NCBI RefSeq assembly: GCF_021729015.1
Contig: NZ_JAJQQZ010000002.1
Location: forward strand, 124,001 to 188,000
Length of the DNA stretch: 64,000 bases
Origin: Halobacterium rubrum
Lineage (GTDB): Archaea; Halobacteriota; Halobacteria; Halobacteriales; Halobacteriaceae
Direction of reading: 5' to 3'
The notes below the pieces were generated by a model, which searched no databases, was not told the DNA's origin, and saw only the letters and a list, made by a program, of their open reading frames with translations. The position numbers and the translations under genes were made by a program. Shown here one piece after another: positions 1-64,000 of this stretch. Within the stretch, counting starts at the first letter, position 1, and every line of letters begins with the position of its first letter.

Positions 1-277
1 GGTCTTCGAGGACGCCGGGGTCGAGGGCGTCGCCGACCGCTTCGAGAACCCCTTCGCGCTCGCGGATTGCGGCCGCGTCGCCGTCGTAGAACCGGACGTA
101 CTCGGCGCGCGTGTGTTCCTCGAGGCCGTGTTTGATGGCGAAGTAGCCCTCGGGGACGGGCTCGCCGCACACCTCGCACTCGTGGTCGGTGTGGTCGGTC
201 ACCTGGTGTGCCAGCAGCGCTTCCACTGTCTCGAACGTCGACCCACAGCCGACGATTGCGCACTCCCACCCGGGCAT
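1..277 (-). CDS. Double C2H2 zinc-finger protein, C-terminus cut off by window edge
   Basis: The gene starts at ATG 277 and runs off the left edge, so only about 92 residues are visible. Two zinc fingers can be read directly: Cys6, Cys11, His24, His29 (C-x4-C-x12-H-x4-H) and Cys34, Cys37, His50, His55 (C-x2-C-x12-H-x4-H). The second finger is followed by a charged segment. Small two-finger proteins like this are common in haloarchaea and are usually taken to bind nucleic acid or protein, but no target is known, so function is inferred from the fold only. A TATA-like element lies 25-34 bp upstream, which supports this start and a leaderless transcript separate from the next gene. Confidence 0.8.
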   Translation of the reverse strand, partial: MPGWECAIVGCGSTFETVEALLAHQVTDHTDHECEVCGEPVPEGYFAIKHGLEEHTRAEYVRFYDGDAAAIREREGVLEAVGDALDPGVLED

Positions 278-301
278 ACCCCGTGGTAGCCCGAGCGCGC
301 G

Positions 302-311
302 CATAAACTTT
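302..311 (-). promoter_or_regulatory. TATA-like promoter element of the zinc-finger gene
   Basis: On the minus strand the AT-rich stretch AAAGTTTATG stands out in GC-rich surroundings, 25-34 bp before ATG 277. That is the spacing expected for an archaeal TATA box serving a leaderless mRNA. Confidence 0.5.
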
Positions 312-545
312 GTGTCGCCGGCTAGAGAACTGAACCCCACGAGTCTGCCGAATGTCGGCCACCTGTCAGACGCAGTCTCGCACGTGATAACGAGTCTGTT
401 CAGTGTTAACAACCCATTTGCAGTGCTCTCGCCCGACGGTAGACGCGACCTCCCCACTGTTCTCGGTTCGCGACGGCTTCAGGGTCAGCTAGCAGCCCAG
501 TCGTGTTCGGTGCGCTCCCGAGACCCATCGAGTCTCCTCGAATGC

Positions 546-571
546 CTCCCTACTCCTCGCCGGACTGCCGG
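546..571. repeat. 26-bp direct repeat, downstream copy of the acyl-CoA dehydrogenase 3' end
   Basis: These 26 bases, starting CTCCCTACTCCTCGCCGGAC, are identical to 597-622. The second copy contains the last codons and stop of the acyl-CoA dehydrogenase (RQSGEE then stop, read on the minus strand). The two copies are 51 bp apart, so the gene's tail exists twice; this copy lies beyond the stop codon. Confidence 0.85.
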
Positions 572-587
572 GAACCGAAGAGTTCCC
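570..587. other. 6-bp hairpin between the two repeat copies
   Basis: GGGAAC (570-575) and GTTCCC (582-587) are inverted repeats with a 6-nt loop. The hairpin sits 14 bp past the acyl-CoA dehydrogenase stop. No T-tract follows on the minus strand, so a role in termination is only a possibility. Confidence 0.35.
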
Positions 588-596
588 AACGTCCGT

Positions 597-622
597 CTCC
601 CTACTCCTCGCCGGACTGCCGG
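597..622. repeat. 26-bp direct repeat, copy inside the acyl-CoA dehydrogenase 3' end
   Basis: Partner of the copy at 546-571. It covers the last seven codons and the stop codon of the dehydrogenase plus 4 bp downstream. Confidence 0.85.
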
Positions 623-1782
623 TAGACGAGGTTGCGCTGGATCTCGTTGGCGCCCTCGTAGATGACCGGGATGCGGACGTCGCGGTAGACGCGGGCGATG
701 CGGCGGTCGGTGAGGTTCGAGCGGCCGCCGTGGAACTGCATCCCCTGCTCGGCGTTCGCGGTCGCGACCTCCGTCGCCTTCGTCTTCGCCATCGCCGCCC
801 ACAGGCCCGGGTTCTCGTAGGCCTCGACCTTCTCGGCGGCGCGGTACGCGAGCGCCCGCGCCGACTCGAACTCGATACGCATGTCGGCGAGCCCGTGCTG
901 GACCGCCTGGAAGTCCGAGATGTTCCGGCCGAACTCCTCACGACCGTGCGTGAACTCCCAGGCCTCCTCGAAGGCGGCCGCGGCCAGTCCGAGGCCGTGG
1001 CCGGAGACGACGACGCGGCCGTGGTTGAAGAAGTCCGCGAGCATCATGAACCCGGCTCCCTCGCTCCCGATGAGGTTGGCCTCGGGAATCCGGCAGTCGT
1101 CGAAGACGATGTGGGCCTGCTTCGACGCGCGCATCCCCATCTTCTCGGGGATGTGTTCGGCCTCGTAGCCATCGGTGTCGGTCGGCACGGCGAACAGCGA
1201 GTAGTTCATGTAGCGGTCGTCGGTGTCGGCGGTCTTCGCGTAGACGGTGACCCAGTCCGCCTCGACGCCGTTGCCGATCCAGTACTTCTCGCCGTTCAGG
1301 ACGTACTCGTCGCCCGCGTCCCCACCGGGACGTTCGACTCTCTCGGCGGTCGTCTGCATGCCGGCGAGGTCGGAGCCGACCTCCGGCTCGGAGACCGCCA
1401 GCCCCGTGAGCTGCTCGTTCTCCGCGACCGGACGGAGGAACCGCTCTTTCTGTTCCTCGCTGCCGTACTCCTGCATCAGCTCGGCGCCGAAGCTCGCCAG
1501 CTGGAGCGTCAGCGCGATGCCGGCGTCAGCCCGGAAGAACTCTTCGGCGATGGCCAGCACCTGCGTCAGGTCGAGGCCGCGGCCGCCGTACTCCTCGCTG
1601 ATGTCCTGGGCGACCAGCCCGGCGTCCATCCCGGCTTCGAGTATCTCCCAGGGGTACTCGCCCGTCCGGTAGTACTCCTCGGCGTTCGGCGCGACGTGCT
1701 CGGCGGCGAACTCGCGGGCGTCGCGTTTCACGTCGCGGGCGTGCTCGGGGACCACGTCCTCGGAGAGCAACTCGAAGCTCAT
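601..1782 (-). CDS. Acyl-CoA dehydrogenase
   Basis: FAD enzyme that oxidises an acyl-CoA to the trans-2-enoyl-CoA and passes electrons to electron-transferring flavoprotein, in fatty-acid or branched-chain amino-acid breakdown; chain-length preference cannot be read. It is 393 residues long, normal for the family. The N-terminal helical domain is followed by the family signature SEPEVGSD at 131-138, a beta domain, and a C-terminal helical domain containing VIYEGANEIQR. Glu376 in that motif matches the catalytic base of medium-chain enzymes. ATG 1782 is chosen because further upstream the frame only runs antisense to the PHP gene. It stands alone, back to back with the PHP gene. The last 26 bp of the gene are duplicated just downstream. 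Confidence 0.93.
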   Translation of the reverse strand: MSFELLSEDVVPEHARDVKRDAREFAAEHVAPNAEEYYRTGEYPWEILEAGMDAGLVAQDISEEYGGRGLDLTQVLAIAEEFFRADAGIALTLQLASFGAELMQEYGSEEQKERFLRPVAENEQLTGLAVSEPEVGSDLAGMQTTAERVERPGGDAGDEYVLNGEKYWIGNGVEADWVTVYAKTADTDDRYMNYSLFAVPTDTDGYEAEHIPEKMGMRASKQAHIVFDDCRIPEANLIGSEGAGFMMLADFFNHGRVVVSGHGLGLAAAAFEEAWEFTHGREEFGRNISDFQAVQHGLADMRIEFESARALAYRAAEKVEAYENPGLWAAMAKTKATEVATANAEQGMQFHGGRSNLTDRRIARVYRDVRIPVIYEGANEIQRNLVYRQSGEE

Positions 1783-1890
1783 ACCCTCTCTTGGGACGCC
1801 ACTCCCATAAGCCCGCTCGAACGGCGAACGGCGGGCGAAGCGTTCACCGAGACCGAAAGCGGCTAACTGCCGCCACGCGAACCCCGGGGC

Positions 1891-2646
1891 GTGCCGACGA
1901 CTCGTGTCGACCTCCACGTGAAGGTACTCGACGAAACCGTCGTTCGTCGCGCGAAGGCCGCCGGCGTCGACGTGCTCGTGTACGCGCCGCACTTCACGCG
2001 GCTTCCCGACATCCGGGAGCGGGCGGCCGCGTTCAGCGACGAGGACCTCCTCGTGGTGCCCGGGCGGGAGCTCTTCACGGGGTCGTACCGGGACCGCAAG
2101 CACGTGCTCGCAGTCGGCCTCAACGAGGGCGTCCCGGACTTCGTGACCCTCGACGGCGCGCTCACGGAACTCGAGCGGCAGGGCGCCGCCGTTCTCGCCC
2201 CTCATCCGGACTTCCTCACCGTGAGTCTCACGCCCGCGGACGTGGAGGCGTACCGGGACCGGCTGGACGGCGTGGAGACGTACAACCCGAAACACCTCCC
2301 CCACCACGACCAGCGGGCTCGCCGGGTGGCCGACGCCCACGACCTCCCCCAGTTCGGGTCGTCGTACGCCCACCTGCCGGGAAGCGTCGGGCAGGTCTGG
2401 ACGGAGTTCGACGCCGACATCGACTCGGCGACCGCACTCGTGGACGCGCTACAGTCGGGCGTGAGCCGGAGCGTCCACCACGAGGACGGCACCGGCCACT
2501 ACCGCCACCGGCTCGCGGAGAAACTCCACCTCGTCTACGAGAACACGTGGGAGAAGGTCGACCGACTGCTGCTCTCGGGGATGGAACCAACCCACCCCCG
2601 CCACATCGCGTACGACGGCCGGTTCGACGACGTCGCGGTCTACTAG
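1891..2646 (+). CDS. PHP-fold metal-dependent phosphoesterase-like protein
   Basis: A 251-residue protein with a GTG start. Motifs of the PHP superfamily appear in order: DLH at 7-9, YAPH at 31-34, PGRE at 57-60, a His at 71 and APHPDF at 103-108, which would hold two or three metal ions. The first motif reads DLHVK, so the second His of the usual DLHxH is Lys. This family includes phosphatases and nucleases; the substrate here is unknown. The C-terminal part has many His residues and matches the PHP-associated region seen in haloarchaeal homologues. Its stop overlaps the stop of the convergent membrane gene by 3 bp. Confidence 0.75.
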   Translation: MPTTRVDLHVKVLDETVVRRAKAAGVDVLVYAPHFTRLPDIRERAAAFSDEDLLVVPGRELFTGSYRDRKHVLAVGLNEGVPDFVTLDGALTELERQGAAVLAPHPDFLTVSLTPADVEAYRDRLDGVETYNPKHLPHHDQRARRVADAHDLPQFGSSYAHLPGSVGQVWTEFDADIDSATALVDALQSGVSRSVHHEDGTGHYRHRLAEKLHLVYENTWEKVDRLLLSGMEPTHPRHIAYDGRFDDVAVY

Positions 2647-3125
2647 AGGACGTTCCCGACCGCGTCCATCGGCAGGACCTGTGGCGCCAGGTAGAGCACG
2701 GCGGCGATGGCGGCGAGTTCGAGGACGGTGACGACGACAGTGGCGAGCGTCGCCCACTTCGAGGACGTCGTGACGCCGACCGGCAGCCCGAACTCCTCGT
2801 CCCACAGCGGGTAGAACAGGGCGATGCCGCGCCTGCTGCCGACAGCGTCGAGGACGTAGTGGCTGGCGATGCCGACCCAGACCCACTGGAGGTTCCCGAA
2901 GTAGAACGGGAAGGCGTACAGCAACGCGAGCACGGGGAGGTTGTGGAGGGTCTTGCGGTGTTTCCCGAAGTCGGTGTCGACGTCGGGGAACAGGGTGCCG
3001 AGCACGACCGGGACGAGGGTCGCGGCGATGGTCTCGAACGTCTGGATGCCGCCGTCCGGGTGCAGGACGTACCCGAGCCCCACTGCCAGCAGGATGCCGT
3101 TCAGCACGTGGTCGCCTTTGTTCAC
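2643..3125 (-). CDS. YdjM-like membrane-bound metal-dependent hydrolase (DUF457 type)
   Basis: A 160-residue integral membrane protein with a GTG start and about four hydrophobic helices. Conserved polar motifs sit at helix ends: HVLNG at 6-10, FPDVDTDFGKHRKTLHN at 46-62 and SHYVLDAVGSRRGIALFYP at 88-106. These His and Asp residues are the putative metal ligands that define the YdjM/DUF457 family, whose substrate is unknown in archaea. It is transcribed on its own and convergent with the PHP gene. Confidence 0.8.
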   Translation of the reverse strand: MNKGDHVLNGILLAVGLGYVLHPDGGIQTFETIAATLVPVVLGTLFPDVDTDFGKHRKTLHNLPVLALLYAFPFYFGNLQWVWVGIASHYVLDAVGSRRGIALFYPLWDEEFGLPVGVTTSSKWATLATVVVTVLELAAIAAVLYLAPQVLPMDAVGNVL

Positions 3126-3146
3126 GTTACCGTTCAGACGAGGGGG

Positions 3147-3662
3147 TCACGTGATGTTTTCGAGTTCGGTCTCGAGTCGTGTCAACGCAGCACGTGCAAT
3201 CTGTTCTTTGACCGCCAGTCGGTCGCCGTCGAACTCGCGATGGACCACCGTGGCGTACGAGTCCTGACTGCCCCAGTCGCCGGCGTGCGCGAGCCCGACG
3301 TAGACGGTGCCGACTGGCTTCTCGTCGGTGCCGCCGTCGGGCCCGGCGATGCCGGTCGTCGCGACACCCCACGTCGCTCCCGCCCGGTCGCGGACGCCCC
3401 GCGCCATCTGACGGGCGACGGGTTCGCTGACGGCGCCGTGCTCGTCGAGGGCTTCCCGTGTGACGCCGTGGTCGAGTTTCGCGTCGTACGTGTACGTGAC
3501 GTAGCTCCGGTCGAAGTAGTCGCTGGAGCCCGGGACGTCGGTGAGCAGCGAGCCGATCAGCCCGCCCGTGCAGGACTCGGCGGTGGCGACGGTGTGGCCG
3601 GCGTCCCGGAGCGCGTCCCCGACTGTCTCCTCGACCGGCGGGTCGGCGGCGTACTCGCGCAT
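3147..3662 (-). CDS. CinA C-terminal-type nicotinamide-nucleotide amidohydrolase
   Basis: Stand-alone PncC/CinA C-terminal domain. The family deamidates nicotinamide mononucleotide to nicotinic acid mononucleotide in the pyridine-nucleotide salvage cycle. At 171 residues it is the usual size. The signature TAESCTGG is at 27-34, and TTGIAGPDGG followed by EKPVGTVY lies in the second half. The N-terminal CinA/MoaB-like domain of bacterial CinA is absent, as is normal for the short form. ATG 3662 (MREYAADPP) is preferred over a start nine codons upstream because it matches the usual family beginning. No partner gene is adjacent. Confidence 0.85.
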   Translation of the reverse strand: MREYAADPPVEETVGDALRDAGHTVATAESCTGGLIGSLLTDVPGSSDYFDRSYVTYTYDAKLDHGVTREALDEHGAVSEPVARQMARGVRDRAGATWGVATTGIAGPDGGTDEKPVGTVYVGLAHAGDWGSQDSYATVVHREFDGDRLAVKEQIARAALTRLETELENIT

Positions 3663-3729
3663 GAACGGAGGTTCTGCTGGCGTCTGCAAGAAGGTGGCGG
3701 GCAGCCAGTTAGCTTCGGGACGGCCTCGT

Positions 3730-4074
3730 TCAGACCGTGTCGCGGTCGGTGTACGTGTGCCGCTCGGCGATCGTGCCGTCCGCGACGAAGTGGAAGTCGG
3801 CGAACCCGAACGAGACCGGCTCGCCGGCCTGCTCGCCGGTGAACGTCCCGCGGACGGCCACCCGGTCGCCGTCGACGACGACGTCGTGAATCTCGTGTTC
3901 GCCCTCGAGTGCGCGCTCCTCGCGGTAGAACGTCGCGAGCGCGTCCTTGCCGTCGATGCTTGTCTGACCCGGGCGCTCGTAGGTGACGTCGTCGGCGAAC
4001 AGCGCCAGCAGGTCGTCGACGCGGTCGTCGTCGACGGCGTCGTAGTACTCGTGGACGAGGTCTCGGTGGCCCAT
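3730..4074 (-). CDS. SnoaL/NTF2-like protein
   Basis: A 114-residue protein with the pattern of the SnoaL-like NTF2 fold: an N-terminal helix with HEYYDAVDDDRVDDLLALF, followed by strands containing DVVVDGDRVAVRGTFTG and a final TYTDRDTV strand. Members form cone-shaped pockets and act as small isomerases, hydrolases or binding proteins. No catalytic Asp/His arrangement can be assigned with confidence, so the substrate is unknown. ATG 4074 is chosen because the longer frame runs antisense into the aminotransferase. The gene is divergent from that aminotransferase, with 94 bp between the starts. Confidence 0.75.
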   Translation of the reverse strand: MGHRDLVHEYYDAVDDDRVDDLLALFADDVTYERPGQTSIDGKDALATFYREERALEGEHEIHDVVVDGDRVAVRGTFTGEQAGEPVSFGFADFHFVADGTIAERHTYTDRDTV

Positions 4075-4168
4075 GTGTAGAGTGACGGCGGGAAGGCGGG
4101 TCAACGACAGCCTCCCGGCGACGTTTGCCGGGCGAAAGACACAGGTACCGACGCACCGAGGCTCCGAT

Positions 4169-5269
4169 ATGGAGTACGAGGAGCCGCTGTTCTTCCGCGT
4201 GATGAAGTACGCGGCCGCCGCCGACCGCGACGTGGTGGACATGGTCTCGGGGAACCCCGACTGGGGGTCGCCGCCAGCCGTCAGCGAGGGGCTGCACGCG
4301 TACGCCGACACGGGCGGCGACGACTTCCAGTACCCGCCCAGCGAGGGCCTGCGGGAGCTCCGCGAGGAGATCGCGGCGCGCCGGGGCGTCGACGTCGAGC
4401 AGGTCGTCGTGACGAACGGCGGCGGCGGCGCGAACTACCTCGCGATGGGGCGCGCGCTGGAACGGGGCGCCGGCGACGAGGTCGTGATGACGGACCCGGT
4501 GTACCCCTACTACCCGGGGAAGACGACGATGCTCGGCGGCAGCAAGCGGTTCGTGCCGGTCGCCGACGACGGCAGCCTCGACCCCGCCGACGTCCGGGCG
4601 GCGGCCAGCGAGGACACGGCCTGCATCGTCGTGAACACGCCGAACAACCCCACGGGCGCTGTGTACGGCGAGGACACGATGCGCGAACTCGTCGCTATCG
4701 CGGAGGGACACGACGCCATCCTCGTCAGCGACGAGGTGTACGACCACTTCGACTACTCGGGGCGGTTCACGAGCGCCCTGTCGTTCGACTCCCCGAACCG
4801 CATCGTGACGAACTCGTTCTCGAAGTCGCTGGCCATCACGGGGTTCCGGGTCGGGTACGCCATCGCCGACGAGCGCCACGCCGAGCCGATGAAGTCCCGG
4901 CACATGCTCACGAGCGTGGCCGGCAGCCGGCCGTCGCAGGCCGCCGTGTTGCACGCGCTGCGCGAGACGGACCCAGAGTACTACGAGGACACTCGGGCGC
5001 TGCTCCGCGAGCGCATCGACGCCTTCACCGACGCGCTGGACGCTGCCGGCGCCGAGTACACGACGCCCGACGGGTCGTTCTACGTGATGGCGCGGTTCCC
5101 CGGCTTCCCGGGGACGCTTGAGAACGTCTACGAGCTCGTCGACGAGGCCGGCGTCGCGGGGATGCCGGGCGCCGGCTTCGGCGAGTCCCGCGAGGACTGG
5201 CTGCGGTTCGCGCTCGTCACGCCCCGGGCCGAGGAGGCGGCCGACCGGCTCGCCGACTACTTCGACTGA
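4169..5269 (+). CDS. Class I/II PLP-dependent aminotransferase
   Basis: Fold-type I aminotransferase of 366 residues that moves an amino group between an amino acid and a 2-oxo acid; aspartate or aromatic substrates are plausible but not proven. NTPNNPTG is at 156-163 and SDEVYDHF at 187-194, whose Asp should contact the pyridine nitrogen. The PLP-binding lysine is Lys219 in SFSKSLAITGFRVGY, which also holds the phosphate-binding Arg motif. The family's C-terminal Arg region (EDWLRFAL) is present. The start MEYEEPLFFR fits the short N-terminus of this archaeal subgroup. Transcribed alone. Confidence 0.9.
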   Translation: MEYEEPLFFRVMKYAAAADRDVVDMVSGNPDWGSPPAVSEGLHAYADTGGDDFQYPPSEGLRELREEIAARRGVDVEQVVVTNGGGGANYLAMGRALERGAGDEVVMTDPVYPYYPGKTTMLGGSKRFVPVADDGSLDPADVRAAASEDTACIVVNTPNNPTGAVYGEDTMRELVAIAEGHDAILVSDEVYDHFDYSGRFTSALSFDSPNRIVTNSFSKSLAITGFRVGYAIADERHAEPMKSRHMLTSVAGSRPSQAAVLHALRETDPEYYEDTRALLRERIDAFTDALDAAGAEYTTPDGSFYVMARFPGFPGTLENVYELVDEAGVAGMPGAGFGESREDWLRFALVTPRAEEAADRLADYFD

Positions 5270-5320
5270 CAGCCGGGCGCGACCAACGGATTGACCCCGG
5301 TGGGCGCCCGACGCAGGGGT

Positions 5321-6436
5321 ATGGACGAAATCGAGGTCGAGGCAGTCGATTCTCTCGACCCGGGCGTCGAGGTCGACACCGCCGAGTACGTGCTGTACGG
5401 CGGCAAAGGCGGCGTCGGGAAGACGACCATGGCTGCTGCGACGGCGCTCGCGAGCGCGAGCGACGGCACGAACACGCTCGTCGTCTCCACGGACCCCGCG
5501 CACTCGCTGTCCGACACGCTGGAGGCGGAGATTCCGAGCCGGCCCCACCGCATCCGGGAGGACGTGCCGCTGTGGGCGGTCGAAATCGACCCGGACGACG
5601 CGCTCGACCAGGCCGGCATGTTCGGGCAGGACGGCGCGCTCTCCAGCGGCCTCGACACGCTGCTCGGCGGGGGCGGCGGCGGGATGCCTGGGATGGGCGG
5701 TGGCGGCGCGGACGCTGGCCCCGGAGCGGCGGGCGCGGGCGGAGCACCCGGCGACGATGACGGTAACAGCGCGGCGATGATGCCGGGCGCCGACGAGGCC
5801 GCGGCGATGCAGCTCCTGCTGGAGTACCTCGACGACGACCGCTTCGACCGCGTCGTCGTCGACACGGCGCCGACCGGGCACACGCTCCGGCTGCTGGAAC
5901 TCCCCGAGGTGATGGACTCGATGGTCGGCCGCCTGATGCAGCTGCGCGAACGCTTCGGCGGCATGATGGAGGGGCTCACGGGCATGTTCGGCGGCGGCGA
6001 CGACGACGCGGCCGACGCCGAGCAGGCGATGGGCGACCTCGACGCGGTCAAAGAGCGCGTCGAACGCCTCCGCGCCGTGCTCACCGACCCGCAGCGCACC
6101 GACTTCCGGGTCGTGCTCGTCCCCGAGGAGCTCTCGGTCGCGGAGTCCGACCGGCTGGTCGCGCGGCTCGACGAGTACGGCGTTCCCGTCAATACGGTGG
6201 TCGTGAACCGCGTGATGGAGCCGCTGGCGGACGTCACCGACGTCCCCGCGGACGCGTTCGTCGCGCCGAACCACGAGGACTGCGAGTTCTGCGCGCGCCG
6301 CTGGGACGTCCAGCAGCAGGCGCTGGCGGACGCCCAGGACCTCTTCCGCGGCCACGAGGTCAAGCGCGTCCCGCTGCTCGCCGAGGAAGTCCGGGGCGAG
6401 CGGCCGCTGCGCGTCGTGGCGTCCTGTCTGGAGTAG
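5321..6436 (+). CDS. ArsA/Get3-family ATPase with glycine-rich insert
   Basis: A 371-residue deviant-Walker ATPase of the ArsA/Get3 (TRC40) family. It has the signature-lysine P-loop KGGVGKTT at 29-36, switch I STDPAHSLSD at 56-65, switch II DTAPTGHTLRLL at 181-192, and a CxxC at 321-324 (CEFC), the zinc-mediated dimer motif of Get3. Get3 inserts tail-anchored membrane proteins; ArsA drives arsenite efflux. No arsenite-binding Cys triad or ars gene is nearby and there is only one ATPase half, so a Get3-like chaperone role is the better inference. Residues about 115-147 are a Gly/Ala/Met-rich insert, and a second GGG-acidic stretch follows near 222-232, in the client-binding part. ATG 5321 follows a TATA-like element about 27 bp upstream. 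Confidence 0.88.
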   Translation: MDEIEVEAVDSLDPGVEVDTAEYVLYGGKGGVGKTTMAAATALASASDGTNTLVVSTDPAHSLSDTLEAEIPSRPHRIREDVPLWAVEIDPDDALDQAGMFGQDGALSSGLDTLLGGGGGGMPGMGGGGADAGPGAAGAGGAPGDDDGNSAAMMPGADEAAAMQLLLEYLDDDRFDRVVVDTAPTGHTLRLLELPEVMDSMVGRLMQLRERFGGMMEGLTGMFGGGDDDAADAEQAMGDLDAVKERVERLRAVLTDPQRTDFRVVLVPEELSVAESDRLVARLDEYGVPVNTVVVNRVMEPLADVTDVPADAFVAPNHEDCEFCARRWDVQQQALADAQDLFRGHEVKRVPLLAEEVRGERPLRVVASCLE

Positions 6437-6457
6437 AGGCGGTTTCCTGCCCGGGCG

Positions 6458-7279
6458 CTACGTCATGAACTTCAGCAGCGCGCGGTAGCCGGCGTCGAGT
6501 AGCGTGTCCGGGAGGAAGCGCGCGAGCACGCCGACGCGGCCGGCCTGCGCGACCGGGTAGCGGGCCGCCGGGTTCGGACTGACGGCCGCCTCCACGATGA
6601 CCTCGGCGACGCGCTCCGGTGGCACGGCACCGATGCCGTTGACGGCGCTCGCGTCCTCGAACCACGAGTAGACGCGCTCGTAGGCGCCGCTGTGGTCGAG
6701 GTCGTCGAGTTCGGCCTCGGCGCGGTCCTGGAAGCCGGTGTCGACCGGGCCGGGTTCGACCACCGCGACGTCGACACCGTACTCCGCGACCTCGTTGCGG
6801 AGCGCGTCGCTGATCCCCTCCAGCGCGAACTTCGAGCCGTTGTAGGCGCCCATCCCCGGCGTCGCCACGCGGCCGGAGACGCTGGAGACGTTCACGATGG
6901 TGCCGTCCTCGCGCTCCCGCATGTGGGGGAGGGCGGCCCGAATCAGGCGGTGGGGGCCGTAGACGTTCACGTCGAACTGCCGGTGGAGCTTCCGCGGCTG
7001 GACGTCCTCCAGCGGCCCGAGCTGCGCGAACCCGGCGTTGTTCACCAGACAGTCCAGCCGGCCGTGCTCGTCGGCGACGTCGTCGACGACGTTCCGGCAC
7101 TGAGCGGGCTTCGTCACGTCCAGCTCGGCGGTCTCGCAGTCGGTCTCGTCTGCGAGGTCTGCGAGGTCGTCCGTGTCTCGCGCCGTCGCGACGACCGTCC
7201 ACTCCTCGTCGGCGAGCGACCGAACCGTCGCCGCGCCGACGCCCGACGAACACCCGGTCACGAGTGCGACCTTCTCCAT
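6458..7279 (-). CDS. Classical short-chain dehydrogenase/reductase
   Basis: NAD(P)-dependent oxidoreductase of 273 residues. The Rossmann glycine motif TGCSSGVG is at 8-15, NNAG at 80-83, the catalytic Ser in NVSS near 132, and the YxxxK pair at Tyr146/Lys150. PGPVDTGF follows, as usual. Arg34 after the second strand suggests a preference for NADPH, which is inference. Substrate is unknown; the long C-terminal segment resembles retinol- or steroid-dehydrogenase-like members. It is convergent with the ArsA/Get3 gene, with a clear TATA-like element upstream. Confidence 0.88.
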   Translation of the reverse strand: MEKVALVTGCSSGVGAATVRSLADEEWTVVATARDTDDLADLADETDCETAELDVTKPAQCRNVVDDVADEHGRLDCLVNNAGFAQLGPLEDVQPRKLHRQFDVNVYGPHRLIRAALPHMREREDGTIVNVSSVSGRVATPGMGAYNGSKFALEGISDALRNEVAEYGVDVAVVEPGPVDTGFQDRAEAELDDLDHSGAYERVYSWFEDASAVNGIGAVPPERVAEVIVEAAVSPNPAARYPVAQAGRVGVLARFLPDTLLDAGYRALLKFMT

Positions 7280-7300
7280 GCTGGCACCGTCGGGGGCCGG

Positions 7301-7310
7301 GTAATTAATG
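7301..7310 (-). promoter_or_regulatory. TATA-like element of the SDR gene
   Basis: CATTAATTAC on the minus strand, 22-31 bp before ATG 7279, the expected distance for a leaderless haloarchaeal promoter. It is one of the most AT-rich short stretches in this part of the window. Confidence 0.55.
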
Positions 7311-7378
7311 CTTGAGTAGTCGACCGCCCAGCCACCCGTGAGGAGCGAGGGCGCTGCTGCTGGCGTGCCGGCGAGCGG

Positions 7379-8173
7379 TCACTTCAGGTCGTCGGCGTGC
7401 TGGTCGGCGAGCCGCGTGGGCGCGGGGAGCTTGTAGCCGGTGCAGGTGGCTTCGACGAGGTCGGCGGCCGCCTCGGCGCTCACGCGGTGGCCGGGGCTGA
7501 CGTAGAGAGGGTTGACGTGGCGCGTCTCGGGGTTCGGGTACTGGCGGGACTGGAGAGCGTACCCGACGACGGTGCCGTCGGGGGCGTCCATCGAGTCGTC
7601 GGCCTCGATGGCGACCCGGGCGCCCTCGGGCAGCGGGTCGGCGAGCGATTCCGCTGGGGTGCCACAGAGGAGGTTCTTCGCGACGCCGACCGCCGGCGCG
7701 TCGAAGAGCACGCCGACGTGCGCCGCGAGGCCGGCCTGCCGGAAGTGGATGCGGCCGCTGCCGTCCAGCACGAGCAGGTCCGGGTCGACGGTCAGCGACT
7801 CGAGGGCGTCGACGATGGCGCCGCCCTCGCGAAACGCGAGCAGCCCCGGCACGTAGGGGATGTCCAGTGGCGCGCGGCCGGCCGCGCGCTCGACGACGGC
7901 GCCGTCTCGAATCGCGACGGCGGCGCTCACGGATTCCTCGTCGCCACGGAACGCCTGGTCGACGCCAACGACCACCGGGGCGTCCCCGTCGCTGGCGGTG
8001 GACTCGCCGAGGGTCGTCTGCTCGCTCGGCGTCTCCTCGAGCGCGACGCTCGCGGGCGTCAGGCCGTGGTCGTCGGAGAAGTCGGCCGCAGCCGCGATGT
8101 CGCGCTGGAGGGACTCCATGTCGCCGGTGTCCAGCGAGGGGTCCGGGAGGAACTCGGGGCGGACGACGTCCAT
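7379..8173 (-). CDS. nfi: Endonuclease V
   Basis: DNA repair nuclease that cuts next to deoxyinosine (deaminated adenine). The 264-residue protein has the metal-binding acidic residues in their usual contexts: Asp72 in VGVDQAF, Glu116 in PGLLAFRE and Asp137 in LVLDGSG. The strand-separating wedge PYVP is at 106-109. The common HPR motif reads HFR at 143-145, a small deviation. GVAKNLLCG follows as expected. The N-terminal ~65 residues are a haloarchaeal extension. ATG 8173 lies 4 bp past the rhomboid gene's stop, so the two form an operon. Confidence 0.92.
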   Translation of the reverse strand: MDVVRPEFLPDPSLDTGDMESLQRDIAAAADFSDDHGLTPASVALEETPSEQTTLGESTASDGDAPVVVGVDQAFRGDEESVSAAVAIRDGAVVERAAGRAPLDIPYVPGLLAFREGGAIVDALESLTVDPDLLVLDGSGRIHFRQAGLAAHVGVLFDAPAVGVAKNLLCGTPAESLADPLPEGARVAIEADDSMDAPDGTVVGYALQSRQYPNPETRHVNPLYVSPGHRVSAEAAADLVEATCTGYKLPAPTRLADQHADDLK

Positions 8174-8177
8174 GCTG

Positions 8178-9167
8178 TCAGCGCCGCCGGCCGGGGCCGC
8201 CCGGGCCGCCACCGGGGCCGCCCGGACCGCCGCCGCCGCCGCCGAACTGGAGCTGCTGGGGCGCGCGCTTGCCGTCGCGCTTGAGCTTCCAGCCGTACGC
8301 CAGCCCGATGCCGAGCCCGGCGAGGTGCGCGAGCTGTGCCACGCCGCCGGCACCGATGCCGCCGGCGCCCGAGACGAGGATGGAGTACGCCGCGAACAGC
8401 CCGGTCGCGAGCCACAGCGGCATCGGAATCACGAAGTAGAGGTAGATGCGCAGGCCCGGATTCAGCACCGTCAGCACGCCGAGCAGTCCCGCGATGGCAC
8501 CGCTGGCGCCGAGCACAGCGGACTGACTCGGCAGCCCGAGCAGCGGCACGCCGAGCACTTCGGGGTTCATCGCGATGGTCGCGCCGACCTGCGCGAGCCC
8601 GGCGAGCACGCCCGCCGAGAGGAACAGCGCAGCGAACTTCTTCGAGCCGATGCGGTCCTCGACGACCGGCCCGAAGAAGTACAGCACGATGCTGTTGAAC
8701 ACGATGTGCGTGAACCCGCCGTGGGAGAACACGGACACGAGCCACGTCCAGACGTACTCCGGGTGCGCGGTGTTCACGGTGAAGATGTTGTACCACGTCG
8801 GGGAGCCGGCGGCCACGCCGAGCAGCGGCGCGACGGCGTACTGGACGACGAACGTCGCCCACATCACCGCGAGGAAGAAGAACGCGAGGTTCCCCCGGAA
8901 GTACGCCACCCAGCCGCCCGGTCCCGTGTCTACTGGGACAGCGTCGGCGATGCCGCCACCGCCGCCGCCCCTCGACCGGCTCGACGACTGGTCGTTGACG
9001 CTGTCGTCGAACCCGCTGTCGAAGACACCGTCCGGGTCGCCCCAGTTGTCCAGCCCGGGACACTCGTGGTTCTCCGGCAGGCGGTGGTCCGAACAGTAGG
9101 TGCCGCCACAGAGCCGACACTGGTATGGCATCGCTTCCTGCTTGCCACACCTGTCACACGTCGCCAT
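8178..9167 (-). CDS. Rhomboid intramembrane serine protease with N-terminal zinc finger
   Basis: A 329-residue membrane protease. Residues 4-36 form an AN1-type zinc finger (Cys4, Cys7, Cys17, Cys20, Cys25, His28, His34, Cys36). A low-complexity Ser/Gly linker follows, then about six membrane helices. The active site is Ser222 in GASGA with His281 in AHLAG, and HGGFTHIVFN at 149-158 supplies the oxyanion-region His and Asn. The C-terminus is a Gly-rich tail. This fusion of AN1 finger and rhomboid is typical of haloarchaea. Native substrates are unknown. It heads a two-gene operon with endonuclease V; co-transcription does not show a shared function. Confidence 0.92.
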   Translation of the reverse strand: MATCDRCGKQEAMPYQCRLCGGTYCSDHRLPENHECPGLDNWGDPDGVFDSGFDDSVNDQSSSRSRGGGGGGIADAVPVDTGPGGWVAYFRGNLAFFFLAVMWATFVVQYAVAPLLGVAAGSPTWYNIFTVNTAHPEYVWTWLVSVFSHGGFTHIVFNSIVLYFFGPVVEDRIGSKKFAALFLSAGVLAGLAQVGATIAMNPEVLGVPLLGLPSQSAVLGASGAIAGLLGVLTVLNPGLRIYLYFVIPMPLWLATGLFAAYSILVSGAGGIGAGGVAQLAHLAGLGIGLAYGWKLKRDGKRAPQQLQFGGGGGGPGGPGGGPGGPGRRR

Positions 9168-9287
9168 CGGCCGAGGGTTAGTGTGGGCTCTGGTTAGGGC
9201 TTTGGGTCGGAGCGGCGAATGGGCCACCCGACCCCGGCCACCCCGGACAGCCGGGGGGCTTTTGCTGGCGGCCCGACAACTCACGGT

Positions 9288-9722
9288 ATGCGCGAGTTCG
9301 AGCGGAAGCAGCTCCTGGAGCGCGTCGACCGGGAGACGGCGACGGTGGGAGCGTCGATTCCCGACGAGGTCGACGTGCAGGGCGAGACCCTGGAGCTGGC
9401 GTCGTTCGTCTTCGAGGTGAAGCGCCACGACACGGTGCCGGCGGACCTCCAGGCGGAGGTCAAGCAGGCCAAGCGGCTGTTGCGCAGAGAGCGCATGGAG
9501 CGCGTCGAGCGCATCGAGGACGGCGACATCACGCGGGAGGAGGGCGAGCGAGAGGCGGAGGTCGTCATCGGGCTAGACCGGGCGCTGCACGCCCTGGAGT
9601 CGCTGGGGCCGACGGACCTGGAGGCCGAACAGGAGGCCCAGGACCGGATGGACAAGAAGCGGTGGTTCTCCTTCCTGCAGGACGCCCTCGGGAAGGACGA
9701 CAACACGGGTGTGTCGCGGTGA
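9288..9722 (+). CDS. DUF5788-type conserved haloarchaeal protein
   Basis: A 144-residue, highly charged, predicted mostly helical protein with no catalytic motif that I recognise; it resembles the haloarchaeal DUF5788 family. It opens an operon: its last codons overlap the GTG start of the PolX gene (GTGA, 4 bp), and PolX in turn overlaps the Mut7-C gene. That placement suggests, but does not prove, a role linked to DNA metabolism. A TATA-like CTTTTG about 27 bp before ATG 9288 indicates a leaderless transcript. Confidence 0.8.
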   Translation: MREFERKQLLERVDRETATVGASIPDEVDVQGETLELASFVFEVKRHDTVPADLQAEVKQAKRLLRRERMERVERIEDGDITREEGEREAEVVIGLDRALHALESLGPTDLEAEQEAQDRMDKKRWFSFLQDALGKDDNTGVSR

Positions 9723-11497
9723 GCCGGAACGCCGAGGTCGCCGACCGGCTCGAGGAGTACGCCGACCTGCTGGAGGCGCAGGGCGTGGAGTACAAGCCGA
9801 ACACGTACCGGCGGGCGGCGGAGAACGTCCGCGAACACGCCGCAGCGGTCGAGGGGCTGGCCGACGACGGCGAGGACGCCGTCGCCGAAATCGACGGCGT
9901 CGGGGACGCCATCGCGTCGAAGATCGTCGAGTACCTCGAGACGGGGTCCATCGCGGAGCTCGAGGAGGAGCGAGCGAAGCTCCCCGTCGAGATGGACGAG
10001 CTGACGGCCGTGGAGGGCGTCGGCCCGAAGACCGTCGGCAGCCTCTACGAGGCGCTGGGCGTGCAGACGCTCGACGATCTGGAGGCCGCCGCCGAGGCGA
10101 ACGAGATCCGGGCGGTCTCGGGGTTCGGCGCGACCACCGAGCAGAACATCCTCGACGGCATCGCGTTCGCCCGGCAGGCCCAGGAGCGCGAACTGCTCGG
10201 GGACGCCCGGCCGGCAGCAGAGGACGTCCTGGAGTTCCTCGCAGACGTCGACGCCGTCGAGCGCGTAGACGTCGCCGGGTCGCTGCGGCGCTGGAAGCCC
10301 ACCATCGGCGACGTGGACGTGCTCGCCGCCAGCAGCGACGGCGCGGCGGTCGGGGACGCGCTCGCGGACTGGGAGCGCGTCGACGACGTGCTCGACCACG
10401 GCGACACGAAGACGAGCGTGCGCGTCGACGGCCTCCGCGTCGACCTCCGTGTGGTCGTCGACGGGGAGTTCGGCGCCGCGCTCCAGTACTTCACCGGCAG
10501 CAAGGACCACAACGTCGCGCTGCGCAGCGAGGCCATCGAGCAGGGGAAGAAGATCAACGAGTACGGCGTCTTCGACGTCTCCGACGTGGAAGCGGAGCCG
10601 GGCGCCGAAACGGGCGACGGGGACGGCCAGCGCGTCGGCCAGCGGCTGGCCGGCGAGAGCGAGGCGGCGGTGTACGACGCCGTCGGCTTCCCGTGGATTC
10701 CGCCGGAGCTGCGGGAGGACCGCGGCGAACTGGCAGCCGCCCGTGACGGCGACCTCCCGGACCTCCTCGCGGGCGGAGACGTGCGCGGCGACCTCCACAC
10801 GCACACCGAGTGGTCCGACGGCGTGCTCACCGTCGCGGACCTCGTCACCGGCGCGGCCGAGTTCGGCCACGACTACCTCTGTGTCACCGACCACGCCGAG
10901 GGCCCGGGGGTCGTCGCCGACGCCGGGCTCTCGGACGCCGACCTCCGCGAGCAGGCCGCGGAAGTCCGGCGCGTCCGCGAGGACACCGACATCACTGTCT
11001 TCCACGGCGTCGAGGCGAACGTGGACGCCGACGGGAACGTCGGGGCGGTCAGCGACGACGTGCTGGCCGACCTCGACCTCGTGGTCGCCAGCCCGCACAG
11101 CGGCCTCGGCGACGGCGGCGGCGACCAGACGGACCGGCTGATTCGCGCGGTCGAACACCCGCACGTCGACGTGCTCGGTCACCCCTCGGGACGGCTCATC
11201 AATCAGCGGCCAGCGATGGAGTTCGACCCCCGCGAGGTGGCGGCGGCCGCCGCCGACGCCGGTACCGCGCTCGAGGTCAACAGCAACCCCCACCGGCTGG
11301 ACCTCTGGGGGAGCGCCGTGCAGGCCGCAGTCGAGGCGGGCGCGACCGTCGCCGTGAACACGGACGCACACTCGATTCCGGAGCTGGCGAACGTCGAGTT
11401 CGGCGTCCACACCGCTCGCCGGGGCTGGGCCGAAGCCGGCGACGTCCTGAACGTGCGGGACGCCGACGGCGTCCGCGAGTTCCTCCACGACTCGTGA
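9719..11497 (+). CDS. polX: DNA polymerase X family protein with PHP domain
   Basis: A 592-residue PolX, a repair polymerase with an associated PHP nuclease. Helix-hairpin-helix segments lie near residues 55-75 and 95-115 for DNA backbone binding. The nucleotidyltransferase motif AGSLRRWKPTIGDVDV is at 186-201 with metal-binding Asp198 and Asp200, and the third Asp is near 242 (VDLRVV). The PHP domain starts with GDLHTHTEWSDG at 357-368 and continues through HGVEANVD, SPHSGLG and VNTDAHS. Family enzymes fill short gaps in base-excision repair and have 3'-5' exonuclease activity. The GTG start at 9719 overlaps the upstream stop by 4 bp, indicating translational coupling. Confidence 0.94.
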   Translation: MSRNAEVADRLEEYADLLEAQGVEYKPNTYRRAAENVREHAAAVEGLADDGEDAVAEIDGVGDAIASKIVEYLETGSIAELEEERAKLPVEMDELTAVEGVGPKTVGSLYEALGVQTLDDLEAAAEANEIRAVSGFGATTEQNILDGIAFARQAQERELLGDARPAAEDVLEFLADVDAVERVDVAGSLRRWKPTIGDVDVLAASSDGAAVGDALADWERVDDVLDHGDTKTSVRVDGLRVDLRVVVDGEFGAALQYFTGSKDHNVALRSEAIEQGKKINEYGVFDVSDVEAEPGAETGDGDGQRVGQRLAGESEAAVYDAVGFPWIPPELREDRGELAAARDGDLPDLLAGGDVRGDLHTHTEWSDGVLTVADLVTGAAEFGHDYLCVTDHAEGPGVVADAGLSDADLREQAAEVRRVREDTDITVFHGVEANVDADGNVGAVSDDVLADLDLVVASPHSGLGDGGGDQTDRLIRAVEHPHVDVLGHPSGRLINQRPAMEFDPREVAAAAADAGTALEVNSNPHRLDLWGSAVQAAVEAGATVAVNTDAHSIPELANVEFGVHTARRGWAEAGDVLNVRDADGVREFLHDS

Positions 11498-11925
11498 AGC
11501 TGCTGGCGGACGCGATGCTCGGCAGCCTCGCGCGCATCTGCCGGATGTGCGGCCACGACACCGCCTACTGTCTCGACCGGGGCGTGGAGGCCGACGACGA
11601 CGTGCTCGCGCTCGCAAAGCGGGAGGAGCGGACGCTGCTCACGCGCGACCGACAGCTCGCCGCTCGCGCGCCCGACAGCCTGCTTCTCGAGTCGAAGACC
11701 GTCGACGACCAGCTCGCCGAGCTCGCGGCCGCGGGTGTCGACCTGTTGCTGTCGGGCGGCGAGCGCTGTGGCGCCTGTAACGGCGAGCTACGCGAACTCC
11801 GGGACGGAGAAGCGGCGGCCGAGTACGTCCCCGACGACGCCGGGCCGGTGTGGGCGTGCCGGGACTGCGGCCAGCAGTTCTACCGCGGCAGCCACTGGGA
11901 CGACGTCGAGGACAGGCTGCCCTAG
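11494..11925 (+). CDS. Mut7-C RNase-domain protein with zinc ribbon
   Basis: A 143-residue protein. The N-terminal Mut7-C (PIN-like) domain begins VKLLADAMLGSLARICR, with Asp6 as a likely metal ligand, and has LLTRDRQL at 48-55. The C-terminal half is a zinc ribbon, Cys92-Cys95 and Cys122-Cys125. Mut7-C domains are predicted nucleases related to the C-terminus of nematode Mut-7; the substrate, probably RNA, is unknown. Its GTG start overlaps the PolX stop by 4 bp, so it is the third gene of a coupled operon. Its stop overlaps the convergent membrane gene. Confidence 0.85.
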   Translation: MKLLADAMLGSLARICRMCGHDTAYCLDRGVEADDDVLALAKREERTLLTRDRQLAARAPDSLLLESKTVDDQLAELAAAGVDLLLSGGERCGACNGELRELRDGEAAAEYVPDDAGPVWACRDCGQQFYRGSHWDDVEDRLP

Positions 11926-12884
11926 CTGTTCTGCTCCCACCACTCGCAGGCCTCCATGTCGTCCATCTGCTCCTCGTAGAGGCCGCAGTACGGCTGCATG
12001 CCGTCGTCGGTGTCGACGTAGTCGAAGTGCGTGCAGTTCCCGCAGTACTCGTCGGGCCCCGGGCCGCCGCGGTCGCCAGCGCCGGCGTCCGCGTCGTCGA
12101 GCGGCGACGAGATGTCCTGACTTGCAGCGCCGCCGTCAGAGACCGACGCTGCCGGCCCGGGCGACGGGTCCGGCGTCGAGCGCCCAGACCGCGTGGTGCT
12201 GCCACTGCTACTGGTGGTGGTGGTGCCGGTCGCGGGCTCGGGTTCCGGCTCGGAGGCGTTCGCGCGCGTCCGCTGCTCGGGCTCCTCGACGTCGCCGAAC
12301 ACGCCGACGCCGCCGAACCCCTCGTCGGTCAGCTTCTCGCGCGCGCTCTCGAGGTCCGTCGTCGGCACCTCGACGGTGTGCGTCTCGCCGTTCTTCTCGA
12401 CTGTCAGGGTCACCGTCCCGCCCGGGTCGTTGCGGGTCTTGAACGTCGCGACCGCCGTGAACAGACACCAGAACGTCGTGATGATGCCGGCGGCGTACAC
12501 GACGATGAATCCGAGGGTCTCCGTCGACGGGACACCGGACCCGGCCGCGTACCACTGGTAGGGGTACGCGACCCGGAACAGCATCACGCCGAGCACCGCC
12601 AGTCCCGAGCCGACGGCGGCCGCCGCGCGCTGCAGGCGGTTCGCCGGCAGCACCGTGAAGATACCGACGAACACGGCGGGGATACCCAGTCCCGCCAGCA
12701 CGCCCGCGATTTCGCGGCTCTCGTAGATGCCGAAGCCGTTCGACACGAGGGCTCCGGTCGCGCCCGCGAGGATGCCCCCGACCACGAGCAGCGCGCCCGC
12801 GGCGAACAACCCGGTGCCGAGGTAGACCCGGCGGGTGCTCGCCTCCCCGCCGCGGCTGTCGTATGCCTCCCCGAGGCTGGTCAT
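11922..12884 (-). CDS. Haloarchaeal membrane protein with Cys-rich C-terminus
   Basis: A 320-residue protein with four to five hydrophobic helices in the first half (about 21-45, 62-82, 88-107 and 122-146). A cytoplasmic ubiquitin-like-sized segment follows (TVTLTVEKNGETHTVEVPTT), then a long Ser/Thr/Pro/acidic linker. It ends in a Cys module (CGNCTHF, then single Cys residues in QPYCGLY and EACEWW) that could bind zinc. I do not recognise a function; it resembles the DUF7139-type haloarchaeal family. A TATA-like GTTTTTACC lies 22-30 bp upstream of ATG 12884. Confidence 0.8.
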   Translation of the reverse strand: MTSLGEAYDSRGGEASTRRVYLGTGLFAAGALLVVGGILAGATGALVSNGFGIYESREIAGVLAGLGIPAVFVGIFTVLPANRLQRAAAAVGSGLAVLGVMLFRVAYPYQWYAAGSGVPSTETLGFIVVYAAGIITTFWCLFTAVATFKTRNDPGGTVTLTVEKNGETHTVEVPTTDLESAREKLTDEGFGGVGVFGDVEEPEQRTRANASEPEPEPATGTTTTSSSGSTTRSGRSTPDPSPGPAASVSDGGAASQDISSPLDDADAGAGDRGGPGPDEYCGNCTHFDYVDTDDGMQPYCGLYEEQMDDMEACEWWEQNS

Positions 12885-12905
12885 GAGGTGGCCTTGTGGT
12901 TGCAG

Positions 12906-12914
12906 GGTAAAAAC
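12906..12914 (-). promoter_or_regulatory. TATA-like element of the membrane protein gene
   Basis: GTTTTTACC on the minus strand, 22-30 bp before ATG 12884, fits a leaderless promoter. The divergent DUF5789-type gene has its own AAGCTTGAA element about 30 bp before ATG 12975. Confidence 0.45.
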
Positions 12915-12974
12915 ACTACGTCAGACGCGACCCGGTTCGAAAGCTTGAATCCACGGCCCCCCGAACCCGCTGGC

Positions 12975-13271
12975 ATGAGCGAGGACGACAACGAGGACGC
13001 CGAAGCAGAGGAGGCACCCGCCGTCGAGCTCGGCGACGGCGAGTCCGTCGAGGGCGCACCCATCGCGCGAGTGGCGTCCCGATTGACGTGGGCGCTCCAG
13101 AAGAGTGAGGTCGACCGCAAGGAGGGCGACACCCTGATTCGGACGCCCGACGGCCCCCGGGAGCTCTCGGCGGTCCTCGAGGACGTCGACAACCCCTACT
13201 TCGAGACGCGCCGCGAGTTCGAGGCGGACGTTCGGGCGGCAGTCGGCACCGGCCCGGTCCAGACCGAGTAG
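12975..13271 (+). CDS. DUF5789-type small acidic protein
   Basis: A 98-residue acidic protein. The first ~30 residues are a low-complexity acidic tail. The conserved core contains IARVASRLTWALQKSEVDRKEGDT and a TPDGPRELS segment. It resembles the haloarchaeal DUF5789 family, whose function is unknown. It is divergent from the membrane gene at 12884 and is followed 115 bp later by a chemotaxis transducer. Confidence 0.78.
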   Translation: MSEDDNEDAEAEEAPAVELGDGESVEGAPIARVASRLTWALQKSEVDRKEGDTLIRTPDGPRELSAVLEDVDNPYFETRREFEADVRAAVGTGPVQTE

Positions 13272-13386
13272 GACGCTCCTACCACAGAATCACGTGACTA
13301 CGTCGGCGTAAGCCGCCCTTGAACAGGTTCCCACCGGCCGGGAACGACGGGACAACCATTTTGTCGCCGGGTAAAGAGGTACACCC

Positions 13387-15207
13387 ATGAGCTTGCGGAG
13401 CACCTACGAGTCCCTGCTGTGGTCGTCGATGGGCGCGGTGGGGGCGACGGGGAGCGTCGAGCGGAAGATGCTGACAGCCGTCGGCTTGCAGTTCCTCGCC
13501 GCCGCGGCGATGGCGGCACTCGCCGTGTTCACGTCCGGGACCGCACAGGTCGTCGGCGTCGGGGCGACGCTGGTGCTATCGGTCGTGGCGTTCTTCAACA
13601 CGTACCTCATCGCCGAGCGGGACTTCGTGGACCCCCTGGTCGACCTCGAGACGGCGGCCGACGACATCGCGGCCGGCGAGTTCGAGCGCGCGGACATCCC
13701 GTCCTCGGAGCGCGACGACGAGATCGCGAGCCTCGTCGCGTCGTTCCGCGGGATGCAGTCGAACCTCGAGACGGCCTCCCGGCAGGCTGACGCGCTCGCC
13801 CGCCAGGAGTTCGACGACCCCGCGCTCGCCGAGGAGGTGCCCGGACAGTTCGGCGAGAGTATCACGACGATGGCCGAGAGCCTCGAGTCGTACACCGAAG
13901 AGCTCGAGGCCAAGACCGAGGAGCTCGAGAGCCAGCAGGCCGAGCTGCAGCGACAGTCCGAGCAGCTCGAGAACCTCGTGGTCGCGCTGTCGGAGGCGAC
14001 GGAGGCCGCGCGCTCCGGGGACCTGACGGCGACAGTCGACCCGGACGCGCTGGACGTGGCCGACGAACACCGCCAGGCCGTCGAGGACTTCAACGACCTC
14101 CTCGAGACGCTGGCCGACACCATCGCCGACATCCAGTCGTTCTCCGACGCCGTCCTCGACGTCTCCGAGGCCACCGACGACCGCGTCGACGAGGTGGCGG
14201 CGAAGAGCGCCGAGGTGAGTTCGAGCGTCGACGAGATCGCCGACGGTGCGAACGAGCAGACGACGGAACTGAACAACATCGCCGCGGAGATGGACACGGT
14301 GTCCGCGACCGTCGAGGAGATCGCCGCCAGCGCCGACGACGTGGCGAAGACAGCGCAGGCGGCCACGGACCGCGGCGAGGAAGGCCGCGGCGAGGTCGAG
14401 GAGACCATCGAGGAGCTGCGTGCGCTCCGCAAGCAGAGTCAGGCAGTCGCCGACACCGTCGAGTCGCTGGCCGAGGAGGTCGAGCGCATCGACGGCATCA
14501 CCGCACTCATCGAGGACATCGCCGAGGAGACGAACATGCTGGCGCTGAACGCCTCCATCGAGGCCGCCCGGACGGACGGCGACGGCGACGGCTTCGCCGT
14601 GGTCGCCGACGAGGTCAAGAGCCTCGCGGAGGAGACCCGCGAGCAGGCGTCGGACATCTCCGAGATCGTCGACGCCGTGACGATGAAAGCCGAGGACGCG
14701 TCGACGGCCATCGGCGAGGTGGACGCCGAGGTCGAGCGCAAGATCACGAAGACGGAGGGCGTGCTGCGTGACTTCGAGGCCATCGTGGACGAGGTCGCGA
14801 ACGTGAACCACGCCGTCCAGGAGATCTCGGACGCGACCGACCAGGGCGCGCAGTCCGTGACGGACGTCGTCGGGATGGTCGACGAGGTGGCGTCGGTCAG
14901 CGAGGAGACCGCCGCCGAGGCGGACACGGTGGCCGACAACGCCGCCGAACAGACGGAGGCGACCGACGAGGTCGCCGGCCAGATGGAGGAGCTCGCCGAC
15001 CGCACGGCGGCGCTGGCGGCGATGCTCGACGACTTCGACGTGCCGGCGGACGCGGGCGACGACTCCGACGGCGGCGTCGGCGTGTCACCGCGGTCGACGG
15101 GGAGCAGTGGCGGCGACGGGGAGTCTCGTGCCGTCAGCGACGGCGGCCGGTCGGACGCGATGACCGACGGCGGCGAGACCGCCTTCGACTGGGTCGAGGA
15201 CGCCTGA
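13387..15207 (+). CDS. Methyl-accepting chemotaxis transducer with two membrane helices and almost no external loop
   Basis: A 606-residue signal transducer (Htr type). Two membrane helices (about 31-50 and 55-75) are joined by a very short loop, so there is no extracellular sensor domain. A HAMP-like region follows (about 76-128), then a long coiled-coil signalling domain. The tip region that contacts CheA and CheW spans about 376-415 ([16 protein letters not shown] and [17 protein letters not shown]). The tail is Ser/Gly/Asp-rich. With no outer domain it must sense something at or inside the membrane; the Halobacterium membrane-potential transducer MpcT (Htr14) has this architecture, so an MpcT orthologue is a reasonable inference. 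No che genes are adjacent. Confidence 0.92.
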
Positions 15208-15218
15208 GTCGTCGCCGG

Positions 15219-16004
15219 TCAGACCGGGAAGAACGCGACGAGCTCCTGTGCGGGCTCGACCTGCGTCTGGAGGTACGTGACGCCGAACAGGGTGGCGTTG
15301 TAGAGCCCGTGCGTGAACGCGGGCACGACGATGTTGTTCGTCTTCTCGTAGAGGTAGCCGAAGACGATACTCGGCAGGAACAGGATACCGATGGTGACGG
15401 CCATGGCTGACACGCCGCCCGACAGCGCCGTGATGTGGATGGGCGCGAACATCAGCGACGCCAGCAGGATGGCGGGCCACGCGCCGAAGTGCTCGCGCAG
15501 CGACCCCTGGATGACGCCGCGGAACAGCAGCTCCTCGCCCGGGCCGACGAGGAGGAACTGGAGGACGGCGAGGTAGGGGATGATGCCGGGGTTCTGGAGC
15601 GCCGTCTCGCCGGCCGTGTTCGACGCCGCCTCCACGGAGAACACGGTCAGCAGGACGGAGATGACGACGAGCCCGCCGAACGAGGCGACGTAGCCGCCGA
15701 CGACGTACTTGACGTCGCCCAGCGACGGCAGCGACGCGGGGACGAACGACCAGCCCTCGCCCCGCCGCGTCACGTACGCCCACGCGACCAGCGGGAACGC
15801 GAGGCCCTGGAGGCTGACCAGCGAGATGCCGAGCAGTGCGACGCCGCTGATCTCGTCGACGGGCGTGCTCGTCAGCGACGAGTACGCCAGCGCCACGGGG
15901 ATGGTGGCGACGACGCCGACGGCGATACCGAGGAGGGCGAGTCCGGCCGCGACGAGGACCGCGCGCGCCTGACTACCGCCATCGTTCGAGGTGGCCGACT
16001 CCAT
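15219..16004 (-). CDS. CPBP-family intramembrane metalloprotease
   Basis: A 261-residue multi-pass membrane protein of the CPBP (Abi/Rce1-related) family. The motifs are EELLFRG at 157-163 (the Glu pair and the Arg), FAPIH at 186-190 and THGLYN at 231-236; these Glu and His residues form the proposed active site. Homologues process CAAX-like proteins or act in peptide maturation and self-protection. No prenylation or bacteriocin gene lies next to it, so the substrate is unknown. It is convergent with the transducer gene. Confidence 0.88.
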   Translation of the reverse strand: MESATSNDGGSQARAVLVAAGLALLGIAVGVVATIPVALAYSSLTSTPVDEISGVALLGISLVSLQGLAFPLVAWAYVTRRGEGWSFVPASLPSLGDVKYVVGGYVASFGGLVVISVLLTVFSVEAASNTAGETALQNPGIIPYLAVLQFLLVGPGEELLFRGVIQGSLREHFGAWPAILLASLMFAPIHITALSGGVSAMAVTIGILFLPSIVFGYLYEKTNNIVVPAFTHGLYNATLFGVTYLQTQVEPAQELVAFFPV

Positions 16005-16042
16005 GCGGCGGGATTGGGGACGCCCCTCGAAAAAGCCCGGTG

Positions 16043-16261
16043 CTACGACTCGTCGCGCTCCTGGAGTTCCTCCCGCAGCGCCGCGACCTGTCCCTCGAGG
16101 TTCTCGACCCGCGCTTCGAGGTCGCTGTCGGTGCGGTTCGAGAGCGAGCGCACGACGCTGACGATGGCGTACACGATTGCCGCGAGCAGAATCAGGTTCA
16201 GGACGATGATAGCGATCTCCATGCCGCCGGGCGTGCCGCCGACGAACGCGGGGAGGGACAT
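16043..16261 (-). CDS. Small single-helix membrane protein with coiled-coil tail
   Basis: A 72-residue protein: one hydrophobic helix (about 15-38, IAIIVLNLILLAAIVYAIVSVV) followed by a charged heptad-like stretch (LEARVENLEGQVAALREEL) that should form a coiled coil. No function recognised; haloarchaea carry many such proteins. ATG 16261 is chosen because it directly precedes a plausible membrane-protein N-terminus. It lies between the CPBP gene and nreA on the same strand. Confidence 0.65.
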   Translation of the reverse strand: MSLPAFVGGTPGGMEIAIIVLNLILLAAIVYAIVSVVRSLSNRTDSDLEARVENLEGQVAALREELQERDES

Positions 16262-16292
16262 GGCTGTACTGACGGCCGGCCCGGTCAAAAAG

Positions 16293-17561
16293 CTACGCGA
16301 ACTCCGAGAGGTCGCTCTGGACGCCGGCGACCATGTCGGACTTGCGGCGGAGCGCGGCCAGCGAGACGGGGAGGTGGTCGCTGATTTCCGCCACTGCGCC
16401 GTGGAAGGTCTCCGCCTCGCCGGGCGAGCCGTCGAAGGCGTTCCGCACGCTCTCTCGGACCTGCCAGACGCCGACGGGCGCCCAGTAGTCGTCGCTGACC
16501 TCCCGGAGCACGAGCGCCTTCGCCTGCCGCCCGACGTCCGAGAGGTGTTCGAGGACGCCGAGGCGGGCGGCGTAGTACGCCCCCGCCGTCTCGTCGACGT
16601 ACCCCGACCGGCCCGCGTAGCCCTCGCTGGCGGACGCCATCCAGAGGTCGCCGCCCGGGTCGGGGTTCCAGATGCTGCCCGGGGCCTTCATCTCCACGAG
16701 TTCGTACTCCCAGCGCCCGGGCGCCAGCACCACCCAGTAGCGGTTCCCCATGTACTCGTTGACGTGGACGGAGACCTCGTCGACGCTCGGCGCGTCGCGA
16801 ATCGTCCCCCGGAGGTACTGGCCGACGGTGTCGTCGACGGCCGTGATCGACCACCGGGTGGGGACCAACCGGCGGTGCTGGGCCTGCCCGAGCGCGCCCA
16901 CGGAGAGCACGCGATTGATGTCGTAGACGTCCAGCCCGCGCCGGTAGAGGTACGTCATCGCGCCCTCCGCCGCCCAGTCGTCGTCCTCCAGGGTCTTCTC
17001 GACGTACCGCGGGACGTGGGGGTTCTCGCCGAGGTCCGCCGACTCCGCCCGCGCGTTCGGCCCCGAGGGCGCGTTCGCCGCCGGGTTCGTGTACTCGTCG
17101 CGATCGAACTCCGGCGTGTCGGAGAGCCCGATTTCGATGTCCACTGGCCGGTCCGCCATCGCGACCTCCCGTTGCGTCCCGACGAAGCCGTCCCAGACGT
17201 CGTGGACGTTCACGTTCGCCGCCCGGCGGGAGTTCAACAGCCCCGTCCGGTACTGGAGGACGTTGTCGATGTCGAGGCCCTGCTGGTACCACTCGCCGCT
17301 CGTCGCGAACTCCTCGGGGTCGGCGTCGCCGGCGACCGGCGAGAGGATGCCCGCCGACACGTCCGGATACGACGACCGCCCGACGAACACCGACGGCGCC
17401 GTCGCCCCGACGAGGCTGTCGCCCTGCACCGCCTCCGCGACGCCCTGCTCGACGTCCTCGACGAAGTCCAGAATCTCGTAGGACTTCTCCTCGGCGAGCT
17501 GCTGGCGGCGCCGCTGCTCGCCGTCCGGCTGGAGGTCGTCGATGTACTCGTCGAGGTGCAC
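16293..17561 (-). CDS. nreA: NreA-type DNA repair protein with PCNA-interacting tail
   Basis: Nre proteins occur only in archaea and protect against DNA damage together with PCNA and repair nucleases. The 422-residue protein has the conserved core (EEKSYEILDF near the start, then SVFVGRSSYPDVSAGILSP and LLNSRRAANV). It ends in QSDLSEFA, which matches the PCNA-interacting peptide QxxLxxF, as known for haloarchaeal NreA. The start is uncertain: GTG 17561 (VHLDEYIDDL) matches the usual beginning, while another GTG seven codons upstream at 17582 is also possible. The upstream region lacks a strong TATA box at the standard distance, so a short leader is possible. Confidence 0.9.
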   Translation of the reverse strand: MHLDEYIDDLQPDGEQRRRQQLAEEKSYEILDFVEDVEQGVAEAVQGDSLVGATAPSVFVGRSSYPDVSAGILSPVAGDADPEEFATSGEWYQQGLDIDNVLQYRTGLLNSRRAANVNVHDVWDGFVGTQREVAMADRPVDIEIGLSDTPEFDRDEYTNPAANAPSGPNARAESADLGENPHVPRYVEKTLEDDDWAAEGAMTYLYRRGLDVYDINRVLSVGALGQAQHRRLVPTRWSITAVDDTVGQYLRGTIRDAPSVDEVSVHVNEYMGNRYWVVLAPGRWEYELVEMKAPGSIWNPDPGGDLWMASASEGYAGRSGYVDETAGAYYAARLGVLEHLSDVGRQAKALVLREVSDDYWAPVGVWQVRESVRNAFDGSPGEAETFHGAVAEISDHLPVSLAALRRKSDMVAGVQSDLSEFA

Positions 17562-17873
17562 GCTCGCTCGTAGTGTGCGCACTCACTTGACCGCGGCGCT
17601 ACTCGCGGCCCGTTCCGCCGGAACCCAAACACGTCCCTTCCGAGAGTTCCTACGTGGATTCGCGGCACTCGGGGGTGCCGCTGGTCACACGCTCGGGTCC
17701 GCGAGCGCACGCTCGCTGGCCCACGCTCTCTTGCTGGTGCGGGCTGTCCGCTCGCCCGCGCTCTTCCTGTGTACGCTATCCGCTCGCCTGTTCGATGAAC
17801 GACCCGGTCGGTCGCCGGCCGACGGAGAACGGCCAGAAGAACCGTCGGTTCCGTGGCGTGACCGTCGGTCTCG
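17562..17873. other. Gap between nreA and topA with a short palindrome
   Basis: I find no credible gene here. GCGAGCG (17701-17707) and CGCTCGC (17710-17716) form a 7-bp inverted repeat with a 2-nt spacer. The ACCCAAACAC stretch near 17625-17634 could be a weak TATA region for nreA on the minus strand. Confidence 0.5.
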
Positions 17874-20366
17874 TCAGTCCGCCTGCGCCTGCCAGTCCCG
17901 GATCTTGTCGGCGCTGACGCCCGAGACCTCGTCGGCGACGCCCTCCGGGTCGGCGTCGGCGAGGTCGCCGACGTCCTCGACGCCCGCGTCCTCGAGCTTC
18001 TCGGCGGTCTTCGGGCCGACGCCGTCCAGCGCTTCGAGGCCCTGCTGGCGCTGGCGCTCCTGGTACTCTTGGTAGTTACAGATGGGACAGCCGAGTTCCC
18101 AGGGGTCGTCGTCGTCCTCGCCGTCGTAGACGACGAGCTCGGGGAGGTCGTGGTCGTCGCAGTACGTCTCGGTGACCTCGATGTCGCCCCGGCGGGGCAG
18201 CGGCAGCGAGTACTCGCAGTCCGGGTAGCGGTTGCAGCCGACGAGCCGGCTGCCGGACTGGAGCTGCTTGATGGCGAGTTCGCCGCCGTGCTCCTCGCCA
18301 CAATCGGGACACGGACCGATGATGCGGTCCTCGGACTCGTCGGCCGCCTCGGCCGCGCACAGCGGGCAGCCGTGGACGAACGTGTTCCGGCCGGCGAGCA
18401 TCTTCACCTCGTGGAGGTCGTGTTCGTCGCAGACCTCGTCGAGGACCAGCGGCTCGCCCGACGAGGGCAGCGGGAGCGTGAACCGGCACTCGGGGTAGCC
18501 GTCGCAGCCCACGAAGTACGAGCCGGTGCGGGACTGCCGGACGAGCAGCGTGTCCCCACACTCGGGACAGGGGCCGAGGGTCTTGTCGGCCTTCAGCGAC
18601 GTCCGGAGGTGTTCGCCGATGTCCTCCCGGGAGGCGGTGAGTTCGTCGAACACGCGGTCGAGCATCTCGCGGGACTCCTCGGTCACGTCGTCGAGGGTCT
18701 TCTCGCCGTCGGCGATGGCGGTCATGTCCGCCTCCAGCTCGCTGGTCATCTGCTCGCTGACCACGAGGTCGGCGTAGTCTTCGGCGGCCTCCACGACCGC
18801 CTTCGCGAGCGTCGTCGGCCGCGGCGGGTCGCCCTCGATGTAGCCGCGGTCGTAGAGCTTCTCGATGGTGTTGTGGCGGGTGGACTTCGTCCCGATGCCC
18901 ATCGACTCCATCGTCTCGATGAGCCGGCTCTGGCCGTACCGGCGGGGCGGCTGGGTCTGCTTGGCGTCCAGCCGGGCGTCCGCGATGGCCAGCGCGTCCC
19001 CCTCCTCGACGGCGGGCACGTAGTTTTCGGAGCTGTCGAAGTACGGGTAGACGTCGTGGTAGCCGGGCTCGACGAGGCGCTTCCCGTTGGCCTTCATGGA
19101 CTCGCCGCCGGCCGCGGCGACCACGCGAAGGTGCGCCCACTCCGCCGGGTCCGCGACCGTCGCGAAGAACCGCCGGACGACGAGTTCGTACACTTCCCAC
19201 TCGTCCTCGGAGAGCTGGTTCCGGTCCGGGAAGTCCGTCGTCGGGTGAATCGGCGGGTGGTCGGTGGTCTCCTCGTCGCCGCTGGTCGGCGAGAGGCGGT
19301 CCTGCTCGAGCAGCGACTCGGCGTCGTCGCCGAACACCGTCTGCTCGAACGCCTCCAGCAGTTCGCGCTCGTCGAGGTCGTCCGGGTAGACGGTGTTGTC
19401 CGTACGGGGGTACGTGATGTAGCCCGCGGTGTAGAGGTCCTCGGCGATGCTCATCGCGCGGCCCGCGGAGTACCCCAGCGAGCCCGCCGCGCGGATGAAC
19501 TGCGTGGTGTTGAACGGCGCCGGCGGGTCGTCCGTGCGGGTGCGCCGGGAGACGGACTGGACGACGGCCTCGCCGGCCTCGCGCAGCGTCTCGAAGGCGG
19601 CCTCGGCGTCGTCCTCGTCCCAGACGCGCTCGGCCTCCGTGCCGTCTTCGGGGTCCTCGTAGAAGTACTGGGCCTCGAAGGTGGTGTCGTCCTTGGCGAG
19701 GTCCGCGAACAGCTCCCAGTAGTCGTCGGGTTCGAAGGCCTCGATCTCGCGTTCCTTGTCCACGATGAGCTTCAGGGTCGGCGACTGCACCCGGCCGACC
19801 GAGATGAAGTCCTCGCCCATCTGGCCCGCCGACAGCGACAGGAACCGGGTCAGCGCCGCCCCCCACATCAGGTCGACGATCTGGCGGGCCTCACCGGCCG
19901 CCGCGAGGTCGAAGTCGATGTCGTCGGGGTCGGCGAACGCCGACCGGACCTCGTTGTCCGTGATCGAGGAGAACCGGACGCGTTTGACCGGCACCTGCTC
20001 GTTCACCTCGCGGACGAGCTCGTAGGCCTCCTTCCCGATGAGTTCGCCCTCGCGGTCGTAGTCGGTCGCGATGACGACGTCGTCGGCCTCCCGCGCGAGC
20101 CGCTGGAGCGCGTTCACGATGTCCTCCTGCGTGGGTTCTTTCACCACGTCGGCGTGGACCAGTTCCGCGGGTTCGACGTCCCGCCAGTCGCTGTACTCCG
20201 GGGGGAAGTCGACCCCGACGACGTGGCCGGACAGCCCGATGCAGCGCCGGCCACCCCACTCGTAGACGTTCACGCCCGCGGTCTGCGTCGTCGACGCCCC
20301 TCCCTCCGAGAGGATGTCGGCGATGCGCCGCGCGGCGTTGTTCTTCTCTGTGACGATGAGTTCCAC
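17874..20366 (-). CDS. topA: DNA topoisomerase I (type IA)
   Basis: Relaxes negatively supercoiled DNA by passing one strand through a transient break. The 830-residue enzyme starts with a Toprim domain (VTEKNNAARR, and TDYDREGE at 101-108 with metal-binding acidic residues). The catalytic tyrosine is Tyr319 in YITYPRTDN. Several four-Cys zinc ribbons follow in the last third (GPCPECGD, HGCPLCAAE, GPCPDCGEE, LGCPICNYQ). The final ~45 residues (GLEALDGVGPKTAEKLEDAG) are an added helix-hairpin-helix DNA-binding module. The start is GTG. Unusually for this window, a Shine-Dalgarno GGAGGT lies 8 nt before it. Confidence 0.96.
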   Translation of the reverse strand: MELIVTEKNNAARRIADILSEGGASTTQTAGVNVYEWGGRRCIGLSGHVVGVDFPPEYSDWRDVEPAELVHADVVKEPTQEDIVNALQRLAREADDVVIATDYDREGELIGKEAYELVREVNEQVPVKRVRFSSITDNEVRSAFADPDDIDFDLAAAGEARQIVDLMWGAALTRFLSLSAGQMGEDFISVGRVQSPTLKLIVDKEREIEAFEPDDYWELFADLAKDDTTFEAQYFYEDPEDGTEAERVWDEDDAEAAFETLREAGEAVVQSVSRRTRTDDPPAPFNTTQFIRAAGSLGYSAGRAMSIAEDLYTAGYITYPRTDNTVYPDDLDERELLEAFEQTVFGDDAESLLEQDRLSPTSGDEETTDHPPIHPTTDFPDRNQLSEDEWEVYELVVRRFFATVADPAEWAHLRVVAAAGGESMKANGKRLVEPGYHDVYPYFDSSENYVPAVEEGDALAIADARLDAKQTQPPRRYGQSRLIETMESMGIGTKSTRHNTIEKLYDRGYIEGDPPRPTTLAKAVVEAAEDYADLVVSEQMTSELEADMTAIADGEKTLDDVTEESREMLDRVFDELTASREDIGEHLRTSLKADKTLGPCPECGDTLLVRQSRTGSYFVGCDGYPECRFTLPLPSSGEPLVLDEVCDEHDLHEVKMLAGRNTFVHGCPLCAAEAADESEDRIIGPCPDCGEEHGGELAIKQLQSGSRLVGCNRYPDCEYSLPLPRRGDIEVTETYCDDHDLPELVVYDGEDDDDPWELGCPICNYQEYQERQRQQGLEALDGVGPKTAEKLEDAGVEDVGDLADADPEGVADEVSGVSADKIRDWQAQAD

Positions 20367-20374
20367 GGTGTACT

Positions 20375-20380
20375 ACCTCC
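20375..20380 (-). promoter_or_regulatory. Shine-Dalgarno site of topA
   Basis: GGAGGT on the minus strand, 8 nt before GTG 20366, complements the 3' end of archaeal 16S rRNA. Most genes here look leaderless, so a clear ribosome binding site supports a leadered topA mRNA; a TATA-like GAAATCTTTACC about 57-68 bp upstream of the start fits a leader of roughly 30 nt. Confidence 0.6.
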
Positions 20381-20561
20381 ACCCCTGCGGGTGTCGTTGC
20401 CGGCGATAGGCCGGGACCCCGGGTAAAGATTTCGCACGCCAGAACCGCCAGCAGGCGCCGCCCCAGACGCGCTCGCGGCCGGTCGACCGAGCGCGGCCGT
20501 GCGAGCAGTCGCCTGCGTCACGGGCGGGGACTCGCGAGCGCCGCAGGCGGGCGGCCGCGTC

Positions 20562-20584
20562 GCGCTCGCAGCGCCTGCGAGCGC
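20562..20584. repeat. Perfect 10-bp inverted repeat with 3-nt loop
   Basis: GCGCTCGCAG (20562-20571) and CTGCGAGCGC (20575-20584) are exact inverse complements around CGC. The palindrome occupies the place where the TATA box of the gene at 20602 would be expected (18-40 bp upstream), in a stretch that has no AT-rich element at all. Confidence 0.8.
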
Positions 20585-20601
20585 ACGCAAGAACTACCCC
20601 C

Positions 20602-21012
20602 GTGGCCCGGGTCGACTCGCTCGTGAATCGCTACGAGTACTCGCGACTCCTCGGAATCGCCCTCCTCGTCCTCGGCGCCGGTGCGCTCGCACTCGTCTAC
20701 CCGCCCTCCCCTGCTCTCGGCGCACAGGCCGTCCTGCTCGTCGTCGCCGGCGGCTTCCACATCCTCTCCGGGACGCCGAGCGCGCTCCGCGAGCGCGTCG
20801 GCCCCCACCGGCTGCTCGGCGCCGGCAACGTCCTCCTCGGCGCGTCGCTGGCCGTCTCGGGCCTCGGCGACGTCGCTGGCGGCACCGACGGCGACGTGGT
20901 TTACGCCGCCGCCGTGCTGCTGGGCGGCCTCAGCCTCGTCGGCGTCGGGCTGGCGTACATCGTCCGGCCGTCCGCGTTCGGTCTCGGGCCCGACGGCTTC
21001 CCCGAGCAGTGA
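20602..21012 (+). CDS. Small haloarchaeal membrane protein
   Basis: A 136-residue protein with a GTG start and about four membrane helices (near 16-35, 40-55, 70-88 and 99-121) joined by very short loops. No catalytic motif is visible and I do not recognise a function. It is convergent with the disrupted acetyltransferase. Its upstream region carries a strong palindrome instead of a TATA box, so how it is transcribed is unclear. Confidence 0.7.
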   Translation: MARVDSLVNRYEYSRLLGIALLVLGAGALALVYPPSPALGAQAVLLVVAGGFHILSGTPSALRERVGPHRLLGAGNVLLGASLAVSGLGDVAGGTDGDVVYAAAVLLGGLSLVGVGLAYIVRPSAFGLGPDGFPEQ

Positions 21013-21013
21013 C

Positions 21014-21499
21014 TCACTCCACCCGGTAGAACATCCCCTTCGAGGCGGGCCGGGTCTCCTCGAACCCCCACTGCCGTCAGAACGCGCGTTCTGACGTTCT
21101 CGAAAATCGCGAGGCGATTTTCGAATGTTCGTAGAAGCCGTCGACGTCCACCGTGAGGTTCACGTACGCGTTCGGCGGCGCGTGCTCGTCGAGGTACGCC
21201 ATCACGGCGTCCATCAGTTGCGTGCCGAGCCCCTGGAGCTGGTGGTCGGGGTGGACGACCATGTCACAGACGTGGTAGACCGAGCCGCCGTCCCCGACGA
21301 TTCTGGCCATACCAACCGTGTCGGACCCCTCCTCGACGACGGTGACGCCGTAGACGGAGTTCGGGAGGCCGCGTTCGACGCCCTCCCGCGAGCGCGCAGA
21401 CATCCCGGCTGCGGCCCGCAGTTCCTGGAAGCGCTCGACCGTCGGGAGCGCCTCGCGGAGTTCGTAGCTCTTACCCTGGCGTGGCTGGACTCGGCGCAA
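21014..21499 (-). pseudogene. GNAT-family N-acetyltransferase interrupted by a palindromic insertion
   Basis: The GNAT fold is intact up to the last strand: VYGVTVVEEGSDTVGMARIVGDG, then VCDMVVHPDHQLQGLGTQLMDA (the acetyl-CoA-binding loop reads QLQGLG), then VDGFYE. Here about 54 bp of palindromic sequence is inserted and brings in a TGA stop. Beyond it, in the same frame, the normal family ending can still be read at 21014-21071 (WGFEETRPASKGMFYRVE, stop). The start is also poor: the expected MSYELREAL reads KSYELREAL, so the ATG may have become AAG; TTG 21499 is the nearest alternative. It lies just downstream of gatB on the same strand. Probably a recently inactivated acetyltransferase of unknown substrate. 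Confidence 0.8.
21072..21125. mobile_element. ~54-bp two-hairpin palindromic element inside the GNAT gene
   Basis: Two hairpins lie side by side: GTCAGAACGC / GCGTTCTGAC (21076-21095, perfect, no loop) and CGAAAATCGC / GCGATTTTCG (21101-21110 and 21114-21123, 3-nt loop). Reading frame on both sides belongs to one acetyltransferase, so the block is an insertion. A second element of the same length, layout and first hairpin lies in the gene at 52706-53263. No transposase is encoded; this is a miniature, non-autonomous element or repetitive palindrome. Exact borders are uncertain by a few bases. Confidence 0.75.
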
Positions 21500-21579
21500 A
21501 GTCGTGTCGGTTCGGCCCACCGGGCCAGACGAGTGCCGGCGTTCAGCGGCGCGAATCCGAGACAAGTAGACGGGCTCGC

Positions 21580-23055
21580 CTACGCCAGTTCCTCGCGGAG
21601 CAGTTCGTTGACCTGCCCGGGGTCGGCGCTGCCGCCCGTCTTCCCCATCACCTGGCCGACGAGGAAGTTCAGCGCGTCGTCCTCGCCGTCGTGGTAGTCT
21701 TCGACGGCGTCGGGGTTCTCCTCGATGGCTTCCGTGACGGCCTGTGCGACCTCGTCGCCCGAGGTCTTCCCGAGGCCCTCGGCCTCGACGACGTCGTCCG
21801 GGCCGCGGCCCTCGTCGAGCATCGTCCGCAACACGACCTCCTCGGCGTTCTTCGACGTGATCTCGTCCTCGGCGACCAGTTCGACCAGGCGCTCGAACTC
21901 GTCGTAGCGGTCCGCCACGTCGTCGAGCGAGAGGTCGCGGTAGTTGAGTTCGCCGAGGACGTTGTCCGCCACCCAGGTCGCCGCGAGGCCGGCGTCGTAC
22001 TCGTCGGCGAGCTCCTCGAAGAGGTCCGCGACAGCCTTCCGCGACGTGAGCTTCGACGCGGTCTCGTCACCGACGCCGTACTCCGCCTGGAAGCGCTCGC
22101 GGCGCGCGTCCGGCAGCTCCGGGATCGGGATCTCCTCTTTCCAGTCCGAGACCTCGAGTGGCGGGATGTCGGCCTCCCGGAAGTAGCGGTAGTCTTTCTC
22201 CTCCTCCTTCGACCGCATCGAGACCGTGACGCCCCGGGCCTCGTCCCAGTGGCGGGTCTCCTGCTCGACCGCCATCCCGCGCTCGAGCTGGTTGCGCTGC
22301 CGGGTGATCTCGTAGGCCAGCGCCTTCTGGGCGGCGCGGTGACTGGAGATGTTCTTCACCTCTGTGCGGTTCGCGGACTCGAGGACCTCGTGGCTCGGGC
22401 CACCGTCCAGGTCCTCGCTGTCCACCATCGAGATGTTGGCGTCGACGCGCAGGCTGCCGTCGCGCTCGGCGTCGAAGATGCCGAGGTACTCCAGGACCTC
22501 GGTGAGCTTCGCGAGGAACGACCGGACCTCGTCGGCCGCCCGGAAGTCCGGCCTGGTGACGATCTCCATCAGCGGCGTGCCGGCGCGGTTGTAGTCCACG
22601 AGCGTGTAGTCGGCGTCCTCGATGCTACCGCCGACGTGCTGGAGGCTCCCCGGGTCCTCCTCGAGGTGCGCTCGCTCGATGCCGATGACGCGCCGGTCGT
22701 CGCCGGTGCCGACCTCGAGTTCGCCGTCCTGGCAGATCGGGGCGTCGTACTGCGTGATCTGGAACCCCTTCGGGAGGTCGGGGTAGAAGTAGTTCTTCCG
22801 GTGGAAGCGCGTCCGCTCGGGGATGTTGGCGTCGATAGCCTTCCCGAGTTTGACGGCGGCCTCGACGGCGCCCTCGTTCAGCACGGGCAGCGCCCCCGGG
22901 AGCCCGAGACAGACGGGACACGTGTGTGTGTTCGGGTCGGCGTCGGCGGTGTCCGTCGAACACCCACAGAAGATCTTGGTGTCCGTCTCCAGTTGCACGT
23001 GGACCTCCAGCCCGATGACGGCCGCGAGGTCCCTGTCCTGGACTTGCTGGCTCAT
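21580..23055 (-). CDS. gatB: Asp-tRNA(Asn)/Glu-tRNA(Gln) amidotransferase subunit B
   Basis: The 491-residue B subunit of the GatCAB amidotransferase, which converts misacylated Glu-tRNA(Gln) and/or Asp-tRNA(Asn) to the correct aminoacyl-tRNA. IGLEVHVQLETDTKIFCGC opens the cradle domain; Cys residues in FCGC and CPVC match the zinc-binding pattern. YYNRAG-type (VDYNRAGTPLMEIVT) and SLRVDANIS motifs follow. The C-terminal YqeY-like tail (LNFLVGQVMGKTGGSADP) binds tRNA. gatA and gatC are not in the window. A TATA-like AATGCTTT lies about 30 bp upstream. The disrupted GNAT gene follows on the same strand. Confidence 0.95.
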   Translation of the reverse strand: MSQQVQDRDLAAVIGLEVHVQLETDTKIFCGCSTDTADADPNTHTCPVCLGLPGALPVLNEGAVEAAVKLGKAIDANIPERTRFHRKNYFYPDLPKGFQITQYDAPICQDGELEVGTGDDRRVIGIERAHLEEDPGSLQHVGGSIEDADYTLVDYNRAGTPLMEIVTRPDFRAADEVRSFLAKLTEVLEYLGIFDAERDGSLRVDANISMVDSEDLDGGPSHEVLESANRTEVKNISSHRAAQKALAYEITRQRNQLERGMAVEQETRHWDEARGVTVSMRSKEEEKDYRYFREADIPPLEVSDWKEEIPIPELPDARRERFQAEYGVGDETASKLTSRKAVADLFEELADEYDAGLAATWVADNVLGELNYRDLSLDDVADRYDEFERLVELVAEDEITSKNAEEVVLRTMLDEGRGPDDVVEAEGLGKTSGDEVAQAVTEAIEENPDAVEDYHDGEDDALNFLVGQVMGKTGGSADPGQVNELLREELA

Positions 23056-23157
23056 TGCGTCCCGCTACGGGGACCGGTGCCGAAAGCATTACGTCTGGGC
23101 GCTGGCGGCCGGTCACTCGCTCGCGCGGCGTTCTGCAGACCGCGGACCGCGGGGAGC

Positions 23158-23167
23158 GCTTTTTGTG
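23158..23167 (+). promoter_or_regulatory. TATA-like element of the winged-helix gene
   Basis: GCTTTTTGTG ends 21 bp before GTG 23188 and is the only AT-rich stretch in the gap; the spacing fits a leaderless start. Confidence 0.5.
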
Positions 23168-23187
23168 CCGTGCCCTGAACAGCAGGT

Positions 23188-23538
23188 GTGAGCGACGCGC
23201 CGCCGCCCGACGACTTCCTCGCGCTCCTCGGGGACGAGTACGCCCGCGCGGTCCTCATCGCCGCCACGGACAGACCCATGACAGCAACCAGCATCGCGGC
23301 CGAAATCGACGCCGCGGAATCCACCGTCTACGAGCGCATCGACGACCTGCGAGCCGCCGGCTTCCTCGCAGAAACCACCCGCCGGGACGCCGACGGGAAC
23401 CACTACGCGGAGTACCACGCCCGCCTCGAACGGCTCGTGGTTCGCGTGACCGGCGACGGCTTCGAGCTCGACGCCGACTACACGGACCACGACGAGACTG
23501 CCGAGCGGCTCCGGGCGCTCTGGAGGGACGTCCGATGA
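23188..23538 (+). CDS. ArsR-like winged-helix transcriptional regulator
   Basis: A 116-residue DNA-binding protein with a GTG start. The winged helix spans about 10-75: FLALLGDEYARAVLIAATDRPMTATSIAAEID forms the first helices, and AAESTVYERIDDLRAAGFLAE contains the recognition helix and leads into the wing. The C-terminal strand-rich part may dimerise. Its ATGA overlap with the next gene means both are co-transcribed and coupled. The pair (regulator plus small membrane protein) is common in haloarchaea; the controlled genes are unknown. Confidence 0.82.
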   Translation: MSDAPPPDDFLALLGDEYARAVLIAATDRPMTATSIAAEIDAAESTVYERIDDLRAAGFLAETTRRDADGNHYAEYHARLERLVVRVTGDGFELDADYTDHDETAERLRALWRDVR

Positions 23539-23852
23539 GCACCAGCGAAGTGCTCGTCTGGGTGAACTCGGGGCTCGGACTGCTGGCACTTGCCGCGACA
23601 CTGTTCCTCGCCGGAAAGGCGTTCGTCGCGTACCGGCGCCACGACGACCGGTCCATGCTGTTGTTCGGTGTCGGCTTGCTGCTGGTCATGGTCGCGCCCA
23701 CCGCCGTCGCCCTGTCGTGGGGAACAGTCGTGCGGCCAGCGCTCGGAGACCCAGTACAGGTGGTTCCCCGGCTGCTCGTGGAGATCGCCGAACAGCTGCT
23801 CCGGCTCGCCGGCATCGGTGCGCTCGTCGCGTCCCTGTACGTTCGCGAGTGA
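23535..23852 (+). CDS. Small membrane protein coupled to a regulator (DUF7521 type)
   Basis: A 105-residue protein with three hydrophobic helices (about 6-28, 41-62 and 86-103). The start ATG overlaps the regulator's stop (ATGA). A basic stretch AYRRHDDRS sits between helices 1 and 2. It resembles small haloarchaeal membrane proteins found next to winged-helix genes, so it may relay a membrane signal to the regulator; this is inference from position only. Confidence 0.75.
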   Translation: MSTSEVLVWVNSGLGLLALAATLFLAGKAFVAYRRHDDRSMLLFGVGLLLVMVAPTAVALSWGTVVRPALGDPVQVVPRLLVEIAEQLLRLAGIGALVASLYVRE

Positions 23853-23935
23853 ACGCGTCGGCCAGTTTGTTGTGCGACGCGTGTCTGACGCACGTCCGAT
23901 ACACCCTTTTACGTATCGAGACCGGTTCACACGGT

Positions 23936-24226
23936 ATGAGCGACGACGACGACCGCGTGGACGAGCTGGAGGACCGGGTCGCCGAACTGGAGGCGACGGT
24001 GCGGGGCCTGACCGAGGAGCTCGTCGACGCCAGCGAGCGCATCCGGACACTCGAAGCCGAACTGGACCGGACGCCCTCGACGGCCGAGCTCCGGGAGGCC
24101 CGCGAGGAGGCGCCCGTCGAGCCCGACGACGAGACGGCCGACCACGATGACGAAGCGCCTAAGAGCACGGGCGACGACGCCGACGACAACGAGGAGTCGG
24201 GCCTGGACGACATCATCGTCGCCTGA
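23936..24226 (+). CDS. Small acidic coiled-coil protein upstream of smc
   Basis: A 96-residue protein: a clear coiled coil in the first half (VDELEDRVAELEATVRGL and continuing to about residue 48), then a very acidic disordered tail, ending in the conserved-looking LDDIIVA. Function unknown. It lies 21 bp before smc and on the same strand, in the position held by similar genes in other haloarchaea, so it may be co-transcribed with smc-scpA. A TATA-like ACCCTTTTACG is about 25-35 bp upstream of ATG 23936. Confidence 0.75.
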   Translation: MSDDDDRVDELEDRVAELEATVRGLTEELVDASERIRTLEAELDRTPSTAELREAREEAPVEPDDETADHDDEAPKSTGDDADDNEESGLDDIIVA

Positions 24227-24247
24227 GGGCGGCTCCGCCTCTCCCCC

Positions 24248-27200
24248 ATGTACATAGAGGAAATCGTCCTCGAGAACTTCAAGAGCTTCGCGGGTACCAC
24301 CCGGATTCCCTTCTACGAGGACTTCACCACCATCAGCGGTCCGAACGGTTCCGGGAAGTCGAACATCATCGACGCCGTGCTGTTCGCGCTGGGGCTGGCG
24401 CGCACGTCGGGGATGCGCGCGGAGAAACTCACCGACCTCATCTACAACCCCGCCCACGAGGACGCCGAGGGCACCGCCGGCCCGGCGGAGGCCAGCGTCG
24501 AGGTCGTCCTGAACAACGAGGAGGGCGCGCTGTCCCGGTCGCAGGTGACCACCGCCGCCGGCTCGGACAACGTCGGCGACGTGGACACAATCACCGTGAA
24601 GCGGCGCGTGAAGCGCACGGACGACAACTACTACTCGTACTACTACCTGAACGGCCGGTCGGTGAACCTCTCGGACATCCAGGACCTGCTCGCGCAGGCG
24701 GGCGTCGCGCCGGAGGGGTACAACGTCGTGATGCAGGGCGACGTCACCGGCATCATCAACATGACCGCGGGCGAGCGCCGCGAGATCGTCGACGAGATCG
24801 CGGGCGTCGCGGAGTTCGACGCCAAGAAGGCCGACGCCTTCGAGGAGCTGGAGGTCGTCGAGGACCGCATCGGCGAGGCCGACCTCAAAATCGAGGAGAA
24901 GCGCGACCGCCTCGAGCAGCTCGCCGACGAGCGGGAGACCGCACTCGAGTACCGGGGTCTCCAGGACGAGAAGCAGGAGTACGAGAGCTACGCGAAGGCC
25001 GCCGAGCTCGAGGAGAAGCGCTCGGACGTGGCGGCCACCAGGGCGGACATCGCCGAGCGGGAGGCCGAACTGGACGAACTCGAGGCGGAACTGGACGAGC
25101 GCCGCGGCACCGTGCTCCGCCTGGAGGAGGACCTCGAGGACCTGAACGCCGAAATCGAGCGGAAAGGCGAGGACGAGCAGCTCGCCATCAAGCGCGAGAT
25201 GGAGGAGATCAAAGGCGACATCTCGCGGCTGGAAGACAAGACCGAGGCCTGCGAGGACCGGATTCAGAACGCGGAGGCCGAGCGCCGGGAGGCGTTCGTC
25301 GAGATCGACCGCAAGCAGGAGCAGATCGACGAGCTGGAGGACGACATCAAGGACGTGAAAGTCGAGAAGGCGTCGGTGACGGCGGACATCCAGGAGCGCC
25401 GCAGCGAACTCGCCGACGTCGAGGCCGAGATCGAGTCCGTGGACACCGAGTTCGACGAGCTGAAAGCCGACCTCGGCGAGAAGAAGGAGGCCCTCGAGGA
25501 CGCGAAAAGCGAACGCAACGACCTCCAGCGCGAGCAGGACCGGCTGCTTGACGAGGCGAAACGCCGCAGCGAACAGCTCGAGGACGCCGAGGCCGACCTG
25601 GAGGACGCGCGCGCCGAGATTCCGGAGCTGGACGCCACGCTGGACGAGCTCGCGGACGAACTGGAGAAGGCGAAACGGAATCGCGAGCAGATCGTCGACG
25701 TGGTCGAGGACCTCAAGCAGGAGAAGAGCGAGCGCCAGGACGACCTCGCGGAGGTCGAAGACGACCTCTCCGCCGCCCAGGAGGAGTACGCGCGCCTGGA
25801 GGCGCAGGCCGACCAGTCCGGAGACTCGTCGTACGGGAAGGCCGTGACGACGATTCTGCAAAGCGAGAAAGACGGCGTGCACGGCACCGTCGGGCAGCTC
25901 GGCGGCGTGGGCGAGCAGTACGCGACTGCCTGCGAGACGGCCGCAGGCGGCCGGCTTGCGAACGTGGTGGTGGACGACGACGGCGTCGGCCAGCGCTGCA
26001 TCGAGTACCTCAAGCAGCGCAACGCCGGCCGCGCCACGTTCCTCCCTATCACGAAGATGCAACACCGGTCGCTGTCGAGCACGCCCAGTATGCCGGGCGT
26101 GGTGGACTTCGCGTACAACCTCGTGGACTTCGACGAGCAGTACGCACCCATCTTCTCGTACGTGCTCGGGAGCACGCTCGTCGTCGAGGACATGGAGACC
26201 GCCCGGGACCTGATGGGCGACTACCGGCTCGTGACGCTGGCTGGCGAGCTCGTCGAGAAGTCCGGCGCGATGACGGGCGGCAGCCGGTCGGGCTCCCGGT
26301 ACTCGTTCTCGAAGTCGGGCAAGGGCCAGCTCGAGCGGGTGGCCGAGCGCATCCAGCGCCTGGAGGACGAGCGCGAGGACATCCGGCAGGACGTCCGCGA
26401 AATCGACCAGCGGCTGGACGACGCGCGGGACCGCCGGCAGGACGCCACCGACCAGGTGCGGTCTATCCAGACCGACATCGAGGCCGCCGAGGAGGACCGC
26501 GACGCCGCCGAGGAGCGCGTCGGCGAACTCGAGCAGCGCATCGAGGAGCTGCGGGGCGAACGCGAGGACGTCGACGAGGAGATGCAGGCCATCGAGGCCG
26601 ACATCGCCGACAAGCAGGGCGACATCGCCGACCTCGAGGCCGAAATCGACGAGCTGGAGGCGGAGCTGGCGGACTCGAAGATTCCCGAGCTCACCGCCGA
26701 GAAGGAGGACATCGAGGCGACCATCGCAGACCTGGAGGACCGCGTGGACGACCTCGACGGCGAGCTGAACAGCCTCGAGCTGGAGAAGGAGTACGCCGAG
26801 GACGCCGTCGAGGACCTCCACGACGACATCGAGGCCGCCCAGAACCGCAAAGCCGACCAGCAGGAGCGCATCGAGGAGCTGGAGGGCGACATCGAGGCCA
26901 AACAGGCCGAACTCGCGGAGAAGGAGGAGGCAGTCGCCGAACTCGAGGAGGAGCTCGCAGACCTGAAAAGCGACCGCGAGGACCTCAAAGGCGACCTCCG
27001 CGACGCGAAAGACGCCCGCGACGAGCAGGCCAGCGAGGTCGAGAAAGTCCGGAACCGTCTGGAGAGCCTGCGGAAGGCGGAGGAGAAGCTCAGCGAGGAA
27101 ATCGACGAACTGGAGGACGCCGTCGGCGACTACGACCCCGAGGAGATTCCGGACCTCGACGAGGTCGAGGAGAACGTCGCGCGGCTGGAGCGTCGCATGG

Positions 27201-27820
27201 AGGCCCTCGAGCCCGTGAACATGCTCGCAATCGAGGAGTACGACGACGTGGAGGCCGACCTCGACGACCTCGAGGCGAAGCGCGAGACGCTCGTGGAGGA
27301 GGCCGACGGCATCCGGGAGCGCATCGAGCGCTACGACGAGCAGAAGAAGTCGACGTTCATGGAGGCGTTCGAGGCCATCGGTGAGCACTTCCAGCGCATC
27401 TTCTCCCGACTGTCCGCGGGCACCGGCGAACTCGAACTCGAGGACCCCGAGGACCCCTTCGAGGGCGGGCTGACGATGAAGGCCCAGCCGGCGGACAAGC
27501 CCGTCCAGCGGCTGGACGCGATGAGCGGCGGGGAGAAGTCGCTGACGGCGCTGGCGTTCATCTTCGCCATCCAGCGGCACAACCCCGCGCCGTTCTACGC
27601 GCTGGACGAGGTGGACGCGTTCCTCGACGCCGTGAACGCCGACCGCGTCGGCGAACTCGTCGACGAGCTCGCCGGCGACGCGCAGTTCGTCGTCGTCAGC
27701 CACCGGTCGGCGATGCTGGATCGGTCGGAGCGCGCCATCGGCGTGACGATGCAGGAGAACAACCAGAGCGTCGTCACCGGCATCGACCTCTCGGCGCAGG
27801 GGGCAGTCGCGAATGACTAG
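24248..27820 (+). CDS. smc: Chromosome segregation ATPase SMC
   Basis: The 1190-residue SMC core of the archaeal condensin, which compacts and separates chromosomes. Walker A GPNGSGKSN is at 31-39. Two very long, Glu/Lys/Arg-rich coiled coils flank the hinge (about 515-680, with HGTVGQLGGV and SGAMTGGSRSGSRYSF). The ABC signature LDAMSGGEKSLTALAF is near 1090 and Walker B YALDEVDAFLD near 1118. Its stop overlaps the start of scpA by 8 bp, so kinesin partner and ATPase are translated together. The codon pattern is that of the neighbours. Confidence 0.97.
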   Translation: MYIEEIVLENFKSFAGTTRIPFYEDFTTISGPNGSGKSNIIDAVLFALGLARTSGMRAEKLTDLIYNPAHEDAEGTAGPAEASVEVVLNNEEGALSRSQVTTAAGSDNVGDVDTITVKRRVKRTDDNYYSYYYLNGRSVNLSDIQDLLAQAGVAPEGYNVVMQGDVTGIINMTAGERREIVDEIAGVAEFDAKKADAFEELEVVEDRIGEADLKIEEKRDRLEQLADERETALEYRGLQDEKQEYESYAKAAELEEKRSDVAATRADIAEREAELDELEAELDERRGTVLRLEEDLEDLNAEIERKGEDEQLAIKREMEEIKGDISRLEDKTEACEDRIQNAEAERREAFVEIDRKQEQIDELEDDIKDVKVEKASVTADIQERRSELADVEAEIESVDTEFDELKADLGEKKEALEDAKSERNDLQREQDRLLDEAKRRSEQLEDAEADLEDARAEIPELDATLDELADELEKAKRNREQIVDVVEDLKQEKSERQDDLAEVEDDLSAAQEEYARLEAQADQSGDSSYGKAVTTILQSEKDGVHGTVGQLGGVGEQYATACETAAGGRLANVVVDDDGVGQRCIEYLKQRNAGRATFLPITKMQHRSLSSTPSMPGVVDFAYNLVDFDEQYAPIFSYVLGSTLVVEDMETARDLMGDYRLVTLAGELVEKSGAMTGGSRSGSRYSFSKSGKGQLERVAERIQRLEDEREDIRQDVREIDQRLDDARDRRQDATDQVRSIQTDIEAAEEDRDAAEERVGELEQRIEELRGEREDVDEEMQAIEADIADKQGDIADLEAEIDELEAELADSKIPELTAEKEDIEATIADLEDRVDDLDGELNSLELEKEYAEDAVEDLHDDIEAAQNRKADQQERIEELEGDIEAKQAELAEKEEAVAELEEELADLKSDREDLKGDLRDAKDARDEQASEVEKVRNRLESLRKAEEKLSEEIDELEDAVGDYDPEEIPDLDEVEENVARLERRMEALEPVNMLAIEEYDDVEADLDDLEAKRETLVEEADGIRERIERYDEQKKSTFMEAFEAIGEHFQRIFSRLSAGTGELELEDPEDPFEGGLTMKAQPADKPVQRLDAMSGGEKSLTALAFIFAIQRHNPAPFYALDEVDAFLDAVNADRVGELVDELAGDAQFVVVSHRSAMLDRSERAIGVTMQENNQSVVTGIDLSAQGAVAND

Positions 27821-28973
27821 CGAGGGCAGCGCGGACGAACGCAGTGAGTCCGCGATAGAGCGAGCGGGGAGCGACGCGACCCGCGAGCAAGAAGAGCCGG
27901 AGGCGACGGAGCCCTCGGAACAAGCGACCGGGGAGCGCAGCGACCCGGGAGCAGCGGGCGATGGTGTCCCGCTGGACATCACGGGCCACGAAGAGCGCAA
28001 GCAAGAGCGAGAGAGCAGCGACGACGGTGCGGCCGGCGTGTTCGATGACGACTCGGGAGGCGTCGAGAACGAGGGCGAGGGCGGCAGCGACGACGGCGAC
28101 GGGGACGGCGTGGACGCCGAGTCGCTGCTGGCGGACGCGCCGGCCGACCCCGAACCGAACCCCGAGGACGACGAGGTCGAGCCCGTGGAGCTGCTCGTGC
28201 AGCTCGCGAAGCGCGGCGACATCGAACCGTGGGACATCGACATCGTCGCGGTGACGGACAAGTTCCTCGAGGCGCTGGACGAGGCCGACCTGCGGACGTC
28301 GGGCCGCGCGCTGTTCTACGCGAGCGTCCTCCTGCGGATGAAGAGTGACGCGATGCTGGAGGACGACGACGACGAAGATGAGGACGCCGAGGCCGAGGAA
28401 CCCGAGCGCGCGCCCTGGGAGCCACCGCCGCCCGGGGAGGACGGCGAGCAGCCCGCCTACGACCCCGTGTCGGCGCTGGAAGCCGAGATGGACCGGCGGC
28501 TGGAGCGCAAGCACGCCCGCGGCAGCCCGCAGACGCTGGACGAACTCGTGCGCGAGCTCCGGGAGGCCGAGCGCGGGTCGTGGTGGAAGGAGTCCCGCGA
28601 GTACGACACCTCCGACAGCCCGCAGGGGTTCCGGCGCGGCGTCCAGGAGCTGGACTACCACAGCGGCGACGAGTTCCGGATGGACGACGAGCCGACCGCC
28701 GAGGAGGCGCTCGGGAACGCCCACGAGGAGGACATCGAGGCGACCATCGCGGACGTCGAGGAGGTGCTCGACGACCAGTACGACTCCGGACGGACGGAAG
28801 TGCTGTACGCGGAGATCGCGGAGGCCGGCCCCTCCAGAGTGGAGACGTTCCTCGCGTTACTGTTCCTCGCGCACCGCGGCGCGGTCACGCTCGAACAGGA
28901 CGACCTGTTCGGCGACCTCTGGGTGTGTAACCCCGACGCGGTCGAAGAACGGGAGGCGACGCCGACCGCCTAG
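27813..28973 (+). CDS. scpA: Segregation and condensation protein A with a long acidic N-terminal extension
   Basis: Kleisin subunit that bridges the SMC heads. The conserved N-terminal kleisin domain starts near residue 120 (VEPVELLVQLAKRGDIEPWDIDIVAVTDKFLEAL), and the C-terminal winged-helix domain is at about 330-375 (VETFLALLFLAHRGAVTLEQDDLFGDLWV). Before it lie about 120 acidic residues. The first ~50 (roughly 27820-27960) look like a recent addition: the DNA there reads like the GAGCGA/GCAGTGAG-type palindromic filler seen between haloarchaeal genes, while VPLDITGHEER after it resembles a normal beginning for this protein. ATG 27813 overlaps the smc stop. Confidence 0.93.
   Translation: MTSEGSADERSESAIERAGSDATREQEEPEATEPSEQATGERSDPGAAGDGVPLDITGHEERKQERESSDDGAAGVFDDDSGGVENEGEGGSDDGDGDGVDAESLLADAPADPEPNPEDDEVEPVELLVQLAKRGDIEPWDIDIVAVTDKFLEALDEADLRTSGRALFYASVLLRMKSDAMLEDDDDEDEDAEAEEPERAPWEPPPPGEDGEQPAYDPVSALEAEMDRRLERKHARGSPQTLDELVRELREAERGSWWKESREYDTSDSPQGFRRGVQELDYHSGDEFRMDDEPTAEEALGNAHEEDIEATIADVEEVLDDQYDSGRTEVLYAEIAEAGPSRVETFLALLFLAHRGAVTLEQDDLFGDLWVCNPDAVEEREATPTA
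27831..27853. repeat. Palindrome within the scpA N-terminal coding region
   Basis: GCGGAC (27831-27836) and GTCCGC (27848-27853) flank GAACGCAGTGA. This matches the general form of small GAACGNAGTGAG palindromes that I know from haloarchaeal intergenic DNA; here it is translated as part of ScpA. Confidence 0.55.
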
Positions 28974-29671
28974 AGCTGGAACCAGCCGGTCTCGCGGCCG
29001 GAGTCGTGGAGCCGCCAGCGCTGGCGGGTGCCGCCCGTGGCAGTGGTCTCGATCTCGACAGTCGCGTCGAACAGCGGCTCGAACGTCCCGAGGACGTCGG
29101 CGCCGACCGTCTCGGAGACGTGGACGTGGCCCATGCCGTCGACGTCGCGGACGGCGCCGCCGAGCACGTGCAGGAACCGGAACAGCTCCTCCTCGGTCGT
29201 CTCGCCGGCTTCGACCGCGTCGAGCAGCGGGTCGAGGCCGTCGAGGCAGAGCCGGACTTCGCCCGGTGCGTCGGCGCCCGCGGCGACCCGGTCGAGGGCG
29301 TCCCGCGTGGCCGCGTACAGCTCGTCGAAGTCCGTGCGGTTGGGGCCGCGCACGTACCAGTCGTCGGTCGGCGTCAGGCCGGTCGGCGCGGCGCTCGTGG
29401 CGGCGGCCGTGCTGCGCGTGTCCGGCGTGGCGTCGACGACGGCGAACGACCCGGGGTCGGTGCGTCGTGGTTTGTGGCGGTCGAGCACCGTGGAGACGTC
29501 CGTCGACGTCGAGAGGAAGACGTGGCTGCGGTCGAGTTCGGGCGCGCCGAGCAGCCGCTCGCAGGCGGTGTCGCGGCCGGGCGCGTCGCTGGCGACGAGG
29601 ACAGTGCAGCCGCCTCGCTTCAGCTCGGCGAGCTCCGTCGAGAACGCCTGCGCGTCCACGTCCCCCTGCAT
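28970..29671 (-). CDS. Haloarchaeal DUF7504-type protein
   Basis: A 233-residue protein with a RecA/KaiC-like beginning but no P-loop: a strand-helix start (GGCTVLVASDAPGRD), then TSTDVSTVL and a PGSFAVVDATPDTRS region that resembles a degenerate Walker B area. The middle (RLCLDGLDPLLDAVEAGETTEEELFRFLHVLG) is well conserved in form among haloarchaeal proteins of this type. No activity can be assigned. ATG 29671 (MQGDVDAQAF) is preferred over a start five codons upstream. It is convergent with scpA, with overlapping stops. Confidence 0.75.
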   Translation of the reverse strand: MQGDVDAQAFSTELAELKRGGCTVLVASDAPGRDTACERLLGAPELDRSHVFLSTSTDVSTVLDRHKPRRTDPGSFAVVDATPDTRSTAAATSAAPTGLTPTDDWYVRGPNRTDFDELYAATRDALDRVAAGADAPGEVRLCLDGLDPLLDAVEAGETTEEELFRFLHVLGGAVRDVDGMGHVHVSETVGADVLGTFEPLFDATVEIETTATGGTRQRWRLHDSGRETGWFQL

Positions 29672-29745
29672 AGTTACCCTAACCAACGGGAGACCAGTAT
29701 TTACATTTTGTGTCTACTCGCGCGAATCTTAGTGCGTTCGCCGCG

Positions 29746-30600
29746 CTACAGGTACCCGCCCAGGATGGGGTCGACGCGCTCTCGCGTGTCCGCCGGGATG
29801 GCCTCCGTCGGCGTGTTCACGGTGCCCTCGAGGCTGTGCCCGCAGTCGCAGTCGCGCTCCTCGGGCAGCGTCTCGATGGCGTGCTCGACGGTCGCCTTGA
29901 TGGCGTCCTCGTTGGCGGCGGCGTTCTCCAGAACCTCTTCGAGCGTGACCTCGCTGTCCGCCTTCCAGACGTCGTAGTCGGTGACGCCCGCGACGGTCGC
30001 GTAACACATCTCGGCTTCCCGCGCGAGCTTCGCCTCCGGGATGGCCGTCATGCCGACGAGGTCCCAGCCCTGGGACTTGTAGAACTCCGACTCCGCGCGC
30101 GTCGAGTACTGCGGGCCCTCGATGCAGACGTACGTCCCGCCCTTCTGGGTGTTCGCGTCGGTCGCGTCCTCGGCGGCGTCGTGGAGGTGGTCGACCATGT
30201 GCGGGCAGTAGGGGTCCGCGAACGGCTGGTGGACGACCACGCCGTCGCCGAAGAACGTCGAGTCGCGGTGCTTCGTCCGGTCGAAGATCTGGTCGGGGAC
30301 GACCAGCGTCTGGGGCGACAGCTCCTCTTTGAGGCTGCCGACGGCGTTCGACGCGAGGATGCGCTCGACGCCGAGCTGCTTGAGCGCGTAGATGTTCGCC
30401 CGGTACGGGAGGTTCGTCGGCGACCGCTGGTGGTCGGGGCCGTGTCGCGGCAGGAACGCCACCTCGGTGCCGGTGTCGCCGAACTCGCCGACCGTCACCG
30501 GCGCGCTCGGGTCGCCGTACGGCGTCGACACGTCCTCCTCGCGAACGTCGTTCAGCGGCAGCGCCTCGTAGATGCCGGACCCTCCGATGAAGCCGATCAT
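29746..30600 (-). CDS. mtnP: S-methyl-5'-thioadenosine phosphorylase
   Basis: Purine nucleoside phosphorylase family member that cleaves methylthioadenosine (or a related nucleoside) with phosphate, recycling adenine and the methylthioribose unit. The 284-residue protein begins IGFIGGSGIY, with phosphate-binding residues in FLPRHGPDHQRSPTNLPYRAN. The family signature near CIEGPQYSTRAES follows, and WDLVGMTAIPEAKLAREAEMCYA holds the base-binding region. The CDCGH near the C-terminus is a haloarchaeal feature. It could alternatively act as an inosine/guanosine phosphorylase. A TATA-like sequence lies 25-36 bp upstream, giving a transcript separate from the phosphoribosyltransferase. Confidence 0.92.
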   Translation of the reverse strand: MIGFIGGSGIYEALPLNDVREEDVSTPYGDPSAPVTVGEFGDTGTEVAFLPRHGPDHQRSPTNLPYRANIYALKQLGVERILASNAVGSLKEELSPQTLVVPDQIFDRTKHRDSTFFGDGVVVHQPFADPYCPHMVDHLHDAAEDATDANTQKGGTYVCIEGPQYSTRAESEFYKSQGWDLVGMTAIPEAKLAREAEMCYATVAGVTDYDVWKADSEVTLEEVLENAAANEDAIKATVEHAIETLPEERDCDCGHSLEGTVNTPTEAIPADTRERVDPILGGYL

Positions 30601-30624
30601 GTCCCGGAGTGGTGCCGGCAGCGT

Positions 30625-30636
30625 CCTAAAAGAATC
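30625..30636 (-). promoter_or_regulatory. TATA-like element of mtnP
   Basis: GATTCTTTTAGG on the minus strand, 25-36 bp before ATG 30600. Confidence 0.5.
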
Positions 30637-30685
30637 GGAGTGCGCACGACCGGGAGCCAGTCGGCCTCGGGAGCCGATTCGCGCG

Positions 30686-31387
30686 TCAGGCGTCGGCGGT
30701 CAGCGCCCACTCGCCGTCGCCGGTCTCGACGAGCACGTCGCGGCGCACCATCTCGGTGAGCACCTCGTCGAGGCGGTCGGGCTGGGCGATCTCCATCTGG
30801 ATGCGTTCGACGTCGTGGTAGTCCGCGAGCAGCTTCCGGATCTCCTCGGCGGTGTAAGGGCCGTCGCCGTCGGTTTCCATCACGCCGGAGATGACGTCGA
30901 CCATGTCCTCGATGAAGTTCCACGGGTAGACGATCCACGCCCACTCGTCGAGGCGTTCGCCGACGTAGTCGGGCTCGAACTCGCTGGTCTGGAGGAGCTG
31001 GAGGGTGGCAGTGCGGACGGAGTCCGGACCGCGGTCCTCGACGTACTCCTGGGCGTGCTCGATGGAGCCGCCGGTGTCCGCGATGTCGTCGATGATGAGC
31101 ACGTCCTTGCCCTCGACGGAGCCCTCCGGCATCGGGTAGCGGACCTCGGGCTCCCCGGTTTTCTGTGCGGTGCCGACGTAGTGTTCCATCTTCAGGCTCG
31201 TGAGGTCGTCGAGGCCGAGGAAGTCACAGAGACACCGGCCCGCGAACCAGCCGCCGCGCGCGAGCGCGACGACCACGTCGGGCTCGAACTCGGAGTCTTT
31301 GACCTGTTCGCTGACGCTCCGGCAGAGTCCGTAGATGTACTCCCAGTTGGTGATAGTGCACTTGAAATCGTCCGGGAGGTCACTCAT
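30686..31387 (-). CDS. Phosphoribosyltransferase with C-terminal winged-helix-like region
   Basis: A 233-residue type I phosphoribosyltransferase. The PRPP-binding loop DVLIIDDIADTGGS is at 95-108, and VVVALARGGWFAGRCLCDFLG at 38-58 is the expected preceding motif. The last ~70 residues (YTAEEIRKLLADYHDVERIQMEIA, then RRDVLVETGDGEWAL) look like a small winged helix or regulatory module. It is probably a purine base salvage enzyme (hypoxanthine/guanine/xanthine), supported by the neighbouring mtnP, which releases free bases; the exact base is not readable. Confidence 0.85.
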   Translation of the reverse strand: MSDLPDDFKCTITNWEYIYGLCRSVSEQVKDSEFEPDVVVALARGGWFAGRCLCDFLGLDDLTSLKMEHYVGTAQKTGEPEVRYPMPEGSVEGKDVLIIDDIADTGGSIEHAQEYVEDRGPDSVRTATLQLLQTSEFEPDYVGERLDEWAWIVYPWNFIEDMVDVISGVMETDGDGPYTAEEIRKLLADYHDVERIQMEIAQPDRLDEVLTEMVRRDVLVETGDGEWALTADA

Positions 31388-31513
31388 TGCGTGTAGGGGC
31401 TCGCGCGTGTCGCTACTTAACCGTTTACAGGCCGGCCGAGGGGGCGTGTGCCCGTGCCGAGCTGTCTCCGCGTGCTGGAAACGTAGAAGTGCAGCGCGGC
31501 CGACGAGTCGAGT

Positions 31514-32947
31514 ATGGCGACGCCACGAGAGGCAGAGCGGGCGGCGACCCCCGCGAGGGCCCGGCGGCGCGTCCTCCAGTCGGTCGGCGCCGTCGCGCTC
31601 GCGGCGCTCGCGGGCTGCGCCGGCGGGAGCGACGGAGCCGGGGCCGACACGCCGACAGACACCGAGACGACGGCCGGAGACGCGACGACCACGCGAGACG
31701 GAGAGACGACGACGACGACGACGACGACCGCCGGGGCGTCACCCGGCGAACAGCGCGAGACGGCGGTGCGGCTCGCTCGGCTGCTCGGCGAGGGCGACTT
31801 CGAGGCCGCCCACGGTGTGCTCGCACCGGGCGTGCGCGACCAGATTTCGCCGAGCAGTCTGGCGTCGGCGTGGGACAGCGAGGCCGGTGACGTCGGCGCG
31901 TTCCGCGGCACTGCAGGCGTCGAGCGCTCCACCGACCGGGGGTACGACGTCCTCGTGGTGCGCGCGCAGTTCGAGGCCGGCGTCGTGAACGTCAGGGTGG
32001 TGTTCGACGGAGCGGCCGTCGCCGGCCTCCAGTTCGCGTCCGCGAGCGGCGAGTACTCGCCGCCGTCGTACGCCGACGAGTCGGCGTTCTCGGAGCGCGA
32101 GCTCGTACTGGACTCGCCGGCCTGCGGGCTGGGCGCGACACTCACTACGCCCGGGGGCGGCGGCGAGACTGGCGTCGTGCTCGTGCACGGCTCCGGGCCG
32201 AACGACCGGGACGAGAGCATCGGCCCGAACAGGCCCCTGAAGGACCTCGCGTGGGGGCTGGCGAGTGAGGGCGTCGCTGTCCTCCGGTACGACAAGCGCA
32301 CGTACGCCTGTGACGTCGAGACCGACGAACTCGGGTTCGGGCCGCTCGTCGTCGACGACGCGCTGACCGCGCTCGACCGCCTCCGGGCCGAGACCGACAT
32401 CGAGGAGTCGGCCGTCGTCGGCCACAGCCTCGGCGCGTACGCCGCGCCACGAATCGCCCGGGAGGACGGCGACGCGGCGGCGTTCCTGCTGGCTGCGCCC
32501 TCGCGCCCGCTGTACGAGCTTGTCCCCGACCAGGTGCGGTACCTCGCGAACCGCGACGGCGAGGTGACCGACGGCGAGCGCGAACAGCTCGAGGCCGCCG
32601 AGGCGACCGCCGACCGGCTCGCAGACGGCGACTACGAGACCGGTGGGTTCGCCTGGGGACCGGCGTTCTGGCGGGACGTCGCCGACTACGACCCAGTGGC
32701 GGTAGCCGAGGGGCTAGACCAGACAGTGTATGCGCTGCAGGGCGGCCGGGACTACCAGGTCAGCCCCACCGAGGACTTCCCCGCGTGGCGGGACGCGCTC
32801 GGCGACGCCCGGACGAGACTGTACGACGACCTCAACCACCTGTTCGTCGCGGGAGCGGGCGACCCCGGTCCGGCGGAGTACGTCCAGCCGGGAAACGTCG
32901 CCGAAGCGGTCGTGAACGACCTCGCCGGCTGGCTGACCGGGACGTAG
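31514..32947 (+). CDS. Lipoprotein alpha/beta hydrolase with DUF3887-like N-domain
   Basis: A 477-residue secreted, membrane-anchored protein. RARRRVLQSVG at 15-25 is a twin-Arg-like signal and LAALAGC ends in lipobox Cys35. A Thr/Asp-rich linker (about 44-76) follows, as in many haloarchaeal lipoproteins. A DUF3887-like domain comes next (ARLLGEGDFEAAHGVLAP), then the hydrolase: VHGSGPNDRDE forms the oxyanion region, Ser305 in GHSLGAY is the nucleophile and His442 in DLNHLF is the general base. Likely an extracellular esterase or peptidase-like enzyme of unknown substrate. Divergent from the phosphoribosyltransferase. Confidence 0.87.
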   Translation: MATPREAERAATPARARRRVLQSVGAVALAALAGCAGGSDGAGADTPTDTETTAGDATTTRDGETTTTTTTTAGASPGEQRETAVRLARLLGEGDFEAAHGVLAPGVRDQISPSSLASAWDSEAGDVGAFRGTAGVERSTDRGYDVLVVRAQFEAGVVNVRVVFDGAAVAGLQFASASGEYSPPSYADESAFSERELVLDSPACGLGATLTTPGGGGETGVVLVHGSGPNDRDESIGPNRPLKDLAWGLASEGVAVLRYDKRTYACDVETDELGFGPLVVDDALTALDRLRAETDIEESAVVGHSLGAYAAPRIAREDGDAAAFLLAAPSRPLYELVPDQVRYLANRDGEVTDGEREQLEAAEATADRLADGDYETGGFAWGPAFWRDVADYDPVAVAEGLDQTVYALQGGRDYQVSPTEDFPAWRDALGDARTRLYDDLNHLFVAGAGDPGPAEYVQPGNVAEAVVNDLAGWLTGT

Positions 32948-32993
32948 CCCCACCGACCCGAACGTTTTGTAGTACTGTCACGTCTGTACAGGT

Positions 32994-33881
32994 ATGTTCG
33001 ACCGGATACTGTTCCCGACGGACGGCAGCGACGGCGCGACGGCGGCACTCGACCGCGTGCTCGACGTCGCGGCGGCCCACGACGCGACGGTCCACCTCCT
33101 GAGCGTCGCGAACACGACGCACAGCCCCGTGGAGCAAGCGGAGGAGATAGAGGGGACCCTGAAAGACCGCGCTCGGGAGGCCGTCGAGAGCGCCGCCGAG
33201 CGCGCCGCCGAACGGGGCGTCACCACCACCACCGAAGTGCTGGAGGGCAGCCCGCATCGGCGCATCTGCGACTACGCGGCGGACGTGGAGGTCGACGTCG
33301 TGGCGATGCCGACGCGGGGCCGGCGCGGACTGGCGCGGTACCTTCTCGGTAGCACCACCGAGCGCGTCGTCCGGCGCTGTGAGGTGCCTGTGCTCACCTT
33401 CCACCCGGACGACGAGGACCGCGACGCCGCGTTCGACTACCCCTTCGAGACCGTGCTGCTGGCGACCGACGGCAGCGACTGCGCGCGCGCCGCCCTCGAG
33501 CGGGCAATCGACGTGGTCGACCGGACGGGCGCGACGCTCAACGTGCTCTCTATCGTGGACACGACGAGCCTCGGTGCGGACGTCCGCACGGGCGTCTACC
33601 GGGAGGCCCTCGAGGAGAGCGCCCGGGAAGTCGTCGACGACGCGTCGGCGTTCGCGACCGAGGCGGGCGTCACTCCGGCGGCGTCGGTCGTCGAGTTCGC
33701 GCCGTCGGTCAGCCGCGGCATCCGGTCGTACGTCGAAGACCACGACGTCGACCTGCTCGTCGTCGGGACCCACGGCCGGACGGGCTTCGACCGGTTCGTA
33801 CTCGGGAGCGCCGCGGAGTTCCTCGTGCGCACGTCGCCGGTGCCGGTGCTCACGGTGCGGTCCCCGGCGGAGGACGACTGA
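32994..33881 (+). CDS. Tandem-domain universal stress protein
   Basis: A 295-residue protein made of two UspA domains (about 1-140 and 150-290), each starting with the FDRILFPTDGS or FETVLLATDGS strand. Both carry the nucleotide-binding G-2x-G-9x-G-S/T motif: near 104-119 in TRGRRGLARYLLGSTT and in GTHGRTGFDRFVLGSAA of the second half, so ATP binding is expected. Usp proteins are stress-linked and their target is usually unknown. A TATA-like TTTTGTA lies about 27 bp upstream; no partner gene is evident. Confidence 0.92.
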   Translation: MFDRILFPTDGSDGATAALDRVLDVAAAHDATVHLLSVANTTHSPVEQAEEIEGTLKDRAREAVESAAERAAERGVTTTTEVLEGSPHRRICDYAADVEVDVVAMPTRGRRGLARYLLGSTTERVVRRCEVPVLTFHPDDEDRDAAFDYPFETVLLATDGSDCARAALERAIDVVDRTGATLNVLSIVDTTSLGADVRTGVYREALEESAREVVDDASAFATEAGVTPAASVVEFAPSVSRGIRSYVEDHDVDLLVVGTHGRTGFDRFVLGSAAEFLVRTSPVPVLTVRSPAEDD

Positions 33882-33937
33882 ACGGGAGCGACACTGGGAG
33901 GAAAACACGCAAACCGGAGGCCCGCGAACCGGCGCCC

Positions 33938-34849
33938 ATGACCGAGAGGCGAGCGCTGCTCGTGGACGCGTTCACCGACGACCCGTGCGCGGGCAACGCC
34001 GCGGGCGTGGTGCCCGAGGCCGACGGACTGACCGACGACCAGATGCAGGCGATAGCGGCCGAACTCGGCGCCAGCGAGACGGCGTTCCTGCGGCCGAGCG
34101 ACGACGCCGACCGTCGAATCAGGTACTTCACGCCGACCACCGAGGTCGACCTCTGCGGGCACGCGACCATCGCGAGCCACGCGCACCTGTTCGCGGACGG
34201 CGCCGTCGACGCCGGCGAGCACACGCTGGAGACGAACGTCGGCGTGCTGGACATCGAGGTGACCGAAGACGGGACGGTGTGGATGACGCAGAACGCCCCC
34301 GAAATCCGCGAGGTCGACGTGCCCTACGAGCGGGTCGCCGAGGCCACGGGGACCGACGCGGCGGCGCTGCGCGGCGCCAGCGACGACCTCCCGCTGGCGG
34401 TCGCCGACACTGGCCTGCCGTTCCTCGTGGTGCCCATCACGTACCTCTCAGATTTGGGGGACGCCGACCCGGACTTCGGCGCCGTCGAGGCGCTGGCCGA
34501 CGACGTCGGGGCGGCCGGCGTCTACATGTTCTCCTTCGACGCGCTGGACCGTGATTCGACGCTGCACGGCCGGGCGTGGGTGCCGGGCGCGGGTGTGGAC
34601 GAGGACCCGGTAACGGGGACAGCCAGCGGCGCTGCGGGCGCGTACCTCGACCACTTCGGCGCGTTCGACGACGACACGCCCGAAGAGATGGTGTTCGAGC
34701 AGGGGCACTTCGTCGACAGACCCGGCCGGGTCCGGGTGCGGGTCGGCGGCGACGGCGGCGCGCCGACCGTCGGCGGGACGGCCGTCGAGACGCTGGACGG
34801 CGACCTCTCGGTGCCCGACCCCGAGACGGACGACATCCTCGAGGCCTAG
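33938..34849 (+). CDS. PhzF-family isomerase/epimerase
   Basis: A 303-residue protein of the PhzF/diaminopimelate-epimerase fold. CAGNAAGVV lies at 17-25, the catalytic Glu47 in ASETAFL corresponds to the proton-shuttling Glu of PhzF, and DLCGHATIA and DEDPVTGTASGA mark the two symmetric halves. No phenazine genes are near, so it is one of the many PhzF-like enzymes of unknown substrate. It follows the stress-protein gene by 56 bp and its stop overlaps the convergent membrane gene. Confidence 0.88.
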   Translation: MTERRALLVDAFTDDPCAGNAAGVVPEADGLTDDQMQAIAAELGASETAFLRPSDDADRRIRYFTPTTEVDLCGHATIASHAHLFADGAVDAGEHTLETNVGVLDIEVTEDGTVWMTQNAPEIREVDVPYERVAEATGTDAAALRGASDDLPLAVADTGLPFLVVPITYLSDLGDADPDFGAVEALADDVGAAGVYMFSFDALDRDSTLHGRAWVPGAGVDEDPVTGTASGAAGAYLDHFGAFDDDTPEEMVFEQGHFVDRPGRVRVRVGGDGGAPTVGGTAVETLDGDLSVPDPETDDILEA

Positions 34850-35250
34850 TCGCTGAAGTCGAAGGCGTCGTCCTCTTTCAGTTTGCGGAGTTCGCGGTTG
34901 ACAGACTGGAGGTCGTTCTGCATGTCCGCGAGGCGGTCGTCGAGCACGCTGACGATGTCGGCTTTCACGCGCTCGGTGTCGAACGTGGTCGACAGCGCCT
35001 CCTCGTGGGCCGCCGTCAGCGTCGTGTACAGCGCCCACGACTCCCCGAACCGGTAGATTGCGACGCCGGCGACGGCGAGCACGAGCCCGGGCAGTGCTTC
35101 GCTCACGCGCTCGCCCGTCGACAGCCCGGACTCGAGTGCCGATTCGGCCAGCACGGCGCCGTAACCGACGAGCGCGAGCGCGACCACGCCCAGCAGCGTC
35201 GTGAGCAGGAAGTACTTCCCGGCGTGTACGGCAGAGCGTTTCGCGTCCAT
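34846..35250 (-). CDS. Small two-helix membrane protein with helical tail
   Basis: A 134-residue protein with two membrane helices (about 12-34 and 49-66). A charged, coiled-coil-like tail follows (VKADIVSVLDDRLADMQNDLQSVNRELRKLKEDD). Function is not recognised. It is divergent from ppsA; the TrmB-like dyad at 35297-35316 lies between them and could affect both. Confidence 0.7.
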   Translation of the reverse strand: MDAKRSAVHAGKYFLLTTLLGVVALALVGYGAVLAESALESGLSTGERVSEALPGLVLAVAGVAIYRFGESWALYTTLTAAHEEALSTTFDTERVKADIVSVLDDRLADMQNDLQSVNRELRKLKEDDAFDFSD

Positions 35251-35296
35251 GCGCGCTTCGATGGAAGCCGCCGGCTAAAAGCCATCGTCCGAAACG

Positions 35297-35316
35297 ACAA
35301 CTCGGAACCGAGTTGT
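35297..35316. promoter_or_regulatory. TrmB-like inverted repeat upstream of ppsA
   Basis: ACAACTCGG and CCGAGTTGT are exact inverted repeats around AA. Within it, AACT-N7-GAGTT has the same half-sites and spacing as the site upstream of pyruvate kinase (TACT-N7-GAGTT). The published Halobacterium TrmB motif, as I recall it, is TACT-N7/8-GAGTA, and TrmB controls ppsA and pykA according to sugar supply. The dyad lies 67-86 bp before the ppsA start, upstream of its TATA element, where an archaeal activator would bind. Confidence 0.5.
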
Positions 35317-35346
35317 ACCTGTCAGTTCGGCCGAGGCGTTCGGAAT

Positions 35347-35355
35347 CTTCTTAGG
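35347..35355 (+). promoter_or_regulatory. TATA-like element of ppsA
   Basis: CTTCTTAGG, 28-36 bp before ATG 35383. Confidence 0.45.
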
Positions 35356-35382
35356 GGCTTTCTGTGACTGTACAGACGCCAC

Positions 35383-37644
35383 ATGGCTGTACGCTGGCTG
35401 GAAGACGTACGGGCCGACGACATCGACAGCGTCGGCGGAAAAGGGGCGTCGCTCGGCGAGCTCACGGACGCCGGGCTCCCCGTCCCACCGGGCTTCGTCG
35501 TGACCGCCGGCACCTACCGGACGTTCATCGAGGAAGCGGGTATCGACCAGGAACTGTTCGAGGCGGTGGACGTCGACGCGGAGGACTCCGCCGCACTCGC
35601 GGACGCCGAGGCGCGAGCGAAAGACCTCATCCTGAACACCGAGTTCCCCGAGTCGCTTCGCGAGGACATCCTCTCGTCGTACGACGCGCTCGACGACGGG
35701 CAGGCGTTCGTCGCCGTCCGCTCCTCGGCGACCGCCGAGGACCTCCCGGACGCGAGCTTCGCCGGCCAGCAGGAGACGTTCCTCAACATCACTCGAGAGG
35801 ACCTGCTGGACCGCGTGAAACGCTGCTGGGCGAGTCTCTTCACGCAGCGCGCCATCTACTACCGACAGGAACAGGGCTTCGACCACGACCTCGTGAACAT
35901 CGCCGTCGTCGTCCAGCGCATGGTCGACGCCGAGAAGTCCGGCGTGATGTTCACCAGCCACCCGTCGACGGGCGCCCACGAGGCCATCATCGAGGCCGCG
36001 TGGGGGCTCGGCGAGGCAGTCGTCTCCGGGTCCGTCTCGCCGGACAACTACGTCGTCGACCGCGACGACGGCGCCGTCCAGGAGGTGACGGTCGCGGACA
36101 AGAAGGTGATGCACGTCAAGGACACCGACACCGGGGAGACCGTCGAGCGCGCCGTCCCCGACGAGAAGCGCACCGAACGCGTGCTCGACGACGACGAGAT
36201 CGGGGACCTCGTCGCCATCGGCGAGCGCGTCGAGGACCACTACGACAGCCCACAGGACGTCGAGTGGGCGATGGTCGACGGCGACGTCTACATGCTCCAG
36301 TCCCGGCCGATCACCACCATCGACGACACCGACGAGGAAGACATGACTGACACCGACGGCAGCGGCGACGGCGAAACGCTCGTGAACGGCCTCGGCGCCA
36401 GCCCGGGCGTCGCGTCCGGTCCGGTGCGGGTCGTCACGAAACTCGACCAGCTCGACAAGGTCGGCGACGGCGACATCATCGTCACCGAGATGACCACGCC
36501 GGACATGGTCCCGGCGATGAAGCGCGCGGCCGGCATCGTCACCGACGAGGGCGGCATGACGAGCCACGCCGCCATCGTCTCCCGCGAACTCGGCTGTCCG
36601 GCGGTCGTCGGCGCGACCGACGCCACCACCAGCCTCCACGACGACCAGATCGTCACCCTCGACGGCGACCGCGGCGTCGTCCGCGAGGGCCGCGAGGAGA
36701 CCGAAGCGGAACACGACCCCATCGAGGAAGCCCGCCCGACGACGCCGGTGAAGCCGATGACCGCCACCGAGGTCAAGGTCAACGTCTCCATCCCGGAGGC
36801 CGCCGAGCGAGCCGCCGCCACCGGCGCCGACGGCGTCGGCCTGCTCCGCATGGAGCACATGATCCTCTCCACGAACAAGACCCCCGAGCGGTACATCGAG
36901 GACCACGGCGAGGACGCCTACGTCCAGGAGCTCGTCGACGGCGTCCGGGGCGTCGCCGAGGAGTTCTACCCGCGGCCGGTCCGCGTCCGGACGCTGGACG
37001 CGCCGACCGACGAGTTCCGGCAGCTCGAGGGCGGCAACGACGAACCCCACGAGCACAACCCGATGCTCGGCTACCGGGGCATCCGCCGCAGCCTCGACCG
37101 CCCGGACGTCTTCAAGCACGAGCTGGAGGCGTTCCGCGAGCTCTACGAGATGGGCTACGACAACGTCGAGGTGATGTTCCCGCTCGTGAACGACGCCGAG
37201 GACGTCGCTCGCGCCCGGACCCTCATGGAGGACGCGGGCATCGACGTCGAGAAGCGGTCGTGGGGCGTCATGATCGAGACCCCGGCGTCCGCGCTGGCGA
37301 TGGACGAGATCGCCGAGGAGGGCGTGGACTTCGCGAGCTTCGGGACGAACGACCTCACGCAGTACACGCTCGCCGTCGACCGCAACAACGGCAACGTCGC
37401 CGACCGGTTCGACGAGCTCCACCCGTCCGTGCTGCAGCTCATCGAGCACACCATCGAGGCGTGTCGCGAGCACGACGTCGCCACCAGCATCTGCGGGCAG
37501 GCCGGCTCGAAGCCCGACATGGTGGACTTCCTCGTGGAGACCGGCGTCTCCTCGATCTCCGCGAACATCGACGCCGTCCGCGACGTCCAGCACGAGGTCA
37601 AGCGCGTCGAACAGCGCATGCTGCTGGAGTCCGTCCGGGAGTAA
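35383..37644 (+). CDS. ppsA: Phosphoenolpyruvate synthase
   Basis: Makes PEP, AMP and phosphate from pyruvate, ATP and water: the entry step of gluconeogenesis. The 753-residue protein has three parts: an ATP-binding domain (about 1-310, with GGKGASLGEL and SSATAEDLPDASFAGQQET), a swivelling phosphohistidine domain with His395 in GGMTSHAAIVSRELGCPAVVG, and a C-terminal PEP/pyruvate TIM barrel (GLLRMEHM, IETPASALAMDEIA, FGTNDLTQYTL and ending near ICGQAGSKPD). A TATA-like element and a TrmB-like dyad lie upstream. Pyruvate kinase, which catalyses the opposite direction, is 8 kb away with a matching dyad, so joint control by sugar status is likely. Confidence 0.96.
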   Translation: MAVRWLEDVRADDIDSVGGKGASLGELTDAGLPVPPGFVVTAGTYRTFIEEAGIDQELFEAVDVDAEDSAALADAEARAKDLILNTEFPESLREDILSSYDALDDGQAFVAVRSSATAEDLPDASFAGQQETFLNITREDLLDRVKRCWASLFTQRAIYYRQEQGFDHDLVNIAVVVQRMVDAEKSGVMFTSHPSTGAHEAIIEAAWGLGEAVVSGSVSPDNYVVDRDDGAVQEVTVADKKVMHVKDTDTGETVERAVPDEKRTERVLDDDEIGDLVAIGERVEDHYDSPQDVEWAMVDGDVYMLQSRPITTIDDTDEEDMTDTDGSGDGETLVNGLGASPGVASGPVRVVTKLDQLDKVGDGDIIVTEMTTPDMVPAMKRAAGIVTDEGGMTSHAAIVSRELGCPAVVGATDATTSLHDDQIVTLDGDRGVVREGREETEAEHDPIEEARPTTPVKPMTATEVKVNVSIPEAAERAAATGADGVGLLRMEHMILSTNKTPERYIEDHGEDAYVQELVDGVRGVAEEFYPRPVRVRTLDAPTDEFRQLEGGNDEPHEHNPMLGYRGIRRSLDRPDVFKHELEAFRELYEMGYDNVEVMFPLVNDAEDVARARTLMEDAGIDVEKRSWGVMIETPASALAMDEIAEEGVDFASFGTNDLTQYTLAVDRNNGNVADRFDELHPSVLQLIEHTIEACREHDVATSICGQAGSKPDMVDFLVETGVSSISANIDAVRDVQHEVKRVEQRMLLESVRE

Positions 37645-37675
37645 GCCCGCCCGCCGTCGCCGCCTCCCTCGCCCG

Positions 37676-37685
37676 AATTACTTAG
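37676..37685 (+). promoter_or_regulatory. TATA-like element of the M48 protease gene
   Basis: AATTACTTAG, 25-34 bp before ATG 37710, which supports that ATG over the GTG at 37704. Confidence 0.5.
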
Positions 37686-37709
37686 GGGTGAAGGCGGCTA
37701 CTGGTGGAC

Positions 37710-38957
37710 ATGCTCGTCTACCACGCCGTCTTCCTCGCGCTCGTCGCCGGAACGACGCTGTTCTTCGCGTCTCTCGCGGCCCTGAACGTCCAGTACGCCG
37801 AGCGCGCAGTCCGCGAGCGCACCGAGTGGCTGGCCGACCGCATCGGCGTCGACGACCCCGAGGAGCTGCTCGCGTACCACCGGCTCGGCACGGCCGCCAG
37901 CCAGCTGGAGTCCGTGGTCGTTGTCGGCGTCGTTCTCCTCGCGCTGTACGCCGGCGTGTTCGGCGGGGCCGTCGAGTGGGTGTACGGCGCCGTCGGCAAC
38001 GACCTGCTCGCCGGCGTCGCGCTGTTCGTCGGTTCGACAGTCGCGTTGCAAGTCGTGAGTCTGCCGTTCGACGTCTTCGACACGTTCGCCGTCGAGACGG
38101 CGTTCGGGTTCAACGAGCAGTCCCCGGCGCTGTTCGCCCGCGACAAGCTCGTCGGCACCGCCGTCGGCGCCGTGTTCGTCGCAATCCTCGGTGCGGCCGT
38201 CCTGTTCACCGTGCAGGCGTTCCCCGAGTGGTGGTGGGTCGCCGCGACCGGCGTCGTCGTCGCGTTCCTGCTCGCCACGCAGGTCCTCGTCCCCCGGGTC
38301 GTGATGCCGCTGTTCTACGACTTCGACCCCGTCGAGGACGGCAGCCTCCGGGACGCCGTCGAGGACGTCTTCGACCGCGCCGGCTTCACCTGCGACCAGG
38401 TGTACGTCATGAACGCCTCCTCGCGCTCCGGGCACTCCAACGCCTTCTTCACCGGGTTCGGCGCCACGAAGCGCGTCGTCCTCTTCGACACGCTCGTCGA
38501 CCAGATGGACGACGAGGAAGTCCAGAGCGTGCTCGCCCACGAGCTCGCGCACTGGAAGAAGGGCCACATCTGGCAGAACGTCGCCGCGAGCGCGCTGCAG
38601 GCGGCCGTCCTGCTGTTCGTCGCGTCGTTCCTGCTGGACGCCGGCTGGCTGTACGGGATGTTCGGCGTGCCCGAGCAGCCGGCCGCCGGCCTGCTGCTGG
38701 CGGGGCTGTGGCTGCAGCCGCTGAACCAGCTCACCGCACCGCTCCAGAACAAACTCTGGCTCGCCAACGAGCGCGAGGCCGACGCGTTCGCTGTCGACGT
38801 GATGGGCGGCGGCGAGTCGCTGGCGGACGCGCTCGCGGACCTCACAAGCGAGAACCTCGGCAACCCCTTCCCGCACCCCTACTACGAGGCGTTCCACTAC
38901 CAGCACCCGCCGGTCCCGGAACGCATCCGCTACCTCACCGAAGGCGACGAGTCCTGA
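37710..38957 (+). CDS. M48-family membrane zinc protease (Ste24/HtpX type)
   Basis: A 415-residue integral membrane metalloprotease. The zinc motif HELAHWKKGH starts at His277 (Glu278 catalytic, His281 ligand) and the third ligand is Glu356 in NEREADAFAVD. About six to seven hydrophobic segments surround the active site. The order of helices and the FGFNEQSPALFARDKL segment match the Ste24 CAAX-protease type more than HtpX. In archaea the natural substrates are unknown; membrane-protein quality control is the usual guess. Transcribed alone. Confidence 0.92.
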   Translation: MLVYHAVFLALVAGTTLFFASLAALNVQYAERAVRERTEWLADRIGVDDPEELLAYHRLGTAASQLESVVVVGVVLLALYAGVFGGAVEWVYGAVGNDLLAGVALFVGSTVALQVVSLPFDVFDTFAVETAFGFNEQSPALFARDKLVGTAVGAVFVAILGAAVLFTVQAFPEWWWVAATGVVVAFLLATQVLVPRVVMPLFYDFDPVEDGSLRDAVEDVFDRAGFTCDQVYVMNASSRSGHSNAFFTGFGATKRVVLFDTLVDQMDDEEVQSVLAHELAHWKKGHIWQNVAASALQAAVLLFVASFLLDAGWLYGMFGVPEQPAAGLLLAGLWLQPLNQLTAPLQNKLWLANEREADAFAVDVMGGGESLADALADLTSENLGNPFPHPYYEAFHYQHPPVPERIRYLTEGDES

Positions 38958-39013
38958 CTCGTCGTCGGGTGCGGCCGTCGACTGGAACGCACTTCGTTTC
39001 TCTCAAAGTTTGG

Positions 39014-39026
39014 TAAATTTTTTATT
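39014..39026 (+). promoter_or_regulatory. Strong AT-rich promoter of a lipoprotein gene
   Basis: TAAATTTTTTATT is among the most AT-rich short stretches of the window, 24-36 bp before GTG 39050. Confidence 0.6.
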
Positions 39027-39049
39027 CGGTAGCGAGCCCAGAATGTGTC

Positions 39050-40021
39050 GTGAAGCGACTGACTGCAGGACTGCTCGTCGCCGTCGCACTGCTCACCGTC
39101 TCCGGCTGCACCGCCCTCCCCGGAGTGGGCGGAGACGTAGACCCGCCCGGCGTCGAGGACGGCGAGCTCGCCAACGAGACCGCACTGGTCGAGGCACACC
39201 TCGACGAGCGCGGCGACAGCTACGAGGTCCAGACCACCCACGAGGAGACCGCCGGGAACACCACCTCGAGCGACGAGATGCGCGTCGTCGTCGCCGACGG
39301 CGACACGTTCGTCCACCGAGAGACGACGACGAAAGACGACGCGACGAGCGTCTACGAGTCGCTGTCGACCGACTCGTTCACGGCCTCGAAGCTCCCAGAC
39401 GGGACGTTCAGTATCGGGTCCCGGTACAGCGCCGGCAGCGCGCACGGCATCCCCAGCCAGTTCGACCTGCTGCGGCTGGCAGACTTCCAGACCGCCGGCA
39501 CGACGACCCACGACGGTGACCGGGTCGCCCGCCTGCGCGCCAGCAGCCTCACCGATGACGCCGACGTCAGCTTCGAGCTACAGCGCGCGACCCTGCTCGT
39601 CGGCGACGAGGGCCTCGTCCACGAACTCGACTACCGGCTGACCGACTACGCTGCCACCGACGACTTCCAGTACACCGTCACGCTCGCGTCGACCTCCGTC
39701 GACAGCCTGCCGGCGCCGGACTGGACCAGTGACGCCCGCGAGGAGCTGCCGGACGCCGACATCGACGTCTCCACCAACAGCGAGGGCTACGTCGTCATCG
39801 AACACGCGGGCGGCGACGCCTTCGACGCCCGCCTCCGGGTCGACCGCCAGCTCCTCACCCACGAGGACTTCCAGCCCGGCGAGAAACTGTACGTCGGCGA
39901 GAAGAGGGGTTCGTACGACGTGGCGACGATGTGGACCGGCGACCCGGTCGACGGCGAGGTCACAGTCACCGTCACGGGCGTTGTGTCGCCGGAACGGGCC
40001 ACCGTGAACGCGGACGGCTGA
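39050..40021 (+). CDS. Haloarchaeal lipoprotein of unknown function (DUF7537 type)
   Basis: A 323-residue exported protein with a GTG start. The signal sequence (residues 1-20, KRLTAGLLVAVALLTVSGC) ends in a lipobox with Cys20, so it is a lipid-anchored protein of the cell surface. The mature part is beta-rich, with repeated T/V strand patterns such as SYEVQTTHEETAG and YTVTLAST, similar in style to LolA/LppX-like carriers. No enzyme motif is seen. The promoter is unusually AT-rich, suggesting strong expression. Confidence 0.78.
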   Translation: MKRLTAGLLVAVALLTVSGCTALPGVGGDVDPPGVEDGELANETALVEAHLDERGDSYEVQTTHEETAGNTTSSDEMRVVVADGDTFVHRETTTKDDATSVYESLSTDSFTASKLPDGTFSIGSRYSAGSAHGIPSQFDLLRLADFQTAGTTTHDGDRVARLRASSLTDDADVSFELQRATLLVGDEGLVHELDYRLTDYAATDDFQYTVTLASTSVDSLPAPDWTSDAREELPDADIDVSTNSEGYVVIEHAGGDAFDARLRVDRQLLTHEDFQPGEKLYVGEKRGSYDVATMWTGDPVDGEVTVTVTGVVSPERATVNADG

Positions 40022-40066
40022 TACGATAGCGGAACCGCTAAACCGCTGCTGGCTCTCCCCGTGGGT

Positions 40067-41134
40067 ATGACGCGTGCGGAAGCGAGGCGAGCGCCACAGG
40101 ACTTCGACCGGGTGCTGTCCTCGATGTGCACGGACCCACACCCCGCCGCCCGCGAGGCAGCACAGCGCTTCCTCGCGACGAACCCCGGCGACCCGGAGAC
40201 CTACCCTACAGTCACCGAACTCGAACGGGAAGCCGTCGGGATGCTCGGCGACGTCGTCGAGCTCGACGACCCCCACGGGTACGTCGCCGCCGGCGGCACC
40301 GAAGCAAACCTCCAGGCAGTCCGCGCCGCCCGCAACCTCGCGGACGGCGACGACGTCAACGTCGTCGCGCCGGAGAGCGCGCACTTCAGCTTCCAGAAGG
40401 CCGCCGACGTCCTCGACGTCGAGTTGCGGCTCGCGCCGACGGACGACGACCACCGGGCTGACGTCGACGCCGCCGCCGACCTCGCGGACGACGACACGGC
40501 CGTCGTCGTCGGCGTCGCCGGCACCACCGAGTACGGCCGCGTCGACCCGATTCCCGCGCTCGCCGACGTCGCCGCCGACGTCGACGCCAGCCTCCACGTC
40601 GACGCCGCCTGGGGCGGGTTCGTGCTGCCGTTCACCGACCACGACTGGAACTTCGCGGACGCCCCCGTGGACACGATGACCATCGATCCGCACAAGGTCG
40701 GGCAGGCGCCCGTCCCCGCCGGCGGGTTCCTCGCCCGTGACCCGGAGACGCTCGACGCGCTCGCCATCGCGACTCCGTACCTCGAATCCGACACACAGCC
40801 GACGCTGGGTGGTACGCGCTCCGGCGCGGGTGTCGCCGGCGCACACGCCGCACTCGAGGCACTATGGCCGGCCGGCTACCGGGAGACCTACGAGCGCTCG
40901 CAGGCGAACGCCGACTACCTCGCCGCCGAGCTGTCGGCTCGCGGCTACGACGTCGTCGAGCCCGAGCTCCCGCTTGTCGCCGCCGACCTCCCCGACGGCG
41001 AGTTCCGGGCGCTCCGCGACCGCGGCTGGCGCATCTCCCGCACGGCGTCGAACGCGCTCCGCGTGGTCTGCATGCCCCACGTCACCCGCGAGATGCTCGA
41101 CGCCTTCCTCGCCGACATCGACGCCGTCGCCTGA
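40067..41134 (+). CDS. mfnA: Pyridoxal-dependent L-aspartate/L-tyrosine decarboxylase MfnA
   Basis: Group II PLP decarboxylase of 355 residues. In archaea MfnA makes beta-alanine from aspartate for coenzyme A, or tyramine from tyrosine for methanofuran; halophiles lack methanofuran, so the aspartate route is the better inference. [15 protein letters not shown] holds the PLP phosphate site, [13 protein letters not shown] the Asp that contacts the ring nitrogen, and Lys210 in TIDPHKVGQ binds PLP. ATG 40067 is preferred over GTG 40061 because a TATA-like GCTAAAC lies about 27 bp before it. Confidence 0.9.
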
Positions 41135-41173
41135 CCAGTCGGCCGACTGCGGCCAGTCCGTGGGACTCCAGTA

Positions 41174-41182
41174 GGGTTTTGA
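41174..41182 (+). promoter_or_regulatory. TATA-like element that questions the start of the VTT-domain gene
   Basis: GGGTTTTGA lies only 4-12 bp before ATG 41186 but 25-33 bp before an in-frame GTG at 41207. If it is the TATA box, the leaderless start would be GTG 41207. Confidence 0.4.
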
Positions 41183-41185
41183 CCC

Positions 41186-41779
41186 ATGGGTTCCTTCGGG
41201 CAGGTAGTGTCTGTCACGGTTCCCCTCCTGCTGGGCTTCGACTTCGGCGGCGTGGAAGGCGCTGTCCGCGCCGCAACCGGCTGGACTGGGCTCACGCTCA
41301 TCTTCGTCTACTCGTTTCTCATCACGTTCGTCCTCCCGCTGCCCGGCGAGGTCGTGCTCTGTCCGGCCGGCTACGTCTGCAGCGAGGCCGCCCATCTCGG
41401 CCTCGGACTCTCCGGCGCCCCGCTCGTCCTGCTCGTCATCGTCGTGAGTGCCACCGGGAAAGCCCTCGGCAGTGTCGTTGCACTCCACCTCGGGTACAAC
41501 GCCAGCCACTCCGGTGTCGTCGTCCGCACCCTCCGTCGGTTCGGCTACCAGCCCATGGAGTGGTCGCGCTCGACGCTCGTCGACCTCGTCAAACAGTACG
41601 GCTACTACGGGATGGCGATGGCGCTCTCCGTCCCCTTCTTCCCCGACACCATCTCCGTGTACGCGTTCTCCGTCATCGACAAGGACTACCGGCGGTTCGC
41701 CGCCGCCGCGTTCGCCGGCGGCGTCGGCCGGCTGGTCGTCACCATCGCGCTCTTCGAAGGCGTCGTCATCCTCGCGTGA
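41186..41779 (+). CDS. VTT/DedA-like (YqaA type) membrane protein
   Basis: A 197-residue membrane protein of the SNARE-associated/VTT superfamily. LPLPGEVVLCPAGYV carries the characteristic E/G-rich re-entrant loop, and VVSATGKALGSVVALHLGY plus FFPDTISVYAFSVIDKDYRRF mark the second half. DedA-type proteins are thought to move phospholipids or carry protons across the membrane. The specific role is unknown. The start may instead be GTG 41207, which would remove seven residues. Confidence 0.8.
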   Translation: MGSFGQVVSVTVPLLLGFDFGGVEGAVRAATGWTGLTLIFVYSFLITFVLPLPGEVVLCPAGYVCSEAAHLGLGLSGAPLVLLVIVVSATGKALGSVVALHLGYNASHSGVVVRTLRRFGYQPMEWSRSTLVDLVKQYGYYGMAMALSVPFFPDTISVYAFSVIDKDYRRFAAAAFAGGVGRLVVTIALFEGVVILA

Positions 41780-41821
41780 ACCAGCGGTACTGTTAACACA
41801 ACCGGCGTGGTCGCCGCACGT

Positions 41822-42514
41822 ATGGCTCGCCTCCGCTCCGGCCGGCTCACCACCGGCGGACTCATCGTCCTCGTCGGACTGCTGTTGTTGCTGTCGACGA
41901 CCGACCTCGTCGCCACCGAGAACCTCTGGGACTACCTGCCGCTCGTCTTCGTCGCGCTCGGCGTCTGGGCGGTCGTCCGCAGCGGCTTCCGGAACCTCAC
42001 CGGCCCCGTGATGGTCGTCGCCGTCGCCGGCACCTTCCAGGCGCGGAACCTCGGCTACCTCACCAACCAGCAGATCGGCGAGTGGTGGCCGCTGTTCGTC
42101 GTCCTGTTCGGCGTCCTCTACGTCGTCGGCCGGTCCCGGCGCACCCGGGGCGTCTCCGTCGACGCCAGCGACGCCGGCGACGTCTCGCTGGTCAGCGTGT
42201 TCAGCGGCACACAGCGCCGCGTCACCGGGAGCGGCTTCCGGGGCGGCGACGTCTTCGCGGCGTTCGGCGGCGCGGAGCTCGACCTCAGGGACGCCGACGT
42301 CGCCGACCCGCCCGCGACCGTCGAGTGCCTCGTCGCGTTCGGCGGCGCCGAAATCCACGTCCCCGAGGACTGGACGGTCGAACTGGACGTGCTCAGCGTC
42401 TTCGGCGGCAGCGAGGACGCCAGACCACCCGCCGCCGACAGCCGTGGCGACCGCGACACCGACCTCGTCGTCACCGGCCTCGCCCTGTTCGGCGGCGTCT
42501 CGGTCGAACGCTAG
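41822..42514 (+). CDS. LiaF-like membrane protein
   Basis: A 230-residue protein. The N-terminal half has four membrane helices in pairs (about 14-30, 38-55, 59-75 and 86-105), as in the LiaI-LiaF transmembrane region. The C-terminal half is a beta-helix-like repeat with recurring SVFSG, AAFGGAELDLRDA, VAFGGAEIHVPEDW and SVFGGSED motifs, the hallmark of the cell-wall-active DUF2154/LiaF domain. In Firmicutes LiaF inhibits an envelope-stress kinase; no kinase is adjacent here, so only the fold is assigned. Confidence 0.83.
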   Translation: MARLRSGRLTTGGLIVLVGLLLLLSTTDLVATENLWDYLPLVFVALGVWAVVRSGFRNLTGPVMVVAVAGTFQARNLGYLTNQQIGEWWPLFVVLFGVLYVVGRSRRTRGVSVDASDAGDVSLVSVFSGTQRRVTGSGFRGGDVFAAFGGAELDLRDADVADPPATVECLVAFGGAEIHVPEDWTVELDVLSVFGGSEDARPPAADSRGDRDTDLVVTGLALFGGVSVER

Positions 42515-42712
42515 ACTTTTTGTCGACCCACCCCGACGGGTGTCCGTGACTCGCGCGGTCGACCACCGGCGGCCGATGCGCATGCGAGCGTAGCGCTGCC
42601 AGCGGGTGGACCGCCGCCAACGAGCCCTCGTGCGGCTGTCGGACGGCAGCGAACCACGCATTCTCCGCCAGTACAGTTCGAGCCCGACAACCAGCACGCC
42701 ACGACACAACCA

Positions 42713-42729
42713 GCGGGCTTTAGGCCCGC
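42713..42729. promoter_or_regulatory. Inverted repeat enclosing the metS TATA box
   Basis: GCGGGC and GCCCGC flank TTTAG. The enclosed GCTTTAGGCC is the likely TATA box, 23-32 bp before ATG 42749, so the box sits in the loop of a 6-bp palindrome. Rest of the 234-bp gap upstream shows no gene. Confidence 0.45.
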
Positions 42730-42748
42730 GCCACGGCAACACGAACAC

Positions 42749-44830
42749 ATGACAGACGAGGACTACCCCACGGACGACCCGGCGGTGGTCACGGCGGGAC
42801 TGCCGTACGCCAACGGCGACCTCCACGTCGGCCACCTGCGCAGCTACGTGAACGCCGACGCGCTCACGCGCGGCCTCCGGAAACTCGGCCAGCACGCCAT
42901 CTACGTCTCCGGCAGCGACATGCACGGCACCCCCATCGCCGTCAACGCCGCCGAGGAGGGCGTCGACCCCGAGGAGTTCGCGCTCCGCCACCACGAACAG
43001 TACGAGGCGACGTTCCCGAAGTTCAACGTCGACTTCGACCAGTACGGCCACACCCACGAAGAGACGAACACCGAACTCACGAAGGAGTTCGTGCGCGCCT
43101 GGGAGGCTAACGACCACGTCCACGAGAAGGAGATCGACGTCGCCTACGACCCGGACGCCGACCAGTGGCTGCCCGACCGATACGTCGAGGGGACGTGTCC
43201 GTACTGCGGCGAACACGCCCGCGGCGACGAGTGCGACGAGGGCTGCCAGCGCCACCTCGAACCCGGCGAGATCGAGGACCCCGTGTCGACGCTCACCGGG
43301 AACCCCGCCGAGTACCGGCGCCGCGAGCACAAGTTCCTCCGGCTCTCGGACTTCCAGGACCACCTCAAGGGGTTCATCGAGCGACTGGAGGGCACGAGCA
43401 ACGCCCAGAACCAGCCCCGGGAGTGGATCGAGGGCGAACTGCAGGACCTCTGCATCACGCGGGACATGGACTGGGGCATCGACTACCCCGGGGAGAGCGG
43501 CGAAGCCGCGAACGGGAGCGAGGACCTCGTGCTGTACGTCTGGGTGGACGCCCCCATCGAATACGTCTCCACGACCAAACAGTACAGCGAGCGCACCGGT
43601 GACCTCGACTGGGAGTCCGTCTGGAAGGACGGCGACGGCGAGATCATCCACGTCATCGGCCGCGACATCATCCAGCACCACACGGTGTACTGGCCGTCGA
43701 TGCTGGAGGGCGCCGACTACACCGAGCCCCGGGCCGTGTGCGCGACCGGGTTCGTGAACATCGACGGCAAGGGCCTGTCGACCTCGAAGAACCGCGCCAT
43801 CTGGGCGGAGGAGTACCTCGACGAGGGGTTCCACCCCGACCTGCTGCGGTACTACCTCGCGACGGCCAGCGGGTTCGAGCGCGACGTGAACTTCTCGTGG
43901 GACCAGTTCGCGCAGCGTGTGAACACGGAGCTTGCGGACGCCGTCGGGAACTTCGCGTACCGCGCGCTGCTGTTCGCGAACCGGAACTTCGGCGGGACGC
44001 CCCAGGACGCCGAGCTCTCGGACGAGGTCGAGACCGAGATCGCGCAGGCGATGGACGACTACGAGGACGCGCTGAACGACTACGACCTCCGGACCGCCGG
44101 CGAGCGAGCCGTCGCGCTCGCCCGCTTCGGGAACGAGTACATTCAGCGCAACGAGCCCTGGAAGCTCGACGACGAGGCGGCGGCGCCGGTCATCCGCGAC
44201 TGCGTGCAGCTCGTGAAGGCCGTCGCGGTGCTCCTGCAGCCGTTCCTGCCGGAGAAGACCGACGACCTCTGGAGTCAGATCGGTGAGGACGGCAACGCCG
44301 CGGACGCCACCGTGGCGGACTGCCTGCAGGCGCCGGCCGCCGAGTTCGGCGAGCCCGAGGAGCTCTTCGAGAAGGTCGAGGACGAGCGCGTGGCGGAACT
44401 CGACGAGAAGCTCGAGGCGAAAATCGAAGCAGCCAGTAGCGAGGCGGACGACGACGGAGACGTGACCGACGACGAAGACGACGCTTCGACCGAACTGGAA
44501 CCACTGGCCGACGACCGCATCAGCTTCGAGGACTTCCAGGACCTCGACCTGCGCGTGGGCGAAGTCGTGTCCGCCGAGGGCATCGAGGGCGCCGACGACC
44601 TCGCGCGCCTCGAAGTCGACATCGGCCACGAGGTCCGCCAGGTCGTGGCCGGCATCAAGCAGCTCCACGACCTCGACGCCCTCCCGGGCACGAAGGTCGT
44701 CGTGGTGGCGAACATGGAGCAGTCCGAGCTGTTCGGCGTGGAGTCCAACGGGATGGTGCTGGCGGCCGGCGACGACGCCGACCTCCTCACCACGCACGAG
44801 GACAGCGAACCGGGCACGAAGGTCCTGTAG
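42749..44830 (+). CDS. metG: Methionyl-tRNA synthetase
   Basis: Attaches methionine to initiator and elongator tRNA. The 693-residue enzyme has HVGH at 26-29 (HIGH motif), a zinc knuckle with CPYCGEHARGDECDEGC near 149-165, and KGLSTSK at 341-347 in place of KMSKS, as is usual for archaeal MetRS. An acidic linker (about 555-590) leads to a C-terminal tRNA-binding (tRBD/Arc1p-like) domain starting FEDFQDLDLRVGEVVSAE. This fused tRBD form is common in haloarchaea. It is transcribed alone, from a TATA box enclosed in a small palindrome. Confidence 0.96.
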   Translation: MTDEDYPTDDPAVVTAGLPYANGDLHVGHLRSYVNADALTRGLRKLGQHAIYVSGSDMHGTPIAVNAAEEGVDPEEFALRHHEQYEATFPKFNVDFDQYGHTHEETNTELTKEFVRAWEANDHVHEKEIDVAYDPDADQWLPDRYVEGTCPYCGEHARGDECDEGCQRHLEPGEIEDPVSTLTGNPAEYRRREHKFLRLSDFQDHLKGFIERLEGTSNAQNQPREWIEGELQDLCITRDMDWGIDYPGESGEAANGSEDLVLYVWVDAPIEYVSTTKQYSERTGDLDWESVWKDGDGEIIHVIGRDIIQHHTVYWPSMLEGADYTEPRAVCATGFVNIDGKGLSTSKNRAIWAEEYLDEGFHPDLLRYYLATASGFERDVNFSWDQFAQRVNTELADAVGNFAYRALLFANRNFGGTPQDAELSDEVETEIAQAMDDYEDALNDYDLRTAGERAVALARFGNEYIQRNEPWKLDDEAAAPVIRDCVQLVKAVAVLLQPFLPEKTDDLWSQIGEDGNAADATVADCLQAPAAEFGEPEELFEKVEDERVAELDEKLEAKIEAASSEADDDGDVTDDEDDASTELEPLADDRISFEDFQDLDLRVGEVVSAEGIEGADDLARLEVDIGHEVRQVVAGIKQLHDLDALPGTKVVVVANMEQSELFGVESNGMVLAAGDDADLLTTHEDSEPGTKVL

Positions 44831-44994
44831 GAGGCGTGCAGGCGACGGGACGGCGCCGGTGCGTGGTGTCGCCGTTCCGCGTCCGCACGCACCGGCCGGC
44901 TGTTACGTCACGCGCCGGAGTGGTCCCGGACTCGTACTTGAATCTACGGAGCCGGTGGCAACGTCTGTCCGGGACGCCGTCGGCGGCGCCGTCG

Positions 44995-45285
44995 CTACGT
45001 CCCGTCTTCTGCGAGCTTGCCGAGTTCGTCGACGTGCATGGCTTCCATCGTCTGGAGTTCGATGCCGTAGCGTTCGGCGGCGATGGAGGCTTCGAGTGCT
45101 GCCTGTCGGTCGGCGGCGTCGAAGAGGAGGAGAACGTCGCGTTCGCCGAGGAGGACGTAAGCGTCGCGCAGCGAGCACTCCCGGGTCTCGAGGTCCTGGC
45201 GGAGGTCGCCCCAGATGGAACCGAGTTCCTGGACGTTCTGGAATTGGCCGGTCTTGACGTTCGCGAAGGCAGCGTAGGTCGGCAT
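44995..45285 (-). CDS. Small GYD-like/ferredoxin-fold protein
   Basis: A 96-residue protein of the GYD-domain type: PTYAAFANVKTGQFQNVQELGSIWGDL followed by YVLLGERDVLLLFDAADRQAALEASIAAERYG, the alternating strand-helix pattern of a dimeric alpha-beta barrel-like fold. Function unknown. ATG 45285 is chosen for the TATA-like element 24-31 bp upstream. It is divergent from pyruvate kinase, so the TrmB-like region between them may affect both. Confidence 0.8.
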   Translation of the reverse strand: MPTYAAFANVKTGQFQNVQELGSIWGDLRQDLETRECSLRDAYVLLGERDVLLLFDAADRQAALEASIAAERYGIELQTMEAMHVDELGKLAEDGT

Positions 45286-45308
45286 ATGTTGCCATACCGC
45301 AGAGTGAG

Positions 45309-45316
45309 TAAAAACC
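45309..45316 (-). promoter_or_regulatory. TATA-like element of the GYD-like gene
   Basis: GTTTTTAC on the minus strand, 24-31 bp before ATG 45285. Confidence 0.5.
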
Positions 45317-45325
45317 CCTGTGGCT

Positions 45326-45348
45326 GAGTGAGTACTCGGTTTCGAGTT
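45326..45348. promoter_or_regulatory. TrmB-like site upstream of pyruvate kinase
   Basis: TACT (45333-45336), seven bases, then GAGTT (45344-45348) match the recalled TrmB consensus TACT-N7/8-GAGTA in all but the last base. A GAGTGAGTA sequence occurs at 45302-45310 and again at 45326-45334, overlapping the site. The site is 43-58 bp before ATG 45391, just upstream of the pykA TATA element. Confidence 0.5.
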
Positions 45349-45357
45349 AATAGCGTG

Positions 45358-45367
45358 GATTTTTGCC
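45358..45367 (+). promoter_or_regulatory. TATA-like element of pykA
   Basis: GATTTTTGCC, 24-33 bp before ATG 45391; supports this start over a frame that begins 21 codons upstream. Confidence 0.55.
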
Positions 45368-45390
45368 GGGTGGTGGCGTACGCCCGGGCA

Positions 45391-47127
45391 ATGAGAAACG
45401 CGAAGATCGTCTGCACGCTCGGGCCGGCGACCGACGACGAGGCGTCGGTGCGAGCGCTCGCGGACGCGGGGATGACGGTGGCGCGCATCAACGCGAGCCA
45501 CGGTGACGCCGAGGCCCGCCGAGAGCTCGTGGAGACGGCGCGAGCGGTGGACGAACAGACCGAGAAGCCGGTGGCAGTGATGCTGGACACCCAGGGGCCG
45601 GAGGTCCGGACCGCAGCAACCGACGGCGAGGTCGAGATTCGGGAAGGCACGGAGGTGGCGTTCGCCGAAGAGGAGACGACGACGCCCGAGCGGGTCGGGC
45701 TCTCGACGAGCATCGCGGCGGCGGCGCCCGGTGACACCGTGTTGCTCGACGACGGCCGTATCGAAGCCGTCGTCGACCGCGTGGAAGGTGAGACGGTGTA
45801 CGCCGACGTGCTGTCCGGCGGCGCCCTCGGCAGCCGGAAGGGCGTGAACGTCCCGGGCGTGGAACTCGGACTGGACGTCGTCACCGAGAAAGACCGCCGG
45901 GACCTCGAACTGGCGGCGGAACTGGACGTCGACTACGTCGCGGCCAGCTTCGTGCGGGACGCCGAGGACGTGCTGGCCGTGAGCCGGGTCCTGGAGTCGT
46001 TCGGCGCCGACGACATCCCCATCGTCGCGAAGATCGAGCGGGCGGGCGCCGTGGAGAACCTCGACGGCATCGTGGAGGCCGCACAGGGCGTGATGGTCGC
46101 CCGCGGCGACCTCGGCGTCGAGTGCCCGATGGAGGACGTACCGATGATCCAGAAGCGCATCATCCGGCAGTGCCGGGACGCGGGCGTCCCCGTCATCACG
46201 GCGACGGAGATGCTGGACTCGATGGTGAGCGCGCGCCGGCCGACCCGGGCGGAGGCCAGCGACGTCGCCAACGCCGTCCTCGACGGCACGGACGCCGTGA
46301 TGCTGTCGGCAGAGACGGCCGTCGGTGAGGACCCGACGCGCGTGGTGGAGACCATGGACCGCATCGTGCGGGAGGTCGAGGAGAGCGACGAGTACGCCGA
46401 ACTCCAGGAGCAGCGCGTGCCGACGGCGACCGGGACGGCGAAGACGGACGCGCTGGCGCGGTCGGCGCGCTACCTCGCGCGAGACATCGACGCGAGCGCG
46501 GTCGTGGTCGCCTCCGAGTCCGGGTACACGGCGCGGAAGGCGGCGAAGTTCCGGCCGAGCGTGCCGGTCGTCTGTGCGACGCCCTCGCACGGCGTCAGGC
46601 GGCAGCTCGCACTGAACTGGGGCGTGCACGCGAACTACGCGGAGGTCGCCGAGGGCGACGCGACGACCGTCGTCGAGCGCGCGGTGCAGGCAGCCGTCGA
46701 CTCCGGCGAGGTCGCGAGCGGCGACACCGTGGTCGTGCTCGTCGGAATGATGACCGAACTGGAGGGCGCCTCGACGACGAACACCCTGAAGGTCCACGTC
46801 GCCGCCGATACCCTCGTCGCGGGCCGGTCGGTCGTCGACGGCCGGACGACGGTCCGGGCGTTCCGCACCACCGACGGCGACCTCTCGGACGCGCCGGAGA
46901 ACGCCGTCGTCCTCCTGGAGCCGGGCTTCGACGGCGAGTTCGACGGCGACCTCTCGAAGCTTTCGGCGGTCGTGAGCGCCGACACCGGACTCACCGGCTA
47001 CCCCGCCGTCATCGCCCGCGAACTCGACGTACCGATGGTCGGGGACGCCGACGTGGACGCGGTTCCGGACGGCGACCTCGTCACCGTCGACGGCGAGCGC
47101 GGCGTCGTCTACGAGGCCGACCAGTGA
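45391..47127 (+). CDS. pyk: Pyruvate kinase with a C-terminal PEP-utiliser-like domain
   Basis: Converts PEP and ADP to pyruvate and ATP, the last step of glycolysis. The 578-residue protein contains the barrel (INASHGD, MLDTQGPEVRT, IPIVAKIERAGAVENLDGI with catalytic Lys214 and metal ligand Glu216, and MVARGDLGVECP). After the regulatory C-domain comes an additional ~100 residues (about 475-578) resembling the swivelling domain of PEP-utilising enzymes. Its usual catalytic T-S-H region reads TGLTGYPAVIARELDVP with no His, so this copy is probably structural or regulatory, as in some Geobacillus enzymes. TATA and TrmB-like sites lie upstream. Confidence 0.95.
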   Translation: MRNAKIVCTLGPATDDEASVRALADAGMTVARINASHGDAEARRELVETARAVDEQTEKPVAVMLDTQGPEVRTAATDGEVEIREGTEVAFAEEETTTPERVGLSTSIAAAAPGDTVLLDDGRIEAVVDRVEGETVYADVLSGGALGSRKGVNVPGVELGLDVVTEKDRRDLELAAELDVDYVAASFVRDAEDVLAVSRVLESFGADDIPIVAKIERAGAVENLDGIVEAAQGVMVARGDLGVECPMEDVPMIQKRIIRQCRDAGVPVITATEMLDSMVSARRPTRAEASDVANAVLDGTDAVMLSAETAVGEDPTRVVETMDRIVREVEESDEYAELQEQRVPTATGTAKTDALARSARYLARDIDASAVVVASESGYTARKAAKFRPSVPVVCATPSHGVRRQLALNWGVHANYAEVAEGDATTVVERAVQAAVDSGEVASGDTVVVLVGMMTELEGASTTNTLKVHVAADTLVAGRSVVDGRTTVRAFRTTDGDLSDAPENAVVLLEPGFDGEFDGDLSKLSAVVSADTGLTGYPAVIARELDVPMVGDADVDAVPDGDLVTVDGERGVVYEADQ

Positions 47128-47134
47128 CCCGGGG

Positions 47135-47143
47135 GCTTTTGCC
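47135..47143 (+). promoter_or_regulatory. TATA-like element of the small membrane gene
   Basis: GCTTTTGCC, 22-30 bp before ATG 47165. Confidence 0.5.
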
Positions 47144-47164
47144 CGTCGGCGGCCAAGCACGGGT

Positions 47165-47362
47165 ATGAGTGAGACGGACGACGGCAGCGGCGGCGAGAAC
47201 GCCGAGGGCGAGTGGCGGTTCGGCCTCGACGAGGTCGGCGAGGAGGCCGACCTCGGCCCGGACCCCATCGAACCGGGGTCGCCGTCCGTCGAGAACGTCG
47301 CGTTCTTCCTGCTGGGCGTCGCGACGATGGCGGGCGCCATCGCCTTGCTGTTGTTCGGGTAA
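47165..47362 (+). CDS. Small acidic single-helix membrane protein
   Basis: A 65-residue protein with an acidic N-terminal half containing EWRFGLDEVGEEAD and one C-terminal membrane helix (about 44-64, VAFFLLGVATMAGAIALLLFG). It resembles the haloarchaeal DUF7312-type proteins. No function recognised. It lies 32 bp before the NfeD gene on the same strand, but that gene has its own TATA element. Confidence 0.75.
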   Translation: MSETDDGSGGENAEGEWRFGLDEVGEEADLGPDPIEPGSPSVENVAFFLLGVATMAGAIALLLFG

Positions 47363-47363
47363 C

Positions 47364-47372
47364 GGTTTTCAC
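47364..47372 (+). promoter_or_regulatory. TATA-like element of the nfeD gene
   Basis: GGTTTTCAC, 23-31 bp before ATG 47395, right behind the previous stop codon. Confidence 0.5.
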
Positions 47373-47394
47373 CCCACCCTCCCAAGTCGGTGGC

Positions 47395-47994
47395 ATGGAC
47401 GGTGTGTTCGGGCAGTCGCTGTCGTTCGTGCTCGTCGTGGCGGGGGCAGTGTTGTGTATCGCCGAGGCGCTGGCGCCCGGTGCACACCTCATCGTGCTCG
47501 GCGTCGCGTTGCTCACCGCCGGACTCGTGGGGATGTTCCTGCTGTCGAACGCGACGCCGTTCGTGCTGGCCGGGCTGGTGCTGGTCGTCGGCCTCGTCGC
47601 GCTGTACTTCTACCGGTACTACGAGATCTACGAGGGCACCGGGAGCGGGCAGACGTTCGCCTCCAGTGACCTCCGGGGGCAGACGGGCTACGTCGTCGAG
47701 GAGGTCACGCCGCGGTCGGGGCGAGTGGACCTCGAAGGCGGCGGATTCGACTCCTCGTACGCGGCGCGGACGACGACCGGCACCATCCCGGCCGACACCG
47801 AGATCGTCGTGGTCGACCCGGGTGGGGGTAACGTCGTGACCGTCGAACGCCTCGAGGACCCGGCTGCGGGGGACGATGCGACCCTCGTGCAGGAGCAGGA
47901 CGACGGCGACGGCGAGAACGACGGCAACAGCAGCGGCGGCGACGGCGGCACCGACACCGACGACGAGACCGACGACACGGTGGCGGGCGCCTGA
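47395..47994 (+). CDS. NfeD-family membrane protein
   Basis: A 199-residue protein. Three hydrophobic helices lie in the first ~70 residues (FVLVVAGAVLCIAEALAPGAH begins the first), followed by a small OB-fold domain (about 90-150, SDLRGQTGYVVEEVTPRSGRVDLEGGGFD), the defining feature of NfeD. It ends in a disordered Asp/Gly/Ser tail. NfeD proteins typically pair with SPFH/stomatin proteins in membrane organisation, and the next gene is exactly such an SPFH protein, so a functional pair is a safe inference. Confidence 0.88.
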   Translation: MDGVFGQSLSFVLVVAGAVLCIAEALAPGAHLIVLGVALLTAGLVGMFLLSNATPFVLAGLVLVVGLVALYFYRYYEIYEGTGSGQTFASSDLRGQTGYVVEEVTPRSGRVDLEGGGFDSSYAARTTTGTIPADTEIVVVDPGGGNVVTVERLEDPAAGDDATLVQEQDDGDGENDGNSSGGDGGTDTDDETDDTVAGA

Positions 47995-48066
47995 CTGCTG
48001 CGGCCGGTGCTGACTCGGGGGTTGCGCCGAGCAGGCGGGCGATTGCAGCGACCGCGAGCGACGCCA

Positions 48067-48076
48067 ACACTTATTG
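48067..48076 (+). promoter_or_regulatory. TATA-like element of the SPFH gene
   Basis: ACACTTATTG, 25-34 bp before ATG 48101, supporting that start over a GTG/ATG nine codons upstream. Confidence 0.55.
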
Positions 48077-48100
48077 TCCGTTCGCCGAACGTTCAGGACG

Positions 48101-49279
48101 ATGCTCAGTCCATTACAGGGAGGCGGCACCCTCTGGGCGGCCGCCACCAGCACTCCCGCGACCATCGTCGGTAACTCGCTGACGACGGTCGTCGGGTTGC
48201 TGTTGCTCGTGTTGCTTGCGGTCGTCGTCTACGAGACGGTCCAGATCGTCGACGCCTACGAGAAGCAGGCGCTGACGGTGTTCGGCGAGTACCGGGGGCT
48301 GCTCGAGCCCGGTATCAACATCATCCCGCCGTTCGTCTCCCGGACGTACACCTTCGACATGCGGACACAGACAATCGACGTGCCCCGTCAGGAGGCCATC
48401 ACGCGGGACAACTCTCCGGTGACGGCCGACGCCGTGGTGTACATCCGCGTGCGAGACGCCAAGCGGGCGTTCCTCGAGGTCGACGACTACAAGACCGCCG
48501 TGTCGAACCTCGCGCAGACGACACTGCGCGCCGTGCTCGGCGACATGGAACTCGACGACACGCTGAACAAGCGACAGGAGATCAACGCCCGCATCCGGAC
48601 GGAGCTGGACGAGCCCACCGACGAGTGGGGTATCCGGGTGGAGAGCGTGGAGGTCCGCGAGGTCAACCCGAGCCAGGAGGTCCAGAAGGCGATGGAGCAA
48701 CAGACCAGCGCCGAGCGTCGCCGCCGCGCGATGATTCTGGAGGCGCAGGGTGAACGGCAGTCCGCCATCGAGAACGCGCAGGGTGACAAGCAGTCGAACA
48801 TCATCCGCGCGCAGGGTGAGAAGCAGTCCCAGATTCTCGAGGCGCAGGGTGACGCCATCTCGACCGTGCTCCGCGCGAAGTCCGCGGAGTCGATGGGCGA
48901 GCGCGCCATCATCGAGAAGGGCATGGAGACCCTGGAGGGCATCGGCGACGGCGAGTCGAACACGTTCGTGCTCCCGCAGGAGGTCACGAGCCTCGTCGGC
49001 CGCTACGGCAAGCACCTCGCCGGCAGCGACGTCGGCGACGGCGGTAGCGACCTCGAGAGCATGGAGTTCGACGACGAGACCCGCGAGCTCATCGGGCTCG
49101 ACGACATCGACGACATCCTGAACCAGATCAGCCAGGAGGCGGACGTCGACCCCGCCGAACTGGAGGAGAAAGCAGAGGCGGTCCAGCGCGGCGAGGACGC
49201 CGGCCTGCAGGACGCCGACGAGGTCATCGAGGAGATGGACGCGGAACTCGAGACCGACAACGGCGACGACTCGTCCTAG
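48101..49279 (+). CDS. SPFH-domain stomatin/prohibitin-like protein
   Basis: A 392-residue membrane-anchored scaffold protein. One N-terminal membrane helix (about 24-45) precedes the SPFH/band-7 domain (about 46-220: YEKQALTVFGEYRGLLEPGINIIPPFV, IDVPRQEAITRDNSPVTADAVVYIRV). A long coiled coil with repeated EAQGERQSAIENAQGDKQS-type segments follows, then an acidic tail with DEVIEEMDAEL. Family members form large membrane rings or microdomains and regulate membrane proteases. The NfeD gene directly upstream supports a stomatin-NfeD pair. Confidence 0.93.
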   Translation: MLSPLQGGGTLWAAATSTPATIVGNSLTTVVGLLLLVLLAVVVYETVQIVDAYEKQALTVFGEYRGLLEPGINIIPPFVSRTYTFDMRTQTIDVPRQEAITRDNSPVTADAVVYIRVRDAKRAFLEVDDYKTAVSNLAQTTLRAVLGDMELDDTLNKRQEINARIRTELDEPTDEWGIRVESVEVREVNPSQEVQKAMEQQTSAERRRRAMILEAQGERQSAIENAQGDKQSNIIRAQGEKQSQILEAQGDAISTVLRAKSAESMGERAIIEKGMETLEGIGDGESNTFVLPQEVTSLVGRYGKHLAGSDVGDGGSDLESMEFDDETRELIGLDDIDDILNQISQEADVDPAELEEKAEAVQRGEDAGLQDADEVIEEMDAELETDNGDDSS

Positions 49280-49347
49280 TGGCTGCCTAGCCCGGCCACC
49301 GGGTCGCACCGAACGTTTTTCTCTGCCCGTCGCGTACGGTGACGCGA

Positions 49348-49953
49348 ATGGGCATCGACGAGGACAAGCGCGCGACCCTCCGCCGGTTCGCCGCGGTGGG
49401 CGCAGCCAGTCCGCTGACGCGGCTGGCGGGCGAGGACGGCGTCGAGGGGAGCAGCGACGTCCGGGACGCCATCACCGGCTACCTGGCGACGACGCCGGGC
49501 GCGCACTTCTCGAAGCTCCGCGACGACCTCCAGCTGGGGACGGGCGAGACCCAGCACCACCTGCAGCGGTTGCTGGACGACGGCGCCGTCGAGAGCGTGC
49601 GCGACGGCGACTACAAGCGCTTCTATCCGGCCGGCCAGTTCTCGACGTTCGAGCAGCGCGCGCTCGGCTACCTCCGTCGGGAGACCCCGCGGGGGATGGT
49701 GGTCGAACTGCTCCGGGACCCGGACGCGACCGGCGGCGACCTCGCGGCCGCGCTGGACGTGTCGCCCGCGACAGTGAGCAAGTACGCTGCCGAACTGGAG
49801 GACGCCGGGATGCTGTCGCGCGTGGACGGGTACGCCGTCCAGCAGCCCGAGACCCTCGTCACGCTGCTCGTACGGTACGCCGACTCCTTCGACGCCAACG
49901 CCGTCGACTTCGCCGGCGAGGCGGCCGACCTCCTCTCCTACGACCCGTCGTAG
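49348..49953 (+). CDS. Two-winged-helix transcriptional regulator
   Basis: A 201-residue DNA-binding protein with two consecutive winged helices: ITGYLATTPGAHFSKLRDDLQLGTGETQHHLQRLLDDGAVES (about 42-85) and LLRDPDATGGDLAAALDVSPATVSKYAAELEDAGMLSR (about 125-165). The first half resembles haloarchaeal MarR/IclR-like regulators that take part in membrane or stress control. ATG 49348 is chosen for the TATA-like GTTTTT centred about 30 bp upstream. The frame remains open after the TAG stop through the entire 36-bp repeat array. Confidence 0.82.
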   Translation: MGIDEDKRATLRRFAAVGAASPLTRLAGEDGVEGSSDVRDAITGYLATTPGAHFSKLRDDLQLGTGETQHHLQRLLDDGAVESVRDGDYKRFYPAGQFSTFEQRALGYLRRETPRGMVVELLRDPDATGGDLAAALDVSPATVSKYAAELEDAGMLSRVDGYAVQQPETLVTLLVRYADSFDANAVDFAGEAADLLSYDPS

Positions 49954-50341
49954 CTGTCGCTGACGGTCTGGAGCACGCAGCCCGGGTTGGCTGCGAAGAC
50001 AGATACTGACAGTGGTAGCGGTGTCGCCGTCGACGGTCGGCGACTGACCGGGTGGGGTGTCGCCGTCGACGGTCGGCGACTGACCGGGTGGGGTGTCGCC
50101 GTCGACGGTCGGCGACTGACCGGGTGGGGTGTCGCCGTCGACGGTCGGCGACTGACCGGGTGGGGTGTCGCCGTCGACGGTCGGCGACTGACCGGGTGGG
50201 GTGTCGCCGTCGACGGTCGGCGACTGACCGGGTGGGGTGTCGCCGTCGACGGTCGGCGACTGACCGAAAACGCAGGTGGATGACAGCGAGACCGGCGAGT
50301 GGACGACAGCGGTGTCGCGGCGGGAGCGTGTCGCTCGCCGG
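49954..50341. other. 388-bp gap holding a minisatellite between convergent genes
   Basis: The gap lies between the stop of the winged-helix gene and the stop of the convergent DUF7123-type gene. Its central 246 bp are the 36-bp tandem array. Nothing gene-like is visible in the rest; open frames through the array exist on both strands only because the unit length is a multiple of three. Confidence 0.7.
50020..50265. repeat. 36-bp tandem repeat array, six full and one partial copy, all identical
   Basis: The unit begins GGTGTCGCCGTCGACGGTCG and ends GACCGGGTGG. Six perfect copies (50020-50235) are followed by the first 30 bp of a seventh (50236-50265). Each unit contains GTCGCCG and CGGCGAC as an inverted repeat that could fold into a 7-bp hairpin, plus a GTCGAC (SalI-type) palindrome. 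Copies abut without spacers, so it is a minisatellite, not a CRISPR. Absence of any base differences points to recent expansion or active homogenisation. Confidence 0.97.
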
Positions 50342-50584
50342 TCAGGCGACGACTTTCCAGGTGGTCGACGACGAGTAGCCCCAGCGTTCGACCTCCAGGT
50401 CGTGGTCGTCGGCGTCCTCGATGGCGGGCATGTTGGCGCCGACCTCCTTCGCGGAGAGCTCGAGTTCGTCGCCGATGAGCCGCGATTTGAAGTACGTGCG
50501 GTCGTCGGCGTGGTCGCGGAGGTACTCGAGAATCCGGTGCTGTTTCGGGGTGAGTGACTGGCTCGTCGCGGCGGTCGCGCTCAT
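50342..50584 (-). CDS. Small haloarchaeal winged-helix-like protein (DUF7123 type)
   Basis: An 80-residue protein: LTPKQHRILEYLRDHADDRTYFKSRLIGDELELSAKEVGANMPAIED reads as three helices with a turn typical of a small winged helix, and the ending EVERWGYSSSTTWKVVA as two strands of the wing. It is probably DNA-binding; the target is unknown. ATG 50584 is chosen over an upstream alternative because MSATAATSQSLTPKQ matches the family beginning. Its 3' end lies 77 bp from the tandem array. Confidence 0.78.
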   Translation of the reverse strand: MSATAATSQSLTPKQHRILEYLRDHADDRTYFKSRLIGDELELSAKEVGANMPAIEDADDHDLEVERWGYSSSTTWKVVA

Positions 50585-50632
50585 GTCTGTATGGAGGGCG
50601 TACCAGCCCAAGAGGGATTTGGTACGGCCAGT

Positions 50633-50659
50633 AAAAATCCGCGCCTTCTTGCGGTTTTT
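50633..50659. other. A/T-flanked hairpin between divergent genes
   Basis: AAAAA-T-CCGC and GCGG-TTTTT form a near-perfect hairpin with an 8-nt loop. The oligo-T on either strand resembles a two-way intrinsic terminator, or an operator. It lies 49 bp upstream of the DUF7123-type gene and 194 bp upstream of the glycosyltransferase gene. Confidence 0.45.
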
Positions 50660-50852
50660 CGGCTGTCGGGCGGTCCCGCGGGGCCGGTACGGCCCCCGCC
50701 TGGTAGGACTGGTTAACTGGAGGAATCCCCGCGAGACGAGCGTGCCGAGCGGTGGGGCGGACGCCAGCAGCAGTGTCCGTCAGTCGAGCGGGCCCGCCGC
50801 CCGCGTGCGGAGTCAGAAGGTACTTACTGCGAGCTAGACGACTGTGCAGCCA

Positions 50853-52694
50853 ATGAGCGACTCGGCCGTCGAGGTGAGTGTCGTCCTCCCGGCGTACAAC
50901 GAGGCCGACACCATCGAGGCGACGGTTCGGACCACGCTGGAGACCCTCGACGGCTTCCTGCCGGCGGGCAGCTTCGAGGTCGTCGTGGCCGAAGACGGCT
51001 GCGAGGACGAGACGCCCGAGATTGCGGCCCGGCTGGCGGCCGACGACGACCGCGTCCGGCACTTCCACAGCGACGAGCGGCTGGGCCGCGGCGGCGCGCT
51101 GAACGCCGCGTTCCGGGACGCACTGGGTGACACGCTCGTCTACTTCGACACGGATCTGGCGACGGACATGCGCCACCTCGAGGAGCTCGTGGAGAGCGTC
51201 CGCAGCGAGGGCTACGACCTCGCGACGGGCTCGCGGTGGATGCCGGGCGAGGCGGCCGACCGGCCGGCGAAGCGCGGCGTCCCCTCGAAGGGGTTCAACG
51301 TCGCCGTGCAGGCGCTGCTCGGGTCGGAGCTCCGGGACCACCAGTGTGGGTTCAAGGCGTTCAGCCGGAACGCCTTCGAGACGCTGGTCGACGACGTGGC
51401 AGACGAGCACTGGTTCTGGGACACCGAGATGCTCGTCCGGGCGCAGCGACAGGGCCTCGACGTCAAGGAGTTCGCCGTCGAGTGGACGTCGAAAGGCGAC
51501 TCGAAAGTCGACCTCGTGCGGGACGTCTTCGGGATGGGCAGCCAGATTCTCCGGTGTTTCTGGGAGTTCTCCGTGAGCCCGTACGCGAACCGCCGCACGG
51601 GGATGGTGGTCGGCAGCCTGCTGTCGGTGGCGGCGTTCGCGCTGATGTTCGTCTACATCGACGTCGACGCGTTCGTCGACGCCGTCTCGAACGCCGACCC
51701 CGCGCTGGTCGCGGCTGGCGCCGTCGTCTACCTGACGTCGTGGCCGCTGCGCGGCCAGCGCTACCGCGACATCCTCGAGGAACTCGGGTACCGCGAGGAC
51801 GTGTGGTTCCTGACGGGCGCGGTGTTCATCAGCCAGACCGGGAACCTCGTCATCCCCGCGAGGGCGGGTGACGCCATCCGCGCGTACGTCGTCAAGGCGC
51901 GCCGCGGCGTCCCCTACACCACCGGGTTCGCGTCGCTGGCGGTCGAGCGCGTCTTCGACCTCCTGACCATCACCGTGCTCGCCGGCGGCGTGCTCGTGGC
52001 GCTGTCGGCGTTCTCGCCGTCGACGCTCGCGGAGCTGGCGTCGACGGCTGCCGGCGAGGGGCTCAGCGGACAGGAGTCCGCCGCGGTCCAGCAGGCGACG
52101 GTGGTGTCGACGGTCGTCGGCGCGCTCGCCATCACCACCGTCGTCGCTATCGTGTGGTCGGCGCGAACCGACTCGAACTACGTCCGCGGGGTCGTGGAGT
52201 GGGCCAGCGACGACTCCTACGTCGAGTTCGTCGCCGACATCTTCGAGCGGTTCGTCGGCGACGTGCAGAAGGTCGCCGTCGACGGCCGCGCGTTCGCTGG
52301 CATCGGCGCCTCCAGCGTCGTCATCTGGACCATCGACGTGGCGACGGCGCTGCTCGTGTTTCTGGCGTTCGGACTCGAGCTGTCGCCGACGAGCCTGCTC
52401 GCCGTCGGGTTCTTCGCGGTGAGCGTCGGCAACCTCTCGAAGGTCATCCCGGGACCGCCCGGCGGCATCGGCATCTACGAGGCCGCGTTCGCCGCCATCG
52501 TCTCGACGCTGCTCCCGGTGGCGTTCGGCACGGCACTCGGCATCGCCATCGTCGACCACATCGTGAAGAACGTCGTCACCGTCGTCGGCGGCGCCGTCTC
52601 GATGACGACGCTGAACGTCTCGCTGACCGAGGCCGTCGACGGTCGGGAGGCGGACGTGGCGGCCGAGAGTGACGCGGCCCCCGTCGACGAGTAG
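50853..52694 (+). CDS. aglD: AglD-like dolichol-phosphate glycosyltransferase with UPF0104 membrane domain
   Basis: A 613-residue fusion. Residues about 1-240 are a GT-A glycosyltransferase of family GT2: VSVVLPAYNEADTIEATV, AEDGCEDETPEIA, and the DTD metal/nucleotide-sugar motif at 99-101, then HWFWDTEMLVRAQ. The remainder is an 8-helix UPF0104 (lysylphosphatidylglycerol synthase-like) membrane domain. In Haloferax AglD charges dolichol phosphate with mannose for S-layer N-glycosylation; this protein has the same two-domain plan, so a dolichol-phosphate sugar transferase is inferred, with the sugar unknown. No other agl genes are near. ATG 50853 is chosen over GTG 50844. Confidence 0.88.
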   Translation: MSDSAVEVSVVLPAYNEADTIEATVRTTLETLDGFLPAGSFEVVVAEDGCEDETPEIAARLAADDDRVRHFHSDERLGRGGALNAAFRDALGDTLVYFDTDLATDMRHLEELVESVRSEGYDLATGSRWMPGEAADRPAKRGVPSKGFNVAVQALLGSELRDHQCGFKAFSRNAFETLVDDVADEHWFWDTEMLVRAQRQGLDVKEFAVEWTSKGDSKVDLVRDVFGMGSQILRCFWEFSVSPYANRRTGMVVGSLLSVAAFALMFVYIDVDAFVDAVSNADPALVAAGAVVYLTSWPLRGQRYRDILEELGYREDVWFLTGAVFISQTGNLVIPARAGDAIRAYVVKARRGVPYTTGFASLAVERVFDLLTITVLAGGVLVALSAFSPSTLAELASTAAGEGLSGQESAAVQQATVVSTVVGALAITTVVAIVWSARTDSNYVRGVVEWASDDSYVEFVADIFERFVGDVQKVAVDGRAFAGIGASSVVIWTIDVATALLVFLAFGLELSPTSLLAVGFFAVSVGNLSKVIPGPPGGIGIYEAAFAAIVSTLLPVAFGTALGIAIVDHIVKNVVTVVGGAVSMTTLNVSLTEAVDGREADVAAESDAAPVDE

Positions 52695-52705
52695 GCGGCC
52701 CGCAG

Positions 52706-53263
52706 TCAGTAGTGCTCGGTGACGAACGGGCCGACTGCGCCGGCGACTGCCGTCCGGAGCGCCTCCGTTCGGTCGGTCATCCCGGCGGTCAGCACGCCCG
52801 CAGCGCCCTGATTCTCGGCGACGCCGGAGGTGTCCAGCAGGTCGTCCATCACCGGTCCGAGTTCCGCGCCGTCGTGGAGACGGTCGGCCACATCGTCGGG
52901 CAGGCGGAGGCGCGGTCCCGCCCCGATTTCGATGCGGTCGCCGTCGGTGGCGGCGGCCCACATTATCAGGTAGAGGTCGCCGGCCCGCTCGGCGACGCCA
53001 CCCTCCAGACCGACGCCGAGGTCGTGGTCGTCATCCTCAGAACGCGAAGCGTTCTGACGGGCTGCGGAAGACGACGTCGTCGTCTTCCGAACGTCGAGCG
53101 CGCGCTGGGCGCGGTTGCGGGCGCCTGCAACGGTCTCGTCGTCGCCCCACGGCTGTTCGCTGACGCCGCTCTCGACGGCGACGCGCTCCACTGTCGCGTC
53201 CGGGAGCGCGCGCCGGACGGCGTCGCGCTTCACGGGATTCCCAGAGCCGACTGCTACGTGCAC
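52706..53263 (-). CDS. Inosine/xanthosine triphosphatase with an 18-residue palindrome-encoded insert
   Basis: YjjX/NTPase-family house-cleaning enzyme that hydrolyses non-canonical ITP and XTP. VGSGNPVKRDAVRRAL at 5-20 and DLGVGLEGGV at 81-90 are its key motifs. Between QRALDV and DDDHDLGVG, residues about 59-76 (RKTTTSSSAARQNASRSE) are encoded by a 54-bp double-palindrome insertion that stays in frame. Without it the protein would be 167 residues, close to the usual ~170. The insert lies in a solvent-exposed loop before the catalytic strand, so activity may survive. GTG start at 53263. Convergent with the glycosyltransferase gene. Confidence 0.85.
   Translation of the reverse strand: MHVAVGSGNPVKRDAVRRALPDATVERVAVESGVSEQPWGDDETVAGARNRAQRALDVRKTTTSSSAARQNASRSEDDDHDLGVGLEGGVAERAGDLYLIMWAAATDGDRIEIGAGPRLRLPDDVADRLHDGAELGPVMDDLLDTSGVAENQGAAGVLTAGMTDRTEALRTAVAGAVGPFVTEHY
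53036..53089. mobile_element. 54-bp two-hairpin palindromic element inside the NTPase gene
   Basis: TCAGAACGC / GCGTTCTGA with a GAA loop (53038-53058) and CGGAAGACGACG / CGTCGTCTTCCG (53065-53089, near-perfect). Length, hairpin order and the AGAACGC/GCGTTCT first hairpin match the element at 21072-21125; the second hairpin differs. It is oriented the same way. Read in this frame it has no stop codon. Confidence 0.75.
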
Positions 53264-53288
53264 GACCGAAGACGCGAGGCGGTGGGCC

Positions 53289-53999
53289 TTAGTCGTCCCG
53301 GAGCCGGCGAGCCAGGGCCTCGATGCCGTCGACGAGCCGGGGGCTGGGCTGGTTCAGGAGGCTGTCGTCGACGACGTGCACCTCGGCGTCGAGCCCCCAG
53401 CGCGCGGCCGGGTCGGCGTCCGTCTGCTCGCCAGTCCCGCAGATGTGGACGACGGCGTGGCCGGGGTCGGTGTCGCGGACGGCCGCAGGGTCGACCTCGC
53501 GGGAGCGCTCGCCCGCGTCGACGAACGGGTACCGGCCCCCAGCGGCCTCGACAGCGTCGGGCACCCAGTTTCCGGCGGCCATCGGCGGGTCCGCCCACTC
53601 CTCGCAGTAGACCACGGGGCGGTCGTCGGGAGCGCCGGCTCGGACTACGTCGACGCGTTCGCGGCAGTCGGCTTCGAGTCGCTCGCCGCGCTCCGGGAGC
53701 CCGACGGCTGCGCCGATAGCGGCGAACGACGCGAGGACGTTGTCGAGCGTCGCCGGCTCGGTGTGGTGGACGTCGAACCCGCGGTCGCGGAGGTCGTCTC
53801 GGATGTCCGCCTGGAGGTCGTCGCTGGTCAGAACGACGTCCGGGTCGCAGTCGGCGACCGCCTCGTAGTCGGGGTTCAGCCAGCCGCCGACGGCGGGCGC
53901 GTCCGCGCTGCAGTGTGTCGTCGCCCCGACGAGGCGGTCGGCGGCGTCGAGGGCGGCGACGACGTTCGTGGCGCTCGGCGCGAGCGAGACGACGCGCAT
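53289..53999 (-). CDS. BtuF-like cobalamin/metal substrate-binding protein without signal peptide
   Basis: A 236-residue protein of the helical-backbone metal receptor family: MRVVSLAPSATNVVAALDAADRLVGATTHC at the start, PDVVLTSDD in the middle and PVVYCEEWADPPMAAGNWVPDAVEAAGG in the second lobe. Members bind cobalamin or ferric siderophores for an ABC importer. There is no signal peptide or lipobox at this start, so it may be cytoplasmic, as in some haloarchaeal copies. A longer frame upstream adds a non-conserved N-terminus and is not favoured. A TATA-like CGTTTTCC sits about 27 bp upstream. No transporter genes are adjacent. Confidence 0.85.
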   Translation of the reverse strand: MRVVSLAPSATNVVAALDAADRLVGATTHCSADAPAVGGWLNPDYEAVADCDPDVVLTSDDLQADIRDDLRDRGFDVHHTEPATLDNVLASFAAIGAAVGLPERGERLEADCRERVDVVRAGAPDDRPVVYCEEWADPPMAAGNWVPDAVEAAGGRYPFVDAGERSREVDPAAVRDTDPGHAVVHICGTGEQTDADPAARWGLDAEVHVVDDSLLNQPSPRLVDGIEALARRLRDD

Positions 54000-54284
54000 A
54001 CCCCCTCGTTCGGTGACCGGGAGGAAAACGCTCGCGGTACCAGCAGTCGACTGTTCTGACCAGAGTTCATCAGTAATAATCATTGTTGAAGCCGGCTTTT
54101 TTCCTGTTTTCGTGCTACGGATTAATTCGAGGTTACCACACCAGCCATACTCCGGGATTTCGCCAGCGTGCGGACGCGTCACACCGACACACGGGCCGAC
54201 CAGAATACACAACTGTTAAGGGGGAACTGAGTAAATGAATGGGCTACGACTCATCCGGGTTTTTCCGGGGGGCTGTACGCTAGT
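54000..54284. other. AT-rich control region between the BtuF-like gene and tfb
   Basis: This 285-bp region is far more AT-rich than its surroundings (AGTAATAATCATTG, GCTTTTTTCCTGTTTTCG, GGATTAATTCG, ACTGTTAAGG, GAGTAAATGAATGG). It contains several TATA-like stretches facing tfb, the nearest (GTTTTTCC) about 15-27 bp before ATG 54285. Multiple promoters or a regulated leader for tfb is the likeliest reading. Confidence 0.5.
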
Positions 54285-55244
54285 ATGACAGACGCACGAA
54301 TGCGTTCCCGCGAGCAGGAGCGCACGGACGAGACGGAATCGGAATCGACGGACGGCTGCCCAGAGTGCGGCGGCCTCGTCGTCAACGACGAGGAGCACGG
54401 CGAGTCGGTCTGCGCCGACTGCGGGCTCGTCGTCGAGGAGGAGGGCATCGACCGCGGGCCCGAGTGGCGCGCGTTCGACTCCAAGGAGAAAGACGAGAAG
54501 TCCCGGGTCGGCGCCCCGACCACGAACACGATGCACGACAAGGGGCTGTCGACGAACATCGACTGGCGGGACAAGGACGCCTACGGCAACTCGCTGTCCA
54601 GCAACCAGCGCCAGAAGATGCAGCGCCTGCGCAAGTGGAACGAGCGCTTCCGCACCCGAGACGCGAAAGAGCGCAACCTCAAGCAGGCGCTCGGCGAGAT
54701 CGACCGCATGGCCTCGGCTCAGGGCCTGCCGGACAACGTCCGGGAGACGGCGTCGGTCATCTACCGCCGCGCGCTCGAGGACGACCTGCTGCCCGGTCGG
54801 TCCATCGAGGGCGTCGCGACGTCCTGCGTGTACGCCGCCGCCCGGCAGGCCGGCGTCCCGCGCAGCCTCGACGAGATCGCCGACGTCTCCCGCGTCGAGA
54901 AGGCCGAGATCGCGCGCACCTACCGTTACGTCGTGCGCGAGCTCGGTCTGGAAGTAGCGCCCGCCGACCCCGAGAGCTACGTGCCGCGGTTCGCCAGCGA
55001 CCTCGGCCTCAGCGACGAGGCTTCTCATCGCGCCCGCGAGCTCCTGAAGACGGCGAAGGACAAGGGCGTCCACTCCGGGAAGTCCCCGGTCGGCCTCGCG
55101 GCCGCCGCCGTCTACGCCGCCGCCCTCCTGACGAACGAGAAGACGACGCAGGCGAAGGTCTCGGAAGTCGCAGACATCTCCGAGGTCACCATCCGCAACC
55201 GCTACCACGAGCTGCTGGAAGCCGAAGACACAATCCCGGTGTAG
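54285..55244 (+). CDS. tfb: Transcription initiation factor IIB
   Basis: General transcription factor that binds the TBP-DNA complex and recruits RNA polymerase. The 319-residue protein opens with an acidic tail, then a zinc ribbon (Cys25-Pro-Glu-Cys28 and Cys43-Ala-Asp-Cys46), the B-reader/linker (EWRAFDSKEKDEKSRVGAP), and two cyclin-like core repeats (about 125-215 and 220-315) ending in EVTIRNRYHELLE, the helix-turn-helix that reads the BRE. Haloarchaea encode several TFBs; which one this is cannot be told from sequence alone. A long AT-rich region lies upstream. Confidence 0.95.
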   Translation: MTDARMRSREQERTDETESESTDGCPECGGLVVNDEEHGESVCADCGLVVEEEGIDRGPEWRAFDSKEKDEKSRVGAPTTNTMHDKGLSTNIDWRDKDAYGNSLSSNQRQKMQRLRKWNERFRTRDAKERNLKQALGEIDRMASAQGLPDNVRETASVIYRRALEDDLLPGRSIEGVATSCVYAAARQAGVPRSLDEIADVSRVEKAEIARTYRYVVRELGLEVAPADPESYVPRFASDLGLSDEASHRARELLKTAKDKGVHSGKSPVGLAAAAVYAAALLTNEKTTQAKVSEVADISEVTIRNRYHELLEAEDTIPV

Positions 55245-55307
55245 CCGTCCGGCTCCGTTCGGGAGCGTGTAGCACCCTTTTTGCCGCTGGCCGCGCGTAC
55301 GGCGGGT

Positions 55308-55982
55308 ATGGACTTCCAGGACTTCCTGCTGGCGGCCTCGACCGGCGACCTCTCCACGGAGCCGGCGGCCCGCGAGCACGCCGACCTCGTCGAGTTCCGG
55401 ATGGACCTCGCCGAGGACCCACTCGCCGACCTCGACGACTACGGGGGCGAGCTCCCGGTGCTGGCGACGAACCGCCCCGAGTGGGAGGGCGGCGAGGCCG
55501 ACGACGAGGGCCGCATCGACGCCCTCGCCGAGGCCGCGCGCACCGACTGCGTCGCCGCCATCGACGTCGAACTCGACTCGCTGGTCGACGAGGACGGCGA
55601 CGGTGCCGAGGCGCTGGCGGCGGCCCGGTCGACGGACACCGCTACCGTCGTCTCCGCCCACGACTTCGAGGGCGCGCCCGCCCTCTCCGGGATGGCCGAC
55701 CGCCTCGGGGAGGCGTGCTCGCTGGGGGACGTCGGGAAGCTCGCCGTGACCCCCACCGACCGCGGCGACGCGCTGAATCTCCTGCGGGTCACCCACGAGT
55801 ACAGCGCGGCCGGCATGACCGTCGCGACGATGGGGATGGGCGAACTCGGCCGCCACACGCGCGCCGTGGCGCCGCTGTACGGCTCGATTCTGGGCTACGC
55901 GCCCGTCGACCCCGAGGACGCGACGGCGCCCGGCCAGTACAGCGCGGCGGCGCTTCGCGGCCTGCTCGCAGACCTCCGGTAG
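55308..55982 (+). CDS. aroD: 3-Dehydroquinate dehydratase, type I
   Basis: Third step of the shikimate pathway: 3-dehydroquinate to 3-dehydroshikimate. The 224-residue protein has [12 protein letters not shown] near the N-terminus, [11 protein letters not shown] with the catalytic His, and [19 protein letters not shown] with the Schiff-base Lys145; [17 protein letters not shown] closes the barrel. ATG 55308 has a TATA-like CTTTTTG about 27 bp upstream. aroB' lies 550 bp further on, on the other strand, so the shikimate genes cluster but are not one operon. Confidence 0.92.
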
Positions 55983-56084
55983 CGCCACGTCCGCCGGCGG
56001 CCGTCCGGCGAGGCGCCGCTGTCACCCGGGCCCGGCGTCGTCGCCTGTCGGTGGGTTTAGGGGTGCCGGGGAGAGACCACCGGT

Positions 56085-56495
56085 GTGGTCAACAGACGTG
56101 GACTCGTCGCGGGCGTGCTCGCCTTCCTCTACCCCGGTCTGGGACACGCGTACCTGCGGGCGTGGCTCCGGGCAGTCGGGTGGTTCGGGCTGGCAGTGCT
56201 GACGGCGGCGCTGGTCGTCCCCGAGTCGGCGTATCAGGCGTTCGAGTCCGGCGGCTTCCAGGGCCTCGTCGACGCCAGCGAATCCTTCGGGATGGAGGTC
56301 ACGCTGAGCCTGCTGGCGGTGCGCGTGTTCAGCGTCCTCGACGCCTACGTGCTCGCGGTCAGGCAGTCGGCGCCGTCGGTGGCGGACGACCCCGACGCGA
56401 ACGTGTGTCCGTCGTGCGGGAAAGAACTCGACGACGACATCGACTTCTGTCCGTGGTGTACGCAGCGCCTCGACGCGCCCGTGGACACCGAGTGA
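56085..56495 (+). CDS. Small membrane protein with C-terminal zinc ribbon
   Basis: A 136-residue protein with a GTG start. GLVAGVLAFLYPGLGHAYLRAWLRAVGWFGLAVL forms two helices around a GLGH turn typical of small TM2-like proteins; a third helix is near 70-88. It ends in a zinc ribbon, VCPSCGKELDDDIDFCPWC. Similar proteins are widespread in haloarchaea; the function is unknown. A TATA-like GGTTTAGG is about 27 bp upstream. Confidence 0.78.
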   Translation: MVNRRGLVAGVLAFLYPGLGHAYLRAWLRAVGWFGLAVLTAALVVPESAYQAFESGGFQGLVDASESFGMEVTLSLLAVRVFSVLDAYVLAVRQSAPSVADDPDANVCPSCGKELDDDIDFCPWCTQRLDAPVDTE

Positions 56496-56528
56496 CAACT
56501 GCTTGCGGCCGCCCGCTCGGTGCCGCGA

Positions 56529-57692
56529 CTACTGTTCGATGATGCGTTCGTCGATGGCTTCGCCGAAGTGCCGGCCGCCCTCCTCGAGGTAGACGCGAAT
56601 GTCGTCGCCGGCCTCGAGGTCCGTCACGGCCCTGCGACCGTCGGGGGTGGCGACTTTGATGGTCTCGGCGTTCTGCAGCAGCGTCTCGATGCGGTCGCCG
56701 GCCTCCGTCTCCGCCTCGACGCGGAACATCGGCCGCTTCTCGATTTTCGCGCGGCCGACGACGGCAGTGCGGGTGCGACCCTCGCCGTCGACGACCTGCA
56801 CTTCGTCGCCGCTCGTGAGCTCCGCGAGGTACTTCGTGCCGCCGTCGGGCGTGCGGACGTAGGCGTGCACGGCACCCGCGTTCACGCGGAACGGCCGCGC
56901 GGCGACGTACGGCGACTCGGCGGTCTCGGCGTGCACGAAGAACAGCCCGCGGCTCATCGAGCCGACGAGCATCCCCTCGTCGTCGTCCATCAGGTTCCCG
57001 GTGTCGACGCAGACGCGGTCGGCGCTGCCGGCCTCCTCGACCGCAGTGACGGTCGCCCACGAGAGGTCGAGGCGCTCGCGGTCGGCGGCGTCCCGCGCGC
57101 TCACGGTGCGCCGGATCTCGTCGGGGTCGTCGCTGTCCAGCAGGACGGCGTCGGCGCCGATGTCCAGCGTCTCGAAGGCGGTCTCTGCCTCCTCGGCGGA
57201 GTCGACGCCCGCGACCAGCGTCGTCTCCTCGCCGATGCGCGCGATGAGGTTCTCCAGCGGGATGATGGTCCAGTCCTCGCCGACGACGATGGTGTAGTCG
57301 GCGTCGCCGGCGGCCTCCTGGGCGAACGACTCGTACTCCTCGCCGAGGATGCGGACGTACGCGCTGTTGGCGTGGCCTCGCCGGAGCGCCGACAGGTCCG
57401 CGCTCCCCGAGAAGTCCGAGGGGAGGTCGACGGTACCGTCGCCCTCGCCGCCCTTGCCGGCGACGAACGCGTCCGGTTCGGCGTCGTCGCCCTCGACGTC
57501 CTCGATGACGTCGGCGTCGTCGGTGGAGAACGCGGCGACGTTCACCGAGCCGAGTTCCCGCACCTTGGCGACGTCCTCGCGGTCGACGAGCACCCAGTCG
57601 ACGCCGGCCTCGAGGCCGGCCGTGATGCGTCGCTTCCGGGTCTCCCAGTCGCCGACCTCGTCGTCGGCCTTCAGCCAGACGGACCGTGTCAT
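56529..57692 (-). CDS. aroB': 3-Dehydroquinate synthase II
   Basis: Archaeal alternative to bacterial AroB: converts 2-amino-3,7-dideoxy-D-threo-hept-6-ulosonate to 3-dehydroquinate with NAD. The 387-residue protein matches the AroB' family throughout: [69 protein letters not shown] and [15 protein letters not shown] at the end. AroA', which makes its substrate, is encoded 400 bp away on the same strand and AroD, which uses its product, 550 bp away on the other side. A TATA-like CTTTAGG is about 27 bp upstream. Confidence 0.93.
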
Positions 57693-57762
57693 TGGGGGAA
57701 GGTGGCGTGGTGCGGCCTAAAGCGTACCGGAGGACTCGGAGACAGTCGCGCCGGAAGGACAC

Positions 57763-57771
57763 GATTTATGC
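57763..57771 (+). promoter_or_regulatory. TATA-like element of the small gene at 57795
   Basis: GATTTATGC, 24-32 bp before ATG 57795. Confidence 0.5.
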
Positions 57772-57794
57772 GGCGCGGTCGCCGTGCGTGTGGC

Positions 57795-58097
57795 ATGCCG
57801 ACCCGTGAAGCGGAGAGCTTCCTCGCCCAGCGCGTGCCGCTCCCCATCGACGCCGCACAGTCGCTGAGCTGGGACCTCGGCAGCGAGCTCGCCGAGCGAA
57901 AACCCGAGCGCGCTCACCTCGAGCACGCGACCCGGAGCTGTTCGCTGACGGTGTTCGAGGCGACACCGAACACGGTCATCGCGCGGTTCCGGACAGCGGT
58001 CGGCCGGGAGTCTTTCTTCGGGCTGGCGACGACCGACGTCGAGGACGCGCTCGCGCACCTGCCCGGGGAGTGGCAGGTGACCGAGTCCGAGTTCTAG
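57795..58097 (+). CDS. Conserved haloarchaeal small protein of unknown function
   Basis: A 100-residue protein beginning MPTREAESFLAQRVPLPIDAAQSLSWDL, followed by strands with SCSLTVFEATPNTVIARFRTAVG and SFFGLATTDVEDALAHLPGEWQV. I do not recognise a family with known function. It sits alone on the plus strand between aroB' and aroA'. Its stop overlaps the stop of aroA' by 4 bp, so the transcripts converge. Confidence 0.7.
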   Translation: MPTREAESFLAQRVPLPIDAAQSLSWDLGSELAERKPERAHLEHATRSCSLTVFEATPNTVIARFRTAVGRESFFGLATTDVEDALAHLPGEWQVTESEF

Positions 58098-58891
58098 GCT
58101 TCGACCGGGAGGCCGGCGAGCCGCAGTGCCTCCTCCGGCTCTGCGTCGTCGTGGACGACCGCCGAGATGGCTGCCGTCATCGCGCCGGGGTCGTCGTGCT
58201 GGAAGACGGTGCGACCAGTGGAGACGCCGGCGGCGCCGGCGTCCATCGCGTCGCGGACGCCCTGGAGCGTCTCGCGGTCGCCGGCGGGGTCGCCGCCGGC
58301 GATGATGACCGGTTTTGCGGTGGATTCGACGACGCGCTCGAAGCTCTCGCGGCTGCCCGAGTAGGCGGTCTTGACGACGTCCGCGCCGACCTCTTCGGCG
58401 AGGCGGACGGCGTGGCCCAGACTCTCGGCGTCGTGTTCGTCGACGCCGGGGCCGCGGGCGTACGCCATCGCGAGCACGGGGATGCCGAGGCGCTCGGCGT
58501 CGGCGGCGACGTCCGCGAGCTCGGTAATCTGGTCGGGTTCGTGGTCGCTGCCGACGTTGATGTGGAACGAGACGGCGTCGGCGCCGGCGCGCACGGCCTC
58601 CTCGACGGTGCCCGTGCGGCGCTTGTCGTTCGTGTCCGGGCCTATCGTTGTGGAGGCGTTGAGGTGGACGATGTAGCCGGCGTCGTTCTTGTTCGGGTGG
58701 ACGCGGGGCGCGATGCCCTTCTGGGTGAGGACGGCGTCCGCGCCGTTGCTCGTGACCTCGTGGATGGTGGACTCGATGTCGACGAGGCCGTCGACGGCTC
58801 CGAGCGTGATGCCGTGGTCCATCGGAATCGTTACCAGTCGGTCGGCTGTGCTGATGCGGTCGAGTCGTGCGGTCTTCCCGGCGTCAGTCAT
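58094..58891 (-). CDS. aroA': 2-Amino-3,7-dideoxy-D-threo-hept-6-ulosonate synthase
   Basis: First step of the archaeal route to 3-dehydroquinate, a class I aldolase related to FBP aldolase. In the 265-residue protein TIPMDHGITLGAVDGL, the DAVLTQKGIAPRV region, AYARGPGV and VVKTAYSGSRESFERVV (Schiff-base Lys in VKTAY) fit the family. STGRTVFQHDDP ends the phosphate site. ATG 58891 is chosen over TTG 58897. It lies 24 bp after trpA, so it is probably the last gene of the trpCBA operon, though a TATA-like ACAAATAGCC inside the end of trpA could also drive it. Confidence 0.92.
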   Translation of the reverse strand: MTDAGKTARLDRISTADRLVTIPMDHGITLGAVDGLVDIESTIHEVTSNGADAVLTQKGIAPRVHPNKNDAGYIVHLNASTTIGPDTNDKRRTGTVEEAVRAGADAVSFHINVGSDHEPDQITELADVAADAERLGIPVLAMAYARGPGVDEHDAESLGHAVRLAEEVGADVVKTAYSGSRESFERVVESTAKPVIIAGGDPAGDRETLQGVRDAMDAGAAGVSTGRTVFQHDDPGAMTAAISAVVHDDAEPEEALRLAGLPVEA

Positions 58892-58915
58892 TGTCAACGA
58901 GTAGCAAGGGTTCGG

Positions 58916-59770
58916 CTATTTGTGTTCCGGTTCCGGCACGCCGGCGACGGCGCCCGTCTTCAGTTCGTCCGCGAGGGCACGCAGACGGTCGGCGACCTCG
59001 CTGGTTGGGTCGCCCGCTTCGGCGCCCTCGGCGACGATGTCGACGTACGCGCTCCCGACGATGACGCCGTCGGCACCGCTGGCGACGACCTCGCGGGCCT
59101 GCTCGCCCGACGAGATGCCGAAGCCGACCGCCTTCGGCGCGTCGGTGTCCCGGAGGCGGGCGAGCGCGTCCGGCGTGTCGTCACTGACCTCGTCGCGGGC
59201 GCCCGTCGTCCCGAGCCGCCCCTGCACGTAGACAAAGCCAGTCGTGCGGTCGAGCATCCGCTCGAGGCGCTCCTCCGTGGTCGTCGGCGCGACGATGAAC
59301 ACGAGGTCGAGGCCGTGCTCGCGGCACGCCTCGGCCAGCGGCCCGGACTCGTCGACGGGCAGGTCCGGCACCACGAACCCCGAGATGCCCGCCTCGGCGG
59401 CGGCGGCGACGAACTCCTCGGGCCCGGGCTCCTCACCAAACTGGTAGATGAGGTTGTAGTACGTCATGCAGACGATGGGGACGTCCACGTCCAGTCGGTC
59501 GACGAGGTCGAGGTAGACGTCCGGCGTCATCCCGGCGTCCAGCGCGCGCTTGATGGCGTTCTGGATGGTGGTCCCCTCCGCGACCGGCTCGCTGAACGGC
59601 AGCCCCAGTTCGACCACGTCCGTGCCGCCCTCGACGAGCGCCTCGACGTAGCGCTCCGTCGCGGCGGGCGACGGGTCGCCGGCGGCGACGTACGAGACCA
59701 GCGCCGGCTCGTCGTCGAACGCCGCCGCGAGGTCGCTGCGACCCCGGGTGGCATCGCTGGCGTCGCTCAC
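58916..59770 (-). CDS. trpA: Tryptophan synthase alpha chain
   Basis: Cleaves indole-3-glycerol phosphate to indole and glyceraldehyde 3-phosphate; indole is passed to TrpB. The 284-residue barrel has [19 protein letters not shown], catalytic Glu53 in [15 protein letters not shown] (with the family's PFSDP read as PFSEP), [11 protein letters not shown], the VPDLPVDES loop Asp, and [13 protein letters not shown] at the phosphate site. Its start overlaps trpB's stop by 4 bp, so the subunits are translationally coupled. Confidence 0.95.
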
Positions 59771-61065
59771 TCCTCGAACACCTCCATGGTGGGTGCGCCG
59801 TCGATGTCTTTCGCCGCGGACTCCTCGATGACGGTGTCGAGGTCCTTGTCGCCGCGGCCCGAGACGTTCACGACCACCGGGCCGTCGCCCTCGTAGTGCT
59901 CGAGGTAGGCGACGGCGTGGCTGGTCTCCAGTGCGGGGATAATGCCCTCCTCCCGGGAGAGCCGGTGGAAGGCTTCGAGTGCGGCGTCGTCGTCGACGTT
60001 CACGGGCTGGACGCGGCCCTCGTCGACGAGGTGGGCGAGCTCCGGCCCGACGCCGGCGTAGTCGAGGCCGGCCGAGACGGAGTGTGACTCCACAATCTGG
60101 CCGTCGTCGGTCTGGAGGAGCTTCGTGCGGGCGCCGTGCAGCACGCCCTCCGTGCCCGTCGAGAGGCTCGCGGAGTTCGGCGCGTACCCCTCGTCCTCGT
60201 CCACGCCCAGGCTCGACCCGCCGGCCTCGACGGCGAGCAGGTCCACCTCGGGCGCCGGCTCGTGTGTGCCCTCGGGGTGTCCGGGGAGACTCGCGCTCCC
60301 GACGAACGCGCCGAACGCCCCCATCGTGTTCGACCCGCCGCCCGCGCAGGCGACGACGGCCTCCGGCAGCCGGCCGATCTGGTCGCGGGCCTGCTCGCGC
60401 AGTTCCTCGCTGATGATGGCCTGGAAGTCCCGGACCATCGACGGGAACGGATGCGGGCCGACGATGGAGCCGATGACGTAGTGCGTGTCCTCGACGTTCG
60501 TCGCCCAGTCACGCATCGTCTCGTTGATGGCCTCCTTCAGCGTGCCCGAGCCGACCGTCACCGGGTTCACGTCGGCGTCGTGCAGGCGCATCCGGAAGAC
60601 GTTGGGCCGCTGGCGGTTCACGTCGGTGCGCCCCATGTAGATCTCGCAGGGCATGTCGAGGTAGGCGCACGCCATCGCCGTCGCCGTGCCGTGCTGGCCG
60701 GCGCCGGTCTCCGCGACGATGCGCTCTTTGCCCATGTACTTCGCCAGCAGAACCTGCCCGAGCGCGTTGTTCAGCTTGTGGGCGCCGCCGTGCAGCAGGT
60801 CCTCGCGTTTGAGGTAGACATCGGTGCCGTACTGCGCCGAGAGGTTCTCGGCGTGGCTCAGCGGCGTCGGTCGCCCGCCGAACTCGCGGATTCGCGCCCG
60901 GAAGTCGTCCACGAAGCCGTCCTCGTTGCCGAGGACGTAGCGCTCGTAGGCGTCGGTCAGCTCCTCGACCGCCGGCATCAGTACCTCGGGGACGTACTGG
61001 CCGCCGTAGTCCCCGAACGTTCCGTCCCGCTGTGTGCCGTCTGTCGCCTCGTCCTGTGTGCTCAT
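59767..61065 (-). CDS. trpB: Tryptophan synthase beta chain
   Basis: PLP enzyme that joins indole and serine to make tryptophan. The 432-residue protein begins [19 protein letters not shown]. The PLP lysine lies in [20 protein letters not shown] (HKLN), and the phosphate-binding loop [11 protein letters not shown] follows, with [12 protein letters not shown] between. An acidic haloarchaeal insertion precedes the C-terminus. It is the canonical TrpB1 form that pairs with TrpA. It overlaps trpC upstream and trpA downstream by 4 bp each. Confidence 0.96.
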
Positions 61066-61874
61066 GCAGTTACCAGCCTCCGGGTGTTCTCCCGCACGTC
61101 GCTGTTGCCGTCGCCGCTCTCGTCGCCGTCCGCCGGCTCACTTCCCGTCGCGTCCATGATTGCGCTCCCGACGAGCAGGCCGTCCGCGCCCGCCGCCCGC
61201 ATCCGGCGGACGTCGGCCGGCGTGGAGATGCCGGACTCGGCGACGAGTGTCACGTCGTCCGGGGCGTGGGGTGCCACCGACTCGAAGGTGTCGAGGTCGA
61301 CCTCGAGGGCCGCGAGGTCGCGGTTGTTCACGCCGATTACGTCCGCGCCGGCGTCGACGGCCCGCCGCAGCTCCTCGCGGTCGTGGACCTCCACGAGCGC
61401 CTGGAAGCCACGCTCGCGGGCCGCCGCGAGCATCGACTCGAGCTCGCCGTCGCCGTCGAGGAACCGCGCGATGAGGAGCACGGCGTCGGCCTCGACGGCG
61501 TCCAGTTGCGCCGCCTCCAGCAGGAAGTCCTTCCGGAGGACCGGCACGTCGACGGCGTCTCTGACCGCCCGCAGCGCGTCCGTACTGCCGTCGAAGTGCT
61601 CGGGCTCGGTGAGCACGGAGAGCGCGGCCGCGCCGCCGGCGACCATCTCGCGGGCGAGTTCGACCGGGTCGTCGTCGCGCTCGCCGTCCGTCGTCGGGCT
61701 CGTCGGCTTGACCTCGGCGATCACGGGCACGCGACCGTCCGCGGCCGCGTCGTCGAGTGCTGCCGGCAGCGACCGGGGCGTCACCGAGAGCCGCGTCGCT
61801 GGCGGGTCTCGCTCGCGGGCCGCGGTGAGAATCGACTGCACCGCCGGCGCCAGCGCCGAACTATCGTCCATCAT
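61062..61874 (-). CDS. trpC: Indole-3-glycerol-phosphate synthase
   Basis: Closes the indole ring from 1-(o-carboxyphenylamino)-1-deoxyribulose 5-phosphate. The 270-residue barrel has [11 protein letters not shown] with the catalytic Lys, [29 protein letters not shown] with a second essential Lys, [16 protein letters not shown] and [12 protein letters not shown]. It is the first gene of trpCBA-aroA'. The start is ATG 61874, or the neighbouring ATG 61871. The promoter carries two TGTACA boxes. Confidence 0.94.
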
Positions 61875-61904
61875 TGTACATCGATGCACTACTCTGTACA
61901 TAAG
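61875..61904 (-). promoter_or_regulatory. trpCBA promoter with two TGTACA boxes
   Basis: TGTACA occurs at 61875-61880 and 61895-61900, exactly 20 bp (two helical turns) apart. The distal box overlaps the likely TATA element CTTATGTACA, about 22-30 bp before trpC; the proximal one touches the start codon. TGTACA is the TRP-box consensus bound by the TrpY repressor in Methanothermobacter. A tryptophan-responsive repressor here is therefore a specific, testable inference. Confidence 0.55.
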
Positions 61905-61953
61905 GCTTGCGTCGGTCGGGAGGCTCAAGACCCGCAGGCACCACGCTGTCCCC

Positions 61954-62409
61954 ATGAGCGCCGCCGGCATCTACGCCCGCGAGTTCGACTCCCTGGACTG
62001 CTTCGTACAGCTCGGCGTCGCGGGCGACCGCGTCATCAGCGTCTCCTTCCCCCGCGAGCGTCCGATAGACGCCGGCACCGACCACGAACTACTGGACCGC
62101 GTCGGCGACTACCTCGCCGGCGCCGAAGACGACTTCGCGGACGTCCCCGTCGGGCTGACGCTCCCGACCGACCAGCGCCGCGTCCTCGAGGCCATCCGGA
62201 ACGTCCCCTACGGCGAGCGCATCGACGTCGAACTCGCCGCCCGAATGACCCCCGACCTCGACCACGACAGCGAGGACGGCCGGCGAACCGTCCGGGACGC
62301 CCTCACCGCCAACCCCGTCCCGCCGTTCGTCCCCGACCACCGCGTCGACGGCGCACCCAGCGGCGCCCCCGACCGCGTCGCACGGGCCTTCAGAGAGCTC
62401 GAAGCCTAG
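61954..62409 (+). CDS. Alkyltransferase-like (MGMT-fold) protein lacking the reactive cysteine
   Basis: A 151-residue protein whose C-terminal half is the DNA-binding domain of O6-alkylguanine-DNA alkyltransferase: [15 protein letters not shown] forms the helix-turn-helix, Arg111 in [12 protein letters not shown] corresponds to the arginine finger, and [12 protein letters not shown] matches NPxPxxVPCHRV with Asp128 in place of the alkyl-accepting Cys. It therefore cannot repair by self-alkylation, but may bind O6-alkylguanine and recruit nucleotide-excision repair like ATL proteins. Its gene is divergent from trpC. The substitution is intact in frame, so it is not a decayed gene. Confidence 0.85.
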
Positions 62410-64000
62410 TCGCCCGCGCGCTCGGTCGGCTGCCGCCGGTGTCCCTCCAGATTCGCCGCCTCCACCGCCGATAGCGTGAACGACGACAGCTGGTCGTCGA
62501 GAGTCGTCGTCCGGTCCGCGAGCGTCTCGACCCGGTCTGTAACCGTCTCCACGACCTCGCGCTGGCGTCCACCGGCCGACACGGCCGCCGCCGCGACGTC
62601 GGTCGTCTCCTCGCTCTCGGCCCGCACCTCGCTGGTGACGGCCGCCACCTGCTCGGCGGTCTGCGCCTGGTCGTCGGCCGCCGACGCGATGGACTGCACG
62701 CCCTGCTCGGCGTCCGACACGGCGTCGACGGCGTCCCCGACCGCGTCCACGGTCTCCTCGACGGCGTCCACGCCCGCGTCGACGCGCTCGTCGGTCGCCT
62801 CGATGGCGTCCGCGACGGCCTCCGCCTCCGCCTCGACCTCGTCGATGGTCGCCGCGATGTCCTCGACGGCCTCACCGGTCTCCCCCGCGAGGTCCTTGAC
62901 CTCGTCGGCGACCACGGCGAACCCGTCGCCGTCCTCGTCGGCACGGGCGGCCTCGATGTTCGCGTTCAGCGCCAGCATGTTCGTCTGCTCGGCGACGTCC
63001 TCGATGAGTTCGACCATCTCCCGGATGCGGTCCATCTCGCCGACCAGCCGGTCGACCGCCTCCCGCGACGTCGACATCTCCGCCTGAATGGCTTCCATCG
63101 CGTCGATGGCCGCCGTCGCCGACTCACCACCCTCACGGCCGAGCTCGGCCGCCCGCGACGCGTCGGCCGCGACCTCGTCGGACTGCGCCGCCACCTCCTC
63201 GACGGTCGCGGACAGCGACTGCACCTCCGACTCCACCTCACCGAGGCGCTCGCGCTGGGCCACGACCGCGTCGTCGATGGCTTCCACCGCCTCCACTGCG
63301 CGCTCGTTCGCGTCCTCGGCGTCGGTCGTGTCCTCGGCGAGCGCTGTCGCCGTCTCGTCGACTGCCGAACCGAACCGCCGCACGTCGCCGAGGGTCGCGT
63401 CGAGGTCGGCCAGCATCTCGTTGCCCGCCTCGGCGATGCGCGCCATCGGCCCGCTGTCGGTGTCCTCGTCAAGCCGCACCGTGAGGTCGCCGTCCGCCGC
63501 CACCGACAGCGTCTCCGCGTACGCGTCGGCCTGCGCCTCCAGCGACTCCAGGAGGGCGCGCGTCTCCTCGCGTGCCGCCTCGGCCTCCTCCCGGGCCGAT
63601 TCGGCGGCCTCCGTCGCGTCCTCCGCCTCGGCCTGTGCGCGTTCCGCTTCCTCGATGCGCGACTCGAGGTTGTCTCGCACGTCGGTCAAGGCTGCGGCGA
63701 GGTCACCGAGTTCGTCCCGCCGGTCGTCGTCGAACGTCGCCGAGAAGTCGCCGTCGGCGAGCCGCTTCGCGTTCGCCGTCATCTCGTTGGACGCCCCGAT
63801 GAGTTCGAAACTGACGACGAGCACCATCGAGACCATCGTCACGAACGCAATCAACCACCCGCCCAGCGCGGGCACGAGTGCCCCGGGGAACACGGCGGCG
63901 ATGACCACCAGTGCCACCAGCGAAGCCACGCCGTAGCTCGCCAGCACCTCGTACAGCATCCGCTCCTGGACACGAGCCGGGAACAGTTCGACAGGATCCA
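62406..64000 (-). CDS. Methyl-accepting chemotaxis transducer, N-terminus possibly cut off
   Basis: Two adjacent membrane helices (near 63900-63830) with a very short loop, a HAMP-like region ([20 protein letters not shown]), a coiled coil, and the signalling tip [34 protein letters not shown]. The tail is short. ATG 63959 is possible, but the frame stays open to the window edge and reads [18 protein letters not shown], which resembles the usual beginning of such transducers, so the true start may lie outside. Like the transducer at 13387 it lacks an external sensing domain. Its stop overlaps the alkyltransferase-like gene by 4 bp. Confidence 0.88.

Follow-up and report, generated by a model that had tools for sequence, protein, structure and literature searches.

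What interrupts a GNAT acetyltransferase gene of Halobacterium rubrum, so that its reading frame ends inside a block of palindromes and its C-terminus resumes behind it? The gene lies on the minus strand of the 64,000 bp stretch of DNA analysed here (the window) and is represented by a truncated frame of 162 aa (21077..21565) with matches to Pfam Acetyltransf_10, Acetyltransf_7 and Acetyltransf_1 (E-values of 4e-11 to 2e-10), and by an orphaned segment, QWGFEETRPASKGMFYRVE plus stop codon (21014..21073, minus strand), in which the family C-terminus continues in unchanged frame. An earlier, sequence-only reading had attributed this arrangement to an element of approximately 54 bp at 21072-21125 made of two palindromes, and we found two hairpins with perfect stems at this position: hairpin 1 (21077..21094, plus strand; inverted-repeat arms 21075-21085 and 21086-21096), in which TCAGAACGC directly abuts GCGTTCTGA without a loop, and hairpin 2, TCGAAAATCGC-gag-GCGATTTTCGA (21100..21124, plus strand). 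The palindrome AGAACGC...GCGTTCT occurs twice in the window and not once in 100 shuffles. The GNAT frame is closed, as that reading had stated, within the block, by a minus-strand TGA at 21077-21079 inside hairpin 1, and this in-frame stop removes the last 19 native residues from the protein.

Alignment of GNAT orthologues revealed an empty site in nine genomes, of which six belong to Halobacterium and three to two further genera of the Halobacteriaceae. All nine orthologous proteins read ...FYE(Q/R)WGFE... without the block, and in their DNA the codons GGC TTC TAC GA(A/G) are immediately followed by CAG, CGG or CGC and then TGG. Compared with these sequences the extra DNA amounts to exactly 54 bases and is present only in the Halobacterium rubrum genome. 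The interruption would have been refuted had all orthologues carried the block, or had the codons behind it belonged to another gene; the orthologues identify those codons as GNAT's own C-terminus, and the proposed movement or copying of a miniature element into coding DNA is borne out as a clean insertion. TG (CA on the coding strand) flanks the insert on both sides, which leaves a 2-base ambiguity in its placement (21072-21125, 21073-21126 or 21074-21127), with the first of these (21072..21125), in which the plus strand of the element is the plus strand of the window, used here as one valid choice. By comparison with the empty sites, the TG at the left junction (21072..21073, plus strand), which recurs at 21126-21127, is a possible 2-base target duplication. 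That the block is instead ancestral and was lost from all other species, or is a sequencing artefact, has practically no credibility: we found no supporting evidence, the nine empty orthologues span three genera, and homologous elements occupy many unrelated sites.

One such homologue lies in the window itself. The sequence-only reading had noted a second copy of the same size and plan at 53036-53089, which proved to be a true relative with a 60-base insert (53034..53093, plus strand) of the form TCC-hp1-CGGGCTG-hp2-AACG and 3-base loops in both hairpin 1 (53037..53057, plus strand) and hairpin 2 (53065..53089, plus strand). What had been missed is that this copy lies inside a protein-coding gene without interrupting its frame. 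It reads in frame as DVRKTTTSSSAARQNASRSED within a minus-strand DUF84/NTPase_I-T (YjjX-type) gene (52706..53263), identified by Pfam PF01931, orthologues and a YjjX structure-sequence alignment; the Pfam match covers residues 6-180, across the insert, with an E-value of 6.5e-45, and DUF84 orthologues lack the insert. An AlphaFold model computed from the single protein sequence was of low quality (mean pLDDT 44.9) and no inference was taken from it. We also noted a mechanically called minus-strand ORF at 49938-52961 that contains approximately seven tandem copies of PVSRRPSTATPH and corresponds to a DNA tandem array.

We built a covariance model from 16 copies, excluding that in GNAT. The second window copy, whose sequence was in the training set, scored 86.4 bits, and the excluded GNAT copy, in which the 3-base loop of hairpin 1 is gone and the tag and linker have diverged, was nevertheless detected with 47.9 bits (21071-21133, E 8.6e-13). 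A genome-wide search with this model identified four clear copies in the Halobacterium rubrum genome, in the GNAT and DUF84 genes, in a PAS-type sensor gene (L100) and near a tRNA-Ser gene. The last of these (L260, G000:C2:263133-263198) sits about 90 bases from the tRNA-Ser(CGA) gene, between sequences that resemble tRNA 3′ ends. Matches were found in 258 of 293 Halobacteriales genomes, where at most 17 candidates were scored per genome and copy numbers are consequently lower bounds. In a phylum-wide draw of 197 genomes, the 30 with matches were all Halobacteriales, and no sampled genome from outside the order matched. Among the 80 matches listed in a pattern scan covering 84,980 species, 79 have haloarchaeal titles. 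Viral contigs gave no match to the element core. Within the family Halobacteriaceae the exact stem pattern was present in 13 of 26 genomes, with a loop of nearly always 3 bases and variable sequence.

The family consensus can be written as CG/TCC-(TCAGAA nnn - loop - nnn TTCTGA)-YGGGCTG-(hairpin 2)-AACG, with a size of about 54-60 bases. Of 142 copies, 136 have CG directly before the element and 135 continue with TCC; TGGGCTG follows hairpin 1 in 101 of 112. Stems are mostly 9-10 bp long, their first pair being mostly T-A and their second C-G in all 112, and both hairpins of most copies carry 3-base loops, of which 26-29 different sequences were seen. Conservation is seen in the linker and in the outer pairs of hairpin 1; its inner pairs and hairpin 2 show compensatory changes, with 474 double-changed cells counted against a shuffle mean of 134 and maximum of 182 (300 shuffles). 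Since pairing had been a criterion in choosing these copies, we repeated the test on a set of 111 defined by hairpin-1 ends and linker only, in which hairpin 2 was well paired in 102 copies (0.2% when shuffled) and directly followed by AACG in 101. A four-hairpin form of 120 bases also exists. Only copies that scored best or fitted the exact pattern were sampled, and not all are independent, as some occupy one site through common descent (TnpB, DUF2797-like).

Several other repeats were observed around or beside these copies. Intergenic copies are often enclosed, in several genomes, by a larger repeat, ...GGTGCTTRCGT(element)...CCCCTTTSAGTCCC..., with further hairpins around it (L285-L295, L025, L028-L030 and L032), and high-copy genomes could not be taken as cases of recent amplification because their intergenic copies sit within a larger shared repeat and are not independent insertions. 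A related yet different two-hairpin repeat, CA-hairpin-TTGGCAG-hairpin-GACG, is found in other haloarchaea (L158 at 5859; L162, minus strand, at 7545; L193, minus strand, at 2787). In another hairpin repeat, from a sister genus (L011, L012 and L024), the TCAGAACGC hairpin recurs together with a GTAGGAAGC..GCTTCCTAC hairpin.

The DUF84 copy is not exceptional in being readable. To recognise coding flanks, we trained a codon-usage model on haloarchaeal genes (of its 229 confident test calls, 221 were correct) and applied it to 180 bases on either side of each copy. In 20 short copies the two flanks were both confidently coding, on one strand, and 16 of these are in frame, free of stops and read on the minus strand of the element. 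The 20-residue inserts that they specify are variants of (D/G)VRKTTxSSSAAHQNAxRSED. With TnpB contexts excluded, insert length was divisible by three in 14 of 16 coding copies as opposed to 10 of 35 clearly noncoding ones (p = 1.6e-4). Host proteins recognised by Pfam include, besides DUF84, a MinD/ParA-type ATPase, NAD kinase, TrpB, lipoate ligase, acyl-CoA dehydrogenase and a DUF255 protein; a second MinD-like protein, PAS kinases and TnpB were named from sequence. The TrpB host shows an exact 19-residue gap between conserved segments when compared with the sequence of the solved structure 5ey5, and its genome also encodes a second TrpB that is 53% identical. At a recurrent TnpB site, inspection showed copies of 60 or 57 bases, in which a 23- or 20-base hairpin 1 is combined with a 23-base hairpin 2 and the frame stays open, whereas 56-base copies at other TnpB sites shift it. 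The 120-base form encodes a 40-residue version of the peptide with unchanged ends; one example (L018) is in frame between two coding flanks, and in another (L035), which has one confidently coding flank, the frame stays open through the element. One Halobacterium protein (L101, about 1501-1569 and 1690-1758) contains two in-frame copies 63 residues apart. Translation of genic copies is inferred from this conservation of frame, expression not having been shown, and selection on the residue encoded by the hairpin-1 loop is only suggestive (0/19 versus 7/43, p = 0.09).

The single orientation of the in-frame copies requires a filter, since coding DNA offers target phases for the opposite orientation just as often (0.354 versus 0.344). 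Orientation is presumably filtered through the encoded peptide; in its commonest phase the opposite orientation is predicted to give a basic, hydrophobic one. The constraint on coding copies also bears on whether the block could be a structured RNA or intron-like element that is excised from the mRNA and leaves GNAT intact. Strong covariation and a fixed loop length would suit such an element, but removal at the RNA level would make the constraint on frame and stops superfluous, and we reject it on that ground as very improbable; many copies are, moreover, intergenic, and Rfam contained no match to the element, the sole hit being a sub-threshold one to sRNA P10 elsewhere in L004.

If most genic copies are read through, why is the GNAT frame broken? 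The element enters after CG, and in GNAT after TG. When the consensus was translated in all six placements, a minus-strand placement at codon positions 1-2 gave a peptide ending in ...SEREAF and a stop, and the GNAT protein ends in ...SERAF and a stop. This agreement between predicted and observed termini identifies the GNAT copy as the element of the in-frame copies, landed in the wrong phase. Codon phase would then be decisive, in that landing at NNC-GNN on the coding strand should yield an open peptide frame and an entry at codon positions 1-2 (codon CAG in GNAT) should place TGA in frame. Several genomes of the genus have no close GNAT orthologue at all, and no second copy of the gene was found in the Halobacterium rubrum genome; the gene thus appears dispensable in the genus, which may be why the wrong-phase copy was tolerated.

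Taken together, we consider it highly likely that the block represents a mobile palindromic element of haloarchaea, a two-hairpin repeat that is short and non-autonomous and inserts at CG^YC-like sites, and that in the GNAT case it landed in the wrong phase of a gene that appears dispensable. That the element is mobile we infer from its lineage-specific presence and its occurrence at many unrelated sites, no movement having been observed. The target looks like CG^YC, and with CG almost always on both sides of the element a duplicated CG cannot be distinguished from one that the element carries. We propose that the element moves as DNA with its hairpins as recognition structures, that a transposase, none having been identified, is provided in trans, and that selection after insertion would purge most genic copies except stop-free inserts of a multiple of three bases that encode the hydrophilic peptide (D/G)VRKTTxSSSAAHQNAxRSED; each of these steps is an inference.

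A resident Y1 transposase was considered as the mover and is not supported. None is present in the Halobacterium rubrum genome, despite its four copies, or in other copy-bearing genomes (e.g. G009, G016 and G019), so that a resident enzyme is unnecessary for copy presence, and across the Halobacteriaceae Y1 transposases do not track the presence of copies. Elsewhere, a chain of several hairpins with 3-base loops was seen upstream of an IS200-type tnpA gene (L010; Y1_Tnp match G002:C1:943070). PATEs and IS200/IS605 ends share with the element near-terminal palindromes and insertion beside a fixed short target (PMC3119063). They differ in that the 3′ flanks of the five TnpB genes of Halobacterium rubrum, tried as a source of the hairpins, have no match to them, and in that the genome has no Y1 transposase; having no such ends in common with a resident IS200/IS605 element, the element does not qualify as a MITE or PATE derived from one.

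Many copies are nonetheless close to TnpB genes: 47 of 145 sampled copies are inside one or within 300 bases, which looks like targeting, and two (L095 and L099) are inserted into a CCCAC...GTGGG palindrome that has TnpB about 100 bases away. These observations would fit a short relative of the short mobile repeats of Haloquadratum (SMR-A; HqIRS42, HqIRS43 and HqIRS55), which preferentially target IS605-type elements and PATEs. By their description (PMC3119063), SMR-A are likewise haloarchaeal, short and hairpin-forming, with unknown mobilisation, frequent location in IS605-type elements and no obvious long target duplication, and their length of about 110 bases is close to that of the 120-base form. 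In our element no long target duplication is obvious either, the 2-base CG (TG in GNAT) on its two sides being either a duplication or carried by the element. SMR-A have prominent inverted terminal repeats, and coding insertions are not mentioned in the sections consulted, while the element, in its 60- and 120-base forms, has no obvious terminal inverted repeats and ends only in CGTCC and, on the reverse strand, CGTTC. SMR-A target near-terminal palindromes of IS605 elements and PATEs, whereas only part of the TnpB-associated copies lie within palindromes and many other copies are in ordinary genes or intergenic. Without a sequence comparison, the element may be kin to SMR-A, but we regard a short SMR-A relative as possible and somewhat doubtful.

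Protein-coding palindromes are already known from Rickettsia, as Rickettsia palindromic elements (RPE), and from some REP-rich bacteria (PMC10969869, PMC3733652). RPE are likewise short palindromic repeats, placed in frame in many unrelated genes to which they add a conserved peptide, have no known transposase and carry CGTC at one end, as our element does. The element differs in belonging to Halobacteriales and not Rickettsia, in a peptide of its own, and in its approximately 60 (or 120) bases, two (or four) hairpins and 3-base loops. Like RPE, it adds a conserved peptide to genes unrelated to each other, with 16 of 20 copies in frame, and by this analogy, for which no sequences were compared, it appears to work like an RPE.

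CGTC-tagged REPs are defined by a CGTC (TGTC/CCTC) tag, an 8-9 bp stem starting with two A-T pairs, a 4-5 base loop and a tail fitting CCA (PMC3733652). The element could be a dimer of this type, an archaeal branch, by descent or transfer, of the bacterial CGTC-REP/RPE superfamily, for it has a CGTC tag at its left end (CGTT on the reverse strand at its right), 9-10 bp stems in paired hairpins, intragenic coding copies of about 20 residues and no dedicated transposase, as in that survey. The unpaired tag and the absence of its own transposase genes satisfy the definition; the missing A-T start of the stem, the loop of 3 instead of 4-5 bases and the missing CCA tail do not, the CGTC tag is partly target sequence, and the element is confined to Halobacteriales in the genomes searched. 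We therefore find such a dimer unlikely: the element resembles a CGTC REP yet does not meet the definition. The main text of the survey does not mention archaeal genomes. The statement in the sequence-only reading that no named family matches accordingly holds only in part, as none could be shown to match in all defining features, but strongly resembling named kinds exist, namely CGTC REPs and RPE (PMC3733652, PMC10969869) and SMR (PMC3119063).

We found no published description of coding palindromes of this kind in archaea, within open-access text. It is possible, at odds that we put slightly below even, that archaea own a large protein-coding palindromic mobile family whose origin is independent of the Rickettsia and REP families and whose hairpins, in stem length, loops, frame and orientation, are shaped for persistence inside functional proteins. 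Annotators should be aware that 20 extra hydrophilic residues in a haloarchaeal enzyme may stem from a mobile element, and that a truncated gene may contain a wrong-phase copy. A widespread archaeal version of protein-coding palindromes, with many empty and filled sites and good haloarchaeal genetics, would allow tests of how selfish hairpin DNA persists within proteins, of whether the element is a source of protein variation, and of how REP-like repeats move when they lack a transposase.

Follow-up and report, generated by a model that had tools for sequence, protein, structure and literature searches.

The 64,000-nt stretch of Halobacterium rubrum DNA analyzed here (hereafter the window) contains, within a gene encoding a putative NTPase, two adjacent hairpins that are translated together with the rest of the gene. 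This raises the question of whether the hairpins constitute a mobile repeat and, if so, how such a repeat is able to persist within protein-coding sequences. Our analysis indicates that it is probably a non-autonomous DNA-hairpin mobile element of haloarchaea, which survives in genes by being translatable.

The repeat and its host gene

Table 1. Position of the host gene and of the repeat copies within the window.
Feature	Position	Strand	Basis
Diverged member of the repeat family; hairpin 1 GAAAATCGC..GCGATTTTC, hairpin 2 CAGAACGCGCGTTCTG	21070..21129	(-)	Covariance model R1, 32.5 bits, E=1.1e-5
Host gene, DUF84 / NTPase_I-T (inosine/xanthosine triphosphatase-like), 185 aa	52706..53263	(-)	Pfam PF01931
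Whole two-hairpin repeat, 66 nt, GACGTTCGGAAGACGACGACGTCGTCTTCCGCAGCCCGTCAGAACGCTTCGCGTTCTGAGGATGAC	53030..53095	sense = (-)	Covariance model R1
Hairpin 1: TTCGGAAGACGAC - GAC - GTCGTCTTCCGCA	53063..53091	(-)	Compensatory changes at 9 of 12 pairs, 29 copies
Hairpin 2: CGTCAGAACGC - TTC - GCGTTCTGAGG	53035..53059	(-)	Compensatory changes at 5 of 11 pairs; 97% of cells paired
Linker between the hairpins, GCC	53060..53062	(-)	Both C columns invariant in the copy alignment
Predicted 60-bp net insertion	53032..53091	(-)	Span minus 6 rule from empty sites elsewhere

Inspection of the host gene revealed two perfect hairpins, CAGAACGCGAAGCGTTCTG (53038-53056) and GAAGACGACGTCGTCGTCTTC (53067-53087), which confirmed an earlier note, made from the nucleotide sequence alone, with regard to both their place in the NTPase gene and their translation. 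The product of this ORF matches PF01931 over residues 6-180 (Pfam, E=6.5e-45), with the insert lying inside the matched span. The related proteins in the PDB are 1u14, 1u5w (YjjX), 1zno and 1zwy (VC0702), and in the alignment with 1u5w the extra residues of the NTPase lie in the gap that separates the segments ETRAGARNR and FWVAIEAG. A structure predicted by AlphaFold from the single sequence was uninformative (pLDDT 44.9). The window copy is read through in the host ORF, which gives about 20 extra amino acids, and it appears to have extended a loop of the DUF84 NTPase, presumably located at the protein surface.

A covariance model (R1) was built from 22 copies of the repeat; the window copy, itself one of these 22, scored 87.9 bits (E=1.4e-19). 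The window is 70% GC and rich in GAC/GTC, a composition that would favor the formation of hairpins by chance in coding DNA. The probability of such an origin is negligible: it is refuted by the above E-value, by the occurrence of a 97% identical copy in a different species, within an unrelated gene, and by the absence of the insert from the orthologous gene of sister genomes. A repeat search over the entire window gave a signal dominated by GC-rich coding similarity. A tandem array of 36-bp units (about 7-9 copies) is located at 49984-50307.

The other member of the family in the window, at 21.1 kb, had been regarded in the earlier note as the same type of element with the same first hairpin. 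The R1 score (Table 1) supports its membership, and its hairpin 2 matches that of the window copy, but its hairpin 1 is a different stem. This diverged member provides the TGA stop codon and the C-terminal residues SERAF of a GNAT ORF (21077-21565, minus strand).

Distribution of the repeat

A second full copy was found in the same genome (C1:841001-841066), in a response-regulator/PAS kinase gene, where it shares the reading frame of the window copy (RKTPQESSAAQQNAERFED versus RKTTTSSSAARQNASRSED). A DNA search of 26 genomes of the family gave matches in 20, the best being the 97% identical copy mentioned above. With R1, copies were detected in every one of the 26 family genomes (maximum 48 per genome) and, at E<=1e-6, in 295 of the 394 Halobacteria genomes sampled; only a small number of candidates was scored in each genome, so these genome and copy counts are minimum values. 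The repeat is thus dispersed, as had been proposed. It is also present on haloarchaeal plasmids, and part of it was identified on plasmid NZ_LN831305.1 of H. hubeiense. No match was obtained in the phage records searched, nor in Rfam for 8 source sequences. The exact pattern occurs in the genome contigs of only Haloferax profundi and Natrialba hulunbeirensis, in both cases within TrpB.

One ORF of G011 (L047) has a pair of copies separated by 189 bp, in equivalent positions within a sequence that is itself repeated; this suggests that the segment carrying the repeat was duplicated. Hairpin arrays that are related to the repeat but consist of other stems (GAAAGACGGC, GAGAGACGCC, GAAAGGCGC) were observed at L162, L170-L175, L177-L180 and L188; these loci apparently belong to a modular family of haloarchaeal hairpins.

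Empty sites and length of the unit

The NTPase gene was found in 19 of the 26 family genomes. In agreement with the earlier suggestion that orthologues would lack the insert, the repeat is absent from all 17 that were aligned (the window's own gene excluded), and relative to its orthologues the window gene has gained 57-60 bp.

Exact empty sites were identified for three further host genes. In the acetyl-CoA synthetase (Acs) gene of G011 the occupied site reads CTCGGCG[TTCGG...GGGATG]ACGACACG, and 8 of 9 orthologues contain just six bases instead (e.g. GGCGAC or GGGGAC); this copy is a 69-nt variant, with a net gain of 63 bp. The NAD kinase (NADK) gene of G008 is 60 bp longer than the closest of 14 empty orthologues, and the same gain was found in TrpB of H. 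profundi and N. hulunbeirensis relative to the closest of 24, one of the empty comparators in this case being a Haloferax sister with 96% identity. It follows from the sites in NADK, TrpB and Acs that the net gain equals the span minus 6. The window-type repeat, with its model span of 66 nt, adds 60 bp, rather than the exactly 54 bp ascribed to the element in the earlier note. The insertion predicted in the window by this rule comprises a 57-bp core (TTC...GAGG) and 3 bp, ATG, whose counterpart in other copies is ACG; the position given to these three ambiguous bases is an arbitrary choice.

The triplets at the edges of the copies are mostly [AG]CG on the left and ACG on the right (ACG/ACG in 15 copies, GCG/ACG in 26). 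They are compatible with a possible 2-3 bp target duplication at CG, and fit equally well ends that belong to the element itself. MITEs are characterized by target duplication and by terminal inverted repeats that match those of a resident transposon; apart from its hairpins, the unit has no obvious terminal inverted repeat.

The TrpB copies of H. profundi (L196/L237) and N. hulunbeirensis (L197/L238) occupy the same site, after the motif SNAIGLFHAFRD, in two different genera, as a result of either transfer or convergence. The Acs gene of G008 (L219) contains a 33-bp in-frame insert, GVRDGGESSDAAD, exactly where that of G011 holds the repeat; with its product GVRKTT.ESSSAA, it looks like an eroded remnant of the repeat.

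Orientation, reading frame and length in genes

For 104 located copies, the coding frame was scored separately upstream and downstream using a codon model trained on the window, so that continuity was not presumed. Coding sequence on both sides, on one strand, was found for 26 of them; most of the others have no flanking coding sequence. All 26 genic copies are in the sense orientation, three with a weaker shadow on the other strand, and 25 keep the frame, always in the same peptide frame, whose common product, with variants, is DVRKTT(E)SSSAAHQNA(E)RSED. The only frame-shifted genic copy is L139; in L164 the start of the model match is offset, yet the QNxxRSED frame is identical to that of the other genic copies. 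Binomial tests on 25 of the 26 genic copies gave probabilities of 8e-7 (orientation) and 2e-11 (frame), and the independent genic events are estimated at approximately 20 rather than 26, because some copies are orthologous, paralogous or duplicated. Pfam assigned the host proteins to NAD kinase, ParA/MinD ATPases (two), LplA, PhoU, fibrillarin, Acs, TruD, GNATs, TnpB, Trm56, the PolC large subunit, DUF2070, MFS and TrpB, among others.

Among standard copies, all 16 genic ones have a length divisible by three, compared with 15 of 33 non-genic ones (Fisher p=1e-4), in line with the proposal of the earlier note. In frame-preserving copies such a length follows by definition, and the observations that are informative on this point are the single frame-shifted case (L139) and the split in span of the GGAAGAC copies: those of 63-65 nt lie outside genes, while those of 66 nt are mostly located within them. 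The dominant length is not the postulated 54 bp, since 15 of the 25 frame-preserving genic copies have a span of 66 nt (60 bp net) and the remainder add 48-63 bp.

Nor is a frame without a stop codon a peculiarity of the copy in the NTPase gene, as had been implied: 4 of the 6 consensus insertion frames are open. Provided that G[AG]CG is the preferred target, the sites in the genes of the window would allow phase 1 in the sense orientation (35%) and phase 2 in the antisense orientation (34.5%) equally, and both are open. The products of the corresponding test constructs are VRKTTESSSAAHQNAERSED (sense; net charge 0) and VLRTLRVLMGCGRRLRRLPK (antisense; net charge +6). The phase of the target sites accounts for the frame of the genic copies, but not for their orientation. 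The antisense phase is equally available and open, yet was never seen, which suggests that the kind of peptide produced is also important. The proposal that a length divisible by three permits survival in genes consequently holds with respect to the conserved frame, while this property is insufficient on its own. We infer purifying selection acting on the peptide in the acidic proteins of haloarchaea; an alternative cause of the sense-only bias would be the coupling of insertion to transcription.

A second translated hairpin family

The NTPase orthologues of the sister species G009 and G010 (L079, L080) contain a different insert, in frame and about 18 residues long, which lies in another loop. 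Its DNA is a dispersed double hairpin (GGTCGAGCGnAGCGAGACC and GCGAGCGGTGAAACCGCGAGC), unrelated to the first repeat; 25 of the 26 family genomes have a full or partial match to it. In several genic-looking copies (L284-L295) this second family is read in the same frame, as ERSETAxxASGETASSE. Together with the window repeat, the insert of G009 and G010 means that one enzyme has been struck independently by two translated hairpin families.

Covariation of the stems

Covariation was analyzed in a set of 29 equal-length copies, in which the 23 stem pairs are 97.6% formed. Double-sided changes were found at 14 pairs (62 cells), a level reached in none of 500 shuffles, and this signal was lost when the partner positions were slid. 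A one-sided change occurs in a single cell, and it is a G-U. The two stems are represented by 68 and 58 distinct arm pairs, and the arms of a given copy are 93% complementary, compared with 43% and 61% when equal-length arms are swapped between copies. If the hairpins functioned as RNA, changes in their stems would be expected to pass through G-U pairs, which is not required of a palindrome kept as DNA. Since the arms co-vary almost without G-U intermediates, the palindrome appears to be maintained as DNA, and a function of the hairpins at the RNA level is disfavored.

These data also bear on the idea that the insert is functional, i.e. that the peptide or the mRNA hairpins help the host gene through regulation, salt adaptation or as a flexible linker. 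This is improbable: although the peptide is hydrophilic and uniform, one TrpB site is occupied in two genera, and fibrillarin and GNAT genes have been repeatedly targeted, the host proteins are unrelated, the presence of the repeat is very patchy (nearly all orthologues lack it), there is no match in Rfam, and the one G-U pair among the changed cells is unlike selection on RNA.

Correction of the palindromes by template switching could be the source of the near absence of one-sided changes. It may even be asked whether dedicated mobility is needed at all, if template switching perfects or extends palindromes and gene conversion occasionally copies them. The near-perfect match of the arms across so many arm pairs, and its loss upon swapping, are what such a process would produce, but it leaves unexplained the identical linker and ends at hundreds of unrelated loci and the clean 60-bp insertions at empty sites; as a complete account it is slightly more improbable still than a function of the insert.

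Proposed mobilization of the repeat

The observed identity of the repeat, its empty sites and net length, the bias in frame and orientation and the DNA-type covariation may be brought together in the following scheme for a non-autonomous mobile element. The unit would be of roughly 60 bp, with two adjacent palindromes, an [A/G]CG left edge and an ACG right edge. A putative trans-acting factor, probably an enzyme acting on hairpins, would (i) recognize the folded or palindromic DNA, (ii) copy or move the unit and (iii) insert it at sites containing CG. The majority of copies would persist outside genes, and those within genes would survive if they are in the sense orientation and lengthen the gene by a multiple of three bases; their translation would then yield a soluble linker, DVRKTTxSSSAAHQNAxRSED, which is about 20 residues long and probably tolerated rather than beneficial.

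The analysis yielded neither a candidate for the mobilizing enzyme nor a recent insertion event. We considered whether the repeat may belong to a REP- or IS200/IS605-type system, as a REP- or PATE-like derivative whose movement depends on a Y1 (HUH) transposase, TnpA or RAYT, cutting beside DNA hairpins. Such a relationship would agree with the hairpin-forming nature of the repeat, with its end tags, whose complementary strand gives the CGTC typical of CGTC REPs, with the presence of copies within IS605-type TnpB genes and in an apparent IS605-type near-terminal palindrome, and with the precedent of the Haloquadratum PATEs and SMR-A (PMC3119063). It is nevertheless rather unlikely. Y1_Tnp (PF01797) has no match in the genome of H. 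rubrum (G000), in G009 or in G016, which hold 4-21 copies of the repeat (11 in G009, 21 in G016), the correlation between copy number and Y1 count is not significant (Spearman 0.44, p=0.14, 13 genomes), and the 60-bp gain with a 3-bp edge repeat differs from the PATEs, reported in PMC3119063 as lacking duplication. A Y1 transposase is therefore unsupported as a resident mobilizer, being absent from several copy-bearing genomes, although its past activity is possible.

The repeat is contained in an IS605-type TnpB gene at two places in G014 (L136/L137). At L194 and L043 the arrangement is CCCACG[element]ACGGCTAAAGCCGTGGG, which, judging from the sequence, looks like insertion into an IS605-type near-terminal palindrome. 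The adjoining IS605-like sequence of these two variants might suggest that the repeat is the omega-RNA region of TnpB; insertion into the palindrome fits better.

A broader interpretation, put forward tentatively, is that of a class-wide selfish repeat under double shaping, which is kept palindromic as DNA and a benign one-frame peptide as code, with a subfamily of 60 bp net specialized for genes and slightly shorter, near-identical copies between genes. The second family (ERSETAxxASGETASSE) may have evolved likewise.

Comparison with known systems

Protein-coding palindromes are known from intracellular bacteria and from one methanogen. A translatable hairpin repeat now spans most of a free-living, genetically tractable class of archaea, and the exact empty sites in TrpB, NADK and Acs make the movement of such elements, and their tolerance by proteins, testable in Haloferax and Halobacterium. 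The repeat also accounts for a number of low-complexity insertions in enzymes of haloarchaea that might otherwise be taken for adaptations to salt. A full-text search of open-access papers returned no report of a haloarchaeal protein-coding palindrome.

In Haloquadratum walsbyi, according to PMC3119063, PATEs and small mobile repeats (SMR) are non-autonomous and palindromic; PATEs have near-terminal palindromes and cause no target duplication. SMR-A elements, which measure about 110 bp and carry terminal inverted repeats, target the near-terminal palindromes of IS605-type elements, as copies of our repeat also appear to do. The passages that describe these elements make no mention of a translated family among them.

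The GTAG/CGTC-tagged REPs (Di Nocera et al. 2013, PMC3733652) are short hairpins with a tag tetranucleotide and heterogeneous stems, some of them intragenic; the transposase of the CGTC REPs is not known, and haloarchaea are not mentioned in that paper. The haloarchaeal repeat shares CGTC-like ends with them but does not fit their published anatomy: a CGTC REP consists of one 8-9 bp stem, a 4-5 nt loop, CGTC at one end and a CCA tail, mostly in head-to-head dimers (PMC3733652), whereas the repeat has a fixed pair of 11-13 bp stems, mostly 3-nt loops, and [AG]CG/ACG ends.

The closest parallels are the RPE of Rickettsia and WPE of Wolbachia (Ogata et al. 2000, 2002, 2005), dispersed palindromic repeats that occupy in-frame positions in conserved but functionally unrelated genes and also occur in intergenic regions (PMC2229807), and the Methanocaldococcus (M. 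jannaschii) elements, archaeal palindromic repeats fused into protein genes (Suyama et al. 2005, as described in the citing papers PMC2229807 and PMC2996958). Like RPE and WPE, the haloarchaeal repeat is dispersed at unrelated loci inside and outside genes, and, as in all three systems, it is inserted in-frame in conserved genes, with empty orthologues in the case of NTPase, Acs, NADK and TrpB. It is not a member of the RPE, from which it is set apart by host and length: RPE are 105-146 bp long and come from an alphaproteobacterium, whereas the repeat is archaeal, about 60 bp long, and composed of two adjacent hairpins whose stems exchange freely. From the M. jannaschii elements, to which it is likened through the description in the citing papers, it differs in lineage. 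In its mode of working, the haloarchaeal repeat resembles the protein-coding palindromes of these three genera (Rickettsia, Wolbachia and Methanocaldococcus); its anatomy is different.
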